IMG/VR virus record: IMGVR_UViG_3300020395_000006
Location: 1 to 64,000 of that record
Length of the DNA: 64,000 nt
Source of the DNA: a virus
Direction: 5' to 3' (one strand)
Shown: positions 1 through 64,000 of the stretch, one piece after another
Position numbering within the stretch: position 1 is the stretch's first letter
Layout: every line of letters begins with the position of its first letter
Notes under the pieces: model-generated
Seen by the model: only the letters and a program-made list of their open reading frames with translations
Databases searched by the model: none
What the model was told of the DNA's origin: nothing
Program-made: the position numbers and the translations under genes

Positions 1-221
1 AGACTATCTAATACTGACTGGTCAACTTCTGTCGCAGTTCTTGTATCTAACCACTTGTTTATGTGGCGAGAAGTTGTTACACTCCACTTGTAATTTGTAC
101 GAAGAAAACGACCTGAAACGCTGTCATACGCTGCCACAGGGGTTTTGTAACTGAAGAAAACCTGTGTACCGTTGTTGAAAGTGATTTCTGTCTGATTTGC
201 TGCGATTGGTGTTAGTTTCAT
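1..221 (-). CDS. conserved phage hypothetical protein, 3' end cut by window edge
   Basis: The frame is open from an ATG at 221 to the left edge with no stop (73 codons read). It begins MKLTPIAANQTEITF and contains the segment WSVTTSRHINKWL. I know this pattern from small proteins common in T4-like cyanophages, but no function is established. A -10 type promoter lies about 70 bases upstream. The C-terminus is outside the window. Confidence 0.75.
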   Translation of the reverse strand, partial: MKLTPIAANQTEITFNNGTQVFFSYKTPVAAYDSVSGRFLRTNYKWSVTTSRHINKWLDTRTATEVDQSVLDS

Positions 222-290
222 TTTAGAATGATCCTTTAGTAAATGTTTTTTGTAAGGTTGGTTTGGTTTCCCTTGCCCCCTTATGACTCT

Positions 291-300
291 ATTATAGTCA
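291..300 (-). promoter_or_regulatory. early-type promoter -10 (TGACTATAAT)
   Basis: The minus strand reads TGACTATAAT here, a perfect sigma-70 -10 box preceded by TGAC. The same extended motif recurs at 1180-1189, 6305-6314 and, as CGACTATAAT, at 7344-7353. No strong -35 hexamer is visible here. It would drive the truncated gene at the left edge. Confidence 0.5.
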
Positions 301-326
301 CTCAGGGACGAAATTCTACCGATTTT

Positions 327-352
327 GGACAGTTTGACGACTGGCACACACT
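327..352 (-). repeat. dispersed 3' element, copy 1
   Basis: The minus strand reads GTGTGCCAGTCGTCAAACTG just after the stop codon of the 49-residue gene. A near copy lies at 2451-2476, again at the end of a minus-strand gene. Related ACTGTCACA words occur at 2127-2140, 5010-5020 and 8702-8712. Confidence 0.45.
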
Positions 353-500
353 AATAGTTGTTTAGTGTTCTCCATGGTTTATAATACTTTACAGAGGTAA
401 TCTGTTCTCTTGATGATAACAAATTCAGGCGTTTTGCCTCTCTTACATTGTTACTTACCTCGGTCAATCTGTTAGGGTTGTTGTTACTTTGTGAAGGCAT
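351..500 (-). CDS. small hypothetical protein (49 aa)
   Basis: ATG at 500, TAG at 351-353. The product starts MPSQSNNNPNRLTEVSNN and ends KYYKPWRTLNNY; it is hydrophilic, with no membrane segment. The LTEVSNNVREAKRL stretch should form a helix. Found by hand, since it is shorter than 60 codons. It fits the run of tiny early genes on this strand. Function unknown. Confidence 0.55.
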   Translation of the reverse strand: MPSQSNNNPNRLTEVSNNVREAKRLNLLSSREQITSVKYYKPWRTLNNY

Positions 501-554
501 ATTGAATAGAATAAATGTGAAGAATAAAAGAAGGATTGTAAGATTAGTTGATAG

Positions 555-719
555 TCAGATATTAGCATCTTCCCATATTTCAATATAACTTTTCAACCAT
601 ACATTCTGTGCGGTTGTTGTTACTATCTTTCCATATAATAGGTCACTCGCTGACATAAATGGAAGTGCATTTGCCTTACAAAAGTAATACAAACTCGACT
701 CTAAAAATTCTTGGTTCAT
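555..719 (-). CDS. small hypothetical protein (54 aa)
   Basis: ATG at 719 overlaps the stop of the preceding gene as ATGA, which suggests translational coupling. The product starts MNQEFLESSLYYFCKANA and ends EIWEDANI. It is acidic and soluble. No family recognised. Confidence 0.5.
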   Translation of the reverse strand: MNQEFLESSLYYFCKANALPFMSASDLLYGKIVTTTAQNVWLKSYIEIWEDANI

Positions 720-895
720 TGACACATTGCCTCAAATCTTTGATTAGTTGTTGATACTAAAGCATCAAATGTTCCAGTGCTAAATGATAACAATTCCTCG
801 AACATTTCAGGTGTTAGTTTATTACTAATTCTGAATTCTTCGCATACTTCATCAAATAGTGACTCTAATATGGATTCATTTTGTAAACATGACAT
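716..895 (-). CDS. small hypothetical protein (59 aa)
   Basis: ATG at 895, TGA at 716-718, overlapping the next gene by four bases. The product starts MSCLQNESILESLFDEVC and is acidic and probably helical. Coupling to the 54-residue gene below it supports both being real. No function known. Confidence 0.5.
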   Translation of the reverse strand: MSCLQNESILESLFDEVCEEFRISNKLTPEMFEELLSFSTGTFDALVSTTNQRFEAMCQ

Positions 896-950
896 GATGT
901 AATTCTCCTAATAAAATAATAGTTTGTTGATGTGATTAGAGTATAATTGT

Positions 951-1154
951 TTATACTATACCCTCCTCAATTAGTGGCATAATGTTACCATAATCAGCAA
1001 CAATTTCACCGCTAATGTTACATCTAACGCAAGAATATCCATATTCTTGGGATAAGTCAAAACATAGGTCATTTGCCTTATCAAGACTAGATGTTTCAAT
1101 GTTTCCATCTTCAAAATTGGATGGAGTCTCGATTGTATATAAAAATTCAGTCAT
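951..1154 (-). CDS. small hypothetical protein (67 aa)
   Basis: Acidic protein starting MTEFLYTIETPSNFEDG. It has two cysteines in YSCVRCNISG, possibly a half zinc site but not a complete one. It follows an early-type promoter at 1171-1189 with a short leader. No family recognised. Confidence 0.55.
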   Translation of the reverse strand: MTEFLYTIETPSNFEDGNIETSSLDKANDLCFDLSQEYGYSCVRCNISGEIVADYGNIMPLIEEGIV

Positions 1155-1170
1155 AGTTGTTTTTCAATTC

Positions 1171-1189
1171 GTTATACTCATTATAGTCA
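1171..1189 (-). promoter_or_regulatory. early-type promoter, 19-base repeated form
   Basis: The minus strand reads TGACTATAATGAGTATAAC. The identical 19 bases occur at 6296-6314 ahead of the putative endonuclease. Looser forms (TATAA..AGTATAAC or AGTATAAAC) precede genes at 2079-2096, 2403-2420 and 3868-3886. The ATG of the 67-residue gene follows 17 bases downstream. Confidence 0.6.
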
Positions 1190-1267
1190 TATAAGGGGCA
1201 AATTGAAAGGGGTTTTGTGTAGGTTGTTCAACTGTCACATGAATTGTTTACATTTTATTAGGGGTAA

Positions 1268-1495
1268 TTATACTCCTATAAGTGATACTGAGTTATGATG
1301 ATCTTGCTTTAGATGTAAACAAGTTCTATGAATTTGGAAGAGCAAACTAACATTTACTCCCTCCCAATCTGTCCAGTCTGATACATAATCTTCTTGGTCA
1401 AAATCACCTGTTCCGTTGTTACATAGTGGGCAAGATTTGAAATCTAAGTTATCATCAACCCAGAAGATTCTGCCAAAAGTGTCACTTGAATACAT
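1268..1495 (-). CDS. small hypothetical protein with CxxC (75 aa)
   Basis: Starts MYSSDTFGRIFWVDDN and carries CPLC near residue 22 plus a later cysteine and a histidine cluster (HRTCLHLKQDHH), so metal binding is possible. A strong Shine-Dalgarno (AAGGAGGA) lies inside the end of the gene upstream, which fixes the start. The 113-base gap towards 1154 holds only the promoter described separately. Confidence 0.55.
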   Translation of the reverse strand: MYSSDTFGRIFWVDDNLDFKSCPLCNNGTGDFDQEDYVSDWTDWEGVNVSLLFQIHRTCLHLKQDHHNSVSLIGV

Positions 1496-1496
1496 G

Positions 1497-1631
1497 CTAA
1501 TTGTCCTCCTTGAGTAATAGTTTGTTGTAAAGATTCCATAGATTCTTTACATTTTGCTCATCTAAATCTGCATCATTATCTAATACAAACATGATGCAAT
1601 CTTTGAGCATTTGAATATCATTATTATTCAT
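1497..1631 (-). CDS. small acidic hypothetical protein (44 aa)
   Basis: ATG at 1631, TAG at 1497-1499. Begins MNNNDIQMLKDCIMFVLDND; the rest is helical and acidic. Its last codons contain the AAGGAGGA ribosome site of the next gene, one base away, so the two form a coupled pair. No family recognised. Confidence 0.5.
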   Translation of the reverse strand: MNNNDIQMLKDCIMFVLDNDADLDEQNVKNLWNLYNKLLLKEDN

Positions 1632-1643
1632 AATTGTCATCCT

Positions 1644-1892
1644 TTACATATAACTTGTGAGTGGATGTAATAGGTTTGATGTATAATCAATAGACCTAAT
1701 ACAGTAACCTAATTTGTTAGTTATTTTATCAACTAATTCATCCTCGTTATCAACTTCCCATATACCGATTGCATTAGTTTGTAACTCTAACTGTTGCTGC
1801 TTTTCATATTCAATAGCACCAGTAATTGATCCGAATTCTTCACAATTTTCTTGTGCTACATCAAACTCAATTTGTGTAACTAATAGTTTCAT
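1644..1892 (-). CDS. hypothetical protein (82 aa)
   Basis: Starts MKLLVTQIEFDVAQENCEEFG. The beta strand followed by a glutamine-rich helix and a second strand (GIWEVDNEDELVDKI) suggests a small alpha/beta fold. Proteins of this layout are frequent in cyanophage early regions, but the function is unknown. A frame on the opposite strand is a shadow. Confidence 0.6.
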   Translation of the reverse strand: MKLLVTQIEFDVAQENCEEFGSITGAIEYEKQQQLELQTNAIGIWEVDNEDELVDKITNKLGYCIRSIDYTSNLLHPLTSYM

Positions 1893-1899
1893 AATTACC

Positions 1900-2058
1900 T
1901 CACTTAGTTGTTACTGAAGGGACATGAAATGGAGTTGAATTGTTTATACTTTCAACTGCCACAACTTGACCAGTTTTGTAATAAAAATCATCTGCAATTT
2001 GACATGCTTCAGTATAACTTTTAGTGAACTGAATTGGAGAAGAAAATACACAGAACAT
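1900..2058 (-). CDS. small hypothetical protein (52 aa)
   Basis: ATG at 2058, TGA at 1900-1902, seven bases ahead of the 82-residue gene. Begins MFCVFSSPIQFTKSYTEA. A -10 type box (CTATTATAAAAGTATAAC) lies about 20-40 bases upstream. Function unknown. Confidence 0.5.
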   Translation of the reverse strand: MFCVFSSPIQFTKSYTEACQIADDFYYKTGQVVAVESINNSTPFHVPSVTTK

Positions 2059-2099
2059 AATGAAATTGCGATTGATTTGTTATACTTTTATAATAGAAT

Positions 2100-2124
2100 A
2101 AAAAAGACCCCTTGTGAAGGGATC
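2100..2124 (-). terminator. rho-independent terminator
   Basis: On the minus strand GATCCCTT pairs with AAGGGGTC around a three-base CAC loop and is followed by TTTTTTATT. It lies directly after the stop of the 83-residue gene at 2135 and is followed by the next promoter. Confidence 0.7.
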
Positions 2125-2134
2125 TTGTGACAGT

Positions 2135-2386
2135 TTACCAGTCGTCACCCATAGTCGCAATAGCGTTGTTCACTGCTCTACGGATTTCCCTACGAGTGGG
2201 GACACTTGCAAAATTGTCTGTAAATGGAGAATAATCGTTGATGACATAATTGACACAAATTGAAACATCACTTGTGCCAATTTCGTGAGCGTCACTAAAC
2301 ATAAATTCCACATTGTCCTGTATAATTTGAAACAATGTAGGGACAGTTGGCGAAGTGTCTGGCATTGTTCCAATTTGTACGGTCAT
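2135..2386 (-). CDS. hypothetical protein (83 aa)
   Basis: Starts MTVQIGTMPDTSPTVPTLF and ends NAIATMGDDW. Acidic, with a predicted helix RREIRRAVNNAI near the C-terminus. It has its own promoter and terminator, so it looks like a single-gene transcript. A competing frame at 2170-2373 has a much less protein-like composition and was rejected. Function unknown. Confidence 0.6.
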   Translation of the reverse strand: MTVQIGTMPDTSPTVPTLFQIIQDNVEFMFSDAHEIGTSDVSICVNYVINDYSPFTDNFASVPTRREIRRAVNNAIATMGDDW

Positions 2387-2402
2387 AAAATCCTTGAAAT
2401 TT

Positions 2403-2420
2403 GTTTATACTATTATAATA
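2403..2420 (-). promoter_or_regulatory. early-type promoter
   Basis: The minus strand reads TTATTATAATAGTATAAAC, the same TATAAT..AGTATAA layout as at 1171-1189. It lies 17 bases upstream of the ATG at 2386 and directly after a terminator. Confidence 0.5.
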
Positions 2421-2422
2421 AC

Positions 2423-2447
2423 AAAAAAACCCCCAAAATGGGGGTTT
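2423..2447 (-). terminator. rho-independent terminator
   Basis: On the minus strand AAACCCCC-ATTTT-GGGGGTTT followed by TTTTG. This strong hairpin ends the transcript of the basic Thr/Lys-rich gene at 2475. Confidence 0.8.
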
Positions 2448-2450
2448 AGT

Positions 2451-2476
2451 GGACACTTTGATGACTGGCACACTCT
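2451..2476 (-). repeat. dispersed 3' element, copy 2
   Basis: The minus strand reads GAGTGTGCCAGTCATCAAAG, differing from the copy at 327-352 at a few positions. It overlaps the stop of the gene at 2475 and sits directly before the terminator hairpin, so it is transcribed in the 3' untranslated region. Confidence 0.45.
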
Positions 2477-2831
2477 AAATGTTAAAATGTGCTTTGTATC
2501 TTAGAATAGCAAAGTTATAGAAACTTCTAGCAGATTTGTCTGCTAATTGTAAACCTTTTTTACAATCTTGTAGGAATAAAGTAAACTCATAGTTGTGAAT
2601 CTTTACCCTTGATTGATAGTCTCTTACATAATGATTGAATGTAAGTACACTTTTAGCAGGTCTTTTTAGTTTCTTTGTTGATACTTTGCGAGTAACATTT
2701 CTTTTAGTTGTTGTTACTTTAGGTGTCCTTTTTCTCCTAGTTGTTGTAGATTTAGGAGTTGTAATCTTTGCTTGAGTTGTTGTTACTTTAGCAGAAGATT
2801 GTGGCATAATTGTTGTAATTTTGTTGGACAT
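2475..2831 (-). CDS. basic Thr/Lys-rich protein, possible nucleic-acid binder
   Basis: The first two thirds are a low-complexity basic tail built of K-V-T-T-T and T-P-K units (for example TTTRRKRTPKVTTTKRN), like histone-H1-type or AlgP-type tails. The C-terminal part (about residues 65-118) looks globular and helical. I use the ATG at 2831; an upstream in-frame start exists at 2942 but its leader is not protein-like, and an ATG at 2807 is also possible because a TATAAT box lies only about 12 bases before 2831. DNA or RNA binding is inferred from composition only. Confidence 0.55.
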   Translation of the reverse strand: MSNKITTIMPQSSAKVTTTQAKITTPKSTTTRRKRTPKVTTTKRNVTRKVSTKKLKRPAKSVLTFNHYVRDYQSRVKIHNYEFTLFLQDCKKGLQLADKSARSFYNFAILRYKAHFNI

Positions 2832-2997
2832 TCTTATTATAGTAAATGTTATCGTAGAATAGGGTAATCTTGTGACAGTTAAATATGTGGTTTTGTTACA
2901 GGGGTTGTGACAGTTGACAAACTGACCACTATCGCTTGACAATTAGTGAATATAATATCAATATATTGTTATAACAAATATATTTCAATTATTCTTA

Positions 2998-3168
2998 CTA
3001 AGTATCACAAACTAACTGCAATTTGATTATCTCAATGTTATCATTGTCTGGAGATTTCATCCATTCAGTATCATCAAGCATTGCTAATTGATACGCTTCA
3101 ACTTCATTTTGTGCCACAATTTCCTTTATAAAATGTGATTTAGTGGCGGTAATCTTGTAGGTTTTCAT
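2998..3168 (-). CDS. small hypothetical protein (56 aa)
   Basis: ATG at 3168, TAG at 2998-3000. Begins MKTYKITATKSHFIKEIVA and contains the helix EVEAYQLAMLDD. It resembles other cyanophage early proteins that start MKT(Y/F). The AT-rich 166 bases between this gene and 2831 hold TATA-like words but no frame. Function unknown. Confidence 0.55.
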   Translation of the reverse strand: MKTYKITATKSHFIKEIVAQNEVEAYQLAMLDDTEWMKSPDNDNIEIIKLQLVCDT

Positions 3169-3170
3169 TG

Positions 3171-3305
3171 TTACTCAAAGAAGTAATTTACTTTTTCATT
3201 GATACTTTTTATGGAATCTTTCATAGAATTATAATCAAGTTTTGCCAACAATTCTCGAAGATCGTTGATTTCATCTTCAGATAATAATAGTGCATGTACT
3301 TTCAT
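3171..3305 (-). CDS. small hypothetical protein (44 aa)
   Basis: ATG at 3305, TAA at 3171-3173. Begins MKVHALLLSEDEINDLREL and is probably two helices. It overlaps the zinc-ribbon gene upstream by four bases and is two bases from the gene below, so it is part of a coupled trio. Confidence 0.5.
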   Translation of the reverse strand: MKVHALLLSEDEINDLRELLAKLDYNSMKDSIKSINEKVNYFFE

Positions 3306-3457
3306 ACTTCTACGCTCCATTCATATTTTTCTATATTACCTCGGCAACACATACAAACAAGTGCCGACCATGAAAAATGGTACACTTTTGATGTTTGTTG
3401 GCATTTAGGGCATTTTATCCATTTACCATCAACACCTGAACGAGTGTATTTGGTCAT
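3302..3457 (-). CDS. small zinc-ribbon protein (51 aa)
   Basis: Two cysteine knuckles, CPKC and CMCC, are separated by about 16 residues, a zinc-ribbon arrangement. Start chosen at MTKYTRSGVDGKWIKC (ATG 3457) because relatives in cyanophages begin with this TRSGVDGKWIKCPKC pattern; an upstream ATG at 3490 adds 11 poorly conserved residues. Probably binds a nucleic acid or protein, but the role is unknown. Confidence 0.65.
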   Translation of the reverse strand: MTKYTRSGVDGKWIKCPKCQQTSKVYHFSWSALVCMCCRGNIEKYEWSVEV

Positions 3458-3533
3458 GGGTTTGAACGAAGTCAAAACTGGTTGTAACATAATAGACGAA
3501 GTTTATAGTAGTATAATAGAATAGACGAAGTGA

Positions 3534-3854
3534 TTATCTCATGTAAAGATAACCACCTGCCCAGTCACACATTGCAAGCATACGCTCACGCTGATTGATA
3601 ATTCTCATGTCATAACGAACATGTTTCGCTGGTGCTTTCCATCCAGCAGGTTTGTAAACCTCACCTGTATTTTTATTCACGAAGGCATGTACTCCTCCAT
3701 TGTCTTGAATAATTTTGATATACTTCTTACCAGTTGTGATGCTGAAAGTAATATCATTAGGTGACTCAGGATAACGATCAGTATAGTTCTTTTCTAATGC
3801 TGAAACTAAATCCTTAGTCCATCCCATTACTCTGTCTTGAATTGTTGTTTGCAT
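3534..3854 (-). CDS. conserved phage hypothetical protein (106 aa)
   Basis: Contains the block VHAFVNKNTGEVYKPAGWK followed by APAKHVRYDMR. This block is typical of a small family widespread in cyanophages, often expressed early; no activity is known. N-terminal half (residues 1-45) is helical, C-terminal half beta-rich. A TATA-like promoter lies at 3868-3886. Confidence 0.7.
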   Translation of the reverse strand: MQTTIQDRVMGWTKDLVSALEKNYTDRYPESPNDITFSITTGKKYIKIIQDNGGVHAFVNKNTGEVYKPAGWKAPAKHVRYDMRIINQRERMLAMCDWAGGYLYMR

Positions 3855-3922
3855 GATTTCCTTTGTTGTTATACTAATTGTAGTCGATCCTATGATAGAT
3901 TCAATGAAAAGTGGACAGTAAT

Positions 3923-4189
3923 CTAACTGTCACCATCATCTTCAAGTGTCCATCTTATTGCAAGATAATCAGGATCATGTAATCTAAGGATTTCATCAGC
4001 ATCAGCAACCATGCCATCAGGAGTTAGATCAAAACAAAACTCATCAGCAAAGTATTCTGTTGAGATACCCATCTTGTAACAAGTGTGAATAAAATCGTTG
4101 GTATCATCATCAGTCAGTCCTAATGTGAATTTGCAGAAGTCAATGTCATTTTCTAAACTTAGCATAATCTTTTCTGTAGATGTTTTCAT
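3923..4189 (-). CDS. acidic hypothetical protein (88 aa)
   Basis: Starts MKTSTEKIMLSLENDIDF. Very acidic, with clusters of Asp (TLGLTDDDTNDF, WTLEDDGDS). Such charge is seen in DNA-mimic and in other early phage proteins, but nothing specific identifies it. It has its own upstream TATA-like box near 4192-4210. Confidence 0.5.
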   Translation of the reverse strand: MKTSTEKIMLSLENDIDFCKFTLGLTDDDTNDFIHTCYKMGISTEYFADEFCFDLTPDGMVADADEILRLHDPDYLAIRWTLEDDGDS

Positions 4190-4234
4190 TATAGGTGACC
4201 TTATAATAGAATAGGTGGAAGAGTGGACACTAGG

Positions 4235-4429
4235 TCAAATGTCACATACATTGTTGAATTCAGGTATATCAATTATATGATCTTCATCATATATCTTGAT
4301 TGATAGTTCTGCATCTTCAGATACATCTATCCCTGCTTTATCAAGTGCTTGCCATACCTTGTCAGAAATATCTGAATGTTCATTCTCAGGTATTACTTCC
4401 CAAAGATTGATTACTTTCATTGTTGACAT
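4235..4429 (-). CDS. acidic hypothetical protein (64 aa)
   Basis: Starts MSTMKVINLWEVIPENEH. Possibly begins at the second Met (MKVINLWEV), as relatives of such short proteins do. It overlaps the 54-residue gene upstream by 13 bases. No family recognised. Confidence 0.5.
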   Translation of the reverse strand: MSTMKVINLWEVIPENEHSDISDKVWQALDKAGIDVSEDAELSIKIYDEDHIIDIPEFNNVCDI

Positions 4430-4581
4430 TGTTTCATATCCTGCAATTTTGTAAAGATTTCGTGAATCTCATAGTCTTCAATCTTATCCTCACCAATATC
4501 TGATTGTGCATCATAATATGACTCCATAACGAGATCATATAATACACCAAATTCATTGTGAGTTAGATGTAATGTTCGCAT
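4417..4581 (-). CDS. small hypothetical protein (54 aa)
   Basis: ATG at 4581, TGA at 4417-4419. Begins MRTLHLTHNEFGVLYDLV and continues as an acidic helix-rich chain. Its ATG touches the stop of the next gene upstream. Function unknown. Confidence 0.5.
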   Translation of the reverse strand: MRTLHLTHNEFGVLYDLVMESYYDAQSDIGEDKIEDYEIHEIFTKLQDMKQCQQ

Positions 4582-4814
4582 TAGTTTTCGCAGTAGTTGT
4601 TTACAATTAGATCCTCAACTTCATCTAGTTGAGTATGACTTAGATGTGACACTAATTCATCAATAACGACTCGTAATTGGTCAGGGTAATCATCAATAAC
4701 TTCCATAAGATTGTTACCAATTAGTTCCTGTCTTGTACGAATATTTTTGATAATTACCTTTGCATCTAATTCACTATTTGTTGCATTAGGATTTGCATGT
4801 ATGAATAGTTTCAT
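4581..4814 (-). CDS. hypothetical protein (77 aa)
   Basis: Starts MKLFIHANPNATNSELDAK. Its ATG overlaps the TAA of the upstream gene (TAATG), implying coupling. Helical C-terminus with HTQLDEVEDLIVNNY. No family recognised. Confidence 0.5.
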   Translation of the reverse strand: MKLFIHANPNATNSELDAKVIIKNIRTRQELIGNNLMEVIDDYPDQLRVVIDELVSHLSHTQLDEVEDLIVNNYCEN

Positions 4815-4951
4815 TAGTTCCTCACAAATACATTTCGTGCATTGGAATACTTTGCTTGCATTAGTTTGATGGCATGATGGATTGATACAGCAGTAATCTG
4901 TTCATCAATCCTATAACCCTCAACCAATGCTGAAACTGTAAAAGTTTTCAT
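4814..4951 (-). CDS. small hypothetical protein (45 aa)
   Basis: ATG at 4951. Begins MKTFTVSALVEGYRIDEQ and ends RNVFVRN; a beta-alpha-beta miniature fold is likely. Similar short MKTFTV proteins are common in cyanophage early operons. It heads the coupled series reaching down to 4235. Confidence 0.55.
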   Translation of the reverse strand: MKTFTVSALVEGYRIDEQITAVSIHHAIKLMQAKYSNARNVFVRN

Positions 4952-4971
4952 AGTTGAATTCTCTTGGATAC

Positions 4972-5757
4972 TTATAGTATAGACGCTAGAGTTGCCTTTG
5001 AAACCTTGCTTGTGACAGTTTGTTCAGTGGTTGCAATCCTTTCCTTTGCCTTAGTATAATATTCCTTTGACTTCTCGCATCCTAGATACTCCCTACCAGT
5101 TCTAATGCTTGCAACGGCAGTTGATCCACTACCTACAAAACAATCCAATACAACGTCACCTACGTTAGTATATGCCTTGATTATACGCTCTAGTATCTCA
5201 ACATTCTTAGTGGTAGGATGCCACCCTATAAACTCTTTACTGGTAGTATGATTATTCTTTTCCCATACACATGTAGGTATGGTTCCCTGAGTATGTGCTT
5301 TACCAGTTCTAAGATTTTTCTTGACTTTTCTCTCAATTCTAATATCATTAGCATTGAATAGAAACTTCTCACCCTTAGAATAGCACCATGCGTATTCATG
5401 CTTACGAGCAAAGTTATCTTTAGATCTACCACCCCAGTTATAAGACCAAATAATCTCATTCTGTGGAAATATACCTTTAGTTCTATTCAATGCAAGTTTA
5501 TATAATAAGAATGATTCAGTCTTGAGAGTACCCCATACAACTAGCATACGCTCATCCTTGAGTACCCTAATGCACTCCTTAGTCCATTCTAAACACCATT
5601 TGATGTATTCTCTCTCATCCTCCCATCTATCCCATCCTTTACCACCATCAAATCCTATATTATATGGTGGATCAGTCAAGACTAGATCTACTGAGTTGTC
5701 AGGTATTCTTTTCAAATACTTGAGACAATCCATATTTGAAATTGTGTTGTGCTTCAT
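4972..5757 (-). CDS. beta-class DNA methyltransferase
   Basis: S-adenosylmethionine-dependent DNA methyltransferase (adenine-N6 or cytosine-N4). The catalytic motif DPPY is at residues 29-32 and the SAM-binding motif DCFVGSGST at 205-213; this order, catalytic motif first, defines the beta class. The spacing and total length (261) are normal for the family. Residues 160-205 (KEFIGWHPTTKN...ILERII) are the usual conserved linker. Its ATG overlaps the stop of the putative endonuclease gene by four bases. It may protect phage DNA from its own or a host nuclease, or be part of a restriction-modification pair. Target sequence cannot be read from the protein. Confidence 0.9.
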   Translation of the reverse strand: MKHNTISNMDCLKYLKRIPDNSVDLVLTDPPYNIGFDGGKGWDRWEDEREYIKWCLEWTKECIRVLKDERMLVVWGTLKTESFLLYKLALNRTKGIFPQNEIIWSYNWGGRSKDNFARKHEYAWCYSKGEKFLFNANDIRIERKVKKNLRTGKAHTQGTIPTCVWEKNNHTTSKEFIGWHPTTKNVEILERIIKAYTNVGDVVLDCFVGSGSTAVASIRTGREYLGCEKSKEYYTKAKERIATTEQTVTSKVSKATLASIL

Positions 5758-6281
5758 GCTAATACCTCGTCAATAGATGTGAACCAGTCAGGAATATTTG
5801 TACCAATGGAGTCTAAGAAAAATGTTCCTGAGTTTACTTTCTTACCACCATGCTGATTATATAACCACTCACCCTTTTCATTTTGTACTTCTAAATTATT
5901 CTTTACATCATCCTTAGTTGCTCCATAGAATTCTATTCTATCAGGAAATATAGCAAGAAATACAACAACATCATAATCTTGTGCAGGTCTTAGTTGTTGC
6001 CACCTAAAATGGGTGTTAGTTCCTGACCATAACATAGACCCCTTGATTTCTACCTTCTTACCATTGATTTTTCTATCATGGTCAGAATTATCAGGTTTGG
6101 TTACATTATAACCTAACTGATTACAGTACTCTTGAACTATTGCTTCAAAAGCAGCACCTTTTTTCTTACTACTCATGTGCTTATATATTTGAAACACTGA
6201 ATTCTTATAGTGACAGTTTTCAATCTCAGCAAGTGCTTTTGCATGTGTAGTAAATGTAGTAATAGCAGACTCAGATAACAT
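5754..6281 (-). CDS. putative PD-(D/E)XK restriction endonuclease
   Basis: 175 residues with the signature of the PD-(D/E)XK nuclease fold: a helix with E46 (GAAFEAIVQEYC), acidic residues D67 and D69 in SDHDRKING, then E78-I-K80 in KKVEIKGSM and a later RWQQLR. That is the order seen in type II restriction enzymes. It overlaps the methyltransferase gene by ATGA, so the two are translated together. I infer a type II restriction-modification unit; a housekeeping nuclease of the same fold is the alternative. Preceded by an early-type promoter. No close family recognised. Confidence 0.6.
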   Translation of the reverse strand: MLSESAITTFTTHAKALAEIENCHYKNSVFQIYKHMSSKKKGAAFEAIVQEYCNQLGYNVTKPDNSDHDRKINGKKVEIKGSMLWSGTNTHFRWQQLRPAQDYDVVVFLAIFPDRIEFYGATKDDVKNNLEVQNEKGEWLYNQHGGKKVNSGTFFLDSIGTNIPDWFTSIDEVLA

Positions 6282-6295
6282 TGAATTTCTTTGTT

Positions 6296-6315
6296 GTTAT
6301 ACTCATTATAGTCAC
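6296..6315 (-). promoter_or_regulatory. early-type promoter for the endonuclease-methyltransferase pair
   Basis: The minus strand reads TGACTATAATGAGTATAAC, identical over 19 bases to 1171-1189. A TTGATT lies 16 bases before the TATAAT and may act as -35. The ATG at 6281 follows 15 bases later. Confidence 0.6.
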
Positions 6316-6363
6316 TATTATATCATAATCAATGAAATTATACCAGTATAAAAATTGGCATAA

Positions 6364-6390
6364 GAAAACCTACCGTATAGGTAGGTTTCT
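6364..6390 (-). terminator. terminator-like hairpin
   Basis: The minus strand reads AAACCTACC-TATAC-GGTAGGTTT then TCTTATG. Nine perfect base pairs and a short U-rich tail. It follows the KTSC gene and separates it from the endonuclease promoter. The rest of 6316-6441 holds no frame. Confidence 0.6.
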
Positions 6391-6441
6391 TGCGAGATTA
6401 TGCGAAGTTCAAAATATTCAGTTGTCTTTGTTGCAGTTAGA

Positions 6442-6705
6442 TTATACTGCTTGTAGTTGACCTTCCTTTCTGTATGAAGCGATCAATCTACCTACACTCT
6501 CACCTTTTGCAAGAGCGTTTTCTAGTCCAGTGCGAACTAGGTTAGCATCTTTTGCTAAGAATCCGTACTCCTTATCAGCAGAAGTAAATGTCACACCAAC
6601 TGCATTGTCAGTACCAAAAGATACAGCAGCGATAGAGGATGACTTAGGGAAACGCATAATCATAATAAAGTAATGGAACATGCCTAGTTTATAGTCATAC
6701 GACAT
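6442..6705 (-). CDS. KTSC-like small protein
   Basis: 87 residues. The segment KSSSIAAVSFGTDNAVGVTF followed by a hydrophobic YGFLAKDANLV and a C-terminal helix GESVGRLIASYR matches the layout of the KTSC domain (a short fold resembling the C-terminus of some lysyl-tRNA synthetases). Function of KTSC proteins is not settled. The start is uncertain: ATGs at 6705, 6681, 6663 and 6657 are in frame, none with a clear Shine-Dalgarno; the domain itself needs only the last. The gene begins 10 bases after a cloverleaf-like RNA element, so it may be on the same transcript. Confidence 0.6.
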   Translation of the reverse strand: MSYDYKLGMFHYFIMIMRFPKSSSIAAVSFGTDNAVGVTFTSADKEYGFLAKDANLVRTGLENALAKGESVGRLIASYRKEGQLQAV

Positions 6706-6713
6706 GACTTGAA

Positions 6714-6777
6714 TTACACTATCAGAGAATTGAACTCTATCAACTGTTCGATCAAGACAGACTCACCAGAGTAGTGC
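6714..6777 (-). other. tRNA-like cloverleaf element at the 3' end of the noncoding RNA
   Basis: Read on the minus strand: GCACUA pairs with UAGUGU (acceptor-like, six pairs with one G-U); CUC-UGGU-GAG is a minimal D-arm; CUGU and ACAG enclose a nine-base loop with GAU in the middle; AGAG-UUCAAUU-CUCU is a T-arm whose seven-base loop fits the tRNA T-loop consensus at every position. Total about 63 bases, too short for a normal tRNA, and no CCA is encoded. It is either a degenerate tRNA or a tRNA-like domain of the large RNA. Confidence 0.45.
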
Positions 6778-7337
6778 ATGAAGTAGCATGGTCAAGAGGT
6801 GCTTCACCTGATCCTAACCCATTTACTGAGTCTAATTACAGGTACTAACTCACGCTACAAATGTATGATAGTCGATTTAGTGTCAGTTTCAATAATGAAT
6901 GTGACACTAAATCAACCGTCACAAGAAGAAATGGGAGTGGGGCATCAACATAGGTTTCACCTATATGCCCAAATTTACCTCATGGGAATCGCTTACACCT
7001 GAACCCCTACTAAACAACAAGTAACCATATAAGGAGTGTACGTGGCAGATGTCTGACCGAATAGGATTTCTCCGACAGTCTCAGGGATGCCAACGTATGC
7101 CATATCCAAAATGATTGAACCCTTGTTAGAGTTCGGGCATGAGAACCACATATCCCAGACGGACTTACACCATGAGTTTTTAGAACCTCACCCTAATGGA
7201 GTTTTGGTACTATGGATGCCAAATGCGAGGAGTCAGTGCATTACCCAACATCATATCTAAGATTTACAGGACTTACAACAATAAGAGCAAATCGTTGATG
7301 TACGCCTGATGTCCTAGTAGTTGTGAACCTCGCTCAT
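6715..7337 (-). ncRNA. large structured noncoding RNA (about 620 nt), family unknown
   Basis: This stretch has no credible frame on either strand, which is exceptional in this tightly packed genome. A perfect sigma-70 promoter lies just upstream on the minus strand. Many helices can be read directly: GCGAGG 7333-7328 with CCTCGC 7230-7225; AGGAC 7315-7311 with GTCCT 7272-7268, enclosing CAACGAT/ATTGTTG; GAACTC/GGGTTC 7134-7117; GACTG/CGGTC 7080-7055 with a GGA-GAAA-TCC tetraloop hairpin inside; a hairpin 6970-6940 closed by GGGCAT/ATGCCC; a perfect 12-bp stem 6913-6902 with 6885-6874; GTAGCGTG 6858-6851 with CATGCTAC 6790-6783. A cloverleaf-like element ends it. Size, phage context and a neighbouring tRNA-like element recall the large ornate RNAs ROOL and GOLLD, but I cannot assign it to either. 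The 3' end is inferred. Confidence 0.7.
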
Positions 7338-7498
7338 GTACCTATTATAGTCGGTTGACTTTGGTTGTCAAGTAATGTCAGGACATCCTGATAATCTTCA
7401 GAATTGATCCCTATCATCATCTCATAATAGGTAGCATAATCAATACCTAACTTTCTGGCATATAATTCATGGTCTAAATGGTTGAATTCCTTGTCCAT
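7334..7498 (-). CDS. small hypothetical protein (54 aa)
   Basis: ATG at 7498, TGA at 7334-7336. Begins MDKEFNHLDHELYARKLGID and ends SQPTIIGT. The hydrophilic helix-rich sequence looks coding. Its last 13 codons contain the complete -35 and -10 boxes of the noncoding RNA promoter, so coding and promoter functions overlap. No family recognised. Confidence 0.5.
   Translation of the reverse strand: MDKEFNHLDHELYARKLGIDYATYYEMMIGINSEDYQDVLTLLDNQSQPTIIGT
7344..7371 (-). promoter_or_regulatory. consensus sigma-70 promoter of the large noncoding RNA
   Basis: On the minus strand TTGACA (7371-7366), 16 bases, TATAAT (7349-7344). Both hexamers match the sigma-70 consensus exactly. The start point would be near 7337, three bases before the stop of the small gene that contains it. 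An identical TTGACA-16-TATAAT arrangement occurs at 56130-56157. Confidence 0.75.
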
Positions 7499-7527
7499 GA
7501 TTAGTTTGGTATCGTTGAATACTAAGT

Positions 7528-8646
7528 CTATGTATTAGACTTAGTATTTACATCATCATCAAGTTTAGAGTATAGTTGCATGAATGATGTTTTAGTCTCA
7601 TCATCAAATCGGTTGAGACACATTTCTAATGCTTTCATCTTATCACCAAATATTTGATATGCTCGCATAATGTGAACAAGTCTTCTAGTTGAGATAATTT
7701 CATCTATACCTCCATCATTGAAAGTTTTGCGAACAATATCCGCCCAGTCAGTTAGGTAAACAATGAATTTTTCATGGTCACCAGTCATAGGAATACCAAT
7801 AGATTCACATAACTTTCTGAGTATCTTGTTCTCAGTAGCAGCAGTAGGATATTCTTGCTCAAATGTAATAGGGAATCGCTCTAAGAACGCTTCATTCAAT
7901 ACATTAGTGCCAATGAAACGTCCATCATCACTACCTTTACCTTTAGTGTTAGCAGTAGCAATGACATTGAACCCATTAGCAGGTTTGATGTACTCACCTA
8001 TCTTCTTTAGGAAGATCCCTTTGCCCTCTAGAATCGGTTGTAAGCATAGTATTTTGTTAGATGCTAGATCAATCTCATCTAGTAATAAGATCGCTCCACG
8101 CTCCAATGCTTCAATGACTGCCCCATTATGCCAAACAGTCTGACCATTGACAAGTCTAAATCCACCTATCAAATCATCTTCATCAGTCTCAACAGTTATG
8201 TTGACTCTAATAAGTTCTCTGTTTAGTTGTGAACATGCTTGCTCTACTCCAAAAGTCTTACCATTACCTGACATACCAGTAATGAATGTAGGATAGAATT
8301 CTCTTGAAGCAATTACTTTCTTGAGTGAAGTAAAGTTGCCAAAAGGAATAAATGTATTATCCTTACTAGGTACTAAATTCTGTGACTCAGTTTGAGTCTT
8401 TTGAAGTTTAGTATTAGTTGGAGTTGGAGTTGCTTGATAGGTAGCAGTTGGAATCTCCTTCTCAGGATCTTGAATATTCCACTTACCCCTGCTAACCTTC
8501 CACTGGTTCAGGTACTTAGTAATAGTCTGATAAGATACATCAGGATTCTTAGCAACATACTCTTTGACCATATCAGCATTTAGTTCTGTACCAAATTGCG
8601 ATTTGATAGAGTCAAGGTGTGGTTGAAAATTGATTGTTCTAGGCAT
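7528..8646 (-). CDS. cobS: CobS-like MoxR-type AAA+ ATPase
   Basis: ATPase related to the CobS subunit of aerobic cobaltochelatase, which inserts cobalt during vitamin B12 synthesis together with CobT and CobN. Walker A (GMSGNGKT) is at residues 124-131 and Walker B (ILLLDEID) at 186-193; an arginine-rich sensor region follows near 325 (STRRLVHIM). Residues 1-60 form a small N-terminal helical domain (DVSYQTITKYLNQWKVSRG), then a Pro/Thr-rich linker. cobS is carried by most T4-like cyanophages. Here it lies directly downstream of a CobT-like gene, 82 bases apart, so the two probably form a MoxR/vWA pair. Whether the phage protein acts in B12 synthesis or in remodelling another complex is not decided by sequence. 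Confidence 0.85.
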   Translation of the reverse strand: MPRTINFQPHLDSIKSQFGTELNADMVKEYVAKNPDVSYQTITKYLNQWKVSRGKWNIQDPEKEIPTATYQATPTPTNTKLQKTQTESQNLVPSKDNTFIPFGNFTSLKKVIASREFYPTFITGMSGNGKTFGVEQACSQLNRELIRVNITVETDEDDLIGGFRLVNGQTVWHNGAVIEALERGAILLLDEIDLASNKILCLQPILEGKGIFLKKIGEYIKPANGFNVIATANTKGKGSDDGRFIGTNVLNEAFLERFPITFEQEYPTAATENKILRKLCESIGIPMTGDHEKFIVYLTDWADIVRKTFNDGGIDEIISTRRLVHIMRAYQIFGDKMKALEMCLNRFDDETKTSFMQLYSKLDDDVNTKSNT

Positions 8647-8728
8647 AATCTTTTGCTGTATGTGTTTATTATAATCTGCACTATGGTGGGATGTAACCCA
8701 CCTTGTGACAGTTTGTTGAGTGGTTTTC

Positions 8729-10948
8729 CTATGCTATTTGTTTTGCAAAGGATTGAAGGATGAATTTATTAGTCTTCTTACTCTTGAACATCTTCCTAAA
8801 TGCCTGTGATACCTGACGTTTTGAAGATCCATCTTCTACATCCTCAAGTATATCTGAGTCAACATTTAGATCCTTTTGAGGAATAATGTAAAACTTGTTG
8901 AATGACTCCATAGTTAGATGTGCATCACCTTTTCTAATTGCTGCCCTATACTCATCATAATCATTGTATGAATGATAACCATAAGCATTATAGAAATGCT
9001 TCAACCCTCCACGCTCAAGTATTCTAAATCCAATGAATGAAACATTACTGTCTATTGAATCCTTTACTGCTTCAATTAGTTTCATAGTAAAGTCTCCTCT
9101 TGAATGTCCCATTGCAAAAGTCTTACCAGTTTTTCTATTTCTGATAATAGTATTGTAACCGATTGCTCTAGTTCCATACTTATCTAAGTTATAACCATAA
9201 ACTTGATTAGTATCTGATCTATCAATATTGTATGATGAATGTTGTCCTTCTCCATCAGTCAATACAATTACATGGCACTTCTGTAAACCATTGTTTTTTA
9301 TCATTGTATTTACTAATTGTCTACTGCAAACAATCGCTTCATTCAATGGTGTTCCTGATAGTGAGAATCCTCTAGGATATGGCATATTATAGTCAACAAA
9401 TGATGAAACAGTATTCCATATATTGAGAAGTTGTTGATCTAGTTCTTTAGTCTTTGCTTTAGATGATAATACATTTACCATTCTAAAATGACCTTGAACA
9501 TTGATGTCTCCCTCTTTCCATTCTTTGATAAGATCGGTATCTTTCATGTCTCTGTATGGTCTTACTCCACCAACATCTTCATTATTATTTTCTAGTTTTA
9601 TTGACCATGCGTCATTACTAAAAGCATATACTTCAAATGGTATTTGTACTTTCTTACAGAACCATACTAATTGAAATAGTTGCTTTACTGTATCCTTTAG
9701 GATATGTTGCATTGAACCACTCCAGTCTAATAAGAATACTAAACCATGATTCTTGCCATCAGGTACAGTTGTAATCTTCTTGAATATATCTTCATTATAC
9801 ATGTAAGTATGTAATTTAGAAGTATCAAGTACACCAGTCCTAGCAGTTGCTTGTCTAGCATAAGAATCAGCAGATTTCTTCATCTCGAATTCTTTTACAA
9901 GATAGTTTACTTCTTTAGTAACACTTCTCTTGAATTCTTTATACTCATTACAAGAACTCGCATATCTTTCTTTAGACCATTCTTCTGTAATTGCTTCAGT
10001 AAAATGTCTATCAAGGTATCCTTTTATCTCATCAAAAGTAACAAGAACATTGTCCATATTCATTTCAGGTAATGTAACATATACATTCTCATTGTTATAA
10101 TGCTTATCCTGTTCATTGCATAAATCTTCTACATTTCTATCAAATTGTTCTTGTGTATTTGATACATCTATGTTACCAAACTCACCTGCTTGAGTATTAG
10201 TTGGTTCACCAGACTCACCCTCTTCAATATCATTTTCTTCACCAAACTCTCCACCTTCAGTATCATTTTCTTCTGAATCTTCAGACTCTTCTTTACTATT
10301 ATTAGGTGCAGGTCTATACTCTACTTGCTCACTATCTCCCTCGCTTGACTCATCATCAGAATTAGCGTTCATAGACTCCTTCATAGTCTCTTGCATTTCT
10401 TTAGTATAAGCATGTAGATCCTTAGATATATCTAAAACTTCATCAAATGTATCTGCCTTAGTCATTCTTGTTATAAACTCTTCCTCTTCATCAGTGAAGT
10501 TTATATCTACAAAGTTACCTATCTTGAAGTATAGATTGATCTTATCAATAGGTTTCATCCAGTCAATATTCTTACCTTCAACTTCAAATAGATCATTATT
10601 ATGTAACTCAGAGTATGCTTCATGGAAATCTCTGTTTAGTCCTCTATATCTTTGCTTTATTTTTCTCTCAATGCGTGCATCCTCAACCACATTGACATAA
10701 CCATGTGGAACATGCCTATAAGCATCTTCAGCAATCCATAGTCTATCAGGAGTATATAAGGCATGTCCTACCTCGTGAGCAACTAGCATGTCATATACTA
10801 CCTCACTTGCCTTCTCCCACATAGGTAGAATCAATAGTCTTTTCTTTACATCAAATGATGCAGTTTCTACATTTTTATGCTCAATGATAATATCTTCAGT
10901 AGCAAGTAATCTTGCTAAATTTCCTTTGATTTCAATGTTGATTGGCAT
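8729..10948 (-). CDS. CobT-like vWA protein with HExxH metalloprotease motif
   Basis: 739 residues in three parts. Residues 1-190 carry HEVGH at 58-62 (a zinc-metallopeptidase HExxH motif) and, further on, VVEDARIERKI, which could supply the third ligand and the conserved ED..R. Residues 195-260 are an acidic low-complexity linker. Residues 400-739 are a von Willebrand A domain with the MIDAS motif DWSGS at 408-412 and later SGTPLNEA and LTDGEG. vWA proteins next to a MoxR/CobS ATPase normally work with it; in cyanophages this gene is often called peptidase or CobT. It overlaps the small gene upstream by 34 bases. Confidence 0.8.
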   Translation of the reverse strand: MPINIEIKGNLARLLATEDIIIEHKNVETASFDVKKRLLILPMWEKASEVVYDMLVAHEVGHALYTPDRLWIAEDAYRHVPHGYVNVVEDARIERKIKQRYRGLNRDFHEAYSELHNNDLFEVEGKNIDWMKPIDKINLYFKIGNFVDINFTDEEEEFITRMTKADTFDEVLDISKDLHAYTKEMQETMKESMNANSDDESSEGDSEQVEYRPAPNNSKEESEDSEENDTEGGEFGEENDIEEGESGEPTNTQAGEFGNIDVSNTQEQFDRNVEDLCNEQDKHYNNENVYVTLPEMNMDNVLVTFDEIKGYLDRHFTEAITEEWSKERYASSCNEYKEFKRSVTKEVNYLVKEFEMKKSADSYARQATARTGVLDTSKLHTYMYNEDIFKKITTVPDGKNHGLVFLLDWSGSMQHILKDTVKQLFQLVWFCKKVQIPFEVYAFSNDAWSIKLENNNEDVGGVRPYRDMKDTDLIKEWKEGDINVQGHFRMVNVLSSKAKTKELDQQLLNIWNTVSSFVDYNMPYPRGFSLSGTPLNEAIVCSRQLVNTMIKNNGLQKCHVIVLTDGEGQHSSYNIDRSDTNQVYGYNLDKYGTRAIGYNTIIRNRKTGKTFAMGHSRGDFTMKLIEAVKDSIDSNVSFIGFRILERGGLKHFYNAYGYHSYNDYDEYRAAIRKGDAHLTMESFNKFYIIPQKDLNVDSDILEDVEDGSSKRQVSQAFRKMFKSKKTNKFILQSFAKQIA

Positions 10949-11235
10949 GTTTCTTTGTTCGTTGTCCTTATATTAGTTCTTTTATACTTGTTTTCAATAT
11001 CCCTTGTGACACTTTCTAAACTGTCTGCATCTACCTTGCGAATTATCTCATAGTTGTCTAGTCTCATATCTAGTACAAGTTTTACGTCTTTTCTCGGTTC
11101 CTGACCTAATCTAACACATGCTGTAAAGTGTGTTCCACTTACAAAACAGACTTCCCCAGTGTCGTCACCTATTTGTAGGATGTCGCCTAGATGAACCTTT
11201 TTCATAGGATAGATAAACTTGATACCATTATACAT
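10915..11235 (-). CDS. hypothetical protein (96-106 aa)
   Basis: The likely core starts at MKKVHLGDILQIGDDTGEV (ATG 11205); the ATG at 11235 adds ten residues. Beta-rich N-terminal half (CFVSGTHFTACVRLG) suggests a small barrel, and a lysine-rich tail follows. It overlaps the cobT-like gene by 34 bases, so its tail and the start of that gene share DNA. A divergent plus-strand operon starts 54 bases away. Function unknown. Confidence 0.55.
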   Translation of the reverse strand: MYNGIKFIYPMKKVHLGDILQIGDDTGEVCFVSGTHFTACVRLGQEPRKDVKLVLDMRLDNYEIIRKVDADSLESVTRDIENKYKRTNIRTTNKETCQSTLKSKEI

Positions 11236-11288
11236 GAGTTGCTACTCTTAGCAATACATGTTACCATATCTATACAAGATCAAATAAA

Positions 11289-12011
11289 ATGTTCTTAGGT
11301 CAAACTATAACATGTGTAATACCTGCTAGGTTATCTTCTACAAGATTTCCTAGAAAGGCATTGGCAAAAATAAAAGGTAGGGAATTAGTGTTGAGATGTG
11401 CTGACATTGCAGCAAAATCAAAATACCTAGATAATATTATCATTGCCACCGAGGACAATGAAATAAAAGAATTATGTGAGAAGAACAACTATGATTCCAT
11501 ACTCACCAATAAGCATTATACATGCACACATAGAGTTTCAGAAGTATCTAAGACTCTCCAAAGTGATTTCATTATTAATTATCAGGGAGATGAACCATTA
11601 CTAAAATATAAATGGATAGATGATATTATAAAATTTGGTGTTACTTATAGATATGATATGGTGCAAGCAATAAGAGATTTAGATGAAGAAGAAATAGAAG
11701 ATAATGATGTAGTAAAATGTGTAATTAGTAATGGATTAGTTACACATAATATGAGAAGTGTAGAATTATGTAATAATAACGTCAAATCTATGATAGGTTT
11801 ATATCTTTATAAAAAGAATGTTATAGATGATTTTTCACATTTAGATATGACATTTGTGAAACAATGGCAAGGTTTAGATACTCAAGGTTTCGTAGGAAAA
11901 TATAACATAGTACCATATAATTTGAATTGTAGTAAATTTAGGGCAGTAGATCGTCCTGAACATATAAAAGAAATAGAAGAAATGTTACCATTTAGTAAGG
12001 AAATTATATGA
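11289..12011 (+). CDS. KdsB-like CMP-sugar synthetase (cytidylyltransferase)
   Basis: Activates a sugar acid with CTP, as 3-deoxy-manno-octulosonate cytidylyltransferase does before lipopolysaccharide assembly. The nucleotide-binding signature VIPARLSSTRFPRKALAKI is at residues 11-29; INYQGDEPLL near 93-102 is the conserved metal and sugar site; HRVSEV and the C-terminal AVDRPEHIKEIEEML match the family. Length 240 is typical. It opens a three-gene plus-strand operon with four-base overlaps. Its DNA is noticeably AT-richer than the neighbours, a hint of recent transfer. An acylneuraminate cytidylyltransferase is the alternative, but the motifs fit KdsB better. Confidence 0.8.
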   Translation: MFLGQTITCVIPARLSSTRFPRKALAKIKGRELVLRCADIAAKSKYLDNIIIATEDNEIKELCEKNNYDSILTNKHYTCTHRVSEVSKTLQSDFIINYQGDEPLLKYKWIDDIIKFGVTYRYDMVQAIRDLDEEEIEDNDVVKCVISNGLVTHNMRSVELCNNNVKSMIGLYLYKKNVIDDFSHLDMTFVKQWQGLDTQGFVGKYNIVPYNLNCSKFRAVDRPEHIKEIEEMLPFSKEII

Positions 12012-12478
12012 ATAGATTATACATAAAGTCACCAGAAATTGAGCGTGGGGCATGGATGTTGCACCAAGCAACTAAAGTTGCACTTATTGGTAATGGTGGA
12101 AACTTAGCAATATGTCAACATGCAGCGTCAGATATACAACGTCATACTGGTAAGTTTTGCTTTGCACCTGATTCAATTCATCTATCTGCACTGGGTGGAG
12201 ATAATGACTGGAAAGCAGCGTTCATAAACTATGCAGGTCAATATGCTGACCTTGTTATTGGTATTGGATGTAGGACGAACTCACCTCTTATGGATGCTTT
12301 GAAGACGAACTCATGTTCAATGCCAACATTAGCAATAGTTCCAAAACCAGTCATACACGAACATTTAGAAACTATTGTAATACCTGTTGATACTTATCAC
12401 GAATTTGAAGTAAATGCACTGTGGACAATCTATATGCTTATGGAGTATAATGGTGTGAAACTACCTAAGTTACCATGA
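12008..12478 (+). CDS. GmhA-like SIS-domain sugar isomerase
   Basis: SIS-domain protein close to phosphoheptose isomerase GmhA, which turns sedoheptulose 7-phosphate into heptose 7-phosphate. The glycine loop ALIGNGGNLAICQHAASDI (residues 26-44) matches the GNGGS..A.H.A.D pattern, with N replacing the usual S. ALGGDNDW (about 66-73) and a loop VIGIGCRTNSP follow; the family normally has GISTSGNS there, so the second phosphate loop is altered (CRTNS). Length 156 is slightly short (family about 190). Overlaps both neighbours by four bases. Phosphate loop changes could mean a different substrate or a lost activity. Confidence 0.7.
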   Translation: MNRLYIKSPEIERGAWMLHQATKVALIGNGGNLAICQHAASDIQRHTGKFCFAPDSIHLSALGGDNDWKAAFINYAGQYADLVIGIGCRTNSPLMDALKTNSCSMPTLAIVPKPVIHEHLETIVIPVDTYHEFEVNALWTIYMLMEYNGVKLPKLP

Positions 12479-12879
12479 AGGAGATTACACCTTTAGTAGA
12501 AAAGTTTGACGATATTACTGATCGTAGAACTGACATCTATTGTATTGATATAGATGGAACACTGACTGAACCACACGAAGGAACTCCATGGGAAGCAGTC
12601 CCCAGACCTAAACGAATAGAATATGTCAATGAGTTATATAATGAAGGTGCTACAATATATCTTATGACAGCAAGAGGATTTATACGAAGTACAGCAATGC
12701 ATGGTGATGATATAACCGCAGCACAAAAAGAAGCAGACAATTATTGTAGATCACGAACTGAAGCACAACTCAAGAAATGGGGTGTGAAGTATCATGCTTT
12801 ATTCTTTGGTAAACCTAGAGCAGCATTATATGTGGATGATCGTGGTGTGAGTGATGAGGAGTTTTTTCCTGAATCTTAG
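12475..12879 (+). CDS. HAD-superfamily phosphatase
   Basis: Small capless HAD hydrolase. Motif I is DIDGTLT (residues 22-28) with nucleophile and acid-base aspartates, motif II MTARG, then GKPRAALYVDDRGV containing motif III Lys and motif IV Asp pair. Such enzymes remove phosphate from sugar intermediates; beside KdsB-like and GmhA-like enzymes it would act on a sugar phosphate. It is longer and different in motif from true KdsC. Ends tail to tail with the unknown gene on the other strand, overlapping 65 bases. Confidence 0.75.
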   Translation: MKEITPLVEKFDDITDRRTDIYCIDIDGTLTEPHEGTPWEAVPRPKRIEYVNELYNEGATIYLMTARGFIRSTAMHGDDITAAQKEADNYCRSRTEAQLKKWGVKYHALFFGKPRAALYVDDRGVSDEEFFPES

Positions 12880-13780
12880 ATAATAACCATTCATAAGTTT
12901 TATAATATTTTTCCTGATAAACGAATTTATTTTCTTTTATAAAATCTACACTAACTAAACTATCATACAATTCTTGTGGGGATTTGAGTGCATCAAGTCC
13001 TAGCATTTTTATTGTAAGGTAGTTTTTTATGTCTTGATCTATATCATTCCATCCTTCAGTCCAGTGTAGAAATTTCTTTTGATTCTCATTTAGGAAATCA
13101 TATCCCCATATCAAATGAGATAGTATTCTACCCCTGTTACCAAATATCTCATCATCAGTCTTTGCACGATAGTTCTTTATACTGTCATACAGTACAATTT
13201 TCTTATCTAAGAACGAAGAATAATACAGATCCGTCCCTGGGTATGCCAGGTAAACGAATTCATGCTCTTGAAATAGTCTTGCTAGTATAACTTGTCTTGT
13301 TTCACGATGTGAAAGTTGTATTATCCTACTGGTGTCTGGTTTCTTCAACTTATCCCAACTACACCAGATCTGGTCATCACGCCATGGAAGTAGAAAAGTG
13401 ATTGGTGCTGGTGCTGAATCTATTGCATCTTGTACTATCTTATAATGAGGTTCTCTTATAGTACCACAGTCATCATTTGGTAGGAAAAACAACGTACCTG
13501 CTCCTCCTGCTCGCCCGGGCTCTAGATCCCACAAGAAAGGTGCTGCACCATAATAAGTCTTCATATAACGAAAGTCTTGCTGTAACTTCTTATAATGGAA
13601 CTCGCTCCAACAATATAATCTTCTTGTATTATAAACTTGTGGGTTACTATACACCCAGTCCTTCCTACCCATTGCCTCACGACAAACACCTGGTATCACC
13701 CCAAAAGAAAACGAGGTACTAGGGGAAAATCCCAAGTACCTCGAAAATGAGTGTTGCCACTTATCACTTTGAATTGTCAT
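12815..13780 (-). CDS. unknown protein, possibly GT-B-type glycosyltransferase
   Basis: 321 residues, no clear family. The middle has strands like FFLPNDDCG, TFLLPWRDDQIWC and FVYLAYPGTDLYYSSFLDKK, where a hydrophobic strand then a glycine turn and VLYDSI resembles the donor-site region of GT-B glycosyltransferases; this is a weak inference. The C-terminus is a histidine-rich tail (HHSHHDHPH) that may bind metal. Its 3' end overlaps the HAD gene on the other strand. Location between a sugar operon and the tail genes fits a glycan role. Confidence 0.55.
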   Translation of the reverse strand: MTIQSDKWQHSFSRYLGFSPSTSFSFGVIPGVCREAMGRKDWVYSNPQVYNTRRLYCWSEFHYKKLQQDFRYMKTYYGAAPFLWDLEPGRAGGAGTLFFLPNDDCGTIREPHYKIVQDAIDSAPAPITFLLPWRDDQIWCSWDKLKKPDTSRIIQLSHRETRQVILARLFQEHEFVYLAYPGTDLYYSSFLDKKIVLYDSIKNYRAKTDDEIFGNRGRILSHLIWGYDFLNENQKKFLHWTEGWNDIDQDIKNYLTIKMLGLDALKSPQELYDSLVSVDFIKENKFVYQEKYYKTYEWLLSKIQEKTPHHSHHDHPHIMLL

Positions 13781-13799
13781 TATAAAAGTTTTATTACAT

Positions 13800-14228
13800 C
13801 TATGTAGTTGCCACCTGTGGACTATGATAAACAGGATTAGATCCGTCTAAAGTTGGTTTAGTCCATGCTATCGGAACATCCGTTTCCTCAATAAGAACAG
13901 TATCAACCTCTGAGTCACTAATGACACCCTTTTCTAGTAGTAACTGAACTAATGCTTCCGTAGAAACCATAGTTGCTGACCCTAAAACAGGAGTCCAATA
14001 GTCTCCAGTTGTAGGAGTGATTTCATCAGCAATAGTGCCAAACTCTCCATTTGCTGCACGAGTATAAAGTTCTCGTGAATGTGCACAAACATCAGTTGGT
14101 GAACATGTATATTTCAACCAATCCTCATCCAGAGGAACAAAATCAACTTCTAAGTCGATCATGTTATGATTGTGATCCACCCAACGTGGATTCCTAGCTT
14201 GTGCTATTTCGTAAGTAGTTGCTGCCAT
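13800..14228 (-). CDS. conserved structural-region protein, possible tail-fibre accessory
   Basis: 142 residues starting MAATTYEIAQARNPRWVDH. The start at 14228 is fixed by a good AGGAGG site eight to ten bases upstream; an upstream in-frame start at 14279 is not protein-like. The later segment GDYWTPVLGSATMVSTEAL is typical of small proteins found next to tail-fibre genes in cyanophages. It may be an attachment or assembly factor, which is inferred from position only. Confidence 0.6.
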   Translation of the reverse strand: MAATTYEIAQARNPRWVDHNHNMIDLEVDFVPLDEDWLKYTCSPTDVCAHSRELYTRAANGEFGTIADEITPTTGDYWTPVLGSATMVSTEALVQLLLEKGVISDSEVDTVLIEETDVPIAWTKPTLDGSNPVYHSPQVATT

Positions 14229-14241
14229 GATTGAATACCTC

Positions 14242-15006
14242 CTAAGAATAACGCAACCATAAGGTTGAAGAATATGCAACGGTTGTGTTTACACTAACCG
14301 AGTTCACTGATACGTTGATTGTAGCAGTACCACCAACACTACCTGAAACATCTAGTCCAGATGTGCCTACGTTACCAGAAACGTTTAGACCCGAAGTTCC
14401 AACGTTACCACCAACGTTTAGTCCAGATGTACCTACGGATAAGTTACCTTTAGTTTGATACGCCTTTTGTCCTTTAACACCCATGTTTCCATTGGTGTTA
14501 GTGTTACCTTGAACTTCACCACCTTGTAGTCCTGCGTTACCCTGAACTTCACCACCCTGCAGTGATGCATTACCCTGAACTTGACCACCCTGTAGGTTTC
14601 CACTTATGTTACCAGAACCAGATGCAGATGCAGATGCGTTCTCTTGTGCATTTACTAATGCTGCCCCTGAGTCATAACCCATACACCTCCAACTACCCGA
14701 AGGAGTTGTCGAGTGTTTTCTACCAGTAGCATCAGAATATCTAAGTGTAGATCCTGAAGCAGTACTACCAGGGTTTACTGCTGAGTTGGAGTTCGCCTGT
14801 TGCATAAAAGCATAGGTTCCAACATCACCAACAGATGCGTTAGCATTAACCGAGGCATCCAAACTAATGGATGCCGTATTTATAGCACTTATTCGCTGAT
14901 TCCCGTCAATCGTAATAACTGGAACCGCAGAAGAACTACCATAGTTTGTTGCGGAACTTACGTCAGTTGTATGATTGACGTTTGAACCATTTCCATATAA
15001 AGCCAT
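14242..15006 (-). CDS. repeat-containing fibre-like structural protein
   Basis: 254 residues, rich in Gly, Ser, Asn and Ala. Residues 130-170 hold about four copies of the ten-residue unit LQGGEVQGNA and residues 190-235 three copies of VGTSGLNVSGN. Such short glycine-rich repeats form trimeric rods in phage fibres. The N-terminus (MALYGNGSNVNHTTDV) resembles small cyanophage virion proteins and may be the attachment end. It lies downstream of a late-promoter-like box at 15031-15037 and carries an RBS GGAG. Probably binds or extends the tail fibre. Confidence 0.7.
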   Translation of the reverse strand: MALYGNGSNVNHTTDVSSATNYGSSSAVPVITIDGNQRISAINTASISLDASVNANASVGDVGTYAFMQQANSNSAVNPGSTASGSTLRYSDATGRKHSTTPSGSWRCMGYDSGAALVNAQENASASASGSGNISGNLQGGQVQGNASLQGGEVQGNAGLQGGEVQGNTNTNGNMGVKGQKAYQTKGNLSVGTSGLNVGGNVGTSGLNVSGNVGTSGLDVSGSVGGTATINVSVNSVSVNTTVAYSSTLWLRYS

Positions 15007-15030
15007 TTGTGTACTTTATCTCCGTATTGG

Positions 15031-15037
15031 TATTTAT
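15031..15037 (-). promoter_or_regulatory. late-promoter-like box ahead of the small fibre gene
   Basis: The minus strand reads CATAAATACC, close to the T4-type late promoter TATAAATA, followed by AATACGGAGA. The same arrangement (ATAAATAC, then ATACGGAGA) is at 24030-24053. It overlaps the stop codon of the large fibre gene. Confidence 0.45.
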
Positions 15038-18000
15038 GAAACTTCTTCTAGAACGAAACGATATGACTTACCGTTACGTCTATTAGTTAGGTATAGGTTA
15101 TCTTCACCCTCTTCTATAAGGTAAGATCCCCAAGTGCCATCGACCTTGTTAGCACCTTTCGCCTCGTTACTTAGATCTAAGTCAGAACTGTAGACGTTTG
15201 CCCATCTTGTTCCACTTGCACCTAAGTTTCTTGTACCATTTGCATTAGGTACAATGTTTCCAGACATTGTTAAAGTTCCAGACATTGTGTCTGAAGTGTC
15301 TGATCTAACGAAACTGGAAGCATGTAAACTATCAACTGTATCAGCGTTAGTTGCTGAAGTTGCAGTAGTTGCGTTTCCAGATAAAGCACCACTAAAGGTA
15401 CCTGCTGTCAATGTATTTGAACTTGGATTGTAACTGAATCCTGTATCAGATTCTAATCCTTGTGTGCCTGTAGCACCATCTACAAATACTGGGTAAACAG
15501 TTTCGTTGTTACTATTATTAGCACTTATAGTAGAACTAGACGCTAATGTAGCAGTAGCAGCGTTACCAGAACAAGCAGCAGATGTTCCTGAACTTGTTAT
15601 GTAACCAGCACCGTTAGTAATAGCGTTGTTATTCAACGATATGTTTGATGAACCATCAAAAGCAACTCCAGCGATAGTTTTTGTCGCTGCAAGTTTTGTT
15701 GCAGTAGCAGCGTTACCAGTACAAGATCCAGATGAACCAGATGTGTTACCAGTTACGTTACCTGTTAGGTTACCAACAAATGCTCCAGATGATAGTGTGA
15801 TACCTGCAGCAGCGAATGTTGCAAGTGTTGACCCATCAATTGCTGCTACAATACTACCAGTACCACTGTCAGAGACAGTCATACTTGAGTTGCCCTGCGA
15901 AATAGCAGTGCTATCAATAGAACTTGTAGAAGTAGATGTTATTCTACCTTTAGCATCAATAGTAAGGATAGGAATCGCTGAACTAGATCCAACTGTACCT
16001 GCAGATACTCCTGAGTTTGCAAGAGTAATTGCACCACTATCACTAGCAGTAGCATCACCAGATGCAGAAGACCAAATAAACTTCTTAACTCTGGTCATGT
16101 CGGAACGTCTATTGGTTCCACCACCACCATCATCAATAATAATTTCGTCAGCGTTGACAATATCAGCACCAATGTCAGTACCACCGTCAATATTCAATGC
16201 AGAGATTGAAACCTTATTGGCAGTTGAGAGTGTTGATAACTTACTGTCGGCAATAGAACCTGCAAGTTGTGCGTTGGTTATAGTACCACTTAGACTACTT
16301 GTAGGATAATTGGTAGCATCACTCAAGTCAAATGCTGGAGTAGCATCAGATCCACCTAGTGATAATGTTATACCACCATAAGCTACTGAACTGTTTGATA
16401 ACTTACTGTTAGCAATAGAACCTGCTAACTTAGCGTTGGTAATAGAACCTGCAAGTTGAGCGTTGGTTATAGTACCACTCAAACTTGAAGTAGGATAGTT
16501 AGTAGCATCACTCAAGTCAAATGCTGGAGTGCCGTCAGATCCACCTAATGATAGTGATACACCACCATAAGATACTGTACTATTTGCTAAGTAACCATTT
16601 GCGATTGCAGTTCCCTGCCAAACACCAGTAGCAATAGTACCTACACTTGTTAGTGAAGATGCTACAACAGATGAACCTAGTGTGGTTGCACTTAGAACTG
16701 ATGTGTTATTGACCTTCAATACCTTACCTGATGCAAGGTTTATATTTTCTGAGGATCCCCAGTTATCGCCTGTTGCTTCAAAGTTCCATGTTTTGTCTCC
16801 GTCTCCTGAGTCAACGGTTAAACCACCTCCATCGGCAGCTGCGTCATCTGCAGCTCCAGTAGCAACTTGGAAGTTTTTATCATCTATTGCAACTGTGGTA
16901 CTATTAATAGTAGTTGTAGTACCATTGACTGTCAAGTTACCTGAGACTGTTAGGTTATCATCAACAGTTGTCGTACCACCTGCTGAGTCAATTACCAAGT
17001 TACCTGATGCAGTATCAATCTCGTTGTCGTTACTTACACCTATTTGAACATTGTCTATACTTGCTCCACCGTTAGCATCAAGAGCACCAGTTATAGTAAC
17101 ACCTGCTGAGAAAGCAGCAGCCTCTGCAACTGTCAACCCGTCAAGAGTTGTTGCTCCGTCTACATCTAATGTTGATGAAAATGCAGCACCTTCTGCAACT
17201 GTTAGACCGTCAAGTGTGGTAGCACCATCTACATCTAAGTTACCAGTTATAGTAGCGTTTGAACTAGCAGCGACTGTTGTAAATGAACCTGCAGCTGCGG
17301 TTGATCCACCAATAACAGCAGCATCAATAGTACCACCGTTTATGTCAGCAGTATCAGCAACCAATGAGTCTATATTTGCTGTACCATCAAGGTATAGGTC
17401 TTTCCACTCTAATGAAGATGTACCTAAGTCTCTTGCATTATCAGTAGAAGGAACTAGATCACTATCGAATCTACCTGTAGCAGTGATAGTATCAGATGTA
17501 GAGTCACCTAAGTCTACGTTACCATTAGCTACTGTACTACCAGTAACAGTAAGATTTCCTGAAACTGTAGCAGTATCATTTATTGCTACTGTGCCTCCAG
17601 TAGAATCAAGTGTTAGGGTACCTGAAGAAGTTGATACTGTGTTACCATTTACTGTAACATTATCAACTACCGCACTTCCTACGACAGTTAGAGTTCCAGC
17701 AACATCAGTTGTGTCTAGTGTTGTATCTCCGTCTACGTCTAAGTTACCAGTTATAGTAGCGTTTGAACTAGCAGCAACTGTTGTGAATGAACCTGCAGCT
17801 GCAGTTGATCCACCAATGACTACATTGTCTGCTGTACCACCGTTTATGTCTGCTGTGTCTGCTACAAGTGAATCAATGTTAGCAGTTCCATCTATATAAA
17901 GGTCTTGCCACTCTAATGTAGATGAACCTAAATCGCTAGTACCATCTGCAATAGGAAGTAAATCACTATCGAATCTACCTGTTACAGTAACACTATCAGT

Positions 18001-19080
18001 TGTAGCATTACCTAAGTTGACATCTCCATTTGCATCGAGTTGTCCAGCTAAGGTTGTTGTACCTGTAACTCCAAGTGTAGTTGAGAATGTAGCACCTTCT
18101 GCAACTGTTAGTCCATCAAGTGTGGTTGCACCGTCAACATCAAATGTTCCTGTAACAGCAGCATCACCACCAACACTTAGATCACCAATTATCCCTGCGT
18201 TTGCATCAACGTCTAAAGTATCAATATGAGCAGTGCCATCTAAGTATAAGTCTTTCCACTCTAATGAAGATGTACCTAAGTCTCTTGCATTATCAGTAGA
18301 AGGAACTAGATCACTATCAAAACGACCTGTAGCAGTGATAGTATCACTGGTTGCATCACCTAAATCTACGTTACCACTAGCGGATAAAGTAGTAAAAGCA
18401 CCAGAGGATGCTGAAGCAGCTCCAACAGTAGCACCATCAACAGATCCACCGTTGATGTCTGCTGTGTCTGCTACTAATGAATCAATGTTTGCAGTGCCGT
18501 CAAGGTATAAATCTTTGAATTCTAGACCTGATGCACCTAAGTCTCTTGCATTATCCGTGCTAGGAACTATGTCGCTATCAAATCTACCTGTTGCAGTAAT
18601 CGTATCAGACGTTGCATCGCCTAAATCTACGTCACCACTTGCAGTCAGTGTTGTAAATGCTCCAGAGGATGCTGAGTTAGCACCTACAGTTGCACCGTCA
18701 ACGGTACCACCATTGATATCAGCAGTATCAGCAACTAGTGCGTCAATGTTTGCTGTGCCATCAATGTATAAGTTTCTCCATTCTTTTGTCGATGATCCTA
18801 AGTCAAATGTACCATCGTCATCAGGTACGATGTGTGAGTCTACCTCACCACCGAATACCACATTATCAGTATTTGCATCACCAAGTGTAAGGGTTCCACC
18901 ATTGAAGGTTGTTGTGCCAGTAACTGTAAGGTTACCACCTACGCCTATGTTACCATCCACAGTGAGGTTATCCTCCATGTGAACCGCAGCCAAGAACGTA
19001 GACATACCAACGTGTGAACTGAATCCAGCTATACGTTGTTGTACGCCACCCGCCTTCGCAAGTTCTCTTGCTCTAGACAT
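15034..19080 (-). CDS. giant repeat tail-fibre protein, likely receptor-binding
   Basis: 1348 residues built from repeats. The unit DLGSSTKEWRNLYIDGTANI followed by DSLVADTADINGG, then an Ala/Thr/Ser spacer, returns five to six times in residues 60-600. Thr/Ser/Gly/Asn-rich beta segments fill the middle. The C-terminus (about 1280-1348), with NLGASGTRWANVYSSDL and YLTNRRNGKSYRF, is shared with the 626-residue protein encoded downstream at 19115, so this is probably a common tip or trimerisation module. Fibres of this type recognise host surface sugars. Coding DNA has long near-identical repeats that could recombine. Preceded by CTAAATAAT at 19112-19118. Confidence 0.8.
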   Translation of the reverse strand: MSRARELAKAGGVQQRIAGFSSHVGMSTFLAAVHMEDNLTVDGNIGVGGNLTVTGTTTFNGGTLTLGDANTDNVVFGGEVDSHIVPDDDGTFDLGSSTKEWRNLYIDGTANIDALVADTADINGGTVDGATVGANSASSGAFTTLTASGDVDLGDATSDTITATGRFDSDIVPSTDNARDLGASGLEFKDLYLDGTANIDSLVADTADINGGSVDGATVGAASASSGAFTTLSASGNVDLGDATSDTITATGRFDSDLVPSTDNARDLGTSSLEWKDLYLDGTAHIDTLDVDANAGIIGDLSVGGDAAVTGTFDVDGATTLDGLTVAEGATFSTTLGVTGTTTLAGQLDANGDVNLGNATTDSVTVTGRFDSDLLPIADGTSDLGSSTLEWQDLYIDGTANIDSLVADTADINGGTADNVVIGGSTAAAGSFTTVAASSNATITGNLDVDGDTTLDTTDVAGTLTVVGSAVVDNVTVNGNTVSTSSGTLTLDSTGGTVAINDTATVSGNLTVTGSTVANGNVDLGDSTSDTITATGRFDSDLVPSTDNARDLGTSSLEWKDLYLDGTANIDSLVADTADINGGTIDAAVIGGSTAAAGSFTTVAASSNATITGNLDVDGATTLDGLTVAEGAAFSSTLDVDGATTLDGLTVAEAAAFSAGVTITGALDANGGASIDNVQIGVSNDNEIDTASGNLVIDSAGGTTTVDDNLTVSGNLTVNGTTTTINSTTVAIDDKNFQVATGAADDAAADGGGLTVDSGDGDKTWNFEATGDNWGSSENINLASGKVLKVNNTSVLSATTLGSSVVASSLTSVGTIATGVWQGTAIANGYLANSTVSYGGVSLSLGGSDGTPAFDLSDATNYPTSSLSGTITNAQLAGSITNAKLAGSIANSKLSNSSVAYGGITLSLGGSDATPAFDLSDATNYPTSSLSGTITNAQLAGSIADSKLSTLSTANKVSISALNIDGGTDIGADIVNADEIIIDDGGGGTNRRSDMTRVKKFIWSSASGDATASDSGAITLANSGVSAGTVGSSSAIPILTIDAKGRITSTSTSSIDSTAISQGNSSMTVSDSGTGSIVAAIDGSTLATFAAAGITLSSGAFVGNLTGNVTGNTSGSSGSCTGNAATATKLAATKTIAGVAFDGSSNISLNNNAITNGAGYITSSGTSAACSGNAATATLASSSTISANNSNNETVYPVFVDGATGTQGLESDTGFSYNPSSNTLTAGTFSGALSGNATTATSATNADTVDSLHASSFVRSDTSDTMSGTLTMSGNIVPNANGTRNLGASGTRWANVYSSDLDLSNEAKGANKVDGTWGSYLIEEGEDNLYLTNRRNGKSYRFVLEEVS
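17398..17466 (-). repeat. 69-base direct repeat in the fibre gene, copy 1
   Basis: Every one of 69 bases is identical to 18250-18318. The copies are 852 bases apart, exactly 284 codons, so recombination between them would remove or duplicate 284 codons without a frameshift. They encode the unit around ARDLGTSSLEWKDLYLDG. Confidence 0.85.
18250..18318 (-). repeat. 69-base direct repeat in the fibre gene, copy 2
   Basis: Identical to 17398-17466 over 69 bases. See that entry for the in-frame spacing. Flanking units diverge at the third codon positions, so this pair is probably a recent copy or maintained by gene conversion. Confidence 0.85.
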
Positions 19081-19111
19081 AATGGAATTTCTTGTTAGTC
19101 TTTTACCCTAT

Positions 19112-19118
19112 TATTTAG
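19112..19118 (-). promoter_or_regulatory. late-promoter-like box CTAAATA
   Basis: The minus strand reads GTCTAAATAATAGG about 30-40 bases upstream of the ATG at 19080. It overlaps the stop of the upstream gene, as in the other structural genes here. Confidence 0.4.
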
Positions 19119-20995
19119 ACTTCTGTCAGATTTATTTTGTACTTCTTACCTGTTAGATTGTTTATCATAAAGATATTCTCATCTCCTTCCTGTAATGTCC
19201 AGTCTCCCCATGTACCATCTACATCATTTACCTTACCTTTATTACTTAATTGTAAGTCCATAGAATATACATTTGCATACCTATTTGCATCTGATCCTAT
19301 ATCATAAGTATTATGTGCTGCAGGTAATATATTACCTGCAGTTAAACTACCAACAGTAATGTTTGGAGTTCCATTCAATCCTGTAGCAGTTCCATTCAGT
19401 GAACCATTAAAATTCGTTGCAGATACTGTATTTGAATTAGGATTATATGTAAATGTATTATCAGATCTCATGTTCTCTTGACCAGAGACTGAATCTGCAA
19501 ACATTACATAATGAGTAGCATTTGTTGTATTAGTTGCTGTAACTTCAACCGTTGCAGCACTAACGTGAGTCAAATTTGAACCATTTATATTAGGTAATGT
19601 ACCAGTTAGTTGAGAAGCATCCATGCTTCCACTAAAACTAGATGCAGTTATAATACCACTTGCATTAACTGTTGATGATATAAGTTGAGATATACTAGAA
19701 ACACCGATACTATTGATATGTCCCGTTACTTTACCAGTATGGTCACCAGCAGAATTTCCTGTGAGATTTCCTGTAACATTACCAATCACAGCACCTGTAA
19801 GTCCACCAACAAATCCACCTACAGATGTTGTAACACCTGAAACTAATACTTGTGCAAAGTTATTAGAACCTGTTGATACTACATCTCCACTTATATTACC
19901 AGTTACACTACCTGTAAGTGGACCTACAAAACTTGCTGATGTAGTAACACCTGTAGTATTTACGTTTGTATTCTGTAAATATTTTACTGTTGATATACCA
20001 CCAGAATTAACATTTCCCATGAAGGAATTGCTATTTGATATAAACCCTAAAGCAGTACCAAATCCTGTGTAATTAAAAGTAGTACCTTTTAGTTGTGCTG
20101 CAGTACTAACTCCAGCAGCATTTATATTTCCTACAAAACTACCAGTTGCTGTTACTAACCCTGCCTGTACATTACCAGTATGCTCTCCAGCAGAATTTCC
20201 TGTAAGATTTCCTGTAACATTACCAGTTACATTACCTGTTAGGTTACCTGTTACATTACCAACGAATCCACCTGTAGCAGTTATAATACCAGTAGCATTT
20301 AGATCTGTTGAACCAACCTGTGTCAGTGTTGATATACCACTTACATTCAGTCTAGGAAAATTACCAGTTACATCAAGTTTTGCCCTATTTGCTTGAGGAC
20401 TACTTACAGATAAACCAATACCTGCTTGTAGTTGTGATACACCAGTTACAGAAAGATATGATCTATCATCATATGCATCAATACTAAAATCAGTTAGTGT
20501 TCCAATAGATGCAATACCTGTTGTGCCACTAGGTGCAAATATTGTAAGACCAGTACCAACTCTTATTGTAGATATACCTGAAACTTGTACAAACCCTGAT
20601 CCATTTTGTCCATCTAGATCATTTCTTACTACTGTTAATGTTGCTAAACCTACCTGCACACCACCTTGAGTGATATGAGTCTGAATTGCTACAATACCAT
20701 CACCAACAACATCAATTATTGTTATCGAACCTGCTAATCCAACTGGTTGTATTCCTTCATCCCTTACTGTTATACCACTTACCGTTCCAGATGGAGATCC
20801 AGAAGGTTCTCCCCAACGACGAGCTCCGTTAGCATCACCATATAGAACGTAATCATTCTGTGGTGATAAACCTAAGTTGGGTTCGACTTCGCTCAATCCT
20901 ATAAAAACAGGATCACCGCCAACTATTTGATTTCGTGATGTAGATAACCCGGAGTAACTTGTGACTCCGACCTTACCAGATAACAGTTTTGCCAT
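19115..20995 (-). CDS. tail-fibre-like structural protein
   Basis: 626 residues. The centre repeats VTGNLTGNVTGN units (residues about 245-285 and again near 400-430), each probably a short beta turn of a trimeric stalk. The C-terminus ANVYSMDLQLSNKG and FMINNLTGKKYKINL is homologous to the end of the 1348-residue fibre, so both share a terminal module. The N-terminus (MAKLLSGKVGVTSYSG) may attach to the baseplate or to another fibre. Its ATG lies against the 113-residue structural gene. Probably part of the same fibre system. Confidence 0.75.
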   Translation of the reverse strand: MAKLLSGKVGVTSYSGLSTSRNQIVGGDPVFIGLSEVEPNLGLSPQNDYVLYGDANGARRWGEPSGSPSGTVSGITVRDEGIQPVGLAGSITIIDVVGDGIVAIQTHITQGGVQVGLATLTVVRNDLDGQNGSGFVQVSGISTIRVGTGLTIFAPSGTTGIASIGTLTDFSIDAYDDRSYLSVTGVSQLQAGIGLSVSSPQANRAKLDVTGNFPRLNVSGISTLTQVGSTDLNATGIITATGGFVGNVTGNLTGNVTGNVTGNLTGNSAGEHTGNVQAGLVTATGSFVGNINAAGVSTAAQLKGTTFNYTGFGTALGFISNSNSFMGNVNSGGISTVKYLQNTNVNTTGVTTSASFVGPLTGSVTGNISGDVVSTGSNNFAQVLVSGVTTSVGGFVGGLTGAVIGNVTGNLTGNSAGDHTGKVTGHINSIGVSSISQLISSTVNASGIITASSFSGSMDASQLTGTLPNINGSNLTHVSAATVEVTATNTTNATHYVMFADSVSGQENMRSDNTFTYNPNSNTVSATNFNGSLNGTATGLNGTPNITVGSLTAGNILPAAHNTYDIGSDANRYANVYSMDLQLSNKGKVNDVDGTWGDWTLQEGDENIFMINNLTGKKYKINLTEV

Positions 20996-21337
20996 TTACT
21001 TAGCGTTTTCTAATATACTGATAATAATTTTCTGGGTTCCATCTTTATCTTCACTCTTGACTTTGAGAATATCTCCAGTCTCAAGAACTAGTCTACCTTC
21101 AATGAAGTTCATAGAATCTTGATTAGGGATTTGACCCTTCTCAATAATTGGTGTATCCACAGAACTTCTACTATGATAAGCACTGAACTGTGTTACCGAA
21201 CTTCCTGTTCCTACGTTCGCAACATTACCAAATACAATTAGTGATGCCACACCTGGTGGGCAAGTGTATATACCAACCGAGGAGGTAGTAAGAGTATGAG
21301 TGATCGTACGAAATTTATTTAATGGGATCGCAGCCAT
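20996..21337 (-). CDS. conserved virion structural protein (113 aa)
   Basis: Beta-rich protein starting MAAIPLNKFRTITHTLTT, with VYTCPPGVASLIVFGNVANV and a second half of strands. Such small proteins are regularly found between fibre genes of cyanophages and are detected in virions, but the precise place is unknown. It is one base from the gene on each side, in a fully packed late operon. Confidence 0.65.
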   Translation of the reverse strand: MAAIPLNKFRTITHTLTTSSVGIYTCPPGVASLIVFGNVANVGTGSSVTQFSAYHSRSSVDTPIIEKGQIPNQDSMNFIEGRLVLETGDILKVKSEDKDGTQKIIISILENAK

Positions 21338-21338
21338 T

Positions 21339-24023
21339 TTATGCTTGTCCTCCTAGTGCGATGATTAGTGGTGTTAGGGTTGCTTGGATACTCTTATTGA
21401 AGGCATCACCTGCAATAGTTCCAGTCTGTTGGTTGATTGTAAAGTCATCACCAATTAAGAAGTTACCTCTTTCATCAGTAGATGTATGAACGACTTTACC
21501 GCCATTAATGGATATCACCTGATTTTCAGGGATAGTTACTCCACCTTGTGACGGTCTTGCGTTTGCAATAGTAACTCCAGTTCCAATGTACTCAAATGAG
21601 TGTGAAGATGCAAGAATTAATGATTGTCTTGCTACTGGAACAGTTGATCCAACACCTATATTTGCAGGAATAGTTTGATCAACCGTAACAGTTGATATAC
21701 CACCTGAAGGGGTTGTTGCACTATTTATAGTGTAATAGGTAGGAGCTAGTGATGCAGTTGCAGTTGCTGTAATACCTGAAGTAGGAGGTGCTATAGTAAC
21801 ATTGATAGTATCACTTGGTCTATACTGTCTACCATTTGCAAATAAGTTAACAGCAGTGATAGATCCAAATCCAGAAACTACTGCTACACCATCTGCAGCA
21901 ATACCACCTGGACCTGAAGGATCTGAAATATCAACAGTTGGTGGATTTGCACTCGTATAACCAGATCCAGGATTGGTTACTGTAACTGAGTTAACATCTT
22001 GGAATAATTCACCCACATATATTGCTTGTCCTGAATAAGGTCTGTTATTGCCCAGTCCAGATAAAACAAATGTATTATCTTCTTCTACTGCTGCAGTAGC
22101 AAGACTTGCTGTATAAGTTACAGTACCAATACCCTGTGCTACTAAACCTTTATTACCGAATGAACTATTAGAGTTAGTTAGGTCACACTGCCCACCAGAT
22201 CCACAATAGATACCAACATCAGGACATATTGTAAAGATGGAAACTAACTGACCATAAGCATTATCTGTGATTGATACACCAATACCATTTTCATTATATT
22301 GTGTGTATGAGTCACAAACCATAGATTTTAGATTTCTAGCACGATCACCATCAATCTTCAAACCAATAGAATCAGGAACAAAGTTAGTACAGTTTCTTAC
22401 ATAAGGTGACTGTGTTATAAATCCAACATACTCAGATCCAATACCTGCTACACCAAAGTTAGCAGTAAATGATGTTGAAGTTGTTGATGCAATAGATATG
22501 AGTTGCCCTACTTGAGGATCAGTACCTGCCCTTGGATAATATTTTCTAGAATTAAAGTTATCGGTAGAACATTCTAGTGCAACAGTACCTGTCGCAATTC
22601 CCACCAAAGTTGCACCAGCAGTCAAACCATGATCTTCACTAGTTGTTACTGTAGCAACACCACTCTTACTACTATAATCAAATCCGTATACAGGAAGAGT
22701 ATCATTATGCCAATTTCCAACACGTACTGCGTCTGCTCCCTTGACCTTGCCGACATTTACAGTAATTGTATCACCAACAGCAGCAGTAATAGTAAGTGCT
22801 ACTCCAGATGCAGGGTCACTTGCTCTTGGATATGAATGATTCGTTTGATGACCATCCTGATCACAAGTAAAGGTAACTCCACCATTTGCAATAGTAACCT
22901 TATTACTTGTTGTAAGACTATGAGATCCAATATCCATTGTTAGATCTCCACTTATAGGACTATAAGTAGTACCAGCACCAGCTGTAAAGTTCCCACTTGC
23001 ACCTGCACTTGCTGTAAGAGCATTAGCAACACCACTTACAAATATATGAGTACCAGTATCCTTGACAAATTTATGTATTGTTTCTCTTGGTGGATGGAAT
23101 GCAACCATCGCACCTGTATTTGCTGCTCCGACAAATGAACAGTTTTGTATTAAGTTTCCGTTATCAACATGGAATAAATCTGCTCCAGTATTTGTAGGTA
23201 TAATTTTACTATTTCTTAGATCATCACCATCAACTGTGACATTCTGTGGTAAAGATATTGGATTATTTTCAGGGTATATACCACCTGCTACTCTTATAAC
23301 ATCACCATTCGTTGCTATTGCTGCAGCAGCTTTTACTGATCTCTTTGATGTACTTTGTCTTCTACCATCATTACTATCATCTCCATCCTCTGAAACATAT
23401 ATTACATTGAGTGTACTAGCACCTGCACCAACCCATGATAATTGATCACCGTCAGTTGCACCTAGTACAGAACCTATTCCAGCAGCACTACCTTGAGCAT
23501 CTAAGAATGTTCCACCTATCTGAACATAACCATTCTGTCCTTGAGGTTGTACTTGTAAAAGATATTCAGGTTGAGTACTACCAATACCAACTCGCTGGTT
23601 AGTAGGATCATATACAAAGTTAGCAGCACCACCAAATTTTAGATTTGCTTTTTTATATTGTACAGAATTTACTTTATCAGCAGCATTAGACTCAATTTCC
23701 GATAGATCAGACCATGATACTGCAGTTCCTACAGATATAAGTGCTTGACCACTTGTACCTGCACTATCTTGAACATCACGTAACTTACCAGTCAGACGCA
23801 TGTCTGACCTTATATCAACATCATATGCAGGTTGTGTACTTCCCACACCAACCTGACCTGCTGCAACTATACCGTCAAAATTAGCAGTTGTTGCTACATC
23901 TAAACCATACTTCGGATTGGTTTTACCAACACCCGTTCGATTATTATCGGCATCAACAATCAGAGCGTCTGTTCCTACCTCCAGACCCTTCTCGATACCG
24001 AACTTTTTATTTACTGATGCCAT
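21339..24023 (-). CDS. baseplate- or fibre-associated structural protein (894 aa)
   Basis: Residues 1-170 hold units like VGVGSTQPAYDVDI and VGIGSTQPEYLLQV, the GIGTTNP-type repeats of phage fibres. Residues 205-300 (VIYVSEDGDDSNDGRRQSTS and PQNVTVDGDDLRNSKI) resemble the start of the large 1776-residue neighbour, suggesting a shared beta-helix fold. The middle has many GAG and TVTNPGSGYTSANPP-like repeats. The C-terminal region (residues 840-894) contains GGKVVHTSTDERGNFLIGDD. Probably a proximal fibre or baseplate periphery protein. Confidence 0.7.
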   Translation of the reverse strand: MASVNKKFGIEKGLEVGTDALIVDADNNRTGVGKTNPKYGLDVATTANFDGIVAAGQVGVGSTQPAYDVDIRSDMRLTGKLRDVQDSAGTSGQALISVGTAVSWSDLSEIESNAADKVNSVQYKKANLKFGGAANFVYDPTNQRVGIGSTQPEYLLQVQPQGQNGYVQIGGTFLDAQGSAAGIGSVLGATDGDQLSWVGAGASTLNVIYVSEDGDDSNDGRRQSTSKRSVKAAAAIATNGDVIRVAGGIYPENNPISLPQNVTVDGDDLRNSKIIPTNTGADLFHVDNGNLIQNCSFVGAANTGAMVAFHPPRETIHKFVKDTGTHIFVSGVANALTASAGASGNFTAGAGTTYSPISGDLTMDIGSHSLTTSNKVTIANGGVTFTCDQDGHQTNHSYPRASDPASGVALTITAAVGDTITVNVGKVKGADAVRVGNWHNDTLPVYGFDYSSKSGVATVTTSEDHGLTAGATLVGIATGTVALECSTDNFNSRKYYPRAGTDPQVGQLISIASTTSTSFTANFGVAGIGSEYVGFITQSPYVRNCTNFVPDSIGLKIDGDRARNLKSMVCDSYTQYNENGIGVSITDNAYGQLVSIFTICPDVGIYCGSGGQCDLTNSNSSFGNKGLVAQGIGTVTYTASLATAAVEEDNTFVLSGLGNNRPYSGQAIYVGELFQDVNSVTVTNPGSGYTSANPPTVDISDPSGPGGIAADGVAVVSGFGSITAVNLFANGRQYRPSDTINVTIAPPTSGITATATASLAPTYYTINSATTPSGGISTVTVDQTIPANIGVGSTVPVARQSLILASSHSFEYIGTGVTIANARPSQGGVTIPENQVISINGGKVVHTSTDERGNFLIGDDFTINQQTGTIAGDAFNKSIQATLTPLIIALGGQA

Positions 24024-24046
24024 CTAATGAGTACTCTCCGTATGTG

Positions 24047-24053
24047 TATTTAT
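24047..24053 (-). promoter_or_regulatory. late-promoter-like box ahead of the 894-residue gene
   Basis: The minus strand reads GATAAATACACATACGGAGA, then the ATG at 24023 about 24 bases later. This closely matches the leader of the gene at 15006, including the ribosome site ACGGAGA. Confidence 0.45.
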
Positions 24054-27000
24054 CAAGAAGTACGCATGATATATGCCAAAGCAAAATATGGTGGTAAGTT
24101 TTTGTTAGTTCCAGCAACACCTTCCTGATCAACAGTTGTAGCAACAGTAATTCCAGTACTATTACTGCTAGATGTCATCGTCTGTGTATTGGATAGATTA
24201 GATCTATCATTCAAGGTGTTACCATCACCAGTATCATCATTATTAGAACCAAATGTGTGTGAGTGTTGAGGATCATTTACAGCTGATGTTGCATCGTGAT
24301 CGTGAGCAACAACTACAGCATCTTTACTACCACCAATGTGTTTACCTGTACCTTCAATAGTTGTCTCCCACCTACTATCACCAGTATCATAATCATTTGC
24401 AGCGATAACAAACTGATTTCTTAGGTTAGGTGTTCCAGAAGTACCATCACATAACGCCCAGTTTGTTGGAACTGCAGTCTTTGCACCAGACCACATAATA
24501 ATACCACCAATAGGAACTACACCTTTACCAATAAATTTATCTGCAGTTACATCACCTGTAACAGTAGTATCTCCACCAACAGTTAGATCATCCGTGATAT
24601 TTGCATCATCTGTAGATGTTAGTTGCTCTGCAGTTATAGTACCTGCAGTTATAGTACCTGTAAATGTTGATATACCAGTTACTTCTAGTCTATCTACAGA
24701 ATAATGTTCACTATCACCTGCCTTAGAAATAGGACCGAAACGTTTCCATGTCTGATTGGTCTTTACCCATCCTATGTAACCACCTTCATCAAAAGAAGTT
24801 CTGAATAGGATACTATCTGTACTACTGGTAGGTGTAGTATTGCCACCATGTATTCCAACAAATACACTCTGACCAATATTACCTGAACGATTACCTCTAA
24901 GAAGTAAATCTACAACCTCAGTATCACCATTTGACTGGAATGCAGTATCTGCAATTAGATTATCAAATGTAGCATCAGCAGGGAGAACTGTATCACCAAC
25001 TTCTCCACCTGATCTACCACCAACTCCACCTACTAACTTAAGTTTATTAGTTGCTGAATCAACCTTTACATTACCAATATAGAAGTCACCCTGATCATTC
25101 ATACCAGTGTAGACTATAAATCCACCTCTAGTTTGTAATGATTGAGCAGTTAATTCTTCTTTATCAGATCTTACTCTATCCTGTACCTGTGGCATTGCGG
25201 TAGAATAATTTCCTGGTCCAAAACCAACATACTCAAATGTATGTCCAGATGCCCTCAATACAGAATATCTTCTGTTTTCTACTGGTAATACTTTTATCTT
25301 TCTTACCGATACCTCTTTATCATGTGCTACTGCATTAGTTCCTAATACACCACGTAAAACCGTTGTTATCTGTGTATTTGAAACCATTACAATTTCATCT
25401 TCAATTTGTAGGAAATCTCCTCTTCTCAGATTACCTTTTCCTGCTAATGTAATACCTGATGCAGTAGATGCTAGATCAGCATTTAACTTAGTAGTAAAAC
25501 CACCGTATAATGGTATACCTCTACCATGTCCTCTTACTGATATACCTGTCCCGTATGCAGTTGCAATACCAGTGAATGCAGGAGCATTTGATGATATACC
25601 AAGATTGACTGATAAAGAAGTACCATAACCTAGTCTATCTGTAATAAAGTGAGTTCCATTATAAACTGAAGAGAAATCAGTACAACCAGTAATGGTAATC
25701 TGGTCTCCTCTTCGTAAACCAATATCACCATTCAAACGAACAGTCGCAATTCCACTTATAGCATCATGTGATATAGCTGCTATTCCAGTACTAACACCCA
25801 CATGATATACCTGTCCACCAGAACCAACGCCATCAGCAGATCCATTGACTTTGAATGTATCTTTATCTGTAACTTCTTTTATTCTATAAAGACCATCATA
25901 AGAATCACTAGAAACACCAACAATCTCGACAACATCACCAACATTGTTCAAGATTTCAGAAATACCAACAGTACAATCTGTTCCTGGAGTATGGAATGGT
26001 ACACCTCTTACAGTAAGAGTATCATCCATACTATAACCCGATCCAGGATTAGCCAATTCAATACTACTAATGGTAGAAGCAGCAGAGACTGTAACGTCTG
26101 CCGTTGCTCCTTCACCAGTTCCACCTTCTAATCTTATGTTATAATAGAACTCAGCAGATCCACTGTTAGTACCATACTGAGCACCACCAGTAATACTTTG
26201 TATTCCAACAATACCATTGAACCCATGATCAACTTCTGTATTGAAAGTAAGAGTTCCACTTGCTGTAGCAGAACTAGTAATAGTCTTTACAACACCAAAC
26301 TCTTTTAGGAAAGAATGTATACCTTCCTTGGTTATACTTCTTGTTGGATCATTGGTTTCAACATTACCAATCTCATCTCTTACAGCATAACTTACTGCTG
26401 CTTTAGGATCATCAACCCTATTATTCACATCATCTGATGGAATTATATCAATTATGTCCTGTCCAAAGTAGTTACTTGCAGTTGAGAAAGGAGTTACATT
26501 AGGTTGAGAAATATATCCACGTAATGTTAGATTATATTCTCCATCCTGAACACCTTGCTTATACTCCTGAATAGTATCAGCAGTATTGATCTGATAACTT
26601 ACACTGAAGTCCTTTCTATTAAAGTATGGAGTGAATGTACGTCCAGATCCTACAATAGTTCTATCATGGAAGGTATATGGAATACCAGAAGTAATTGTAG
26701 TAATTCCACCTGGATTAGTATTCAGTCCAACGTTGAATGAAGTAGCATTGTTTACACCTGTTACTTCAAATATACCATTATAACCACTGTTATCAGTACC
26801 AGATGTATTGTTAACACTCCTTAGTCTCTTGATTTCAACTATATGTCCTTGCTTCAATCCATGAGGATGTTCTGCTGTAATGATACCAACATTACTTGCC
26901 CATGAAGCATTAATAATCGCACTCTTAGATCTTAGATTTGATTCTGATGTCAGAGTAAGATTATCATTTTGATAATTTGTATCATCAGGAACTGATGAGG

Positions 27001-29383
27001 TTTCTTCAATACTGAAACCTGCTATAGGACTTCCAGCTAAACTAGATGTCTGTGGAATAACATACTTTACACTATATTTCTTGTCACTATTCGGTCTTCT
27101 GTCAAGAGTTCTTTGAACACTAGCAGTTCTAGTTTTTGGTGTGATAGAAGTTTGTTGTGACTTTATAGCAGCACGTAAACTATTACCAACACCTACGTTT
27201 ATATACCAACCTGAAGTATCATGTTGAACTGGATGTCCAGGATCACCTGGTTCCTTGTCAGTTACATTTGAAACTACCCTAAGAAGACCACCCTTATTAT
27301 TGATACCCGTGATCTCGTTTCCTGCAACGGCATTGTTGAACGTAGATGCTAACTGAATCTGATCTGCATTCAATGATGCTGTTATAGCATAATAAGTTCT
27401 ATTATAATCTATACCATCAGGTAAAGATCCATCTTCAGAATAAACACGTACCGTTTCTCCTGCGTTGAATTTATGATCTGATTGTAATGTTATAGTACTA
27501 CTGGTAATACTATTGATACCACTAACCCTTCCTACAAACAGTTCCTTCTTACCTGATACCCGTTCATCAGGATCAGTTTGTGGTACAGGCATAAGAATGT
27601 CAGCACCATAGACTGTATTTCCTATACTTACTTGTAATTTATCTCCTACCTTTGCACCTATAGTAAACCCATTGGAGACTACATTTGGTTTATTATCCTT
27701 TTGCTGATAATTGTAGATATAAAGCTTAGTATCAGTACTCAAACCTGCTGTTATATCAACATCAAGTGGTAAGAATGATACTCTAGTCTCCTTTGCAAAA
27801 TTCTTTTGAGGTGGATCTATTTCAACAATATATCCTTTATCATCTTTCAAAAATGCATCGGATCTAAACTTATCTGCCTCAAGTGCCTTGGCACCAAAGT
27901 TAGAGTTAGAGTTGGTGATTGACATATCACCACCATGCACAGCAACAAAATGCTGTGCATATCCAATAGCAAAAGTAGAAACTGCCTGAATAATACCTTT
28001 ATTTCCTACTTTTATATGATAATTACTCCAGTCAGGTTTATGTTTTGATAAACTATCAGTATGAAGTGATACACCTGAACCTAGTGCTGCCTGATCTTGC
28101 CATGCTCCAGTAGTAGTATTATACTTTACATATGCATTATCATCTTTATTCAGTGCAACACCAGTAAACTGTGCCACAACCATTGATTTGAAACCAGTTG
28201 CTTTAGCACCATCAGCGTTTAGACCGCATAATCCATATACAGATCTAATAGAACAATTATAAATGTATGGTGAAGATGAAGATACAGTATCACTTTCTAC
28301 CTTTGCTACTGGATTCAATCCAGATAGACTTGGTGTAGCAGTTGAAGTTGGTGTAACAGGAACAGAATATGTGAATGATGTTTCACTTAGAACCTGTGAT
28401 ACAACATAAGTTCCATCATAATTACTATCATTTACACCATTGATTAGAACAGGAGTTCCAACATCAAATCCATGATCTGTTGATGTTATTACAGTAACAA
28501 TCGGTGTTGCAACTGAGTCTGTTGGATTAGATCCAGAATAGATATCACTTACTGCAATATCTCCAACTTGTGATATAGCACCTACAATCCTAGATTCATC
28601 AATAACCTTTTCAAAATCTTTATTGGTTGGATAAACAGGTAATGCTCTACCACTATTAGTACCATATGCAAGCGTAAGCTTAGCATAGTACATATCAAGA
28701 TCAGTATTACCCTTACCAGTGATTGTGTTTACACCATCAGCATACTCAAAACAAGTTACCTTATGATGAGAATAATTTGGTGCATAAACATTTGAAGTAT
28801 AATCCTTGAATACTCTATCATTTGACTCAGCATCAAAGAAACTAAACCCATAGAAGAAACATCCACCAGTTACCCTGAATATTGCTGTGGATGCAATTGA
28901 ATCATTGGATGGATTAGGAACATATTTTGGTCTTATCTTAGTCTTTCTTAGATCTTGCCCTACAACTGATGTACCACGAGGAACTACTACACCACCACTT
29001 GCACTATTAAACTTATATAATACGTTATTAGGATCTTGAATATCAAAATTTGAACCAATAGAAAATTGGTCAATCGTTGCTGCAGTATTATTTACATCGG
29101 TAATGGTGCCAGATGTGTTGATTTGCAGTCCAGGTCTATTATCAATATAATGAGTACCTGGTGAAATAAGTATAGTTGTCTTATCAAACTTATCATTACT
29201 TCCACCTACCTGATATGAAAACCTAGCAGACTCTAATAACGCCCTTTGAATAGTTTTAAAAGGTCGAGCACGGGAATTCCCGCTATTGCTTATATCATCT
29301 GTTGCATCAAGTTCCTCTGGATTAACGTAAATTACGTTTCCAGTGACATTCTTGAGAAAATTTTCGAGTCTGCTTAACGGCAT
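24053..29383 (-). CDS. large baseplate-associated protein with C-terminal tail-collar domain
   Basis: 1776 residues. The N-terminus (MPLSRLENFLKNVTGNVIYV) continues as a right-handed beta-helix type region (FKTIQRALLESARFSY and ILISPGTHYIDNRPG), the arrangement found in cyanophage baseplate wedge and short-fibre proteins. Repeats like GSGYSMDDTLTVRG occupy the middle. The last 150 residues form a phage tail collar domain: VPIGGIIMWSGAKTAVPTNW, LCDGTSGTPNLRNQFVI and the metal-binding histidine motifs AHDHDA and HSHTF, as in gp12 of T4, where this domain binds the receptor. I infer a fusion of gp10-like and gp12-like roles. A late promoter lies upstream at 29416-29423. Confidence 0.75.
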   Translation of the reverse strand: MPLSRLENFLKNVTGNVIYVNPEELDATDDISNSGNSRARPFKTIQRALLESARFSYQVGGSNDKFDKTTILISPGTHYIDNRPGLQINTSGTITDVNNTAATIDQFSIGSNFDIQDPNNVLYKFNSASGGVVVPRGTSVVGQDLRKTKIRPKYVPNPSNDSIASTAIFRVTGGCFFYGFSFFDAESNDRVFKDYTSNVYAPNYSHHKVTCFEYADGVNTITGKGNTDLDMYYAKLTLAYGTNSGRALPVYPTNKDFEKVIDESRIVGAISQVGDIAVSDIYSGSNPTDSVATPIVTVITSTDHGFDVGTPVLINGVNDSNYDGTYVVSQVLSETSFTYSVPVTPTSTATPSLSGLNPVAKVESDTVSSSSPYIYNCSIRSVYGLCGLNADGAKATGFKSMVVAQFTGVALNKDDNAYVKYNTTTGAWQDQAALGSGVSLHTDSLSKHKPDWSNYHIKVGNKGIIQAVSTFAIGYAQHFVAVHGGDMSITNSNSNFGAKALEADKFRSDAFLKDDKGYIVEIDPPQKNFAKETRVSFLPLDVDITAGLSTDTKLYIYNYQQKDNKPNVVSNGFTIGAKVGDKLQVSIGNTVYGADILMPVPQTDPDERVSGKKELFVGRVSGINSITSSTITLQSDHKFNAGETVRVYSEDGSLPDGIDYNRTYYAITASLNADQIQLASTFNNAVAGNEITGINNKGGLLRVVSNVTDKEPGDPGHPVQHDTSGWYINVGVGNSLRAAIKSQQTSITPKTRTASVQRTLDRRPNSDKKYSVKYVIPQTSSLAGSPIAGFSIEETSSVPDDTNYQNDNLTLTSESNLRSKSAIINASWASNVGIITAEHPHGLKQGHIVEIKRLRSVNNTSGTDNSGYNGIFEVTGVNNATSFNVGLNTNPGGITTITSGIPYTFHDRTIVGSGRTFTPYFNRKDFSVSYQINTADTIQEYKQGVQDGEYNLTLRGYISQPNVTPFSTASNYFGQDIIDIIPSDDVNNRVDDPKAAVSYAVRDEIGNVETNDPTRSITKEGIHSFLKEFGVVKTITSSATASGTLTFNTEVDHGFNGIVGIQSITGGAQYGTNSGSAEFYYNIRLEGGTGEGATADVTVSAASTISSIELANPGSGYSMDDTLTVRGVPFHTPGTDCTVGISEILNNVGDVVEIVGVSSDSYDGLYRIKEVTDKDTFKVNGSADGVGSGGQVYHVGVSTGIAAISHDAISGIATVRLNGDIGLRRGDQITITGCTDFSSVYNGTHFITDRLGYGTSLSVNLGISSNAPAFTGIATAYGTGISVRGHGRGIPLYGGFTTKLNADLASTASGITLAGKGNLRRGDFLQIEDEIVMVSNTQITTVLRGVLGTNAVAHDKEVSVRKIKVLPVENRRYSVLRASGHTFEYVGFGPGNYSTAMPQVQDRVRSDKEELTAQSLQTRGGFIVYTGMNDQGDFYIGNVKVDSATNKLKLVGGVGGRSGGEVGDTVLPADATFDNLIADTAFQSNGDTEVVDLLLRGNRSGNIGQSVFVGIHGGNTTPTSSTDSILFRTSFDEGGYIGWVKTNQTWKRFGPISKAGDSEHYSVDRLEVTGISTFTGTITAGTITAEQLTSTDDANITDDLTVGGDTTVTGDVTADKFIGKGVVPIGGIIMWSGAKTAVPTNWALCDGTSGTPNLRNQFVIAANDYDTGDSRWETTIEGTGKHIGGSKDAVVVAHDHDATSAVNDPQHSHTFGSNNDDTGDGNTLNDRSNLSNTQTMTSSSNSTGITVATTVDQEGVAGTNKNLPPYFALAYIMRTS

Positions 29384-29387
29384 AACC

Positions 29388-29395
29388 TATAAATA
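29388..29395 (+). promoter_or_regulatory. late promoter TATAAATA (plus strand)
   Basis: Perfect T4-type late promoter box, 30 bases upstream of the ATG at 29426. It forms a pair with the minus-strand box at 29416-29423, so the two late transcripts diverge and cross within this 40-base gap. Confidence 0.7.
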
Positions 29396-29415
29396 CTGAC
29401 ACCATCTCTTCATCT

Positions 29416-29423
29416 TATTTATA
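29416..29423 (-). promoter_or_regulatory. late promoter TATAAATA (minus strand)
   Basis: The minus strand reads GTATAAATAAG, 33 bases upstream of the ATG at 29383 of the large collar-domain gene. It is within the leader of the plus-strand gene. Confidence 0.7.
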
Positions 29424-29425
29424 CT

Positions 29426-30157
29426 ATGGCAAGTGGTCCAGAAACAGAAAAACTAATAGTAACCTTTGAATCTAAGATAGATCAATCGAGAAAAGATAAG
29501 AAAGGTATCGAAGATGCTGAAAAAGGCTCCGACATAAAAGATGGAGAAGGAAATCTCCTGGCAAAAATAGAAAATCTAACTGAGGTTATTAATAGATTCA
29601 GTCCTGCGACCCAAGGAATAGATGAACGTATTCTATCTATAAACGCACAGATCAATAGCAACCAGACAGATTTATTCAATTTATATACTGGTGCTACTCA
29701 AGCAGGTTGTACTACACATACAATTCCAATGTATGATGCCTTGAGAGATGATGTAAGAGGATACACTTACGAATTTGCTAGTCCGACATATAATGGGACA
29801 ACTCCATTTGATGAAAGTAATACTCTAATAACATCAGCAAATCTAGGTTTTGGAACTTATACTGGTATAACACAAGTAAGTCTTGGAACTTTCTTTGGAT
29901 ATGATTCAACAGAATCTGGTTGTGCTGGTTTTGCTGCAAGTATAACTACTGCTGAAAATAACGTATCATCCCTCAGAACACAAAGGGATGCCATAAGGAC
30001 ATCCCAAAACGGACTAAAAGAATCTAGAATGGAATATCAAGTTCAAAGATATGGATTTTCTAGAAGTAAAAAGGAACTAGATGATTCAATAGTAGTAGAT
30101 AATGGTATAATAGATTTATTACAAAACCCAGAACTAACCCAATACTTCAAGGAATAA
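29426..30157 (+). CDS. hypothetical coiled protein in the structural region (243 aa)
   Basis: Plus-strand gene between minus-strand structural genes. Residues 1-90 look helical and charged (ESKIDQSRKDKKGIEDAEK), the middle (95-165) is rich in Thr, Tyr and Gly, and residues 165-225 are a second coil (AENNVSSLRTQRDAIRTSQN). This coil-globule-coil plan suits a virion or assembly protein. It has its own late promoter. No family recognised. Confidence 0.6.
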   Translation: MASGPETEKLIVTFESKIDQSRKDKKGIEDAEKGSDIKDGEGNLLAKIENLTEVINRFSPATQGIDERILSINAQINSNQTDLFNLYTGATQAGCTTHTIPMYDALRDDVRGYTYEFASPTYNGTTPFDESNTLITSANLGFGTYTGITQVSLGTFFGYDSTESGCAGFAASITTAENNVSSLRTQRDAIRTSQNGLKESRMEYQVQRYGFSRSKKELDDSIVVDNGIIDLLQNPELTQYFKE

Positions 30158-30328
30158 TTATCTCCTTCCCTTGAATCTATTTTTCTTAGGTTTAGATGGA
30201 TTTTTCCAATTGAATGAAGTTTTTGATGCTTTGCATCTCTTTATATGAGATCCAAACTCAATCCTATTATTCAATTCATGTCCACACATAGGACATCGGA
30301 TTTTTCTATCATTTCTTCGACTTGACAT
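30158..30328 (-). CDS. small zinc-finger protein (56 aa)
   Basis: ATG at 30328, TAA directly against the plus-strand gene stop. CPMCGHELNNRIEFGSHIKRC forms a C-x2-C-x12-H-x3-C zinc finger (cysteines near residues 12 and 15, His 28, Cys 32). The tail is very basic (KPKKNRFKGRR). Probably binds nucleic acid. Too short for standard gene lists. Confidence 0.6.
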   Translation of the reverse strand: MSSRRNDRKIRCPMCGHELNNRIEFGSHIKRCKASKTSFNWKNPSKPKKNRFKGRR

Positions 30329-30578
30329 TAGACTTCATCACTGCTCTTTTGCCTTCATGGCCATGAGCAATTCCTAATTCATGCATTTTAGAGTGTTCAT
30401 CAATCTCATCTCTGAGTCCTTCTTTACCTGAACCAAAAGTCATGTATATACCATAACCTAAAAGTCCTATAACAATAACTGCTATAAAAATTGGAATGGC
30501 AAGACCTGGTTCAATTAATGGTTGCTTTTCCCATGTGCCTGGTAAATGATACACGGATGGACTGGATAAAAAAATCAT
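30309..30578 (-). CDS. small membrane protein (89 aa)
   Basis: One hydrophobic segment, GLAIPIFIAVIVIGLLGYGI (residues about 25-44), then a charged, lysine-rich tail (RAVMKSNVKSKK). A single-pass protein. It overlaps the zinc-finger gene by 20 bases and the gene upstream by four. Whether it acts in the virion or in lysis is unknown. Confidence 0.6.
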   Translation of the reverse strand: MIFLSSPSVYHLPGTWEKQPLIEPGLAIPIFIAVIVIGLLGYGIYMTFGSGKEGLRDEIDEHSKMHELGIAHGHEGKRAVMKSNVKSKK

Positions 30579-30781
30579 ACGTAAACAATATCGGTTGCAG
30601 TTTGATCCTGAGCTTCTCTGACTACATCTAATACAGACATAAACTGATCAGTAGTATCACAGGTAACAGTTTTTTCTGTACCAAGAGATCCATGCATTGA
30701 GAATGAACGCTTAGTCACATCCACTTCAACAAGTTCAACAAATTCTTCGGGCATTGGATTTTTACTGATGTCCTCTATCAT
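30575..30781 (-). CDS. hypothetical protein (68 aa)
   Basis: Acidic soluble protein starting MIEDISKNPMPEEFVELVE. A repeated pattern of beta strands (FSMHGSLGTEKTVTC) and a helix (DQFMSVLDVVREAQ) suggests a compact alpha/beta fold. Found in other cyanophages next to the S74-type gene as far as I recall, without known function. Confidence 0.55.
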   Translation of the reverse strand: MIEDISKNPMPEEFVELVEVDVTKRSFSMHGSLGTEKTVTCDTTDQFMSVLDVVREAQDQTATDIVYV

Positions 30782-30806
30782 AGCATGTGTAAGTTATATG
30801 GTCAAC

Positions 30807-31091
30807 CTACTTCCTTTTCGGTCTTACAATATTTTTCAACGTGGTTGGTTTCTTTGGTTCTTCAACCTTTATTGGTTCTGCAATAACAGTATAATATGCA
30901 TTGAGTGAACCTCCACCACCATTTCTTATAATAACTTTAGTCCCCCACTGTATTTCTTTTACAAATAATTCTTGTGCTGTTCCAATTGGAGTAAGTTGTA
31001 CTACAATTGATTCTGGAATAATTTTACCTTGCCATTCCTCTGGCAATTCAATTATTCCGTCTGTGTGGACTGTTCCAGATTTTGTAAACAT
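30807..31091 (-). CDS. virion-associated beta-rich protein (94 aa)
   Basis: Begins MFTKSGTVHTDGIIELPEEW, then IPESIVVQLTPIGTAQELFV. This strand pattern (F-x-K-x-G, IELP..W, VQLTPIG) is the one that precedes the S74 chaperone domain inside many phage fibre proteins. Here it is a separate gene directly downstream of the S74 gene, overlapping it by 40 bases. It likely works with that protein. Confidence 0.6.
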   Translation of the reverse strand: MFTKSGTVHTDGIIELPEEWQGKIIPESIVVQLTPIGTAQELFVKEIQWGTKVIIRNGGGGSLNAYYTVIAEPIKVEEPKKPTTLKNIVRPKRK

Positions 31092-31903
31092 TGCTCTAGA
31101 TGATCAATTCGCTTGTTTTGTTCTTTAATAGCTTCAACTAAAAGTCCTACTAGGTTTTCATATTGAATTCCCTTTACAGGAAGACTCTCACCTTTACTAT
31201 CAATCGTAGTATTTATCACCACTTCTGGAACTACTTTTTCAGTATCTTGTGCAATCAAACCCATCTTAGTTCCTGGAGCATTTTTACCAAGAGCAAAATG
31301 ATCCCATTCAAAAGTAACACCTTTCAGTGCTAGAACTTTGGCAAGAGGTGATAATATAGGTTGTATATTCTTCTTTAATTTTCTATCTGAATGAGCGTGC
31401 AGGAAAGCTAGTGGTGTGCCATTATATGTCCAGAATCCTCTTAGTGTTCCAGGACTAGCAGTCAATGTCATTGCTAGTGCTGCACAGAATTTATTAGGTT
31501 CTGCTGAAGTTTCTCCACCTACTGCTGTCTGTCTTCCTATTCTATTATGAAACCCAAGCATATTCTTGAGTCCTATACCATTATGAATTCCAATATTATT
31601 GGTAACACCAATCATATTACTCAGACCAAACGCATTCAAATATCCCATCAGGTGTGTACCACCTGTTACTTCAAGGGTTAGACCTGGAACTGCTGATACG
31701 AACGGTGGGATTCCTGGTCCCATTTGAACGACTGCTCTTGCAAATCCTAATTGAGGTGTTGCACCAAAAAATGCAGGACCAACACATGCTAGTGTTCCAT
31801 TGAAAGGAAGTAACTTGTTCAGCGTTAACGCTGACATATCAAGTTTTAATGGTATAGTTGGACCAATATAAACTTTCTGTGCTGATACTTCTGGCGATTC
31901 CAT
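31052..31903 (-). CDS. structural protein with Peptidase_S74 self-cleaving chaperone domain
   Basis: 283 residues. Residues 165-283 match the intramolecular chaperone of endosialidase (Peptidase_S74): the cleavage site region HSDRKLKKNIQPI gives the Ser-Lys pair, followed by FEWDHF, GLIAQDTEKVVPEV and GIQYENLVGLLVEAIKEQ, ending in a coiled coil. This domain folds a trimeric fibre and then cuts itself off. The N-terminal half has repeated NNIGIHNGIGLKNMLGFHN-like units, probably a beta-helix needle. Placement beside gp5-like and needle genes suggests a tail spike tip or fibre. Confidence 0.8.
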   Translation of the reverse strand: MESPEVSAQKVYIGPTIPLKLDMSALTLNKLLPFNGTLACVGPAFFGATPQLGFARAVVQMGPGIPPFVSAVPGLTLEVTGGTHLMGYLNAFGLSNMIGVTNNIGIHNGIGLKNMLGFHNRIGRQTAVGGETSAEPNKFCAALAMTLTASPGTLRGFWTYNGTPLAFLHAHSDRKLKKNIQPILSPLAKVLALKGVTFEWDHFALGKNAPGTKMGLIAQDTEKVVPEVVINTTIDSKGESLPVKGIQYENLVGLLVEAIKEQNKRIDHLEQCLQNLEQSTQTE

Positions 31904-32470
31904 TTATGCCCCCAAAGCAAATTGTTCTATCAAACTATCTACAACATCATTTATACTTGTTGGTATAAGTTTGGTTTTCTTTTCATAGACGTAAACTGGA
32001 TTTCCAACTATAAGATGCCACCCTGCGGCTCGTGAGAATATATTTTGTCCTGCATCTAATGCATAATTGGTTGCTATAATTTTAACATTTCTATCAGCAT
32101 CTATCCTTGTATCCTTTCTAGAATTTATAATTACATCCTCTGCAGCATCTAGGGTTATATTACCTGTCACGGTTTTCATCTTTATATTATTCATAGCAGT
32201 TATATTAACATCTCCCTCAGAATATATGGTAAGTGGTGATTTACCTTTATTCACTAACGAAGAACCATCTGCATTCTTTTGATCTACTCCTCTAAGTTCC
32301 CAACCACCATCTTTGAAAATCCTCAAACTTGCACCAGATCCAGCAGCTAACTGAACCTGATCTGGACGATCAACTTTGGCTTCTGTTCTACGACCTATCC
32401 GAAGATAACCATCTTCAGGGGTATTAATAATAAGAGGTGGTGATGTGCGATTAGGATGAATATCTGTCAT
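31904..32470 (-). CDS. gp5C-like beta-helix needle protein
   Basis: 188 residues. The pattern SEGDVNITAMNNIKMKTVTG then VIINSRKDTRIDADRNVKI repeats an eight-residue turn, as in the C-terminal needle of T4 gp5. The start at 32470 (MTDIHPNRTSPPLII) overlaps the stop of the gp5-like gene; an upstream start at 32488 is in frame but runs inside that gene. In T4 this part is fused to gp5; here it is a separate gene. Confidence 0.7.
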   Translation of the reverse strand: MTDIHPNRTSPPLIINTPEDGYLRIGRRTEAKVDRPDQVQLAAGSGASLRIFKDGGWELRGVDQKNADGSSLVNKGKSPLTIYSEGDVNITAMNNIKMKTVTGNITLDAAEDVIINSRKDTRIDADRNVKIIATNYALDAGQNIFSRAAGWHLIVGNPVYVYEKKTKLIPTSINDVVDSLIEQFALGA

Positions 32471-34431
32471 TAATAAGCACCGACACAATCAACAACATTT
32501 ATGATGCCCTTCTCAGGGATTGTATCATCATATTCTTCAAGTTTTCTAAATTTCATAATAGGTCGAACTAAGGCACCAAAACCAGTCTCAGTATTTATGG
32601 TAAGATTTGGAATAACAGTACACCCTCTATTTGCTTCAATCACATCTGCACCAATGATTCTTCCTGCATCGTCCAACTTGACTCTAAGAGATCCACATTG
32701 ACTGCTTATAATATCGTAAGGTGAGTATCCTAACCCTGTTCTTATAACTTCTATACCATCAATCTCACCCACAACAGGTATACCAGTATCATCTGATGTT
32801 TGAGGAGGTGTATTATATCCACCACCACCAGTTCTTATTATAATATTAATAACTTTACCATCTTCTAATATCGCTTCACCCGTAGCACCTCGACCATTAT
32901 CACACTCATCGAGAATAGTAACGAATGGTTTCTCAGTATAACCAAACCCTAAGTCAGTCATATTAACACCTACAATCTGACCAAAGTTATTGACAACGGC
33001 ATTTGCTGCTGCTCCTATTCCGCCACCACCAAAGATTTCTATCTTAGGAGGTCCACATATCTTCTGATGAGGATTACAATCTCCAACTATATCTTGTATT
33101 TTTTGAACACCCTCTTCATCTACTTCAGGGAATATTGAATCAATTTTATCAGTAAGGGATTTACCAACACCTGCAACATTAAATTTAGAGGAAATATCAA
33201 TCGCTCTCGAAAAATCTAATTGATTCTGCTTAGTAGGTCCAAAGTTCAATGCCCAATCATAAGGTTCTGGTTCACAAATATCACCATCACATTTTAGTAA
33301 GTTCAATCCTATCTGAGCATAACCCATTGCTTTATCAAGAAACCCCATGAATGATCCAACAGGCCCTAGTATGCCCTGAATGGCGTTCATTGCACTACCA
33401 ATTGCCTTTTCTATATCATTGAACAACTTAGAATTTATACCTCCTATAAACTGTTCTGCTGCACAAAGAGGTGCATGAACTAATTTCCCAATCAGTTCCA
33501 TCAAGAAGTCTTCTATAAATTTACTCAACCCCTTTATAATATTTTCTATCACACAATATATGGTATCAATTGATTTCTTTACAGCAATATCCTTCAATAA
33601 ACTATCAAGTTGAGTAAGTCCTAATATTTGCTCAACTAACTTGTATATCTTATCAAATAGATACTTTCTTGCTAATCTTATAACCTGTGAGTATGCGTTA
33701 GATATAATGTATGAAGTTTGTCTTACAAGTGCTCTAACATCTCGCAACTCATTCATTATTGGATCAATATAAGTCTCATCTAAACTCTTCAATCCATTTG
33801 TAATAGAAATAAAAGATGCAAGAGATCTTGATACTTCACTTAGAAACCCCTTACCACCTTTACAATCTTTTGCTAATGGTACGATAATTCTTTCTTCATC
33901 AATTCGGAACTGCTTACTAATATATCCACTAGCAGTAAGACCATTCTCATTAATAATACCATTCCCATTATCTACACCACCATTACGTAAGTTTGCTTCT
34001 GTGTAATCAAAATTAGGAGGAGGAAACATCTCCAGAAATGCACTGCTTCCTTCAGGTTCATCAGTTCGTTTTACTTGATTTAAAACCGAATTGGATGTAT
34101 GAAAACATCCTATAATTACAGGTTGCTGTGCTTCTTCACCATCTAAGAAATAACCAGAAACAGTTTCCCCACCTTGCAGCATCATTGTAGTACCTGCAAA
34201 TGCTTTACCTGCACCAAATGTTGCTGGAACTAAAACATGAGCCCAAGGCAAATCAGCATCAGGTAATTCAGTAGAAGGTGGGTGTTTCCCGAATATTCTT
34301 ACCTTTACCCTATAACCCCATTTCTCAGAATGTTCTCTCCAAGCTGCATCAGAGGTCACCTGTCCGATGAACCAATTGAATCCATCTTGACCTGCGAAAT
34401 TAACTTTACTGAGACGAGTTTCTAAAGGCAT
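32470..34431 (-). CDS. gp5-like baseplate hub protein with N-terminal OB domain
   Basis: 653 residues. The N-terminal 120 residues, FIGQVTSDAAWREHSEKWGY and RIFGKHP, resemble the OB domain of T4 gp5 that binds gp27; VIIGCFHTSNSVLNQ ends this domain. No lysozyme catalytic motif (T4 gp5 has one) is seen, so the muramidase part is absent or replaced by a helical middle (about 190-440) and a beta part with repeated GFGYTEKPFVTILDE-like units. It is one base ahead of the needle gene. Expected to sit at the tip of the tail. Confidence 0.8.
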   Translation of the reverse strand: MPLETRLSKVNFAGQDGFNWFIGQVTSDAAWREHSEKWGYRVKVRIFGKHPPSTELPDADLPWAHVLVPATFGAGKAFAGTTMMLQGGETVSGYFLDGEEAQQPVIIGCFHTSNSVLNQVKRTDEPEGSSAFLEMFPPPNFDYTEANLRNGGVDNGNGIINENGLTASGYISKQFRIDEERIIVPLAKDCKGGKGFLSEVSRSLASFISITNGLKSLDETYIDPIMNELRDVRALVRQTSYIISNAYSQVIRLARKYLFDKIYKLVEQILGLTQLDSLLKDIAVKKSIDTIYCVIENIIKGLSKFIEDFLMELIGKLVHAPLCAAEQFIGGINSKLFNDIEKAIGSAMNAIQGILGPVGSFMGFLDKAMGYAQIGLNLLKCDGDICEPEPYDWALNFGPTKQNQLDFSRAIDISSKFNVAGVGKSLTDKIDSIFPEVDEEGVQKIQDIVGDCNPHQKICGPPKIEIFGGGGIGAAANAVVNNFGQIVGVNMTDLGFGYTEKPFVTILDECDNGRGATGEAILEDGKVINIIIRTGGGGYNTPPQTSDDTGIPVVGEIDGIEVIRTGLGYSPYDIISSQCGSLRVKLDDAGRIIGADVIEANRGCTVIPNLTINTETGFGALVRPIMKFRKLEEYDDTIPEKGIINVVDCVGAY

Positions 34432-34659
34432 TTAATCATCGTAAATGAGACATTCTGGTTCATCTGGGTGCATTTCACAAAATAATTCGATAGTATTGGG
34501 ATCGTGATGATCACCTGCTTCTATCTCTTCTTGATGATGTTCCCTGTACACTTCTAACTCATGCAACTCTTCGTTGATGTGTCTACGTGCAGCAGGATTA
34601 GTTTGAGGATCATCCAAGATGTCCCTATCATGCTGAATGTGTTCTTCGATAGTTTTCAT
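34432..34659 (-). CDS. acidic hypothetical protein (75 aa)
   Basis: Helical and acidic, starting MKTIEEHIQHDRDILDDPQ, with His/Asp clusters (EAGDHHDPN) that could bind metal. It is packed between the gp27-like and gp5-like hub genes and overlaps the first by four bases. In cyanophages a small gene of this type often lies here, function unknown. Confidence 0.6.
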   Translation of the reverse strand: MKTIEEHIQHDRDILDDPQTNPAARRHINEELHELEVYREHHQEEIEAGDHHDPNTIELFCEMHPDEPECLIYDD

Positions 34660-35960
34660 TTTAGTTCTGAGTAAGCATCTCTTATTAACGTTAGGGCGGT
34701 GAAATCACCATCCGCTAGTAATTTATGAGATAATGACTTTATCATATAGTAACCAGAGGCAGGATTGTTAGATCCGCTATTAGGTTTATCTATATTTATT
34801 CTAGGAAACTTCATTTTCACAACAGAACCTGCTTTCAAACCCACATTCAATGGAACAGTGACTTCAAGGGTTTGAGAAAATAGTGCTGCATATCTAGATT
34901 GTCTCCTTGCTTCATATTCTATATGATGAGTTGGAGTTTGCAAACCACCTTCATTATCAAACAGACTTTTGTCAACAGTTGATAACATTATCCTAGAAGG
35001 TTTATCTGTAAAGAACTTGGGAACAAAGGGTTGTTCATTAGATAAATTTGTAGCACCTTCATTCTTTTCATTCTGATTCTCTGGTTTGTATTCATGTACA
35101 GATTCTGGAGCTTTATATGCTACCTTATGTATCCGTTCATTCAAATCAAAATACGTATTATAAGACATATATTGACCTTGAGATAATTTGTCAAGTAAAT
35201 TGTTATTATTTTTCCATGTTGGATCACTAACTATCCTATAATTATTTTTAGGATCAAAAGCATCAACAGTAGATGATTGAAAATATTCAGGGATAGCATC
35301 TTTATCAGTCTGTATAACTTCAAAAATTTTATCAATACTTCTGAAATTATATCCTTCTAGATCTTCCCAAAAGAAAAATCCAGAACCACCTCTAGTAGCA
35401 GTATCTTTACTAGAAATTGAAGGTACCGATTTGGTTGCTAAACTTACACATGTGTGTAATGGTCTTTTATAATTGCCACAAAATTCAATTGGATATTTTG
35501 GTTGTTCTAAATTAGATTCTTCAAACTTTTCAGGTGCTTGTAGTGTTTCAGTTAAAATCTCCTTTATAATAGTATTAGCAAATCCAGTATATTTTTTATA
35601 ACATCTAGTAAAATGATTATGGAACGTACCTTTGGTTTCTAACTGCATTACAAAAATTTCTTTTTTCGCAGTACTACCACTTGATTTGATGTTACTTATA
35701 AACATCGGTTCTTTTTCAAAATCTATTACACCAGAAGGAGTTTCTATACGAAAGAATACCTTTGACCCACTTCTAACTGGAACACCTTCCAATCTACCAA
35801 GAGTATCCAATATCATTACTTCTGCATGTATAGATGCATCTAGTATATCTTCATAAAAAGCAATAGGTCCCAACTGTGGAGTTAAAACCATTTCTTTACT
35901 ATCATCAGGTGTCCTGACGGTAAGAAATTCTATTTTTGCTCCCCTAAGAAAATTAGACAT
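34656..35960 (-). CDS. gp27-like baseplate hub subunit
   Basis: 434 residues. Start MSNFLRGAKIEFLTVRTPDD, then EDILDASIHAEVMILDTLG and IKSSGSTAKKEIFVMQLETK; this beta-barrel pattern and position directly before gp5 match hub proteins of the gp27 family. C-terminal YAALFSQTLEVTVPLNVGLK and MIKSLSHKLLADGDFTALTLI end with the usual barrel strands. In T4, gp27 trimers join the baseplate to the gp5 spike. Confidence 0.75.
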   Translation of the reverse strand: MSNFLRGAKIEFLTVRTPDDSKEMVLTPQLGPIAFYEDILDASIHAEVMILDTLGRLEGVPVRSGSKVFFRIETPSGVIDFEKEPMFISNIKSSGSTAKKEIFVMQLETKGTFHNHFTRCYKKYTGFANTIIKEILTETLQAPEKFEESNLEQPKYPIEFCGNYKRPLHTCVSLATKSVPSISSKDTATRGGSGFFFWEDLEGYNFRSIDKIFEVIQTDKDAIPEYFQSSTVDAFDPKNNYRIVSDPTWKNNNNLLDKLSQGQYMSYNTYFDLNERIHKVAYKAPESVHEYKPENQNEKNEGATNLSNEQPFVPKFFTDKPSRIMLSTVDKSLFDNEGGLQTPTHHIEYEARRQSRYAALFSQTLEVTVPLNVGLKAGSVVKMKFPRINIDKPNSGSNNPASGYYMIKSLSHKLLADGDFTALTLIRDAYSELK

Positions 35961-37603
35961 TATACAGTCAACAGACTAGTCCCCTGGATGATATTTAGAG
36001 CGACTTGGAAATCGTCTACAGTAGTCATACTACCACTTGAATTACCACTAGCAATATTTCCACTTTGATTTTGTATGATAGTATCACCCTCAATGATTAC
36101 ATTAGATGCATCTGACTTCATAATTTTGTCTAATGATGGTAAATTTTCTGAAGTATTAGAAACACTACCTTTACCAAAAAATTTCTTAATAGATTCACTA
36201 TACCTCATCAATCCAGTTCGAGAGAAAAAATTTGTTGATTTTGCTAATGGACGCATTGCACTCTCCAACTGAACTCTCGTCATCACAGATTGGCTACCTG
36301 GTCCAGATTCAGCCTGTTTAATTAAATTTTCAACTTCAGTGTCTCTTTTCTGCCACCAGGGTTTATCATTTTTTGTTACCTTATTTGTATTTGCTGTTAC
36401 CTTTGTATTTTTAGAAAACTTTTTATTAATTTTTTTATAGTTCTTTGCATATGGATTTCCTTTGAAAAATTTTCCTCTACTAACCCCTTGTGCAACACCT
36501 TGATTAAATGCCCTTTCTAAAGATGCACGGTTAGTTTCTACTTGTCCTTTGAAAAGTCTTTTAATAATTTTCCTTATAAGACCTCTACCAACCATAAAAA
36601 CTGCAGCTGCTGTACCAGCAGCAGCAACACCACTAGCAAATCCTCTATTAAAAGTAGTTGAAAGCATTGCTTGACTTATGTTTCCTGGAGGTACAATACC
36701 AAATTTTCCACCAGTTACACCACGAGTACCATCACCAGGAAGAACTAAAGCATCATCATCTACTATTCTCTTACCTTCTAACTTATTCAAAGCACTCTCA
36801 AGATCATTCAAAGCAAGATTGAAATTTTTACTTACAGGTGATATACGTTTTACCTCATTCACTCTTCGTTTATCTGCACCTGATAATCTATCAAATAATC
36901 CTGATGCTGCTATGCTACCAAGAGTACCACCAATAAATCCACCAATAAGTGCACCAGGAGCAGCACCTACTCCACCAAATAATGCACCAATCGCTCCACC
37001 TGCTGCTGCACCAGCTTTAGCACCACCAAGAAATCCACCAAGTCCAGCAAGTGCACCTCCACCTGCTTGAAAATTAGTTTGTCCAGATGCTTTTCTACCA
37101 AGAAAATCTGCTCCAGTGAAAAGTACATTGAGTGGTCCAACTCTACCTACTCCTTTCAATCCCCTTAGATTCCTACCTAAACCACTTAGTCTTCCACCAC
37201 TAGAAGTTACTCTAGCTCTATTGAAAGGAGATCTAAATCTACTTAGTCTATTTCCACGAGTAATTCCTCTATTTCGTTGTAAAAATGGTCTCGGTCCTCT
37301 AATATTTCCACCACGTATACCACTAGTTCTACCTCCACCAAGCCTAACTCTACCAAGACCACCACCTAATGCAGTACCACCTAATAAAAGAGAATCTTTT
37401 ATACCAGTTTCATTTTTTTGATTTATAGCATCACCTGCACTTTTCAATGCAAGTACTCTTAATTTAGCGTTCTTTTTACGTTTTTCTAATAACTCTTTCT
37501 GGGCAAGAATATTTCTTATTCCACTTAGTTTAAATGCAGTACTAAGATTCTGAGATGTTTTTAAAAGTGATCCTTTCCTACCTAAAATTGCTGTTATATT
37601 CAT
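35960..37603 (-). CDS. hub-associated protein with glycine-zipper membrane segment
   Basis: 547 residues, very basic N-terminus. Residues 170-235 contain glycine-zipper repeats (GAAAGGAIGALFGGVGAAPG, GGFIGGTLGSIAASG), which can insert into or span a membrane; a second hydrophobic region lies near 325. It overlaps a similar gene at 37600 by four bases. Position between gp51-like and gp27-like genes suggests a tape-measure- or hub-related protein that contacts the cell membrane on injection. No T4 counterpart is recognisable. Confidence 0.6.
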   Translation of the reverse strand: MNITAILGRKGSLLKTSQNLSTAFKLSGIRNILAQKELLEKRKKNAKLRVLALKSAGDAINQKNETGIKDSLLLGGTALGGGLGRVRLGGGRTSGIRGGNIRGPRPFLQRNRGITRGNRLSRFRSPFNRARVTSSGGRLSGLGRNLRGLKGVGRVGPLNVLFTGADFLGRKASGQTNFQAGGGALAGLGGFLGGAKAGAAAGGAIGALFGGVGAAPGALIGGFIGGTLGSIAASGLFDRLSGADKRRVNEVKRISPVSKNFNLALNDLESALNKLEGKRIVDDDALVLPGDGTRGVTGGKFGIVPPGNISQAMLSTTFNRGFASGVAAAGTAAAVFMVGRGLIRKIIKRLFKGQVETNRASLERAFNQGVAQGVSRGKFFKGNPYAKNYKKINKKFSKNTKVTANTNKVTKNDKPWWQKRDTEVENLIKQAESGPGSQSVMTRVQLESAMRPLAKSTNFFSRTGLMRYSESIKKFFGKGSVSNTSENLPSLDKIMKSDASNVIIEGDTIIQNQSGNIASGNSSGSMTTVDDFQVALNIIQGTSLLTV

Positions 37604-38841
37604 CTATAAGATCCTCCATATATCAAACGATAAGGTATCTTACTATGATCACTAAATTCAGATTTTAGACTAATATTAGAACTTGTTGGACCAGATTGAG
37701 AAACAGAAGTTTGAGGTGTAATAGTTTTACCAGGAACATTTATAATATTAGGTTGTCCACCTCCAGATGTAAAATTAATTGGAGCAAAATTATCATCAGG
37801 TAAATCTAAAGAAAAACCCTCAATAGCAGGAGCCTCTACTACTTCAATATCATTTTCTACTCCAGCTGCCTCTACTTGCTTCTCAACAAAAGCATCTCCT
37901 TCAAGCAATTTCCGATCAATTCCCAAACCACTAAGAATATCACCAGCATACTCCACAGGTCCCTTTGGAATCTCCAATTCTGGTGGTGCTGCAGCCTTTA
38001 GATCCTCTTTCTTAGTAGCATCAAAACCCTTCCTTTGTGCAGTTAATATATTATTAAATCTTGCTGTTACACTTCTAAATCTGTTTACATCTTTCGCTGT
38101 CAATGAACCACCAGAATCTACAAATTGTGTTCTTCTTTGATCTGCGTTACCACCAGGATTAGCCATTGCTTGACCACCTGCAACTAAACCTCCACCTAAT
38201 AAAAGAGCAGCTAATAATCCTCCACGTCCACGACCAGCAGGTCCACCTGCTATCGTTCTTGCACCACCTCTTCCTCCAAGAACTCTTCCTAAAACTACAC
38301 CACTAACTACATTAATAATTTCTGGTAGGAATGAAGTTACTGCTAATGCTGCACTCTCAGCACCAGCTTTGAAATTACCTTCAAGAAATTGTTTACCTGC
38401 TAATAATGCACTAAGTCCACCAATTTTGGTTCTTAGGTCTTTGAACCCTGCACGTAATCCTAAAAGACTATCTTCCTCTTCTTCTAATAATTTCTTCTCT
38501 TCATCATTTAATTGCCTTTGTGCTTTAGTTTGATTCCTTACACTCGCTGATATATTTTGTAAATTACTATTAACTATTTCAATTTCTAATAACAGTTTAC
38601 CTAATGCTTGTGCAGTTTTAGGTTCTAAACCCTTCTCCTTTTCCTGTGTTATTCTAGATGTTAATTTATCATATGCCACTGACATTCTACGTGCCATTGG
38701 CTTCACACCCTTGAAATTAGGATCAGGTGTTTTCCCTTGTGGTCTAGGTATAAAATTTGATTGCGGCTGAACACCAGGCATCCCTGCAGGAACTAACATC
38801 CCTGCTCTCATTACATATCCATCGTTGAAGGTGTCAACCAT
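37600..38841 (-). CDS. hub-associated structural protein with coiled coil and glycine-rich hydrophobic segment
   Basis: 413 residues. A coiled coil (about 55-130, QALGKLLLEIEIVNSNLQNI) is followed by AALLLGGGLVAGGQAMANPGG, a hydrophobic glycine-rich stretch near 210-230, and a Pro-rich end. The composition resembles the neighbouring 547-residue protein, so they may be partners. Overlaps the 60-residue gene by eight bases. Possibly part of the tape measure or hub; not identifiable further. Confidence 0.6.
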   Translation of the reverse strand: MVDTFNDGYVMRAGMLVPAGMPGVQPQSNFIPRPQGKTPDPNFKGVKPMARRMSVAYDKLTSRITQEKEKGLEPKTAQALGKLLLEIEIVNSNLQNISASVRNQTKAQRQLNDEEKKLLEEEEDSLLGLRAGFKDLRTKIGGLSALLAGKQFLEGNFKAGAESAALAVTSFLPEIINVVSGVVLGRVLGGRGGARTIAGGPAGRGRGGLLAALLLGGGLVAGGQAMANPGGNADQRRTQFVDSGGSLTAKDVNRFRSVTARFNNILTAQRKGFDATKKEDLKAAAPPELEIPKGPVEYAGDILSGLGIDRKLLEGDAFVEKQVEAAGVENDIEVVEAPAIEGFSLDLPDDNFAPINFTSGGGQPNIINVPGKTITPQTSVSQSGPTSSNISLKSEFSDHSKIPYRLIYGGSYR

Positions 38842-39016
38842 TCGTTCTTTGTTCGGATTCTAACTTTTTCTTTTCAAGATAATTTTCAAGCATCTTAATA
38901 TAAGTCTGTTTCTCCCACGGTATCATGTTTTCTATCTCAGTTATACTCCAATTATGATATTGAAGTAATGCGAAAGTATTCTCATAATAGGATGATAGAC
39001 TTTCATGATACATCAT
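38834..39016 (-). CDS. gp51-like small hub-assembly protein
   Basis: 60 residues, starting MMYHESLSSYYENTFALL, with the block NMIPWEKQTYIKMLENYLEK. That WEK..Y motif is found in hub-assembly and tail-chaperone proteins, and the gene starts at the stop of the gp26-like gene. Tail chaperones often arise by frameshift from the gene before; no obvious slippery sequence was checked. Role as in gp51 of T4 is a guess. Confidence 0.5.
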   Translation of the reverse strand: MMYHESLSSYYENTFALLQYHNWSITEIENMIPWEKQTYIKMLENYLEKKKLESEQRTNG

Positions 39017-39744
39017 TATGCGAAAAAATTTGATAAACCCTCAATTACAATCTCATTATCTACTTTTGTATTTGGATTAGTTACAGTAGTTTTATAAACT
39101 AATCTTGGCATTGTAGTAAAAAACTCCTCTATCTTTTTGAATTGAGAAGAATTCAATTGTTCAATAAAGTCTAACAATTCTTTTTTCGTACAATCAGAAG
39201 AAGACCATGCTTCATCTTTATTATAAACTTGATCAATACAATCAACTATTGCATCAAATGCTTTGTTTATTGATTGATCGTCATTTTCTTTTGATACTAA
39301 AAAATTATTTTCTAAAAATTGAGACATAGATGGATACTTAAGTTTGAGGAATAAATTATCCCCTAAATCAACAGTATCATTATGCTCATCAGGAACATCA
39401 AGTTTGATGTCACTCATATTCAATGTCAATGGAACTTTAGTTTCTCCATCATCATCACAAGTAATAAGCAATTCAACAGATTCACCAACAGATTTGCCTC
39501 GAATATTCAAAAATAGAAATTCAAGATCAAATATAGGTAACTCTTCTATTTTTACACCCCTACTAACAATACATGCTTTTAAAACACTCTTGAGAGTATT
39601 TGTAATCGCTTTATTATCACCACTTTCAAGTGCAATGAGAAGAGATTTTTCTTCTTTTACTAGAAAGGGACGATATTTTACTGTTTTGGATGTTGAAATA
39701 AGGTTCAGTTCAAACGTAGGTGTCGAAACCTTTGGTAATGGCAT
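39016..39744 (-). CDS. gp26-like baseplate hub protein
   Basis: 242 residues, starting MPLPKVSTPTFELNLISTSK then VKYRPFLVKEEKSLLIALES, the signature of gp26-type hub proteins in cyanophages (the phrase KYRPFLVKEEK is conserved). Followed by a cysteine pair, CKACIVSRG in part, and VIEGLSNFFA at the end. In T4, gp26 takes part in hub assembly. A late promoter box lies at 39766-39773. Confidence 0.75.
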   Translation of the reverse strand: MPLPKVSTPTFELNLISTSKTVKYRPFLVKEEKSLLIALESGDNKAITNTLKSVLKACIVSRGVKIEELPIFDLEFLFLNIRGKSVGESVELLITCDDDGETKVPLTLNMSDIKLDVPDEHNDTVDLGDNLFLKLKYPSMSQFLENNFLVSKENDDQSINKAFDAIVDCIDQVYNKDEAWSSSDCTKKELLDFIEQLNSSQFKKIEEFFTTMPRLVYKTTVTNPNTKVDNEIVIEGLSNFFA

Positions 39745-39765
39745 AATTAACTACTTCAGTGCTTT

Positions 39766-39773
39766 TATTTATA
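39766..39773 (-). promoter_or_regulatory. late promoter TATAAATA
   Basis: The minus strand reads CCTATAAATAAAAG, a perfect late box, 22 bases upstream of the ATG at 39744. It overlaps the end of the gp54-like gene, so the hub operon can be transcribed from here. Confidence 0.65.
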
Positions 39774-39776
39774 GGG

Positions 39777-40586
39777 CTATAAAGCAGATGCAAATGGACT
39801 TATTAAACTCTGAACCTTTTCCCTCAATTGCCTGTCACTATCAGCAACTCTTGCACCCCTATCAATAGTAAAGTAATCATATTTGAAACTTACTGTAGTT
39901 TTCACCAATTCTGCTTTTCCATATGCTAAAGGTGTAGCAACAATATTGACAGGAAAACAATTCTTCATAAAATAAGTAAGAAACTGAGGATTCCTTTTAT
40001 CGACACGATCCTCTGGGTTTTGACGTGACTCTGGCATCAACATATCACTACTAAATGCTGTAATCTCCATTTCACACTTATAAGACCTAGGATATTTCAA
40101 TTTTTTGAAAGCATTATCTCGATTTCTTTGTTGGTATATAGATCCAGCAACTTGATCTTGAATTTGAGTAGGAGAAATATATTCTAACCAAGCATTAAAA
40201 ACTTCTTGAGTATAATAATCCCTTTGTGCATAAAAAGTAAGTGTAAAATCAGGATATCTCCTAAAAACTGCATAATTCTGAGATATACCCTGCCTCAAAC
40301 CATCAATACTAGCAGTTTGAATCTGAGATCCAGGTAAAACTGCTTCAGAACAAAATAATGCTAAATTATCACCAGGTTCATTCATTACATCATTACTAGG
40401 TATTAGTACATGCTGTTTTAAAAACTGCATGAGACTAGGTGTTGATCCGCCAAAAGCATTGAAATTTATATAAACATCATATACATTATTGAACGCTGGA
40501 ACCGCATTTCTAAATCCACCAAGATTATACAGTTCTTCTGTTCTCAAATAAAATCTGTCTTTTGCGAAAACTCGTTGATTAGACAT
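39777..40586 (-). CDS. gp54-like baseplate tail-tube initiator
   Basis: 269 residues. FAKDRFYLRTEELYNLGGFR and FRRYPDFTLTFYAQRDYY place it in the tail-tube/initiator family; VSFKYDYFTIDRG ends it. In T4, gp54 with gp48 starts polymerisation of the tail tube on the baseplate. It is divergent from the gp4 gene with a 28-base gap, which holds a palindrome CATCTATTTAGATG with a CTAAATAG late-type box. Confidence 0.7.
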   Translation of the reverse strand: MSNQRVFAKDRFYLRTEELYNLGGFRNAVPAFNNVYDVYINFNAFGGSTPSLMQFLKQHVLIPSNDVMNEPGDNLALFCSEAVLPGSQIQTASIDGLRQGISQNYAVFRRYPDFTLTFYAQRDYYTQEVFNAWLEYISPTQIQDQVAGSIYQQRNRDNAFKKLKYPRSYKCEMEITAFSSDMLMPESRQNPEDRVDKRNPQFLTYFMKNCFPVNIVATPLAYGKAELVKTTVSFKYDYFTIDRGARVADSDRQLREKVQSLISPFASAL

Positions 40587-40614
40587 CTAAATAGATGGAC
40601 AGTATATACTATGT

Positions 40615-41049
40615 ATGTCCTATAAAGGGAAGTTCAGACCTTCTAACCCAAAAAAGTACAAAGGTGATCCCACAAACGTGATATACAGATCCCTTTGGGA
40701 ATTGAAATTTATGAAATGGTGTGACTCAAACACCAATGTTATAAAATGGTCTAGTGAAGAAGTGATAATACCATATAAATCACCCATTGATAATAGACTG
40801 CATAGATATTTTCCTGATTTTTATGTAAAATATAGAAATGCAATAGGAAAATTAGAAGAAAGACTGGTAGAAGTAAAACCAGCAAAACAAGTGAAAGGTC
40901 CAACAATTCAAAAAAGGAGAACTAAAAAATACATCTCCGAAGTAGTAGAATTTGCAAAAAATCAAGCAAAATGGCAAGCAGCAGAATCATTTTGCAAAGA
41001 TAGAAAATGGAAATTTCAAGTAATAACGGAGAAAGAACTTGGCATTTAA
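40615..41049 (+). CDS. gp4-like head-completion protein
   Basis: 144 residues. RPSNPKKYKGDPTNVIYRSLWEL near the N-terminus is in the conserved block of T4 gp4 relatives, followed by FPDFYVKYRN and RLVEVKPAKQ, which carries the E-V-K of a nuclease-like fold. In T4, gp4 completes the filled head before tail joining. Translation start at 40615 just past a 28-base divergent gap. Next gene overlaps by 11 bases. Confidence 0.85.
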   Translation: MSYKGKFRPSNPKKYKGDPTNVIYRSLWELKFMKWCDSNTNVIKWSSEEVIIPYKSPIDNRLHRYFPDFYVKYRNAIGKLEERLVEVKPAKQVKGPTIQKRRTKKYISEVVEFAKNQAKWQAAESFCKDRKWKFQVITEKELGI

Positions 41050-41440
41050 TCAATGGTTACCAAACTCTACACCAACACAGGTAGTAACACCAGGTAGACT
41101 ACTACTATTCCGTTATGATGCAAAATATGCAGCAAAACTAAAATTCTATGATAAAAACCCATTATGCTATGTTGTAGCAAAACAAGGCAATGCTTTCTGG
41201 GGTGTTAACTTACACTACACACCAGTAGGAAATAGAATGGCATATATGAGATATTTGGATGCAGGTGATGATCCAGCAACCCTCACGGGATATCATAAAT
41301 ACCTGTATACTTATGTACGATCTGGTTTATTGGATATACCTATGTCAGACTGGGAAAGGGCATTTCAATTGCCAGCACAAGAATTTGTAAGAGAATTAGG
41401 TGGTGTTGATGTTAGTGTCAATATCGGGAGGTACTTATAA
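41039..41440 (+). CDS. conserved hypothetical virion-assembly protein (133 aa)
   Basis: Starts MAFNQWLPNSTPTQVVTPG. Repeated strands (AKYAAKLKFYDKNPLCYVV, GNAFWGVNLHYTP) suggest a beta-rich fold. Packed between gp4 and gp48 in most T4-like cyanophages, as far as I recall, with no known function. It overlaps gp4 by 11 bases. Confidence 0.65.
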   Translation: MAFNQWLPNSTPTQVVTPGRLLLFRYDAKYAAKLKFYDKNPLCYVVAKQGNAFWGVNLHYTPVGNRMAYMRYLDAGDDPATLTGYHKYLYTYVRSGLLDIPMSDWERAFQLPAQEFVRELGGVDVSVNIGRYL

Positions 41441-43365
41441 TGGGAGTTTATGTAGAACAAAATAAAGACTATAAACCTTCTAGTAAATTCCACGTCCATG
41501 TAGATCAAGCAGAGATAGACAGTGGGGAAATGCCAAAAGGAAATGAATGGTGTGACCTCGGAGGATGTAAAGTACCTAATGCTCATGGATTAAATGGAAT
41601 TGGAAACGATTCTGATGAATATACTGGAAAAATAGACTTAGATCCTGAATCACCTACTTTTGGAATGATAAATTCCAAATACGGATTTCAAGTTGCTAGA
41701 TTTGGAGTAGAATGGACAAATAGTATAGATTGGATCCCTGGATCAGTAGGTACATACCAAGGACATGGAAGTGCAAGTGATCAAGATAAAGAAGCATATA
41801 ACAAAATTCTAAATCATCCAAATACAGTGGTAGTTCTAACCAATAAAATGGTAGAACTAAAGACATGGGCAAGAATTAATGGTCTTGATGAAGATGAAAT
41901 GTATAAAAAATTATACAACAATAATGAAGCACTTGCTAATATTTTTCAGCAAGTAGAACCAAGAATGGAAATTGAAAATAGAGCAGGTGGAATTAATAAT
42001 ATATGCTTTGAAAATAGAGGTATGGATACTGATTGCAAGAATCCAAATATAGATATTATAAACAATATAACTGGAATTGGTAAAACAACTAATTTAGGTA
42101 TTGGAACTGATGGTAATGTTATTGTTGGAGTACAAACAACAAATACAACAAATTTAAATGAACAAATGCTTAATGCTACTGATGGTAAAAAAGGTGTCAA
42201 TGATTTAATAATGAAATCTTCAGAAATATCACCAATTCTTATTGAGGATAGATTCAAAGAAGTTCCAAAAGAATTCCAAAAATCATTTGGGTTTGACGGA
42301 ATCGTAAGTTTGAAATATCCACATGATGCTGTTTATGGTGGTGGTGGTGAAAGTGGTCAAGATCATATTGTTATAGAACAATTTAGATATAAACCACCTC
42401 AAATGGACCTATTAGGTACCGCACCATCAGAGGTAGTTGGTCAAGATGGTATAGTAAAACTGGAAGGTGGCACAAGTTTAGATAACATTGCAACAGGTCT
42501 TACAAGAAATAGTAATTTACGTGATTTTATAGGTCTTTGTAAGATGCCTATCCCAAATCAACTAAACTTTTCTAATGGAGTTAGTTGGAGTGGTGAAAGA
42601 GCAAATGCTGTTGAAGCTGCTTCATTTTTTGCTGCACAAAATGTAGCAACTGGATTAATGGATGAGGGAATTGGAAAAGGTCTTAGTACAGCTATGAATG
42701 AATTTGGTTCATTTATGGATACAGTCAAATCTGGTGGATTTGCTGCAGATCAACCAGCAGGGCAACTTTTATCTGCATTTATTTCTCAATATGCACTAGG
42801 TCGATTAGGTATCAATGTAAACCCAAATCAATTCATAGCAAGAGCACAAGGTGTTGCAATAAATCCCAACTTAGAACTTCTATTCAATGGACCTAAATTG
42901 AGATCTTTTGGTTTCCAATTTAATTTTGCACCAAACGATGAGCAAGATGCATCTATTACAAGAAAAATTCAAAGATTCTTCAAACAAGGTATGTCACCAC
43001 AAAAGAATGAATCTAATCTTATATTCTTAGGATCACCAAATGTTTTTAGACTTAGATATAGAACAAAGGAAAGAGATAGGATAAAAGGTTTACCAATGCA
43101 TAAAATATGTGCACTTACAACATGTGAAATAAACTATGCTCCAGATAATGTTTACCAATCATATGAAGATACCGTAGCAGGATCTCAACCAATAAGAAGT
43201 ACAATGACTCTGAATTTTACAGAACTTACACCTATATTTGAAAGTGATTACAGAGAATCTGTAGCAGATGCAGGTTTTGATCCAGCAACAGAAGATTTAT
43301 TTGGTCAGCGTACAGATGGATCTGACCCATTCCAACCTATAAGTATTGAGGATACAGGTTTCTAA
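41440..43365 (+). CDS. gp48-like baseplate tail-tube cap protein
   Basis: 641 residues, longer than T4 gp48 (about 360). The C-terminal third (about 440-600) carries LLFNGPKLRSFGFQFNFAPN and CALTTCEINYAPDNVYQSY, typical of gp48-type proteins. The N-terminal half is cyanophage specific, with an Asn-rich region (180-260). With gp54 and gp53 it finishes the baseplate platform for the tube. Confidence 0.75.
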   Translation: MGVYVEQNKDYKPSSKFHVHVDQAEIDSGEMPKGNEWCDLGGCKVPNAHGLNGIGNDSDEYTGKIDLDPESPTFGMINSKYGFQVARFGVEWTNSIDWIPGSVGTYQGHGSASDQDKEAYNKILNHPNTVVVLTNKMVELKTWARINGLDEDEMYKKLYNNNEALANIFQQVEPRMEIENRAGGINNICFENRGMDTDCKNPNIDIINNITGIGKTTNLGIGTDGNVIVGVQTTNTTNLNEQMLNATDGKKGVNDLIMKSSEISPILIEDRFKEVPKEFQKSFGFDGIVSLKYPHDAVYGGGGESGQDHIVIEQFRYKPPQMDLLGTAPSEVVGQDGIVKLEGGTSLDNIATGLTRNSNLRDFIGLCKMPIPNQLNFSNGVSWSGERANAVEAASFFAAQNVATGLMDEGIGKGLSTAMNEFGSFMDTVKSGGFAADQPAGQLLSAFISQYALGRLGINVNPNQFIARAQGVAINPNLELLFNGPKLRSFGFQFNFAPNDEQDASITRKIQRFFKQGMSPQKNESNLIFLGSPNVFRLRYRTKERDRIKGLPMHKICALTTCEINYAPDNVYQSYEDTVAGSQPIRSTMTLNFTELTPIFESDYRESVADAGFDPATEDLFGQRTDGSDPFQPISIEDTGF

Positions 43366-43366
43366 A

Positions 43367-44047
43367 ATGGCATATTTCGACGAATTCCCCGATATTCTTC
43401 TACCGTCATTTACGGAAGATAGAAATTCTAACTTTGATTTCGTAAAATCAAAGAATTTATTCAAACGTGCTAAAATTCGTGATGATTTTTGGCAAAATGC
43501 AACTGTATTTGATCAATACTCTATAACTGGGGATGATAGACCAGATAATGTTGCAAAGAAAATATATAATGACTCTAATCTTGATTGGGTTGTATTAATA
43601 GCAAATAATGTAATCAATATTCGAGATGAATGGCCAATGTCACAATATGACCTTAATAGATATCTTGATAACAAATATGCCCAAGATCAATTATCAGAAA
43701 TACATCATTATGAAACAAAGAAAATAATAGGAAAGAATAATCTACTTCTATTAGAAGAAGGACATCATGTAGATGAAAATTTTACCCTATCATATTCATA
43801 TGACAATGGACAAGGACGTGCAGCAGTAGAAACCATATCTGGTGCAAATATCGTTACATCCGTTTCATACTATCAAAATGAAATTAATAAAAATGACGAT
43901 AAAAGAACAATATACATTTTACGTCCAGAATACCTAGAAACCATATTTGCCGATATGAGAGAAATAATGACATATACCAATAGTTCCCAATATATCAATA
44001 GACGCATGAAAAAAGGTGCTAACTTGAGAATACTATCCCCAAGATAA
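43367..44047 (+). CDS. gp53-like baseplate wedge protein
   Basis: 226 residues from MAYFDEFPDILLPSFTED. VAKKIYNDSNLDWVVLIANN and INIRDEWPMSQYDLNRYL belong to gp53, the wedge protein with a LysM-like fold. The ATG at 43367 is chosen; a start at 43346 is in frame but inside the previous gene. It ends the plus-strand operon, 29 bases before a terminator. Confidence 0.8.
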   Translation: MAYFDEFPDILLPSFTEDRNSNFDFVKSKNLFKRAKIRDDFWQNATVFDQYSITGDDRPDNVAKKIYNDSNLDWVVLIANNVINIRDEWPMSQYDLNRYLDNKYAQDQLSEIHHYETKKIIGKNNLLLLEEGHHVDENFTLSYSYDNGQGRAAVETISGANIVTSVSYYQNEINKNDDKRTIYILRPEYLETIFADMREIMTYTNSSQYINRRMKKGANLRILSPR

Positions 44048-44075
44048 CACCAAAAAAACCTTTTTGAGATTTTTT

Positions 44076-44101
44076 GGCGGAGTTTTTTTCCGCCCTTTTT
44101 T
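44076..44101 (+). terminator. rho-independent terminator of the gp4-gp48-gp53 operon
   Basis: GGCGGA, a T-rich loop of seven bases, TCCGCC, then CTTTTTT. Strong and in the right place after gp53. A minus-strand transcript from gp32 would meet the same hairpin, but without a U tract. Confidence 0.8.
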
Positions 44102-44127
44102 CAATCCAAAAGTCGAATTTGCCTGAG

Positions 44128-44412
44128 CTAAAACTTCTTCGGATGTGTAACAACATCACCATGTATCTCACCGATGTCATCGATGTGAGCATGGTCTATT
44201 GCTTCAATATGTGCATGATCCACACTGATGTGTGAATCTTCTACAACTTTCACTTTATACACAATCTTGGACTGTTTCTTAGCGAAGTGAAAATCAATTC
44301 TTTTCTTCAACCAATATACAAAAGCAAGTACCAATATAAATTGAATACCTTCTCCCCAAGACAGGTTCCATGCCTCGTTTAGATCGAGGCTTGCTGCTGC
44401 AAAATAATACAT
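44128..44412 (-). CDS. small membrane protein (94 aa)
   Basis: Residues 20-40 (EGIQFILVLAFVYWLKKRI) form a membrane segment, then a basic stretch and a repeat-like acidic tail with HISVDHAHIEAIDHAHIDDI, rich in His and Asp, possibly metal binding. It directly follows gp32 by one base. Function unknown. A conserved element CAAATTCGACTTTTG follows the stop. Confidence 0.6.
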   Translation of the reverse strand: MYYFAAASLDLNEAWNLSWGEGIQFILVLAFVYWLKKRIDFHFAKKQSKIVYKVKVVEDSHISVDHAHIEAIDHAHIDDIGEIHGDVVTHPKKF

Positions 44413-45333
44413 TTATTCTTCTGCTAAACGCTGGAAGTAAGATAATGCATCATCATCTTCATTAGATGGTGCTGCACCTGCTGCCACAGGTGTCTTTACG
44501 ACACGCTCCTCCTCGGTTACTTGTTTGCGAGACTTGAGGGTAACTTCCTCTTGCTCATCAAACGTTTCTGGGTCAAGTGACTTTCTAGCACTTGATGGAT
44601 TCAACACATTGTTCAATCTCTTTTCAAGATCAGCAAATGATTTGAACTGATCTGCTTTTGTGAACTCCTCTAGCGAATGCTGAGACTTCCACAATGTTTC
44701 CAATGCATCGTCATCATCTAGCAATGCTTCAGTCTTAGTGAACTCAGAGGAATCGTAGTTACGATAACCTGCTACGTTCTTTGCCTTCAACTTGAAGTTT
44801 GCACCTTGCCAGAAATCAAATGGATCAATTGCTTCCTCATCCTCAAACTCAGGTTGCATTGCTGCAGTAATTTTATCAAAGATCTTCTTACCAAACTTGT
44901 ATAAGAATACTTTACCATCGTTTGCAGGATTTGCAGGATCCTTCACAACATATATGTTAGCAATATATGTGAGTTTTCTCTTCTGCTTTCTTGCTTGATC
45001 TTTATCTTCGTCACTGCCACTATTCCATAAGCGACGATTGTACTCCGACACTGGATCACTTTGACCTAGTGTGGTGAGGCTGTTCTCAATGTACCAACCA
45101 CCTGGTCCTTGAAAAGCATGTGACCATACTTTTGCCCATGGTAGTTCTTCCCCATCGGGTGCAGGAAGAAAACGGATTACAGCATAACCGTTACCTGCTT
45201 TGTCTACTTCTAGTTTCCAAAGACGATCATCAGCACCGCCACTGGTTGTTTTGTTCATCTTCTCAATCTCTTTGGTGAGTTTGGAAGTTAAACTGCCTAG
45301 TCTAGACTGTTTTTTTAGATTTGAAAATGACAT
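44413..45333 (-). CDS. gp32: single-stranded DNA-binding protein gp32
   Basis: 306 residues, the T4 gp32 family, which coats single-stranded DNA in replication, recombination and repair. Residues 1-20 (MSFSNLKKQSRLGSLTSKL) are the basic N-terminal cooperativity arm, KVWSHAFQGPGGWYIENSLTT and FLYKFGKKIFDKI the core, and the acidic C-terminal region (from about 270) binds partner proteins. The zinc ligands of T4 gp32 (His and Cys residues in the ENC..C..C region) are absent; ENSLTTLGQSDPVSEYN carries serines instead, so the core is probably zinc-free. Preceded by a CTAAATAG late-type box near 45392. Confidence 0.9.
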   Translation of the reverse strand: MSFSNLKKQSRLGSLTSKLTKEIEKMNKTTSGGADDRLWKLEVDKAGNGYAVIRFLPAPDGEELPWAKVWSHAFQGPGGWYIENSLTTLGQSDPVSEYNRRLWNSGSDEDKDQARKQKRKLTYIANIYVVKDPANPANDGKVFLYKFGKKIFDKITAAMQPEFEDEEAIDPFDFWQGANFKLKAKNVAGYRNYDSSEFTKTEALLDDDDALETLWKSQHSLEEFTKADQFKSFADLEKRLNNVLNPSSARKSLDPETFDEQEEVTLKSRKQVTEEERVVKTPVAAGAAPSNEDDDALSYFQRLAEE

Positions 45334-45391
45334 ATTTGTCGTATTAGGTGGATTGTTAGATTGTTCACCAGACCATAGTATATACCACTAT

Positions 45392-46309
45392 TTAGGTCTT
45401 GTCAACCACCTCTCCTATCTGTATTCCATAGTCAATTTCGGGTGGTACTATCAGGCAAAAACCTATACCACAATTGAATACTCTCCTCATTTCATACTCT
45501 CCTACTTCACCTGCTTGCTGAAGTTTATTGAAAACATCAGGACGTTCCCAAGAACCCCAATCAATTTGTGCTTCTAACCCTTCAGGAATAATTCTAGATA
45601 CATTTTCCTCCAATCCACCACCAGTGATGTGTGCCATACCAACAATAGGTATCTCATTCATCAACTCATGTATAAGTTTCGCATAGATTGTAGTAGGAGT
45701 AAGTAACTCAGGCATATCTTTATAATATATCTTTTGTCTCCATAACATATCATTGATCAAACTATATCCATTACTATGTACTCCACTACTACGTAAACCA
45801 ATGATCTTATCACCTGGTTTGATAAGACTACCATCAACCATCTCTGACTTCTCAACTATACCTGTACAAAAACCAGCAAGATCAAGATCATCAGCATATG
45901 TTGGTGGAGGTCCAGGTCTAGGATGTTCAGCAGTTTCTCCACCTAGGAGTCTACAACCTGCTATCTCACATCCTCTAATAATACCTTGCATAATCTCATT
46001 CAAAAGAGGAGATATCTTACCAGTAGAAATATAATCTAAGAAGTATAAAGGTTTAGCACCACATGTAATCACATCATTGACACACATGGCAACGAGATCA
46101 ATTCCTATAGTACTATAATCATTATTAACTCTTGCTATGTTTATCTTAGTACCAACGCCATCAGCACCAGATACTAAAACAGGTTTCTCATATCCATAAG
46201 GAACTTCAAACATACCACCGAAACCACCAATGTCAGGTGCTTTCTTTTTCAATTCCTCAACAAAAGCATTACCTGCTTCAATGTCAACACCAGAATCTTT
46301 ATAATTCAT
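45392..46309 (-). CDS. purM: phosphoribosylaminoimidazole synthetase PurM
   Basis: AIR synthetase, the fifth step of purine synthesis: FGAM + ATP gives AIR. GADGVGTKI (about 44-52) and LGGETAEHPRPGPPP are the ATP loops; SSGVHSNGYSLIND and AHITGGGLEENVSRI are later family motifs. Length 305 is slightly shorter than host PurM (about 345). Common in T4-like cyanophages, where it would raise nucleotide supply for DNA synthesis. Lies between gp32 and the DUF1825 region. Confidence 0.93.
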   Translation of the reverse strand: MNYKDSGVDIEAGNAFVEELKKKAPDIGGFGGMFEVPYGYEKPVLVSGADGVGTKINIARVNNDYSTIGIDLVAMCVNDVITCGAKPLYFLDYISTGKISPLLNEIMQGIIRGCEIAGCRLLGGETAEHPRPGPPPTYADDLDLAGFCTGIVEKSEMVDGSLIKPGDKIIGLRSSGVHSNGYSLINDMLWRQKIYYKDMPELLTPTTIYAKLIHELMNEIPIVGMAHITGGGLEENVSRIIPEGLEAQIDWGSWERPDVFNKLQQAGEVGEYEMRRVFNCGIGFCLIVPPEIDYGIQIGEVVDKT

Positions 46310-46403
46310 TATCTTGTGGGGGATGATTCAAAATCCAGATCCATACGATACCTAACACCATGATGACAAATAGTCTAATGGATTCTGGTGATGTGTCAAT
46401 CAC
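46299..46403 (-). CDS. possible small membrane peptide (34 aa, GTG start)
   Basis: GTG at 46403, TAA at 46299-46301. Residues RLFVIMVLGIVWIWIL are hydrophobic, giving a single membrane span. It overlaps the stop of the 99-residue gene and the first codons of purM, a coupling arrangement common here. The GTG start is inferred and the evidence is weak. Confidence 0.35.
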   Translation of the reverse strand: MIDTSPESIRLFVIMVLGIVWIWILNHPPQDNEL

Positions 46404-46695
46404 GTTGTCTCCAATCGTCAGATCTTTCTTGATGAAACCATTCTACTACATCATCTGGACTTCCGAAACCCCTTTTATGATTGCTTGAATCGGGGTCTCC
46501 TATGTTCAAGCTATTGAGAAAAGACTCGTCAGGATTTGTACTCATCCTACGAGCCTTATTCAACATACCTCTTGCAGCAGTATTTGCTTTTGCTAATTTC
46601 TGTGCCCATATCATGTCTTGCATACTGACCTCAGTTCCAGAGGCAATGTCCTTACATATAGATTCCAACCGCAAACGGTATTGTGTAGATAACAT
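46396..46695 (-). CDS. conserved phage hypothetical protein (99 aa)
   Basis: Helical protein starting MLSTQYRLRLESICKDIAS, with WAQKLAKANTAARGMLNKAR and a tail FGSPDDVVEWFHQERSDDW. Often encoded near gp59/gp32 in cyanophages. Function unknown, but the position suggests replication or recombination. Confidence 0.6.
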   Translation of the reverse strand: MLSTQYRLRLESICKDIASGTEVSMQDMIWAQKLAKANTAARGMLNKARRMSTNPDESFLNSLNIGDPDSSNHKRGFGSPDDVVEWFHQERSDDWRQRD

Positions 46696-46727
46696 AAGTT
46701 CTCAATAACTACAAAGTATTTACACAC

Positions 46728-47051
46728 TCACATCTTCTTTGATAAGTTATCTAAGGTTTCCCTCATATTCTGAAATATCATATTCATACTGACATCTTTG
46801 AATCCCATAGCAGAAGATGTCAACATGATTTTTTCCTTCATCTTCTTTGCTTCTGGATCATCAGACAATGATAGTCTTGTCCACATAACTTCTTGTCTAT
46901 CTAATAGATCAACAAGTTTATCCATGTGTTCCTTCTTTTCTACGTCCGACATAGTACCGAACCGCATAATAACAGAATACAATTCCTTTTGTATCTCAAA
47001 GATTTCTTCCATCTCTTGACGGATTATCTCTGACTCAAAAAATTCACTCAT
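46728..47051 (-). CDS. DUF1825 family protein
   Basis: 107 residues. MSEFFESEIIRQEMEEIFE and the later helices match DUF1825, a family known mostly from cyanobacteria, whose members start GFFDSEIV and contain similar heptads. Function unknown. It overlaps gp59 by eight bases, so it is probably co-translated with replication genes. It marks this phage as infecting cyanobacteria. Confidence 0.75.
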   Translation of the reverse strand: MSEFFESEIIRQEMEEIFEIQKELYSVIMRFGTMSDVEKKEHMDKLVDLLDRQEVMWTRLSLSDDPEAKKMKEKIMLTSSAMGFKDVSMNMIFQNMRETLDNLSKKM

Positions 47052-47643
47052 ACCTTTCTTTTACTCTTTGTAGTAAGTAGTTACGATACTTGTCCTTGTC
47101 AATATTTAGAAAGGGTAAGTACTTCTTGATCTTTAGACCAACAGTCTTCCATACTGGATCATCTAACTGTTTATCATAGTCTTTACAGTAAGAAAATAGT
47201 TTTTCATAGATACACATCTCTTCTACACTTACCTTCCCACCAAGATGCTCCTTGAGTATAGGTGGGTGACCTTTAGATGCATCAAAGAACTCTTCATAAT
47301 CATACTGATCCATCATATCTTCTGAACCCTGCTTGAAATTATAGAATAAACTTTGCTGTCTCTTCTGCCAATTTTTATATACTATCTCACCATCTCGAAT
47401 CATATTACCTATCCATAAACCTTGAGGATTATCAGTGTCTACAAAGTTAGCAAGAAAGAAATCACATACCTCCTCATCTTTATACTTCCTTGATGTCTTT
47501 TCAAAGAAGTACCTATCCTTTCTCTTATAGAAAGAATCTATCTTAGCTCTTGATGAACCACCATACTTATGGTAGTCATACTTCTCCTTAGTAAAATGAT
47601 TCTTGAATGCTAAGTATTGTTTGTAAGTATCAAAGGGAGTCAT
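47044..47643 (-). CDS. gp59: gp59-like helicase loader
   Basis: About 199 residues from MTPFDTYKQYLAFKNHFTKE. FDTYKQYLAFKNHFTKEKYDYHKY and RDRYFFEKTSRKYKDEEVCDFF are split here below 20 residues only for reading; they match the all-helical gp59 family that loads the gp41 helicase onto gp32-coated DNA. NPQGLWIGNMIRDGEIVY and the C-terminal DKYRNYLLQRVKERYE follow. Start at 47643 rather than 47664, as the shorter form begins with the family Met and overlaps the previous stop by 14 bases. Confidence 0.85.
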   Translation of the reverse strand: MTPFDTYKQYLAFKNHFTKEKYDYHKYGGSSRAKIDSFYKRKDRYFFEKTSRKYKDEEVCDFFLANFVDTDNPQGLWIGNMIRDGEIVYKNWQKRQQSLFYNFKQGSEDMMDQYDYEEFFDASKGHPPILKEHLGGKVSVEEMCIYEKLFSYCKDYDKQLDDPVWKTVGLKIKKYLPFLNIDKDKYRNYLLQRVKERYE

Positions 47644-48607
47644 TGATAATCTCGACTTCAGCATCTGTCAACTCAGGATAAATTGGTAACGATACAACTG
47701 TCTTTGATAACATGACTGCATTTTCTGTAGGTGCAAGTGTATATGGATAGTTGATTCTAGTAGGATAACATACTTTCTTTCTAAAGTCATCCCTATCATC
47801 TAATTGGATAACAAACTTCTGTACAGCATGTGTGTACAGGTCATTTATCAATACCTTATACTTACAATTCTCCATCCAATACTTAGCGATTTCCTTCCTC
47901 CTTCTTTCCCACTCCTCCAAATACTTTGCCTTGATCATCATACATGCACAATCTAACTCACTCATTTTTGAATTAGTTGCTACATCTGTGTACTTCGGAT
48001 GATGATGGTGACGAAAGTTTTTTATAAACTCATACAACTCAGGTATTGATGTACAGATAGCACCTCCATTTCCATAATTAGGTAGGTTCTTCATTGGATC
48101 GAATGACATTGTACATATGTCACCGATTCTTTTGAACCCATTACCTGTCCAATTCTGTGCACCATCTTCACATATGATACCCTTCTGTGGTTTGAGTGCT
48201 GCACCATATAATCCTACCAACACAACAAGATCTGTCCACTCCTCTGCATGTGCATCTTGCATCAGTCCATACTCATCGACCTCGACATACTTTATTTTAC
48301 AACCAACTCTCTTGAATGCATTGTCTGTGGCAATGAATGAGAATGCAGGAAGATATACAGTGCCATCATAAGTTTTTTTGTACCATTCTGCTACAATTTC
48401 TAATGCCTGTGTTCCATTATCTACCGTGAGTGTGGGTTGCTTATTTTTCTTAGTCAACCACTCCTCAAAGTATCTTGTATTTGGACCCAACATATGTTGA
48501 CCAGTCGAATAGACATGATCAGTTGCTTCTAGTATTTGATCACGTAGAAACTTATACTGACGCTGTAAACCAGTGAACTTGATCGTAGAACTCTGTGAAC
48601 CAATCAT
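47630..48607 (-). CDS. DegT/DnrJ/EryC1 family sugar aminotransferase
   Basis: 325 residues, PLP-dependent. DNGTQALEIVAEWYKK (about 62-77), YLPAFSFIATDNAFKRVG and ICEDGAQNWTGN are family motifs; SFDPMKNLPNYGNGGAI carries the PLP lysine. It transfers an amino group to a nucleotide-linked keto-sugar. Its N-terminus overlaps the epimerase by 56 bases and its 3' end overlaps gp59, so the sugar cassette is inserted into the replication operon. Shorter than host family members (about 370). Confidence 0.8.
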   Translation of the reverse strand: MIGSQSSTIKFTGLQRQYKFLRDQILEATDHVYSTGQHMLGPNTRYFEEWLTKKNKQPTLTVDNGTQALEIVAEWYKKTYDGTVYLPAFSFIATDNAFKRVGCKIKYVEVDEYGLMQDAHAEEWTDLVVLVGLYGAALKPQKGIICEDGAQNWTGNGFKRIGDICTMSFDPMKNLPNYGNGGAICTSIPELYEFIKNFRHHHHPKYTDVATNSKMSELDCACMMIKAKYLEEWERRRKEIAKYWMENCKYKVLINDLYTHAVQKFVIQLDDRDDFRKKVCYPTRINYPYTLAPTENAVMLSKTVVSLPIYPELTDAEVEIINDSL

Positions 48608-49511
48608 AGTAACTTTGAAGACCCTCCTCTAAATTTGTTGTTGGATTGTAACCTAATTGTTCCCTTGCTTTGTCGATGCACAGTTCATCTCTGCTAGGAA
48701 ACTTGCCATCTTTTTCTTGTACTATAACTTCACCATCACCAACCATATCTATTATACATTGTGCTGCATCATAAATTGTTCTTGCCTGTCCCCTAGTTAT
48801 ATTATAAGTTTCATTTGGTAATCCTAAATTAGTAACTCTGCATATGCCACTGGCAGTATCATCTACAAAACTAAAATCAAGTTTCTCCTCCTTTCCATTT
48901 ACTCTCAATGGTTTTCCTGTTCTAGCGTTCAATAAGAATTTTGCAATCACTCGGTCTCCTACATCACGAGGACCATACACTGCTGATGGTCTTATAATAT
49001 TATATTCCATACCAAATCTTCTACCATAATCTTTCACCATTTTCTCACCAGTGTATTTCATAATAGCATACAGACCTTTCGGATTGCATGGGTCGTCTTC
49101 TTTAGCAGGACCACTCATATCACCATACACCATAGATGATGAGATATAAATCAATCTTCTGTGTTTACATATTTCTAGAATGTTTAGAAGACCTTCCATC
49201 ATAGTCTTGACACCCTCTTGAGGATTAATATCAACACTCTTCTGTCGAGGGAATGATGCAAGATGTACTACCACATCAGGGTCAAACTCTACTGCTTTAT
49301 ACAACGCTACGAAATCACAAATATCTGTTGTCAATATGTCTGACTTGATAAACTTCTTCCTCTCCTTTACAAGACTTTTCAACTCATCTGATTGAATTGA
49401 ACCATAAGTGGTATGATTATCTACTATCAATACATCATGTCCCTGTTTCTCAAGCAGATACACAACTCTATGACCTATGAATCCACATCCTCCTGTCACT
49501 AATACTCTCAT
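48552..49511 (-). CDS. NAD-dependent nucleotide-sugar epimerase/dehydratase
   Basis: Extended short-chain dehydrogenase, 319 residues. VTGGCGFIGHRVV (residues 5-17) is the GxxGxxG NAD site, SSSMVYG and YAIMKYTGEK give the catalytic Ser/Tyr-x3-Lys. Typical UDP-glucose 4-epimerase-like layout. It precedes the aminotransferase, so together they probably make an amino sugar on a nucleotide carrier. Confidence 0.85.
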   Translation of the reverse strand: MRVLVTGGCGFIGHRVVYLLEKQGHDVLIVDNHTTYGSIQSDELKSLVKERKKFIKSDILTTDICDFVALYKAVEFDPDVVVHLASFPRQKSVDINPQEGVKTMMEGLLNILEICKHRRLIYISSSMVYGDMSGPAKEDDPCNPKGLYAIMKYTGEKMVKDYGRRFGMEYNIIRPSAVYGPRDVGDRVIAKFLLNARTGKPLRVNGKEEKLDFSFVDDTASGICRVTNLGLPNETYNITRGQARTIYDAAQCIIDMVGDGEVIVQEKDGKFPSRDELCIDKAREQLGYNPTTNLEEGLQSYYDWFTEFYDQVHWFTASV

Positions 49512-49564
49512 AAAAACCTATAGGGTAAAATTTTGCCAGAGTTTTTTTTCCGTAATCTGGTAAA

Positions 49565-50293
49565 CTAAAAGTCGATTTTGCTCCAGTGTTTGTACAATGG
49601 ATGATCTTTAGATAGATCTGTGATGGGTGGTTCCTGATGGAACAAACAGACTGAGAACTCAGGTCTGTATTCAAAGCATGGTTTCATATCATTCTCCCAG
49701 TAATGTTTTGGAAGACAACCTTCACGGTAAGAGTAGAAAATCTTTGGAAAGAATGTTGGTTTGATACCTGATCTATGATACCATTTATCAGTTCCAACTA
49801 TGTTCTTTACAATGGTTCTCCAATCAGACTCCCATCTTTCATAGATCCATCTGTTGTCTAACCAAGTCATGACACTGGTATTATACTGTGGTTCATGTGG
49901 ATGTGCAACCCTAAACTTGATACCCTTCCACACTGCTCTGATCACTGCCCAATCTTCTTTCGATTCAAATATCGGAGACAGATCTCCTTGTATGACTAGA
50001 TCTAAATCAAAGTAAAACTTACGTTCATATCTTAACAACTCACCTCTACCAAATATTTCTACTTTATTCCAAGTTGGCCACCACCCTTCACTCACTCGTG
50101 GTTGCATATTATATGTGTAAATGTCTGGATGAATTCCAGTGGGATCATCAGTAAAACAAAGCACATCATCATCAGTCTGCTGCCTGATCGCTTTGTATAG
50201 ATTGTTTACATACTCATGTGAATATAACTTGCCTATCTTAAGACAAATCACACAATTCTGGGAAAACTTCTTTGTAGTTTGTTTTGTTAACAT
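49565..50293 (-). CDS. glycosyltransferase-like protein with DxD motif
   Basis: About 242 residues from MLTKQTTKKFSQNCVICLK. CFTDDPTGIHPDIYTYNM, then FYFDLDLVIQGDLSPIF, provides D-x-D (donor metal site), and YNTSVMTWL follows in the place where GT-A enzymes have FNTG. Likely retaining GT-A glycosyltransferase. An ATG at 50371 is in frame but inside the radical SAM gene; I prefer 50293. Ends in KIDF, whose codons form the AAAATCGACTTTTAG element shared with other genes. Confidence 0.65.
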   Translation of the reverse strand: MLTKQTTKKFSQNCVICLKIGKLYSHEYVNNLYKAIRQQTDDDVLCFTDDPTGIHPDIYTYNMQPRVSEGWWPTWNKVEIFGRGELLRYERKFYFDLDLVIQGDLSPIFESKEDWAVIRAVWKGIKFRVAHPHEPQYNTSVMTWLDNRWIYERWESDWRTIVKNIVGTDKWYHRSGIKPTFFPKIFYSYREGCLPKHYWENDMKPCFEYRPEFSVCLFHQEPPITDLSKDHPLYKHWSKIDF

Positions 50294-51431
50294 GATCAAT
50301 CGCTTCAGTGTATTCCAAGAAATTATTCCAACGCTCCTCCCAATCATCAACCTTTGAAAGTAAGGTCTCACATAAAAAGTCTAGTCTTGTTCCTTTATAT
50401 TTCTCTGCTAATTTCTTCCTAATGCTAGGATGAATAACCTCCATCCTACAAACTTTTGGTGTTACAACTATATTAAATTTGTATGGTATATTTCTAGCAA
50501 CACAGTAATCTACTATCTCATCTAAATGAAAGATTGATAATGATGACAATGTTATCCCTGCTGTAAACTCATTCAAATAAGGAACAATCATTCTTATATT
50601 CTCTTCTATTTGATCCCACTTAGAATAAAATCTCATGTAATCATTGTACTTTCCTACTGCTTCAACAGACCATGTTATATCTACTTGTTTGAAATGCTTG
50701 AAGTAATCTGTTATCTTCTTCTCTTGCCAATGCAATACTGTCATATTAGAAGTGTATAATAATGCTATATTTTTAGATTCACCAATCTCAATTAGCATAT
50801 CCAATAACTTATAATGAGATGGCATTACAAATGGTTCACCACCTATAATATGAAATGATTTTATCTTCTTTGATAACTTCTTGAAAGACTCAAGTTGTAT
50901 ATCAAAAAGTTCTGGATTATCAACTGCCAAATCATATACCATACCCTCTTGATCAAATTTATCTACTTGATCCAACTCTAACCACTCACCTATCTTAGGA
51001 TTATACTCTGCTAATTTTTTTGCTTGCTCTTGTCTCTTACTTGATGCTTTTATATTACACATAAAACATGCAAGATTACATGCATTACCCCATACCCTCA
51101 TCTTTACATCTAAAACTCTACCAAATCTAAGTTGAGGTAATGGTTTTCTTGGTGATGTTATACCTGCTTCCTCTGCAGCAATACAATCTCGACAAACATC
51201 CTTGACTAAAGGTGTCAAAGGATCAGGTTTCATCATATCGAGTCTAAGTTGACTCATTTGTTCACTCTTGAAGAATTCATATGCACCATCTTTCAAATGT
51301 GTAGATTTGAAACTGGTATTCTCTCTGGACTTATAAGGATGATCAGTTACAGCATAGCAACATGGCATCATCATATGATATGAATCACTGTAAAGATGTG
51401 TGAAAGGATATCTACAGTAAACTCCTGCCAT
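50238..51431 (-). CDS. radical SAM enzyme with twitch-type fold
   Basis: 397 residues. The iron-sulfur motif C118-x3-C122-x2-C125 (CNLACFMC) is followed by NIKASSKRQ, as in twitch-domain radical SAM proteins. CCYAVTD near the N-terminus and C-x2-C at 80-83 could hold an auxiliary cluster. It binds S-adenosylmethionine and cleaves it to a radical; such enzymes in phage sugar cassettes may modify a sugar or a peptide. It overlaps the glycosyltransferase by 56 bases and follows gp33. Confidence 0.8.
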   Translation of the reverse strand: MAGVYCRYPFTHLYSDSYHMMMPCCYAVTDHPYKSRENTSFKSTHLKDGAYEFFKSEQMSQLRLDMMKPDPLTPLVKDVCRDCIAAEEAGITSPRKPLPQLRFGRVLDVKMRVWGNACNLACFMCNIKASSKRQEQAKKLAEYNPKIGEWLELDQVDKFDQEGMVYDLAVDNPELFDIQLESFKKLSKKIKSFHIIGGEPFVMPSHYKLLDMLIEIGESKNIALLYTSNMTVLHWQEKKITDYFKHFKQVDITWSVEAVGKYNDYMRFYSKWDQIEENIRMIVPYLNEFTAGITLSSLSIFHLDEIVDYCVARNIPYKFNIVVTPKVCRMEVIHPSIRKKLAEKYKGTRLDFLCETLLSKVDDWEERWNNFLEYTEAIDHVNKTNYKEVFPELCDLS

Positions 51432-51694
51432 TACATTGCAAAGCGTGCTTTTGAAGTTCTCTTCAAATAATTTAGAGTCATTGCATTACATTTCAATTTT
51501 TCTTTCAGTGGTTTTGATATCAGTTTGTTGACTGATTCCAATTCAATGTTATTCTCTTCACAATAGTGACAAATTGCTTCAATGTAATTCATAGAAGCAT
51601 TATCCTTGACTAAGATTTCTATTTCATTAGAAAACTTATCTTGACACAAGAAGTTCTTCTTGATCATTTCTTTGACTTCACTTTTGGATTTCAT
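51431..51694 (-). CDS. gp33: gp33-like late-transcription coactivator
   Basis: 87 residues. NYIEAICHYCEENNIELES then VNKLISKPLKEKLKCNAM resembles T4 gp33 over SYLEATTAFLEENSIPETQ and its following helix. gp33 links RNA polymerase to the sliding clamp for transcription from late promoters (the TATAAATA boxes noted here). It overlaps the nuclease gene by 17 bases and its stop touches the radical SAM ATG. Confidence 0.75.
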   Translation of the reverse strand: MKSKSEVKEMIKKNFLCQDKFSNEIEILVKDNASMNYIEAICHYCEENNIELESVNKLISKPLKEKLKCNAMTLNYLKRTSKARFAM

Positions 51695-52343
51695 TTAGTT
51701 TCTCGGTGATGAATTTTTCAATGTAGGTTACTAATAGTTTCATATATCTCATCTTATCATACTCTTCGTAAACTTGCACTTCCCCGTTAGCACATGTCAT
51801 AAGAATGACAAGTTTCTTCACAGGAATATCTGTAAGTTCATAAAACATACAGGCATATGCTGCTGCCTGTACAAAATAGTTTTCAATCCAATCCCTTGGT
51901 TTAGGTTTTTCAGCAGTCTTGAAGTCAATGATTGCAAGTTCTCCCTTATACTCTGCTATGCAATCTACAGTCCCTGCAACTCCAAGTTCATTGCTGTACA
52001 ATGATTTTTCTAAAGCATAAATGTTATTTATGTTTTGTAACTCTTTTTTAGCTTGTTGAAATAGTATTTTAGGACCAGGTTTGTCATACTTAACCTCCTC
52101 ATTGAGTAGGAAGTGTTCAATCAGTTCATGCGTAGCAGTACCACGACTGGTTGCTCTCTTTGTGATCCTATTTGCTTCTTCGTCCCCAACTTTTGCTCTC
52201 CACCTCTTGAAGATCTCCCTATTATAATAAGAAGTGACTGAGGTAATAGAAACCATCGGTCTATCTTCTACATTATAATATCGAACACCATCAATAGTCT
52301 TCCTACTCAGAGTAGGAAGATCGCATTCTACATGTTTGAACAT
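51678..52343 (-). CDS. PD-(D/E)XK nuclease (RecB-type)
   Basis: 221 residues. RGTATHELIEHFLL gives the H motif, GVAGTVDCIAEYKGELAIID-F-K gives D and E/D-x-K (VDCIAEY, AIIDFKT), and FVQAAAYACMFYEL the Q-x3-Y motif of RecB-family nucleases. Probably an exonuclease that processes DNA in replication or recombination. Present in many T4-like cyanophages near gp33. Three bases before the phoH stop. Confidence 0.8.
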   Translation of the reverse strand: MFKHVECDLPTLSRKTIDGVRYYNVEDRPMVSITSVTSYYNREIFKRWRAKVGDEEANRITKRATSRGTATHELIEHFLLNEEVKYDKPGPKILFQQAKKELQNINNIYALEKSLYSNELGVAGTVDCIAEYKGELAIIDFKTAEKPKPRDWIENYFVQAAAYACMFYELTDIPVKKLVILMTCANGEVQVYEEYDKMRYMKLLVTYIEKFITEKLNEIQK

Positions 52344-52345
52344 AA

Positions 52346-53107
52346 CTAATCAGGAATACCTAAAGCAAGTTTATTAAGAATATAACTCTTGACTAAACCA
52401 GATCTAACTATATCTTCAATACCAAATTCAATAGATTCAAACTCAGGCATTGATGAAAGTATTTTCATGAAGTCAAGTATGCCATTCTTCTCATTTGTTT
52501 TTACCAAGTCAGTTTGTGCAACGTCACCACAGAAGTGGATCTTACAGTTTTCACCAACTCTGGTTATTATACTATCTAACTCATGAAAATTCAAGTTCTG
52601 ACATTCATCCACAATTATTACACAATCATCTAAAGTTGTTCCTCTAACAAAACTTGTTGACCAAAACTTTACAGACTCCTGAGTCTTTAGATTACCCCAT
52701 AACATTTCAAAGTCATTGTCTGTAGATAACTCAAACATATACTTCACCATATTCTTGTATGGTATTTGATATAGAGTTGCTTTATCTTCATGGTCACCAG
52801 GTAAGAATCCAATCTCTCTTGTAGAAACAAGTGATCTTACTATAACAACTCGATTGTATGGTGTTATAGGATCTAGAACTTCTTTCAATGCATGATAGAG
52901 TAAGACAAAAGTTTTACCTGTCCCTGCTACACCATAACTATAAATGTTTTTACCCTCTTTATAAGATTCAAATAACTTTTTTTGATTATCAGTAAGAGGT
53001 TCAATAGGTATCATCATATCAGAATTGAAGGGTTTCTTCCTTCTCATCTGCTTAGTTGTCATACCAGCACCCACACTAGTAGACACCTTCTTCTTTCTTG
53101 CTGGCAT
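52346..53107 (-). CDS. phoH: PhoH-like ATPase
   Basis: 253 residues. Walker A GVAGTGKT at 59-66 and Walker B VIIVDECQN (about 165) frame a P-loop NTPase of the PhoH family. In bacteria phoH responds to phosphate starvation and has RNA-helicase-like features; in marine phages it is a common marker but its role is unclear. Basic N-terminus (MPARKKKV). Its ATG abuts the 83-residue gene by one base. Confidence 0.92.
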   Translation of the reverse strand: MPARKKKVSTSVGAGMTTKQMRRKKPFNSDMMIPIEPLTDNQKKLFESYKEGKNIYSYGVAGTGKTFVLLYHALKEVLDPITPYNRVVIVRSLVSTREIGFLPGDHEDKATLYQIPYKNMVKYMFELSTDNDFEMLWGNLKTQESVKFWSTSFVRGTTLDDCVIIVDECQNLNFHELDSIITRVGENCKIHFCGDVAQTDLVKTNEKNGILDFMKILSSMPEFESIEFGIEDIVRSGLVKSYILNKLALGIPD

Positions 53108-53358
53108 TATAAGTAGCGTCCGTTTTGTTGCTTTACTTTTGAACCTGGCATCTTTTCTACTCTGGATAGAACTTCATTCCACCCACCATCAGTCTTACTA
53201 TAAACATCTCCCGTACTACTAACCACTCCCCCAGATCCTTGAGACCAATCCTTATCCCAATCAGGATTATCTTTTCTCCAATCATCATACTCTTTCATAG
53301 ACATAACTAACTCTTTAGTCTCACCTGTCTTTAGGTTTTTTATAGGATAGGTTGGCAT
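53107..53358 (-). CDS. conserved small phage protein (83 aa)
   Basis: Start at 53358, MPTYPIKNLKTGETKELVM, because the earlier part of the frame (up to 53469) reads like a hydrophobic out-of-frame translation of the oxygenase gene. MPTY-type N-termini with TGE..E are recurrent in cyanophages, often next to phoH. A beta-hairpin and WNEVLSRVEKMPGSKVK end it. Function unknown. Confidence 0.65.
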   Translation of the reverse strand: MPTYPIKNLKTGETKELVMSMKEYDDWRKDNPDWDKDWSQGSGGVVSSTGDVYSKTDGGWNEVLSRVEKMPGSKVKQQNGRYL

Positions 53359-53377
53359 GTGTTTTTGCGAGTGTAAT

Positions 53378-53887
53378 TTATTTAGAAGTAAGTTTATATG
53401 CAAGAGTAATCCTAATAGGACAAGTTTGCCTAGAAAAAGCAAAAGCTTTATGTTTAACCATACCATCAAAAGAAATCATTCTTTTACTGATAGGTGCAAC
53501 AATGTCATCTCCCACTTGAGTAAACCCACCCCATTCGGGATGGTAATCACTGACATATATTAGCACTGTCCTATCACAGTTGTCAACATGAAAACATCCA
53601 TCCATACCATAATATTGTCCATTTAGATAGACATCATCAATAGTATATTCACCTATTAATTTTTTTATCCTACTAAAAAGTTTAGTATGAAAAAAGAATC
53701 TAGCATCAACGTTTGGAAAACTAGAAATAAATTGTTTCTTACCTTCCTTTGGTGTGAAACACTTCAAAAATGGTAATCTATATGGATTAGTTGGACTACT
53801 ATATTGAGGTCTCCAAGACTTTTCTTGAACATATTCTTTTAGATAACTTATCTCGTCATCATGTAAAAAATCATCAAAGATTTCCAT
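53378..53887 (-). CDS. 2-oxoglutarate/Fe(II)-dependent oxygenase
   Basis: 169 residues. H-x-D in GCFHVDNC (about 100) and a distal H with basic R (KHKAFAFSRQTCPIRITLAY) form the facial triad and 2OG site of the jelly-roll oxygenases. Such enzymes hydroxylate proteins, nucleic acids or sugars. It overlaps the carbamoyltransferase N-half gene by one base, so both may act on the same polymer or peptide. Confidence 0.8.
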   Translation of the reverse strand: MEIFDDFLHDDEISYLKEYVQEKSWRPQYSSPTNPYRLPFLKCFTPKEGKKQFISSFPNVDARFFFHTKLFSRIKKLIGEYTIDDVYLNGQYYGMDGCFHVDNCDRTVLIYVSDYHPEWGGFTQVGDDIVAPISKRMISFDGMVKHKAFAFSRQTCPIRITLAYKLTSK

Positions 53888-54732
53888 CAGTAACTCTTTA
53901 TCTTTGGATTATTATACACTAAGTATGCTGCTCCAATAGATGTACCACCATCATATGCAATAGGATCAACATAAAAATTCAAGTCAGGAAACTCCTTCAG
54001 TAATTTATAATTTACAACACAATTCAAAAAACATCCACCAGTCAATACTATATTATTACATTTAGTTTTTGATACTGCAATCTTTACTAACTCAACAGAT
54101 CTATCTTCCCAGTTCTTTTGAACTGTTGCACATGCATTTTCTTCTGATGAATGTAGATAACCATCACCTTCAATATAATATCCAAAGGGTGCTAATCCCA
54201 TAACCTTACCTGCCTCATTCCTTCCCCACCCACATCTCTCAGAAACATTATCAAATGCAAATCCAATACCAAAAGTCTTATCAAAATTAAAAGTTTTATG
54301 AACACACTTCCAATAAAATCTTCTACCAGTTTTTACATGCATTATAGTTTCCGACTCATCTCCTTCAGGAAACTGAGATCCACTTGAGTCCACAACAATT
54401 ACTGCTGCTTCATCAAATTCAGAATTATAAAAACCACATGAAGTATGAGTTAGATGGTGTCGGTCTCTGAAATCATGTACTTCTGCATTACTAAACTTAT
54501 TTTTTATCTTAGCAACATCTCTGCTACTCTCAAGACATTTCTTCTTACCACTATAATAAGCATCAGAGAATGCAATATGATCTACATCATCAACAAAAGA
54601 TAATAGATCCTTTACAATATGATCCCTTTTCTTTCTTGTAATTCTTTCAGACTCTAAGTATAATTCTACCTTACCATTATCTAGTACACAGATAGAACCA
54701 TTATTAGATAAATTGACACCCAAAATTTTCAT
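53887..54732 (-). CDS. carbamoyltransferase, N-terminal (ASKHA-type) half
   Basis: About 281 residues from MKILGVNLSNNGSICVLDNG. HHLTHTSCGFYNSEF and VIVVDSSGSQFPEGDES are the histidine and ATP-binding motifs of the NodU/CmcH family, and GGCFLNCVVNYKLL with YDGGTSIGAAYL close the domain. Normal family members (about 570-610 residues) have this domain first, followed by the C-terminal domain in one chain. Here the C-terminal half is a separate gene located upstream, two bases ahead. Start 54732 chosen since it lies just after the stop of that gene. Confidence 0.8.
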   Translation of the reverse strand: MKILGVNLSNNGSICVLDNGKVELYLESERITRKKRDHIVKDLLSFVDDVDHIAFSDAYYSGKKKCLESSRDVAKIKNKFSNAEVHDFRDRHHLTHTSCGFYNSEFDEAAVIVVDSSGSQFPEGDESETIMHVKTGRRFYWKCVHKTFNFDKTFGIGFAFDNVSERCGWGRNEAGKVMGLAPFGYYIEGDGYLHSSEENACATVQKNWEDRSVELVKIAVSKTKCNNIVLTGGCFLNCVVNYKLLKEFPDLNFYVDPIAYDGGTSIGAAYLVYNNPKIKSY

Positions 54733-54733
54733 A

Positions 54734-55354
54734 CTAATAACCAAGAGAAGATTTTTTAATCATTCGTTTGACTTCAGGGAACCACAAGACATGTATATCA
54801 GATTGCTCAAAGGTATCTATGGCATCCTGTGGAGTTTCTACCAATGGTTGACCTGCAAGGTTGAATGATGTATTCAGAACCATCGGTATCTTAGTATACT
54901 TATAAAACTCTTCAATGACCTCATAAAAATGTGGTTGTTGAGCAGTAACTGTTTGTATCCTGCAGGTATTATCTATGTGTAGAACACCTGGTATCTTATC
55001 ATAAACATCTTCCTTTGCAGGAACAGCATAAGACATAGTAGGACAATGATTTAGTCTATCCATTTCAAACCAGTCACCAGCATGTTCTTTCATAACACTG
55101 GCAGCAAAAGGTCTAAATTTTTCTCTCCTCTTTACTTTATTGACAATATCTTTAGCATCAGGATCTCTGGGATCATATAATATACTTCTATTACCCAGTG
55201 CTCTTGGTCCTGCCTCAGATCTACCATTATATACTGCTACTATTTCATCTTGCATGATGAATGTAGCAATCTCTTGTGGTGTTACTCTTTGTGCTTCAGA
55301 ATGAGACCTAATAAATTCAACATCATGTTTTGGTCCCAAAAATAAATCTACCAT
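54734..55354 (-). CDS. carbamoyltransferase, C-terminal half
   Basis: 206 residues. LFLGPKHDVEFIRSHSEAQ is the family's hinge motif (YLGP), GRSEAGPRALGNRSILYDPR and KRREKFRPFAASV are the carbamoyl-phosphate binding motifs, and LNTSFNLAGQPLVETPQDA ends it. Its partner N-terminal half is encoded just downstream, so the order of the two halves is the reverse of the normal fused protein. Together about 487 residues, so the enzyme could be reconstituted from two chains, carbamoylating a sugar hydroxyl. Overlaps thyX by seven bases. Confidence 0.8.
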   Translation of the reverse strand: MVDLFLGPKHDVEFIRSHSEAQRVTPQEIATFIMQDEIVAVYNGRSEAGPRALGNRSILYDPRDPDAKDIVNKVKRREKFRPFAASVMKEHAGDWFEMDRLNHCPTMSYAVPAKEDVYDKIPGVLHIDNTCRIQTVTAQQPHFYEVIEEFYKYTKIPMVLNTSFNLAGQPLVETPQDAIDTFEQSDIHVLWFPEVKRMIKKSSLGY

Positions 55355-55977
55355 TCAAGTGCTTCAGATACAACAGGGAAATTGTCTTTGAATACAGTTC
55401 TACATTCTTCAGCAATGTCCATGTGCTCTTTCTGAGTACCATGTGCTGAACGTAGATCAATATAATGTATCCAAGATCTAACAGATCCTGTCATATATAT
55501 CCGAGTTGGAGTGCATAATGGTAAGACCATTCTTGCACATTCTTTTGCAACCCCTTGCTCTAACATTTGATTATATAAACTACCAGCAGAACTAAAAAGA
55601 GTTATCATCTGCTTGTTTAGTTTTTCTACTACGTCAGGGTCAAGATCATCTGTAGAATTCTGTCTATTCTTCTTGTCCTGCTTACGAAGTTCTGGTAAAG
55701 ATAATTCTGGTAAGTCATTAGTACTAGCATATCTTTGAGAGAACTCTTGGAAAGTGAAACTACGATGTCTTAGTATCTGTGCTGCTATAGCACGAGTAGT
55801 TTCAATTTCTAGACTCATGTGTGCCTGTTCAAATACAGACCAATGCTGATGCTTTATACAATACCTTAGTAGACCTGAGAAATTATCATTATCCTGATTG
55901 TTAGGGTTAGAAACTCTGGCAACGTATGCCATAGTCTTCTCCGCATCAGGAGTCAGTGTTACTAATTTTACTTTCAT
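55348..55977 (-). CDS. thyX: flavin-dependent thymidylate synthase ThyX
   Basis: 209 residues. The ThyX motif R70-H-R72 ... S80-x-R82 in RHRSFTFQEFSQRY fits the consensus RHR-x7-S-x-R, and YMTGSVRSWIHYIDLRSAHG is the C-terminal FAD/dUMP region. It makes dTMP from dUMP using methylenetetrahydrofolate and FAD. Typical in cyanophages. It follows a small gene behind a consensus sigma-70 promoter, so it is likely expressed early. Confidence 0.95.
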   Translation of the reverse strand: MKVKLVTLTPDAEKTMAYVARVSNPNNQDNDNFSGLLRYCIKHQHWSVFEQAHMSLEIETTRAIAAQILRHRSFTFQEFSQRYASTNDLPELSLPELRKQDKKNRQNSTDDLDPDVVEKLNKQMITLFSSAGSLYNQMLEQGVAKECARMVLPLCTPTRIYMTGSVRSWIHYIDLRSAHGTQKEHMDIAEECRTVFKDNFPVVSEALEW

Positions 55978-56128
55978 GTTTTTTTAATGCCTTTACAGAA
56001 CGCTTTAACTTTAGTCCCCTCTTTGCCTCTTTGAGTGCAGTCTTCATATAGTGAATTTCGGTAGGAGTATATAGGGACTTTTCTTTCAGAGCGTTTTTGA
56101 TAAGGCGAATCGTTTCTTTGAATTTCAT
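55946..56128 (-). CDS. small basic helical protein (60 aa)
   Basis: MKFKETIRLIKNALKEKSL then YTPTEIHYMKTALKEAKRG; basic helices, ending in KALKKHESKISNTDS. The ATG at 56128 is the likely start, but it is only one base after a perfect -10 box, so transcripts from that promoter would lack it. The frame is open upstream to 56203 and a start there would place the promoter inside the coding sequence. It overlaps thyX by 32 bases. Function unknown. Confidence 0.55.
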   Translation of the reverse strand: MKFKETIRLIKNALKEKSLYTPTEIHYMKTALKEAKRGLKLKRSVKALKKHESKISNTDS

Positions 56129-56129
56129 T

Positions 56130-56157
56130 ATTATAGAGGATAAAAAAGGGGTGTCAA
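56130..56157 (-). promoter_or_regulatory. consensus sigma-70 promoter ahead of thyX
   Basis: On the minus strand TTGACA (56157-56152), 16 bases, TATAAT (56135-56130). Identical in hexamers and spacing to the promoter of the large noncoding RNA at 7344-7371. The transcript would begin near 56123 within the small basic gene and read into thyX. Confidence 0.65.
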
Positions 56158-56189
56158 GCACCCCTTTGATTTGTATTGTGTTTTGAGTC

Positions 56190-56270
56190 CTATGCGTATG
56201 CAAATCTAGGAAGATATGCCACGGATAAAAATATGATTGCTAGAAACATTGTTTGATAGAAAATTCTCAT
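56190..56270 (-). CDS. possible small hydrophobic peptide (26 aa)
   Basis: ATG at 56270, TAG at 56190-56192. MRIFYQTMFLAIIFLSVAYL with a terminal APRFAYA-like end resembles a single membrane span or a signal-like peptide. Preceded by a hairpin AATACCTA..TAGGTATT at 56277-56305. Very short, weak support. Confidence 0.35.
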   Translation of the reverse strand: MRIFYQTMFLAIIFLSVAYLPRFAYA

Positions 56271-56308
56271 CAAGTAAAAATACCTAGTACAATAGTATAT
56301 AGGTATTT

Positions 56309-56398
56309 CTACTTCCTAAGTTTGAATAGTTTTACCTCAACATAGATGAGACCTAAAACTACTACACTACCTACAATAATTGCTAGTGTACCAATCAT
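56309..56398 (-). CDS. small single-span membrane protein (29 aa)
   Basis: ATG at 56398 overlaps the TAA of the DUF4278-like gene. MIGTLAIIVGSVVVLGLIYV is hydrophobic, ending in a basic tail (KLFKLRK), a positive-inside single helix. Coupled to the gene upstream and behind the same riboswitch. Confidence 0.5.
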   Translation of the reverse strand: MIGTLAIIVGSVVVLGLIYVEVKLFKLRK

Positions 56399-56538
56399 TA
56401 GCTCTTAGAAGCAAACTTACGTTCTACTTTTATACCACGATACATTAGATCGTGATTTCTCTGTTGAGCTTCTGCTTGTACCATTTCACGGTACGCTTCA
56501 GAGTCGTACTTGACTCCACGATAAGTGACTTGTGCCAT
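56398..56538 (-). CDS. DUF4278-like small protein under a glutamine-riboswitch-like leader
   Basis: 46 residues from MAQVTYRGVKYDSEAYREM. The duplicated YRG motif (TYRGVKYD at the start, LMYRGIKVERKF near the end) is the mark of DUF4278, a small family frequent in cyanobacteria and their phages, with no known activity. ATG at 56538 has a GGAG site nine bases upstream that is itself in the loop of a TTGG/CCAA hairpin. It continues into a 29-residue membrane peptide. The upstream tandem RNA element makes it the likely regulated gene. Confidence 0.7.
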   Translation of the reverse strand: MAQVTYRGVKYDSEAYREMVQAEAQQRNHDLMYRGIKVERKFASKS

Positions 56539-56569
56539 TGGTTTCTCCAAAGGTAGGGTTTTTAGTCCC

Positions 56570-56658
56570 CGTTCCTTCAGTCGGCTTTTGCGTCCCATTT
56601 GGGATGAACGATTCCGTTCCGAGTCGGCTTACTTGCGACCTCTTCTGAGGTTGAACGT
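56570..56658 (-). promoter_or_regulatory. tandem glutamine-riboswitch-like RNA element (glnA / Downstream-peptide type)
   Basis: Two related units lie on the minus strand. Unit 1 (56658-56615): CGTTCAACC, AGAA, GGTCGCAAGTAAGCCGACT, GGAACG. Unit 2 (56610-56570): CGTTCATCC, CAAAT, GGGACGCAAAAGCCGACTG, AAGGAACG. Each has a CGTTC/GAACG closing stem, a short CC..GG hairpin and the GACGCAAGTA-like core typical of the glutamine-binding glnA and Downstream-peptide RNAs. A 6-bp hairpin GGTATG-CTAA-CATACC precedes them (56677-56662). Downstream, the ribosome site is in a TTGG-AGAAA-CCAA hairpin. Ligand not tested here. Confidence 0.8.
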
Positions 56659-56720
56659 AAAGGTATGTTAGCATACCCATATTATTTAGTCAAGTAAGTT
56701 TACAAAAAACCTATACAGAA

Positions 56721-56751
56721 AAAAATACTGGAGATTTTTTCTCCAGTATTT
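56721..56751 (-). terminator. rho-independent terminator after the 88-residue gene
   Basis: On the minus strand AATACTGGAGA-AAAAA-TCTCCAGTATT followed by TTTTTC, an 11-bp stem. The stem is almost symmetric, so a plus-strand transcript would also stop here. It lies downstream of the gene at 56776 and before the riboswitch. Confidence 0.8.
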
Positions 56752-56775
56752 TGAAAACAAAAGTTGAATTTGGTT

Positions 56776-57042
56776 TTACTTCCTAGGTTTTTTTGGTGGT
56801 GTAGGTAGTGGAGCAGAGGGATCTCTCCATAATTTTGGATTGACCTTACCACCTGCCTGTACCATGTTCACAAACTTGCTACTCTTATCATAGTAGTGAT
56901 CAAAGATCTCCACTGCCTTATTTGATACAGCAATATCATAAAAGGTTTCACCTTCTAACTCATACTCTACAAGGTATGCTGTGTAAGGTAACTTAGGATC
57001 ATCTGCTAACTTTTTCTCACATTTTTCATGAAGTATTTTCAT
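56776..57042 (-). CDS. conserved phage hypothetical protein (88 aa)
   Basis: MKILHEKCEKKLADDPKLPY and AYLVEYELEGETFYDIAVS; a beta-alpha fold with a Pro-rich tail (APLPTPPKKPRK). Widespread in T4-like cyanophages at this place, in my recollection. Function unknown. The element CAAATTCAACTTTTG follows its stop before the terminator. Confidence 0.65.
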   Translation of the reverse strand: MKILHEKCEKKLADDPKLPYTAYLVEYELEGETFYDIAVSNKAVEIFDHYYDKSSKFVNMVQAGGKVNPKLWRDPSAPLPTPPKKPRK

Positions 57043-57045
57043 TTC

Positions 57046-57495
57046 CTATGTGTCTCTCCACTGTATCTCAGGGTATGCTTCCTCTGCAACTGCCCTAGTA
57101 ATCCTATACTTAGACTGAAGTTTCTTATCTTTTATAAGCATCAGCAACTCTGCTTCAGACTCATGAAGAGACTCTAGTAATTGGATAAACATCTGCTCTC
57201 TTTTCATTTGAGAGATAGCATCATTACCACCCTTTATATAATTGTAAAGGGTTCTCCACTCATGTACCAGTCTGGTGTGTCCACCTGAATTTATAGGTGC
57301 CTCATTCTTTTTATAAGGAACCTCACCTTCAGGAATAGCACTCTTGATCTGCTTATCAAAATTCCAAATCAATAATGCTTTCACATCATCACGCTTGTGG
57401 TTTTTTAGAATGTCATTCTTCAGTGTCTTATTCTTAGCACCATGTACTGCTTTGAAAAGTTCAGAAACTAAAGGATTGTCAGGAAGTTTTGCCAT
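57046..57495 (-). CDS. conserved phage hypothetical protein (149 aa)
   Basis: Helical protein with VSELFKAVHGAKNKTLKN and DVKALLIWNFDKQIKSAIP, then GGHTRLVHEWRTLYNYIKGG. Such a layout is found in a DUF6433-like family of cyanophages. Possible clamp-loader or packaging-related partner, but unsupported. Packed three bases from the next gene. Confidence 0.65.
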   Translation of the reverse strand: MAKLPDNPLVSELFKAVHGAKNKTLKNDILKNHKRDDVKALLIWNFDKQIKSAIPEGEVPYKKNEAPINSGGHTRLVHEWRTLYNYIKGGNDAISQMKREQMFIQLLESLHESEAELLMLIKDKKLQSKYRITRAVAEEAYPEIQWRDT

Positions 57496-57497
57496 AA

Positions 57498-57728
57498 TTA
57501 ATCGTCATTGTCATCTAGTTTGGATGGATCACCCTCAAATCGAAAGGATACTATTTCGTCGGGGAGTAGGTTACCATGTTCATCAAACATCTCAGGATGA
57601 TATGTATATTGTTGCTGAACATAGTTGTTCTCCTGTATATAGGAGCGAATTAGATACCCAGTAACGAGACCTAATCCTAAAGTCAGTAAACCAGTGAAGA
57701 CACCGATCACTATAAGTGCTGATTCCAT
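57498..57728 (-). CDS. single-pass membrane protein (76 aa)
   Basis: MESALIVIGVFTGLLTLGLG and LVTGYLIRSYIQ form one membrane span, followed by YHPEMFDEHGNLLPDEIVSF, a soluble acidic tail conserved in cyanophages. I use ATG 57728. An in-frame start at 57857 would add 43 residues and overlap glutaredoxin; this longer form is possible but its added part is less conserved. Confidence 0.65.
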   Translation of the reverse strand: MESALIVIGVFTGLLTLGLGLVTGYLIRSYIQENNYVQQQYTYHPEMFDEHGNLLPDEIVSFRFEGDPSKLDDNDD

Positions 57729-57811
57729 TTTCTTATTCTTTACTAAGGTTTGCTTCTGATGATCAGTGTTTACCCTCCTCAATAAAAGTTCGACACCTTT
57801 ATTTATTTCTC

Positions 57812-58048
57812 CTAAATCAGCTTTTTCTCTTGAAGAAATTTCAGTGTTTCTTTGCATCCGCCTATGTGTTGTGCATCAATTTGTACTTGTGGGAAGGTTG
57901 CCCCTTCACCAAACTCATGATAAAAACCATCTTTTGAAAAGTGTACATCATATTTGTATTCAGTGTAAGATATGTTTACACTGTTTAACAATTGTCGTAC
58001 ACGGTCACACCATTGACAGTTGTCTTTTGAATAAAGTACTGCTTGCAT
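57812..58048 (-). CDS. glutaredoxin
   Basis: 78 residues, thioredoxin fold. C11-Q-W-C14 in KDNCQWCDRV is the redox site, ATFPQVQID has the cis-proline, and HIGGCKETLKFLQ the C-terminal GG motif. It reduces disulfides, for example in ribonucleotide reductase, supplying deoxynucleotides during infection. Typical for cyanophages. Confidence 0.9.
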   Translation of the reverse strand: MQAVLYSKDNCQWCDRVRQLLNSVNISYTEYKYDVHFSKDGFYHEFGEGATFPQVQIDAQHIGGCKETLKFLQEKKLI

Positions 58049-58054
58049 AATACC

Positions 58055-58588
58055 CTATAAAATCCTATTTACATTACCTGCAACCACAACCCTATCAGAT
58101 TGTGTTTCTACAGGATCAACCCCATGGAGTGCCCAAGCAGGGAAGAATACTATTGTACCAGATCTTTGCTCCTTTGGATAGATCTTTTCGTCTCCTATCT
58201 TGAAAAATAAACAATCCTGATCAACAGGAACGTCAACAAAATGAATCCAAGACATCAGAGTATTTTTATCTGAGTAATGATTATGAACACCATTGCCACC
58301 AGCAAAATCTTTAGTATAAATCTGAGCCCAGATGTGTCTAAATGATAAAATCATTTTAGGTGCTATAAGACCCTCCTCTTTCAAAGATTTAGAAACGAAT
58401 GGTGCATATATCTTATGAAGTCTTTCATCATGGAAATTACCATGACTACTATCTCGACTGTTAGAGTTTGGATGTCGATGATAACCAGTGTAATAGTTAT
58501 GTCTACGAAACTCTTCAGTCTTATATGTATCATAAAGATACTTTATGTCTTCTTCAGATAATTGAAGGTTCTGAGACCTATAAATCAT
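58055..58588 (-). CDS. 2-oxoglutarate/Fe(II)-dependent oxygenase
   Basis: 177 residues. NGVHNHYSDKNTLMSWIHF gives H-x-H/D-like Fe ligands, and FFPAWALHGVDPVETQSDRV the distal His and basic residue of the 2OG site; this matches small cyanophage prolyl-hydroxylase-like proteins. Substrate unknown. Overlaps the 81-residue gene upstream by 11 bases and precedes glutaredoxin. Confidence 0.75.
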   Translation of the reverse strand: MIYRSQNLQLSEEDIKYLYDTYKTEEFRRHNYYTGYHRHPNSNSRDSSHGNFHDERLHKIYAPFVSKSLKEEGLIAPKMILSFRHIWAQIYTKDFAGGNGVHNHYSDKNTLMSWIHFVDVPVDQDCLFFKIGDEKIYPKEQRSGTIVFFPAWALHGVDPVETQSDRVVVAGNVNRIL

Positions 58589-58820
58589 TTTCAGTAAGAA
58601 ACTCTTGTTCTTTCTGAAAGTATTCTTTCATAGAAGAAGATACATCAGGTGGTTCAGGGTCTTTATAACCCTTCATCTTCTTCCATTTATTATACAATGC
58701 ACTCATGTGCCATGACTGAGCAAGACTCTTAGGTCCATTCTCAAGTAACTCAAGTTCCTTTTTACTATTCGTATAAGGAATAAGTTCCTCTCTCCAATTG
58801 GAGTCATCATAGGTTTTCAT
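58578..58820 (-). CDS. conserved hypothetical protein (80 aa)
   Basis: From MKTYDDSNWREELIPYTNS; then LLENGPKSLAQSWHMSALYN and KKMKGYKDPEPPDV. Start at 58820, since the ATG there overlaps the stop of the membrane-protein gene as ATGA; the longer form to 58922 is a non-coding-looking extension. Similar WREELIPYT...GPKSLAQSWHMS proteins are common in T4-like cyanophages; function unknown. Confidence 0.7.
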   Translation of the reverse strand: MKTYDDSNWREELIPYTNSKKELELLENGPKSLAQSWHMSALYNKWKKMKGYKDPEPPDVSSSMKEYFQKEQEFLTENDL

Positions 58821-59038
58821 TTGGATAACATGTAAATTAATCCTGGTATTATAATAAAAAATTGTGGTAGAAAATTCATCACTATGGATCTTTCCTTCCA
58901 CTTGATTCCTACATAAGTCCATCCAGCAGCACCTAGTAATTGTAACATACTATTCCAAGGTGTCAATCCTAACACATGGAAGACCATTGCTGTCAAAATA
59001 ACTGTAGCACTGAACCATTTTATATATTTAACACTCAA
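58817..59038 (-). CDS. small membrane protein (73 aa)
   Basis: Two to three hydrophobic segments: residues 8-27 (WFSATVILTAMVFHVLGLT), 31-46, and 54-70 (FLPQFFIIIPGLIYML). A short positively charged loop lies between. Inner membrane protein of unknown role; overlaps neighbours by 1-4 bases. It recalls PEP-like holins but has no holin motif. Confidence 0.6.
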   Translation of the reverse strand: MSVKYIKWFSATVILTAMVFHVLGLTPWNSMLQLLGAAGWTYVGIKWKERSIVMNFLPQFFIIIPGLIYMLSK

Positions 59039-59497
59039 TTAGATTCCTCTTATATCCCTCAACTCTTGGAAGTCTTTCTTCTTAGTACCCCCATCATATT
59101 CCCAAGCATACCCTTCAACAATCATCTGTTCATTTAATGAAACAGGATTGTCCCCAACGTACAACCAACCAAGAAGCCTACCATACTTCCCAACGCCACC
59201 GACAAGCTCAGTTCTAATAGTGAGTTCATCTTCACCTTTAATTGCTCCATCTAAATGTTCTTTCATCCATGCAGTAGCATCAAGTCCTAATGCTTTCTCT
59301 TCAAGATCTCTTGTTCTTTTTTCAGGAGTATCGACTCCTGCAATGCGAACTCTTTCTTTTTTGAAGAGATCGAATCCCAAATCAATTGTAACGTCAATAG
59401 TATCTCCGTCAACTACTCTGTTTATCTTGGTCACTCGGAAGTTGTAACAACTCTTCCGACTTGGTGGAATCATCTTTCCCATCATTAGTTTTTTCAT
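59039..59497 (-). CDS. staphylococcal-nuclease-like (SNase) enzyme
   Basis: 152 residues. INRVVDGDTIDVTIDL, AGVDTPEKRTRDL and GGVGKYGRLLGWLYVG match the calcium-dependent SNase fold, with the catalytic Asp, Arg and Glu in place. The N-terminus has no signal peptide, so it probably acts inside the cell, perhaps to degrade host DNA or RNA. Found in other cyanophages. Confidence 0.85.
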   Translation of the reverse strand: MKKLMMGKMIPPSRKSCYNFRVTKINRVVDGDTIDVTIDLGFDLFKKERVRIAGVDTPEKRTRDLEEKALGLDATAWMKEHLDGAIKGEDELTIRTELVGGVGKYGRLLGWLYVGDNPVSLNEQMIVEGYAWEYDGGTKKKDFQELRDIRGI

Positions 59498-59565
59498 CTA
59501 ACTTATTTAGAACGCTCTCTTCTGGATCCAATTTACCATGCATACTAATCTTGCAACTACTATAG

Positions 59566-60318
59566 TTATAGCACAGATCTTCTACGACAGCAAGGTTTAT
59601 ATCTAAATGAACTCAAACCACTAAGATTACATAAAACTTTCAACATTTCCTCACTATCTTCTGGCTTATGATAAGAATAATCACCTTGCTTAACATCCCA
59701 CCACTCACCACCAAACTCTGCATTGGTAAAATTATTCAAAAAATTCAAGGCACCATCAAATCTAAAGATCATTTTCTCTTGCTGTAAAGCAGTAGCAAAT
59801 GAAACCTGATCTCTCACACCACCTTGTTGATACCATTCCCACCATGTTTTATTGAACTTATCACACTTTCTTCTCCACAAAATCGTACACATAGGAGAAA
59901 AGAATCTTCTAAAATCAAAACCAATTTCCTTCAACATGTATGTGTAATGCATGATCTGACTCTTACTCCACCATCCATTATTATAATACTCCATCATCTC
60001 ATTCAAGTAAGAATGTTTATGTGGATGCTGTAGTACAAACAACTTATCATTATAAGTTGTTAATATCTCTTTACTAATAGCAAAGAAAGGTTCTTTCAAT
60101 AAATGAAGTCTGGTTGCATCTACATATATACTTTCTTCAAAAGGACAGTTGATTTTATAATATCTTGATGACCTTACTGGATCACCAAGATCCATTCCTG
60201 GTCTTACTTCCCACGGTCCTACTTGCTCTGCATCACCATAACAAATATACTCATTACCAGGTGGCATTTTCTCTGGAAGTTTAGAATAATTATTGGTTAT
60301 GCAGGTGTATATAATCAT
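59566..60318 (-). CDS. glycosyltransferase-like protein (paralogue 3 of a tandem trio)
   Basis: 250 residues starting MIIYTCITNNYSKLPEKMP. The I-x-T-C-I-T-N-x-Y start, YKINCP and CTILWRRKCDKFNKTWWEWY belong to the DUF616/TOD1-like glycosyltransferase group. Closely related to the two genes upstream; identical layout and length. It overlaps the next by four bases. Ends with RYKPCCRRRSVL. Confidence 0.65.
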   Translation of the reverse strand: MIIYTCITNNYSKLPEKMPPGNEYICYGDAEQVGPWEVRPGMDLGDPVRSSRYYKINCPFEESIYVDATRLHLLKEPFFAISKEILTTYNDKLFVLQHPHKHSYLNEMMEYYNNGWWSKSQIMHYTYMLKEIGFDFRRFFSPMCTILWRRKCDKFNKTWWEWYQQGGVRDQVSFATALQQEKMIFRFDGALNFLNNFTNAEFGGEWWDVKQGDYSYHKPEDSEEMLKVLCNLSGLSSFRYKPCCRRRSVL

Positions 60319-61082
60319 TGAACACCCCTCATAAATCCATGATCATGTTTGGCATATATTCTTGACATCCCCACATACAATTGCATCTCCTGTATAAATT
60401 TATTCCTATCTCTCCACTGCTCCAATTCTCCTCTTCGAGGATGCTTACCTTTACGACCAACCTTATTACTATGTCCTAATGGTACACCAGTTTCAGTTCT
60501 TTCCATAAGATTTGGATTCAATCCAAGTTCTTGCAACGCTGCATCAAAAGATACTTGGTCTCGATTTACACCTCTATCAAACCAATGCCACCAAAGATCA
60601 CCAAACCTACTAATAGTATTAGTCATCTTCCTGTATATAATAGTACCTAAAGGACTTCTATATTTTCTAAAATTATATCCACATTCAAATAACATCTTCG
60701 TAAGTTTTATACCTTGCTCATAAGAAAAGAAAGAACACTCAAACCCTTCTAACATTTCATCATAGTAAGAGAACCTATTTGGATGTCTTAGTATAGTGAA
60801 TGGGAATCTAGTCTTTGCATGTTCAACAAACTCCTTTGTCATCTTATAACAACCATCTATCCACACAGTATCCTCACCCTTATCAAAATATTTGTGTGGA
60901 TTTATCTTTGGGTATGCAGATAATCTTCTAGGACATTCTATGTCTACATCTAATTTTATAAACTCCCATGGTCCTTTTTGTTCCACAGTTCCATCATGGA
61001 ACATAACATATCTTACATCAAGATCATAATAATGATCAGGTATTACATCATAACCATTTGTGATGCAAGAATATATTATCAT
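60315..61082 (-). CDS. glycosyltransferase-like protein (paralogue 2 of a tandem trio)
   Basis: 255 residues, MIIYSCITNGYDVIPDHYYD. Shares HYYDLDVRYVMFHDGTVEQK, YPKINPHKY, VWIDGCYKMTKEFV and GTIIYRKMTN with paralogue 1; WIDGCY is the proposed donor-site D-x motif. DUF616/TOD1-like glycosyltransferase. Basic loop GRKGKHPRRGEL at about 206. Four-base overlaps on both sides. Confidence 0.7.
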   Translation of the reverse strand: MIIYSCITNGYDVIPDHYYDLDVRYVMFHDGTVEQKGPWEFIKLDVDIECPRRLSAYPKINPHKYFDKGEDTVWIDGCYKMTKEFVEHAKTRFPFTILRHPNRFSYYDEMLEGFECSFFSYEQGIKLTKMLFECGYNFRKYRSPLGTIIYRKMTNTISRFGDLWWHWFDRGVNRDQVSFDAALQELGLNPNLMERTETGVPLGHSNKVGRKGKHPRRGELEQWRDRNKFIQEMQLYVGMSRIYAKHDHGFMRGVQ

Positions 61083-61798
61083 ACTACTGCTCCCAATATA
61101 TGACGTGCATTTCTAGTGAACTTAGCCTCATCATAATTCGTAATCATTTCATAAGATTCTTCATATGATTTTATTCTATTACTTTTTTCAAGATTAACTT
61201 GTAAAGGAACTCTAGGTAATCTTTCACCATAAACTTCCCACTCAGCAATAGCACTTGTAAGTTGACACCCATGAAATAATTCATAGTGTTCATACCAATG
61301 CCAATATCTCTCATTCCATTCCCTTACCTTTGGTGTATTGTGCCTCCATATACAACAATTTATTGTATGGTCAAAGAATGATGGCTTGAATCCTGTCTTA
61401 GCAAGATCTTCACAGAATCTATACAACCTTTCCTCTGGTACAAATCCCCATGTATATAATTTTAATATCTCCCTCAATAAAGTCCTCTTTGTAGGATGAC
61501 TCATCAATGTTATTTCATTCTGTTCCAAAAATTCTTTTGAGTTCTTTACAAACTCTTCTGTCATAGTATAACAACCATCTATCCATACATGTGGTTCATC
61601 AAACCATAGATGTGAAAGACATCTAGTATGATATGCATTGAGTACTGGATGATCATACTGACAATCTAATTTTCTAAATTCCCATGGTCCTTTACGTGGT
61701 ATATCTTTATCATAAAACATCACATACTTCACATCCCCATCATAATAATGATCGGGGATGTTGTCATATGCATTGATGTTAGTGGTAAAGATTATCAT
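61079..61798 (-). CDS. glycosyltransferase-like protein (paralogue 1 of a tandem trio)
   Basis: 239 residues, MIIFTTNINAYDNIPDHYYD. HYYDGDVKYVMFYDKDIPRK, VWIDGCYTMTEEFVKN and NCCIWRHNTPKVREWNERYW are in the same places as in paralogue 2. Same family as the two downstream genes; the chain of three suggests serial duplication. Each may add one sugar in a defined order. Confidence 0.7.
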   Translation of the reverse strand: MIIFTTNINAYDNIPDHYYDGDVKYVMFYDKDIPRKGPWEFRKLDCQYDHPVLNAYHTRCLSHLWFDEPHVWIDGCYTMTEEFVKNSKEFLEQNEITLMSHPTKRTLLREILKLYTWGFVPEERLYRFCEDLAKTGFKPSFFDHTINCCIWRHNTPKVREWNERYWHWYEHYELFHGCQLTSAIAEWEVYGERLPRVPLQVNLEKSNRIKSYEESYEMITNYDEAKFTRNARHILGAVV

Positions 61799-62526
61799 TG
61801 AATAAGATTCTTCTGCTTCTCCTGAATAATTCTTTCGGATACACCACCTGGTTCACGTAAGAACCAACCAGTTGCAATATACTTAGACTGTTCTCCTGTC
61901 AGAAATGAACCACGATGCATATGTGTATATGCTGCTGGCCAAAAAACTATTGTTCCTCTTGTAGGTTGAAAAGAACATTTCTGATGTAAAAAATCTGTTC
62001 CACCACCATTTTCATAAGGAATATCATTTAGATAAATCATCCATGTAAGAACTCTATCACGGTATATAAATGATCCATCCTCACAATGCCAAATATGATA
62101 ACCACCACCAGAATCTGTTCTTTGTATCTTACATGTCCATGAAGATAGTGGATCAGCAGAATCTATAATGCCAGCATACTCTTTAGCATAGATCTCAAAC
62201 CCTGCACCCACCACAGCATTTACTTGTGAAGCAAGTCCAGCATCAGCAACCTCAAGATATAATTGATTATCTTTTCTTCCCATCTGACCCTGTTTGAACT
62301 GAGTATCACCTACATTAGTTGAGTTCAGTTTATAATCTCCACCACCATATACATTTTCCTTAACATATCTTTGTCCATAATAATATTCAAAACTATTAAT
62401 TGTAACATCACAAAACTCTTGAGACATAAAATTATCAATCACTCCTATGTGATCTACAAACTTCATATCATGTGGTCCTTCTGAAAATAATTTCAGTTCT
62501 GGTGATAACTTTGGTGCTTCGTTCAT
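61795..62526 (-). CDS. 2-oxoglutarate/Fe(II)-dependent oxygenase
   Basis: 243 residues. WHCEDGSFIYRDRVLTWMIY gives the first Fe ligands (H-x-E) and MIYLNDIPYENGGGTDFLHQ then FWPAAYTHMHRGSFLTGEQS the distal His and 2OG region, as in prolyl-4-hydroxylase-like oxygenases. Probably hydroxylates a glycan or protein made with the neighbouring glycosyltransferases. Overlaps both neighbours by four bases. Confidence 0.75.
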   Translation of the reverse strand: MNEAPKLSPELKLFSEGPHDMKFVDHIGVIDNFMSQEFCDVTINSFEYYYGQRYVKENVYGGGDYKLNSTNVGDTQFKQGQMGRKDNQLYLEVADAGLASQVNAVVGAGFEIYAKEYAGIIDSADPLSSWTCKIQRTDSGGGYHIWHCEDGSFIYRDRVLTWMIYLNDIPYENGGGTDFLHQKCSFQPTRGTIVFWPAAYTHMHRGSFLTGEQSKYIATGWFLREPGGVSERIIQEKQKNLIQ

Positions 62527-63311
62527 TGTTGTTGTTGGTATGCTGCAGGTGGAATACGACCTACGTATTCATCAAGTTCCATTAGTTGTTCAATCATAAT
62601 ATCTTGACCATTCTGTTTCCAATATTCTTCAAGACCTTCTTTACTATTTTTATGAAAGATGTCTATGTGTTCTTCATGAATAGCAGAACCCATATCTAAT
62701 CTATAATTGAATATGGGAACGGCATAACCTTTACCACTATCAAGAATAAGATCTTCGGAAACAGCACGAGGTTTAATATTCTGGTCAATCTTCCAGAAGT
62801 TTCCTCGTGAATGGAGTTTCAAAATCTTCTCTGCATGATGTCTTGTTATAATATAACATGCTGCAGAGAAATCGTTTATAAAACGATGATGTATCTTCAT
62901 ATGGATACCATTAGGATTTATGATAGTAAACTGACACGTATCAAAATTTACTGGCATCTTTTTCCTAATACCTCTCCAAGTAAATGTCCAATGCCTTGCA
63001 GGACTAAGATCAATATCATCCTCCATTATAATAACCTCATTGAGGTCTGTCTCCTCAACAAAATATTTTATAGCATTGAGATGTGACATGACACAAGCAC
63101 ACTCACCTGAGTTCATGTTATCTGGAACAGTACCTTTTAGATACTCCTCATATTCAACACCATCAACACCAGATATCCTATGATGATCTTCAATACCCCA
63201 ATAAGATAACTGATCTTCCATATATTTTTTTCTTTCTGGAACTCTGTCTAGATTGATCCAAAGAACTTTAGGAAGACCTTCTAGTTTATGTACTGCTTTA
63301 TTTTTGTCCAC
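62523..63311 (-). CDS. GT25-family glycosyltransferase
   Basis: 262 residues. LPKVLWINLDRVPERKKYME and VMSHLNAIKYFVEETDLNE, then VIIMEDDIDLSP, are the LOS-type glycosyltransferase 25 motifs (EDD donor site). Such enzymes add hexoses to LPS or to collagen-type hydroxylysine. Close to oxygenases, which could make the acceptor hydroxyl. Overlaps the right-edge gene by 14 bases. Confidence 0.85.
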   Translation of the reverse strand: MDKNKAVHKLEGLPKVLWINLDRVPERKKYMEDQLSYWGIEDHHRISGVDGVEYEEYLKGTVPDNMNSGECACVMSHLNAIKYFVEETDLNEVIIMEDDIDLSPARHWTFTWRGIRKKMPVNFDTCQFTIINPNGIHMKIHHRFINDFSAACYIITRHHAEKILKLHSRGNFWKIDQNIKPRAVSEDLILDSGKGYAVPIFNYRLDMGSAIHEEHIDIFHKNSKEGLEEYWKQNGQDIMIEQLMELDEYVGRIPPAAYQQQQ

Positions 63312-64000
63312 GTCTTTTTTTCATATAATCAACATCTTCATAATATGCTTCAATCTTATCCTTCTCCCAGTACTGCATCTTCTCCCACAGTGCTCTGTTA
63401 GATTCTATATGGGGGTTAGTAAACCAAGAGTTCTGTGTTCTACTATGTTCTAAATGGAAGATAAAATTATTCAATCTTATAACGTTGGAACAATTATTAA
63501 ATCTATGATACCTTTCATCATCCTCATACCCATACGAAACAAAGTTTTCATTCTCCAGACCTAATCTTTTATACTCTTCAGTATCAAAGAACTGACAGAA
63601 TCCAAACTTAGCATCCCACTTCCTCATGTGACCTTCAAATGTTTTGAAGTTGAAGTTTGTGTTTATAAAATCACTAACTAAATTATCAGTTGCTTTGACT
63701 TGATATTGAAACATACCATATCCATAAGGATAAACACACTTCACAGGTTCTGGTAATGTACCTGAATCTGAATTTGGTGGTAGATAACCCTCTGCAATAT
63801 ACTTACATGCTAGAAAATGAGACTCATATGGTAGAAGAATATCACAATCATGGTTACATACGATTGGTGTGTCTACCATCTCAACCATATCATTAATCAA
63901 TCTTGTTCTATGAAAAACAAACTCATCAGTTTGCTCAAAAACATGATCTAAATTTTCATACTCTTGTTTATAAAGTACAGTTTCTAACTGTGGTCTTACT
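63298..64000 (-). CDS. glycosyltransferase-like protein, 5' part beyond window
   Basis: The frame is open through the right edge (about 234 codons read). TDEFVFHRTRLINDMVEMVD then PIVCNHDCDILLPYESHFLA, with D-x-D in NHDCDILL, and later FEGHMRKWDAKFGFCQFFDT and YGYEDDERYHRFN (as in the second domain of galactosyltransferases) point to a GT2/GT7-like enzyme. The N-terminus is outside the window. Last of the glycan cluster. Confidence 0.7.
   Translation of the reverse strand, partial: VRPQLETVLYKQEYENLDHVFEQTDEFVFHRTRLINDMVEMVDTPIVCNHDCDILLPYESHFLACKYIAEGYLPPNSDSGTLPEPVKCVYPYGYGMFQYQVKATDNLVSDFINTNFNFKTFEGHMRKWDAKFGFCQFFDTEEYKRLGLENENFVSYGYEDDERYHRFNNCSNVIRLNNFIFHLEHSRTQNSWFTNPHIESNRALWEKMQYWEKDKIEAYYEDVDYMKKRRGQK

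What the first reader, a model, noticed from the sequence alone, without database searches (positions are those of the whole stretch)
6715..7337. About 620-nt structured noncoding RNA with a perfect sigma-70 promoter
No gene-like frame on either strand in a genome where nearly everything codes; TTGACA-16-TATAAT upstream on the minus strand; at least nine helices readable by eye, including a 12-bp perfect stem and a GNRA hairpin. Size and phage setting recall ROOL and GOLLD RNAs. If it belongs to neither, it is a new large RNA class in cyanophages.
Basis: partly seen in the sequence, partly recalled or inferred. Interest (0 to 1): 0.92.

Follow-up and report, generated by a model that had tools for sequence, protein, structure and literature searches.

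The report
Nested modular structured RNA of cyanophages
The stretch is a long untranslated RNA leader built from interchangeable folded RNA modules that viruses of marine cyanobacteria swap and nest inside one another; covariation shows the folds are real, no known RNA family matches them, and what the RNA does has still to be tested.

Summary
In detail: a perfect sigma-70 promoter, no convincing coding frame, strong RNA structure, no Rfam match. It is not one 620-nt RNA but a mosaic of separate structured modules, followed without a terminator by an 87-aa gene. The central module (D core, about 115 nt when compact) covaries strongly: 19 of 31 pairs change on both sides in 47 sequences, 96.7% of cells pair. 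In 124 distinct copies its apical loop is closed (34) or holds one of about 46 kinds of insert of 35-231 nt; close relatives with about 95-99% identical flanks differ by a clean insert swap. The window copy carries a nested insert of about 130 nt. Module E also covaries and occurs elsewhere in other orders or alone. D is in P-SSM2, P-SSM5 and at least 119 IMG/VR stretches, one strong match per genome in 11 records, beside many different genes; bacterial genomes gave only chance hits. A companion module (M, not in the window) is a pseudoknot ending in a hexamer that varies but stays self-complementary in 104 of 106 copies, a signature of RNA-RNA dimerisation known from OLE and GOLLD. Best reading: a leader-encoded stable RNA acting in trans, as scaffold or decoy. 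Structure is shown; function is inferred.

The parts
7344..7371 (-). Promoter TTGACA-16-TATAAT; inferred start of transcription about 7337
   Evidence: exact match, 0.06 expected per window
7257..7317 (-). Module A (GGCGUACAUCAACGAUUUGCUCUUAUUGUUGUAAGUCC) closed by the variable stem CUAGGA.../...UCUUAG
   Evidence: same core in S-SSM7, S-SSM6a, MED4-213 and a dozen IMG/VR loci, alone or in other orders
7161..7220 (-). Second A-like frame, GGCAUCCAU...AUGGUGUAAGUCC
   Evidence: same GGC(A/G)U...GUAAGNCC signature as module A; single-sequence reading, weaker
6932..7159 (-). D core: P1 UGGG(AUAU)GUGG/CCAC(U)CCCA, P2 CUCAUG/CAUGAG, invariant strand GGUUCAGGUGUAAGCGAUUCC, joining GUAAAUUU, P4 GGGCA/UGCCC, with a nested insert in the apical slot
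   Evidence: covariation in 47 sequences; model R1 hit E=9.9e-21 at 6926-7037 for the 3' half, 5' half at 7128-7167 (E=0.6, split off by the insert)
7008..7134 (-). Nested insert in the D slot: socket GAA...AGUA, frame C (AACAAGGGUUCAAUCAUUUUGGAUA...CUCCUUAUAUGGUUACUUGUU) holding frame N (GGCAUCCCUGAGACUG...GUCAGACAUCUGCC) holding a small hairpin
   Evidence: L033 and L055 have the same C(N) nest with a different innermost element; 85% identical there
6871..6916 (-). Private long hairpin GUUGAUUUAGUGUCA...UGACACUAAAUCGAC
   Evidence: no recurrence noticed in related loci
6780..6860 (-). Module E: closing stem GUAGCGUG/CAUGCUAC, GUACCUG/CAGGUG, inner cap element L, invariant GUGAAGCACCUCUUGA
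   Evidence: covariation in 20 sequences, model R2 E=1.7e-24
6715..6778 (-). tRNA-like 3' end: 7-bp acceptor-like stem UGCACUA/UAGUGUA, anticodon-like arm UGUCUUGAUCGAACAG, T-arm UAGAG-UUCAAUU-CUCUG
   Evidence: direct reading; ARAGORN and Rfam at E<=10 do not see it, so weak
6442..6705 (-). 87-aa ORF downstream of the RNA (PHROG 4357, unknown function), conserved as a 74-aa ORF at the same place in L036 and L069
6367..6387 (-). Hairpin AACCUACC-UAUA-CGGUAGGUU followed by UUCUUAU, probable terminator of the unit
   Evidence: direct reading; not reported by the strict terminator scan

Best explanation
The window holds one copy of an undescribed, modular structured-RNA locus of T4-like cyanophages. 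SHOWN by covariation and comparison: a conserved three-way-junction core (D) whose apical loop is an exchangeable socket for other folded RNA modules, flanked by further separate modules (A, E; elsewhere M, K, G, T). SHOWN by sequence: a perfect sigma-70 promoter in front and, in many relatives, a -10 box ending 5-6 nt before the first stem, so that the RNA 5' end would be sealed in P1. INFERRED: the locus is transcribed as the 5' part of a short mRNA, AU-rich linkers between modules are cut by a host nuclease such as RNase E, and the released compact RNAs act in trans, as stable scaffolds or decoys that bind a host RNA-handling or translation component and in some phages form dimers through module M. 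Swapping of inserts would tune which host molecule is bound.
For: D structure: 96.7% of cells paired, 19 of 31 pairs with changes on both sides, 0 of 500 shuffles as high on cells paired, on pairs or cells changed on both sides, or on the covariation score; slid controls 36-57% paired; RNAalifold predicts essentially the same helices unaided. E: 95.9% paired, 9 of 16 pairs changed on both sides. Exchangeable slot: 124 distinct D, 34 closed, 90 with inserts of 35-231 nt in 46 clusters, 52 of them with a GAA/AGUA socket; swaps between near-identical flanks, e.g. L041/L054 99%/95%, L042/L056 94.5%/97%, L071/L160 97%/94%. One strong D match in each of 11 records including the complete P-SSM2 genome, with more than 12 families of downstream gene: argues for an RNA with a function of its own rather than control of one gene. 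A -10 box of at least 5/6 within 22 nt of P1 in 74 of 127 versus 22 of 127 in a control stretch. The modules are the only DNA shared with P-SSM2 over 8 kb at megablast level. M: pseudoknot helices kept, hexamer exactly self-complementary in 104 of 106 with seven different palindromes, the other two self-complementary around one extra base.
Against: No transcript, processing site or partner is shown. There is no terminator between the RNA and the next ORF, and the RNA lies on the same strand as that ORF, as a cis leader would. Module M is not in the window, so dimerisation cannot be claimed for this copy. The D set was fetched by D motifs, so only the copy number per record, not the frequency among phages, is unbiased.
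Confidence: 0.45

Rival explanations
1. Cis-acting 5' leader that protects phage mRNA. P1 seals the 5' end and the compact fold blocks RNase E or 5' exonuclease entry, or aids translation of the ORF behind it. Modules are swapped because any compact fold will do.
For: The start of transcription appears to coincide with P1 in many copies; ORFs often begin 20-35 nt after the last module without a terminator; a cyanophage factor raises host RNase E during infection (PMC9692554, abstract).
Against: One strong D match per genome record while other genes lack it; an invariant 20-nt strand is more than a roadblock needs; some copies are followed by a separate promoter before the next gene (L018, L024); in the window D is not at the 5' end.
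Confidence: 0.3
2. RNA-level counter-defence as a specific case: tRNA-like ends, pseudoknots and swapped loops mimic the targets of host RNA-cutting toxins or nucleases, and swaps reflect an arms race.
For: Very high turnover of inserts in near-identical flanks; tRNA-like arms here and in module T; pseudoknot M.
Against: No matching host defence system was identified; the invariant core is not explained.
Confidence: 0.12
3. Riboswitch or other ligand-sensing leader with D as the aptamer.
For: Conserved junction core with variable stems and an apical slot, lying in leaders; cyanophages do carry glutamine riboswitches and manA, wcaG and PhotoRC-II motifs (PMC2864571; PMC10665884).
Against: Downstream genes fall into more than 12 unrelated families, mostly of unknown function; no expression platform seen between D and the ORF; one strong match per record.
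Confidence: 0.08
4. Selection acts on DNA, not RNA: conserved recombination hot spots or protein sites whose stems are cruciforms.
For: The slot is an active exchange site; the M hexamer is a DNA palindrome.
Against: G-U pairs and asymmetric single-stranded invariant strands fit RNA; modules lie in the sense of the flanking genes in most loci; the hexamer switches between seven palindromes, which one protein would hardly read.
Confidence: 0.05

Closest known systems
GOLLD and ROOL RNAs (phage and prophage large ornate RNAs)
   Same: Large phage-encoded structured RNA of unknown function; companion module M has a self-complementary contact that switches between palindromes, the same kind of evidence used for OLE L9.3 and GOLLD L21a (PMC12286853).
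   Different: No Rfam match to any family; no fixed overall architecture; modules are nested and exchanged; no tRNA found in the window.
manA, wcaG, PhotoRC-II motifs and glutamine riboswitch of cyanophages
   Same: Structured RNAs in cyanophage intergenic regions and potential leaders (PMC2864571).
   Different: None of these models matches the D, A, E or M loci scanned; D has no consistent gene partner.
T4 stable RNAs rnaC and rnaD (species 1 and 2 RNA)
   Same: Short stable structured phage RNAs, whose function is unknown to my knowledge; rnaC ends in a tRNA-like T-arm, rnaD carries a GGUCGCUACC hairpin and GUAAGUC, resembling pieces of modules M and A by eye.
   Different: Models R1 (E<=10), R2 and R3 (E<=5) find nothing in the T4 region; T4 has no nested swapping known to me.

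Membership tests
ROOL, GOLLD, OLE, HEARO, tmRNA, RNase P (Rfam) | Match to the family covariance model | tested here: not met
   cmscan of the window at gathering score, of 6300-7600 at E<=5, and of eight homologous loci at gathering score: no match
ROOL/GOLLD-like RNA assemblies | Symmetric intermolecular contact shown by covarying palindromes | tested here: inconclusive
   Met for companion module M (104 of 106), but M is absent from the window
ROOL/GOLLD-like RNA assemblies | Neighbourhood of a tRNA island (often, not always, present) | tested here: not met
   No tRNA found in the 64-kb window by ARAGORN
ROOL/GOLLD-like RNA assemblies | RNA-only multimer in vitro | not testable with these tools
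   needs cryo-EM or mass photometry
Riboswitch | Coherent class of downstream genes | tested here: not met
   more than 12 unrelated downstream families
Riboswitch | Ligand-dependent structural change | not testable with these tools
   needs in-line probing
tRNA or tmRNA | Recognition by ARAGORN or the Rfam models | tested here: not met
   although a tRNA-like fold can be read at 6715-6778
T4 rnaC/rnaD | Sequence and structure homology to the modules | tested here: not met
   R1 at E<=10, R2 and R3 at E<=5 against the T4 region: nothing

The most novel reading that the evidence does not exclude
Cyanophages carry a combinatorial RNA system: an invariant RNA core with a standard socket that accepts dozens of interchangeable, self-folding RNA cassettes, nested up to several levels, exchanged by recombination, and in some phages joined into dimers through variable palindromes, giving each phage its own custom-built large RNA machine.
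Probability: 0.4. Interest if true: 0.92.

Novelty: new variant of a known kind. Interest (0 to 1): 0.8.

Why it matters
Protein domains are known to be shuffled; to my knowledge no natural RNA is known in which one fixed socket accepts about 46 different folded inserts, with near-isogenic swaps visible between phages. The modules are common in uncultured marine cyanophages, viruses of very abundant photosynthetic cells, yet Rfam lacks them, probably because few isolates carry them. They offer natural sets of interchangeable RNA parts and a direct test of whether phages use large trans-acting RNAs during infection.

Tried and rejected
Rfam at relaxed E-value gave only chance matches. The z-score of the fold (-1.76) is weak and was not used as proof. 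ARAGORN with a lowered threshold gave 3006 hits, pure noise. A riboswitch reading failed on the variety of downstream genes. A cis partner for the M palindrome was looked for: the own hexamer is not enriched within 1.5 kb. The D 17-mer in bacterial and archaeal genomes gave 15 scattered matches in unrelated taxa, where about 30 are expected by chance (257 billion bases, both strands, 4^17). T4 rnaC/rnaD homology was not found. My first regular expression for the enlarged M set was wrong and found one copy; one search replaces it. The pair count for M contains one stray pair (columns 40-44), to be ignored.

Full report
WHAT IS THERE. The window is part of a 68,264-base IMG/VR virus record. Its CobS-like gene is closest to marine single-cell virus and cyanophage genes. 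On the minus strand a perfect sigma-70 promoter at 7371-7344 (0.06 expected per window) precedes about 620 nt without convincing frames, then an 87-aa ORF (PHROG 4357), then a hairpin at 6387-6367. So the RNA is, at least formally, the long 5' part of a short transcription unit.

NOT ONE RNA BUT MODULES. blastn found only short blocks in P-SSM2, P-SSM5, S-SSM7 and single-cell marine viruses, none annotated as a gene. In IMG/VR the blocks recur in other orders (E before D in L036, L053 and L069, which share the gene neighbourhood of the window), alone (A in S-SSM7), or far apart. Over 8 kb, the DNA similarity to P-SSM2 at megablast level lies only in these modules.

THE D CORE. 47 compact copies were aligned. 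P1a, P1b, P2, P3, P4 and P5 all hold: 96.7% of cells pair, 19 of 31 pairs have changes on both sides, and slid controls reach at most 57%. RNAalifold gives essentially the same helices without guidance. P2 exists in about ten versions with matching partners. Nearly invariant single strands are GGUUCAGGUGUAAGCGAUUCC and GUAAAUUU; the P4 hairpin ends in the invariant GGUGAAACC. Part of this invariance reflects the exact words used to fetch the loci. Model R1 finds the window copy (E 9.9e-21), one strong match in each of 11 records including the whole P-SSM2 genome, and nothing in S-SSM7. One contig, L092, has two D copies.

THE SLOT. In 124 distinct copies the apical hairpin is closed in 34 and holds an insert of 35-231 nt in 90. 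The inserts fall into 46 clusters, mostly entered through one of two junctions, GAA/AGUA (52, resembling a loop E motif) or AAA/GUGGUGG (28). Pairs of phages with 400-nt flanks about 95-99% identical on both sides differ by the insert. The window insert is nested: frame C holds frame N holds a hairpin; L033 and L055 have the same nest with another innermost element. Module E has such a slot too, with a minimal loop, element L or longer caps, and itself covaries (95.9% paired).

WHERE IT SITS. D copies mostly lie in the sense of the flanking genes, next to more than 12 families of genes. In 74 of 127 a -10 box of at least 5/6 lies within 22 nt of P1, most often ending 5-6 nt before it, against 22 of 127 in a control stretch; 40 of the 74 have the extended TG. 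Upstream terminators are common, and a terminator after the RNA was not seen in the stretches read. The core 17-mer in 257 billion bases of bacterial and archaeal genomes gives only chance-level hits, while the viral scan stopped at its limit with 119 stretches.

MODULE M. A companion module, absent from the window, is a pseudoknot (GAGG/CCUC; GGAUGU/ACAUCC) with a covarying hairpin and a 3' hexamer. In 106 distinct copies the hexamer is an exact palindrome in 104: GCTAGC, CACGTG, CTATAG, CCTAGG, CCATGG, TCTAGA or AGATCT. The other two, CCTTAGG and CCATTGG, are self-complementary around one extra base. Pair counts confirm it (helix 4 there is a typing slip). Neighbouring bases of one chain cannot pair with each other, so this supports pairing between two molecules, an argument made for OLE and GOLLD (PMC12286853).

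HOW IT PROBABLY WORKS. Shown: structure, exchangeable slot, promoter geometry, one strong match per record. Inferred: transcription as a leader, release of stable RNAs at AU-rich linkers, action in trans as scaffold or decoy, dimerisation where M is present. I give 0.45 to this, 0.3 to a protective cis leader, and less to counter-defence decoys as a specific case, a riboswitch, and DNA-level readings.

KNOWN OR NEW. All of Rfam 15 and the papers found give CfrI, the glutamine riboswitch, manA, wcaG and PhotoRC-II for cyanophages; none is this. T4 rnaC/rnaD are analogous stable phage RNAs but not detectable homologues. I call it a new variant of a known kind (large phage RNAs of unknown function); the socket-and-cassette design may deserve more.

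Noticed in passing
window 56566-56612 (-): Glutamine riboswitch (RF01739, 37 bits), a known cyanophage element; a second perfect sigma-70 promoter lies at 56157-56130 (-).
   Followed up: no
M module in 106 distinct copies, e.g. L086 (P-SSM2 56037-56097), L036:1379-1436: Pseudoknot RNA ending in a hexamer that changes between seven palindromes but stays self-complementary.
   Followed up: yes
L013, L081, L089 downstream of D: Module T, tRNA-like: acceptor-like GCCCUUG/UAAGGGC and T-arm GUGG/CCAC or GGGG/CCUC around UUCAAUU, with a long insert in the variable region.
   Followed up: partly
L012, L014, L020, L060, L072, L074 after D: Module K, CUGCUG-stem-UCCCUUUGGUAGUUUCA-stem-GAGGCGAUAGGAAACUAC, with a clearly varying paired stem.
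   Followed up: partly
window 7334-7498 (-): 54-aa ORF after CobS overlaps the promoter; no PHROGs match. A 64-aa ORF sits at about the same place in L036 and L069; whether it is a gene is unclear.
   Followed up: partly
L276:1900-2260 (T4 rnaC, rnaD): T4 stable RNAs share by eye a UCGCUACC hairpin and GUAAGUC with modules M and A; no statistical support.
   Followed up: partly

What the first reader, a model, noticed from the sequence alone, without database searches (positions are those of the whole stretch)
56570..56658. Tandem glutamine-riboswitch-like elements ahead of a DUF4278-like gene
Two units of the glnA/Downstream-peptide type in series, 45 bases each, sharing AGCCGACT. Tandem riboswitches can give sharper responses. 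It would let a phage sense the host's glutamine (nitrogen) level, and the ribosome site beyond it is inside a small hairpin, suggesting translational control.
Basis: partly seen in the sequence, partly recalled or inferred. Interest (0 to 1): 0.82.

Follow-up and report, generated by a model that had tools for sequence, protein, structure and literature searches.

The report
Phage tandem glutamine-sensing RNA switch
A virus of marine cyanobacteria carries two back-to-back RNA sensors of the glutamine type in front of a small gene, and in many related viruses a small protein gene is tucked inside one of these RNA sensors, an arrangement found in none of the papers searched.

Summary
On the minus strand at 56570-56657, two type-I glutamine aptamers lie in tandem, four bases apart, ahead of a DUF4278 gene in a cyanophage-like virus. 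Rfam calls the proximal unit above its cut-off (37 vs 35 bits) and the distal unit below it (25.2). P2 covaries strongly across 31 units. A promoter-like site ends just before the first aptamer. Best reading: a translational ON switch. Unbound, both P1 stems are lost to a shared hairpin and CUGAAGG pairs with CCUUUGG at the ribosome site; glutamine should reverse this. Ligand binding was not tested, and folding calculations did not show ribosome-site release in the window. Glutamine riboswitches, their doublets, the DUF4278 link and phage copies are already published. New here: the fixed 3-5 nt linker, and relatives in which a 49-69-codon ORF starts inside P2 of an aptamer and usually stops inside the same aptamer's core (103 of 281 units; 16 of 16 loci picked by protein alone). 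Tail codons show synonymous constraint. The window holds the short form without such an ORF.

The parts
56665..56693 (-). sigma-70-like promoter, TTGACT (56693-56688), 17 nt, TAACAT (56670-56665) with extended TG; 7 nt lie between its end and the distal aptamer
   Evidence: 9 of 12 matches, 120 of 140 distal units have such a site in the 60 nt upstream against 11 of 140 shuffled, with the -10 mostly ending 7-11 nt before CGUUC
56613..56659 (-). distal glutamine aptamer (P1 56657-56653/56619-56615; P2 56651-56647/56642-56638)
   Evidence: RF01739 25.2 bits, below the gathering score of 35; P2 covariation over relatives
56606..56619 (-). possible shared hairpin GAACG-GAAU-CGUUC joining the distal P1 3' strand and the proximal P1 5' strand, mutually exclusive with both P1 stems
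   Evidence: pair probability 0.99 in the free ensemble; linker 3-5 nt in all 135 proximal units (of 139) with a detected distal unit
56566..56612 (-). proximal glutamine aptamer (P1 56610-56606/56574-56570; P2 56604-56601/56596-56593)
   Evidence: RF01739 37.0 bits, above the gathering score
56547..56580 (-). competing helix CUGAAGG (56580-56574, from P3/J3-1/P1 of the proximal aptamer) with CCUUUGG (56553-56547), which takes in the first bases of the Shine-Dalgarno GGAG (56548-56545)
   Evidence: 7 bp in the window; at least 6 bp in 81 of 108 distinct leaders against 6% of shuffles; function inferred
56398..56538 (-). DUF4278 gene, 46 aa, two YRG motifs
   Evidence: PF14105 27.5 bits, cut-off 25.3; PHROG 5049, E 2.5e-21
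56145..56167 (-). intrinsic-terminator-like hairpin that may end the transcript

Best explanation
A cyanophage tandem glutamine riboswitch that turns on translation of a DUF4278 protein when glutamine is high. The promoter makes an RNA that starts at the distal aptamer (inferred from promoter position). Without ligand, the distal P1 3' strand pairs across the 4-nt linker with the proximal P1 5' strand, so neither aptamer closes, and CUGAAGG of the proximal aptamer pairs with CCUUUGG at the Shine-Dalgarno (both inferred from folding and comparison). Glutamine bound by the distal aptamer during transcription keeps its P1 closed, frees the proximal P1 5' strand, lets the proximal aptamer close, and removes the anti-Shine-Dalgarno strand. 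The two aptamers would then act as a coupled pair rather than two separate sensors.
For: Rfam match above threshold and a second, sub-threshold one; P2 covariation; DUF4278 immediately downstream, and YRG-bearing proteins downstream in 104 of 106 relatives with a readable gene; fixed linker of 3 (67), 4 (64) or 5 (4) nt in 135 of 139 proximal units; shared hairpin probability 0.99 in the window and 0.83 on average in 36 short-form leaders; anti-Shine-Dalgarno helix in 81 of 108 leaders, with A never facing C (A:U 31, A:C 0; G:U 39, G:C 11; Fisher p 0.005, not corrected for relatedness); promoter placement. Published host glutamine riboswitches of types 1 and 2 activate expression, and DUF4278 genes such as gifB are their main targets (PMC6316151, passages read).
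Against: Nearest-neighbour folding does not show the expected release: mean unpaired probability of the ribosome site goes from 0.47 to 0.50 in the window when both aptamers are forced, and rises by more than 0.05 in 13 of 36 short-form leaders and 21 of 77 leaders with a nested proximal unit. Forcing both aptamers costs 10.7 kcal/mol in the window before ligand and tertiary contacts. The distal unit is below Rfam's cut-off. Phage cores differ from the 30 host aptamers examined, so ligand identity is not certain. 27 of 108 distinct leaders lack a contiguous anti-Shine-Dalgarno helix of 6 bp (26 score 0, 1 scores 4).
Confidence: 0.66

Rival explanations
1. Tandem glutamine riboswitch with two independent aptamers: no coupling through a shared hairpin; the short linker only lets the P1 stems stack end to end.
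For: The linker constraint fits coaxial stacking as well; a review files glutamine doublets as pseudo-cooperative tandem systems (PMC9481103, passages).
Against: Folding gives the shared hairpin 0.99 probability in the window and the two P1 stems almost none, though that calculation leaves out ligand and tertiary energy.
Confidence: 0.2
2. The aptamers have drifted to another ligand (for example another nitrogen metabolite), keeping the fold.
For: All 30 clusters of phage units fall in two core types: distal types have AAGUA but no GAA before GGAACG, proximal types have RAA but lack GUA, whereas 30 of 30 host units examined have both (read by eye). P3 is reduced to about two pairs.
Against: Rfam still calls the proximal unit above its cut-off; the downstream family is the same as reported for hosts (PMC6316151).
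Confidence: 0.1
3. The conserved sequence is a DNA or protein-binding element, not an aptamer.
For: P1 and P3 bases never vary in the 31-row set, so only P2 gives covariation.
Against: Strong P2 covariation, also in units whose strands lie more than 100 nt apart; match to a characterised aptamer.
Confidence: 0.04

Closest known systems
Type-1 glutamine riboswitch (glnA motif, RF01739), as upstream of gifB in Synechocystis
   Same: Aptamer consensus, P1/P2/P3 layout, DUF4278-type target, probably translational ON control
   Different: Two units with a 3-5 nt linker (the 30 host loci examined show one unit each); reduced P3; different junction bases; no CGCCUC/GAGGCG-like platform as seen in most of those host leaders (by eye)
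Tandem glutamine riboswitches (157 doublets and 4 triplets reported, PMC9481103; [quoted passage not shown] passages read)
   Same: Two glutamine aptamers in series
   Different: The passages read describe neither the linker nor a shared hairpin nor ORFs inside aptamers
Type-2 glutamine riboswitch (Downstream-peptide, RF01704) of marine picocyanobacteria
   Same: Small DUF4278 targets, marine cyanobacterial setting (PMC6316151)
   Different: The window's proximal unit scores 25.2, below the cut-off of 33, and its alignment to that model has mismatched pairs in the second helix
Phage glutamine riboswitches: cyanophage S-CREM1 (PMC9964418) and methylophage Melnitz (PMC9004378)
   Same: Glutamine-type RNA carried by marine phages
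   Different: Melnitz's lies at a tmRNA gene; the passages read mention neither DUF4278 nor nested ORFs

Membership tests
Glutamine riboswitch type I (RF01739) | Covariance-model score at or above 35 bits, proximal unit | tested here: met
   37.0 bits
Glutamine riboswitch type I (RF01739) | Covariance-model score at or above 35 bits, distal unit | tested here: not met
   25.2 bits; filed as a glutamine-like unit by homology with the proximal one, not as a full Rfam member
Glutamine riboswitch type I (RF01739) | P1/P2/P3 three-helix fold with conserved P1 and core | tested here: met
   covariation only in P2
Glutamine riboswitch type I (RF01739) | Both junction motifs of host aptamers (AAGUA, and GAA before GGAACG) | tested here: not met
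   each phage unit type lacks one of the two
Glutamine riboswitch type I (RF01739) | Specific binding of L-glutamine | not testable with these tools
   needs in-line probing or calorimetry
Glutamine riboswitch type II (RF01704) | Score at or above 33 bits | tested here: not met
   25.2 bits
Tandem riboswitch | Two aptamers of one class in series before one gene | tested here: met
   the distal one is below the Rfam cut-off
DUF4278 (PF14105) | Score at or above 25.3 bits | tested here: met
   27.5 bits
Glutamine synthetase inactivating factor IF17 | Inhibitory part besides the DUF4278 part | tested here: inconclusive
   the 46-aa protein matches only DUF4278 positions 27-55; no test of inhibition possible

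The most novel reading that the evidence does not exclude
The window shows the stripped form of a cyanophage module in which protein genes are nested inside riboswitch aptamers. In relatives a 49-69-codon ORF has its start codon in the 5' strand of P2 and usually its stop codon in the same aptamer's core, so one RNA can either be translated through the aptamer or fold into it. Glutamine would then close the aptamer, cover the nested start codon and open the DUF4278 gene, while low glutamine would allow the nested small protein to be made: a two-protein toggle on one leader. The sequence arrangement itself I hold as well shown; the toggle is inference.
Probability: 0.42. Interest if true: 0.88.

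Novelty: new variant of a known kind. Interest (0 to 1): 0.7.

Why it matters
It would give a common family of ocean viruses a direct read-out of host nitrogen status. The linker-sized gap suggests a simple way to couple two identical aptamers. The relatives with a coding gene inside an aptamer would be an unusual overlap of coding and ligand-sensing function, present in well-known isolates such as Syn9, S-RIM2 and P-HM2, and could be tested with existing laboratory phages.

Tried and rejected
In-frame extension of DUF4278 from an ATG inside the proximal aptamer (66-aa ORF 56398-56598): rejected, because the near-identical relative L106 has a stop in that frame (read). Type II classification: rejected. 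Small local hairpin as the general platform: rejected (27 of 108). Transcription termination: no terminator-like hairpin on the minus strand between aptamers and gene. Ribosome-site release by nearest-neighbour folding: not supported in the window. For the nested start codon, mean unpaired probability moved only from 0.29 to 0.27 (down by more than 0.05 in 20 of 77) and from 0.44 to 0.36 (3 of 6) when aptamers were forced, so folding does not demonstrate the toggle either. Host origin of the nested ORF: PHROG 504 in 0 of 386 cyanobacterial genomes, but no control rang, so this is not proof of absence. Structure search with the nested-ORF model found nothing at E <= 0.001; the DUF4278 profile against PDB sequences found nothing at E <= 0.1. 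The one genome-contig scan used a loose pattern and gave mostly chance hits in unrelated bacteria; it served only to reach one cyanobacterial genome. Literature: (nine searches); in the listings I saw no report of an ORF inside a riboswitch aptamer; DUF4278 with phage gave 0 papers. Two key papers on glutamine riboswitches (PMC6212724, PMC3127080) are not held, so I could not read them.

The distal/proximal split rests on regular expressions that include the differing junctions, so counts of those junctions are partly circular; the looser pattern gave the same two types in all 30 clusters. Relatedness was not corrected for in shuffles or in the Fisher test. The 53 unique P2 pairs use 7-base ends, the 79 use 9-base ends.

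Full report
What is in the window. On the minus strand two glutamine-type aptamers follow each other with a 4-nt linker (distal P1 ends 56657/56615, proximal 56610/56570). Rfam scores the proximal unit 37.0 bits (cut-off 35) and the distal 25.2. The type-II model scores 25.2 on the proximal unit, cut-off 33. A gene for a 46-aa DUF4278 protein follows (PF14105 27.5 bits, cut-off 25.3). The window is part of a 68,264-base virus record; a 301-base query around the element matches 148 of 50,697 phage records, by name 110 Synechococcus, 20 Prochlorococcus, 11 cyanophage and 7 marine virus records.

The RNA is under structural selection. On 31 distinct units (two from the window, 29 from related contigs) 98.6% of cells pair, with 48 double-sided changes against 9.6 +/- 3.0 in shuffles and a collapse when the partner is slid. 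All covariation is in P2; P1 and P3 are invariant in that set. A promoter-like pair of hexamers lies in the 60 nt upstream of 120 of 140 distal units with enough upstream sequence (11 of 140 shuffled), the -10 ending mostly 7-11 nt before CGUUC; the window has TTGACT/TAACAT with 7 nt. So the transcript probably begins at the distal aptamer (inference).

Tandem geometry. In 145 sources (L001-L120, L124-L131, L281-L296, window) I found 281 units, 142 distal-type and 139 proximal-type. Of 139 proximal units, 135 have a distal unit 3 (67), 4 (64) or 5 (4) nt upstream; in the other 4 the upstream neighbour is cut off or has a variant core not caught by the pattern, as the printed flanks suggest. 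Because GAACG and CGUUC are complementary, such a linker is the size of a hairpin loop. In the free ensemble this shared hairpin has probability 0.99 in the window and 0.83, 0.78, 0.82 and 0.68 on average in the four architectures (36, 77, 9 and 6 distinct leaders), while the P1 stems stay at 0.17 or less on average. I read this as coupling of the two aptamers; coaxial stacking is a rival. The 30 host loci examined, from the 72 of 386 cyanobacterial genomes with a match, show one unit each, and by eye no two host matches listed lie adjacent.

Expression platform. CURAAGG (P3 3' strand, J3/1, start of the P1 3' strand) can pair contiguously over 6 or 7 bases with a stretch at the Shine-Dalgarno in 81 of 108 distinct leaders against 6% of shuffles; 26 score zero and 1 scores four. 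The variable pair is A:U 31, G:U 39, G:C 11, A:C 0 (27 further leaders lack the motif; Fisher p 0.005). In the window the helix is 7 bp. It excludes closed P3 and P1, so ligand binding should free the ribosome site. The folding calculation does not confirm this: 0.47 to 0.50 in the window, and a rise above 0.05 in 13 of 36, 21 of 77, 9 of 9 and 3 of 6 leaders of the four architectures. The direction ON is therefore inferred mainly from published host riboswitches (PMC6316151, passages). Of 106 readable downstream proteins in L001-L120, 104 carry YRG.

The form with a nested ORF. Reading the relatives showed that many proximal units have their P2 strands far apart. Of 281 units, 178 have 45 nt or less between the P1 5' strand and the core and 103 have more than 100 nt, none in between. 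All 103 contain an ATG 3-7 nt after CGTTCA that opens an ORF of 49-69 codons. In proximal units the stop codon lies in the core at +16 (66 of 88) or +13 (16 of 88); the other 6 end earlier or run on. In distal units 6 of 15 end at +9 in CGCAAGUAA (or CGGAAGUAA) and 9 of 15 before the core. Architectures of the 135 joined pairs: both short 38 (the window among them), distal short with proximal nested 82, distal nested with proximal short 9, both nested 6.

Is the split aptamer real? Of 53 unique nested P2 strand pairs 46 have at least 4 consecutive pairs, against a mean of 27.7 and a maximum of 34 in 2,000 shuffles. In 68 of 79 unique pairs the A of the start codon is in the helix and in 24 of 79 all three bases are. 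To avoid selecting on the RNA, I searched with the ORF body without its tail: 312 phage records match; a distal-type nested ORF matches 53. I fetched 16 loci, 15 chosen by hand for diversity from the 60 listed rows and 1 of 10: all 16 have the ORF between the P2 strands, and 5 of 16 also have a nested distal unit. Rfam did not report the nested units in these loci at E <= 1, which may be why they were overlooked.

Is it coding, and is the RNA constrained too? Among 65 pairs of similar proximal-type ORFs, differences per codon position are 0.176, 0.084 and 0.247; shuffled bodies stay open in 97 of 5,150 trials. The ORFs tested belong to PHROG 504 (5 of 6) and PHROG 6471 (1 of 6, the distal-type one), both of unknown function, and are annotated as hypothetical proteins in P-HM2, P-SSM7 and S-SSM7. 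In the tails of 81 unique ORFs aspartate is GAC 165 of 165 times against 44 of 206 in the bodies, and lysine AAA 52 of 52 against 93 of 202. In S-CAM3 the ORF stops before the P2 3' strand, yet that strand and the core are intact. The commonest proximal core occurs 33 times in short and 31 times in nested units. So the core is held by RNA function. The proximal-type proteins have two conserved cysteines and a predicted helical hairpin (mean pLDDT 76).

What it may do. Nested translation and aptamer folding use the same bases, so they should exclude each other. That suggests, but does not show, a toggle between the nested protein and the DUF4278 protein. Folding calculations show almost no change in start-codon exposure. 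The window itself has the short form, so for it only the ordinary tandem switch applies.

What is known. Weinberg et al. report tandem glnA RNAs and small ORFs after Downstream-peptide RNAs (PMC2864571, passages). A review counts 157 doublets (PMC9481103, passages). DUF4278 as main target, the IF17 link and activation by glutamine are reviewed in PMC6316151 (passages). Glutamine RNAs in phages: PMC9964418 (section 3.5 and passages), PMC9602691 (one passage) and PMC9004378 (passages). I found no report of the linker rule, the shared hairpin or ORFs within the aptamer in nine searches; two key papers are not held.

Verdict. The finding is real. As an element it belongs to a known class with a variant core and geometry; the family-level context raises its interest.

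Noticed in passing
window 56309-56398 and 56190-56270, minus strand: Two tiny ORFs (29 and 26 aa, both rich in hydrophobic residues) follow DUF4278; the first overlaps its stop codon as TAATG, so the operon may encode small membrane proteins.
   Followed up: partly
window 56130-56167, minus strand: A terminator-like hairpin overlaps a perfect TTGACA/TATAAT promoter-like site (12 of 12) for the next gene.
   Followed up: no
Each phage unit looks half-complete.
   Followed up: partly
L124 (P-HM2), L281 (Syn9), L286, L287, L294, L295: Both aptamers of the tandem carry a nested ORF (PHROG 6471 match tested only for P-HM2).
   Followed up: partly
L295 1070-1267: A strong manA RNA match (184.7 bits) lies close downstream of the riboswitch operon in marine virus AG-345-O18.
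   Followed up: no
window 53887-55354, minus strand: A carbamoyltransferase C-terminal domain ORF (206 aa) lies upstream of and overlaps a 285-aa ORF that I did not search; the gene may be split.
   Followed up: no
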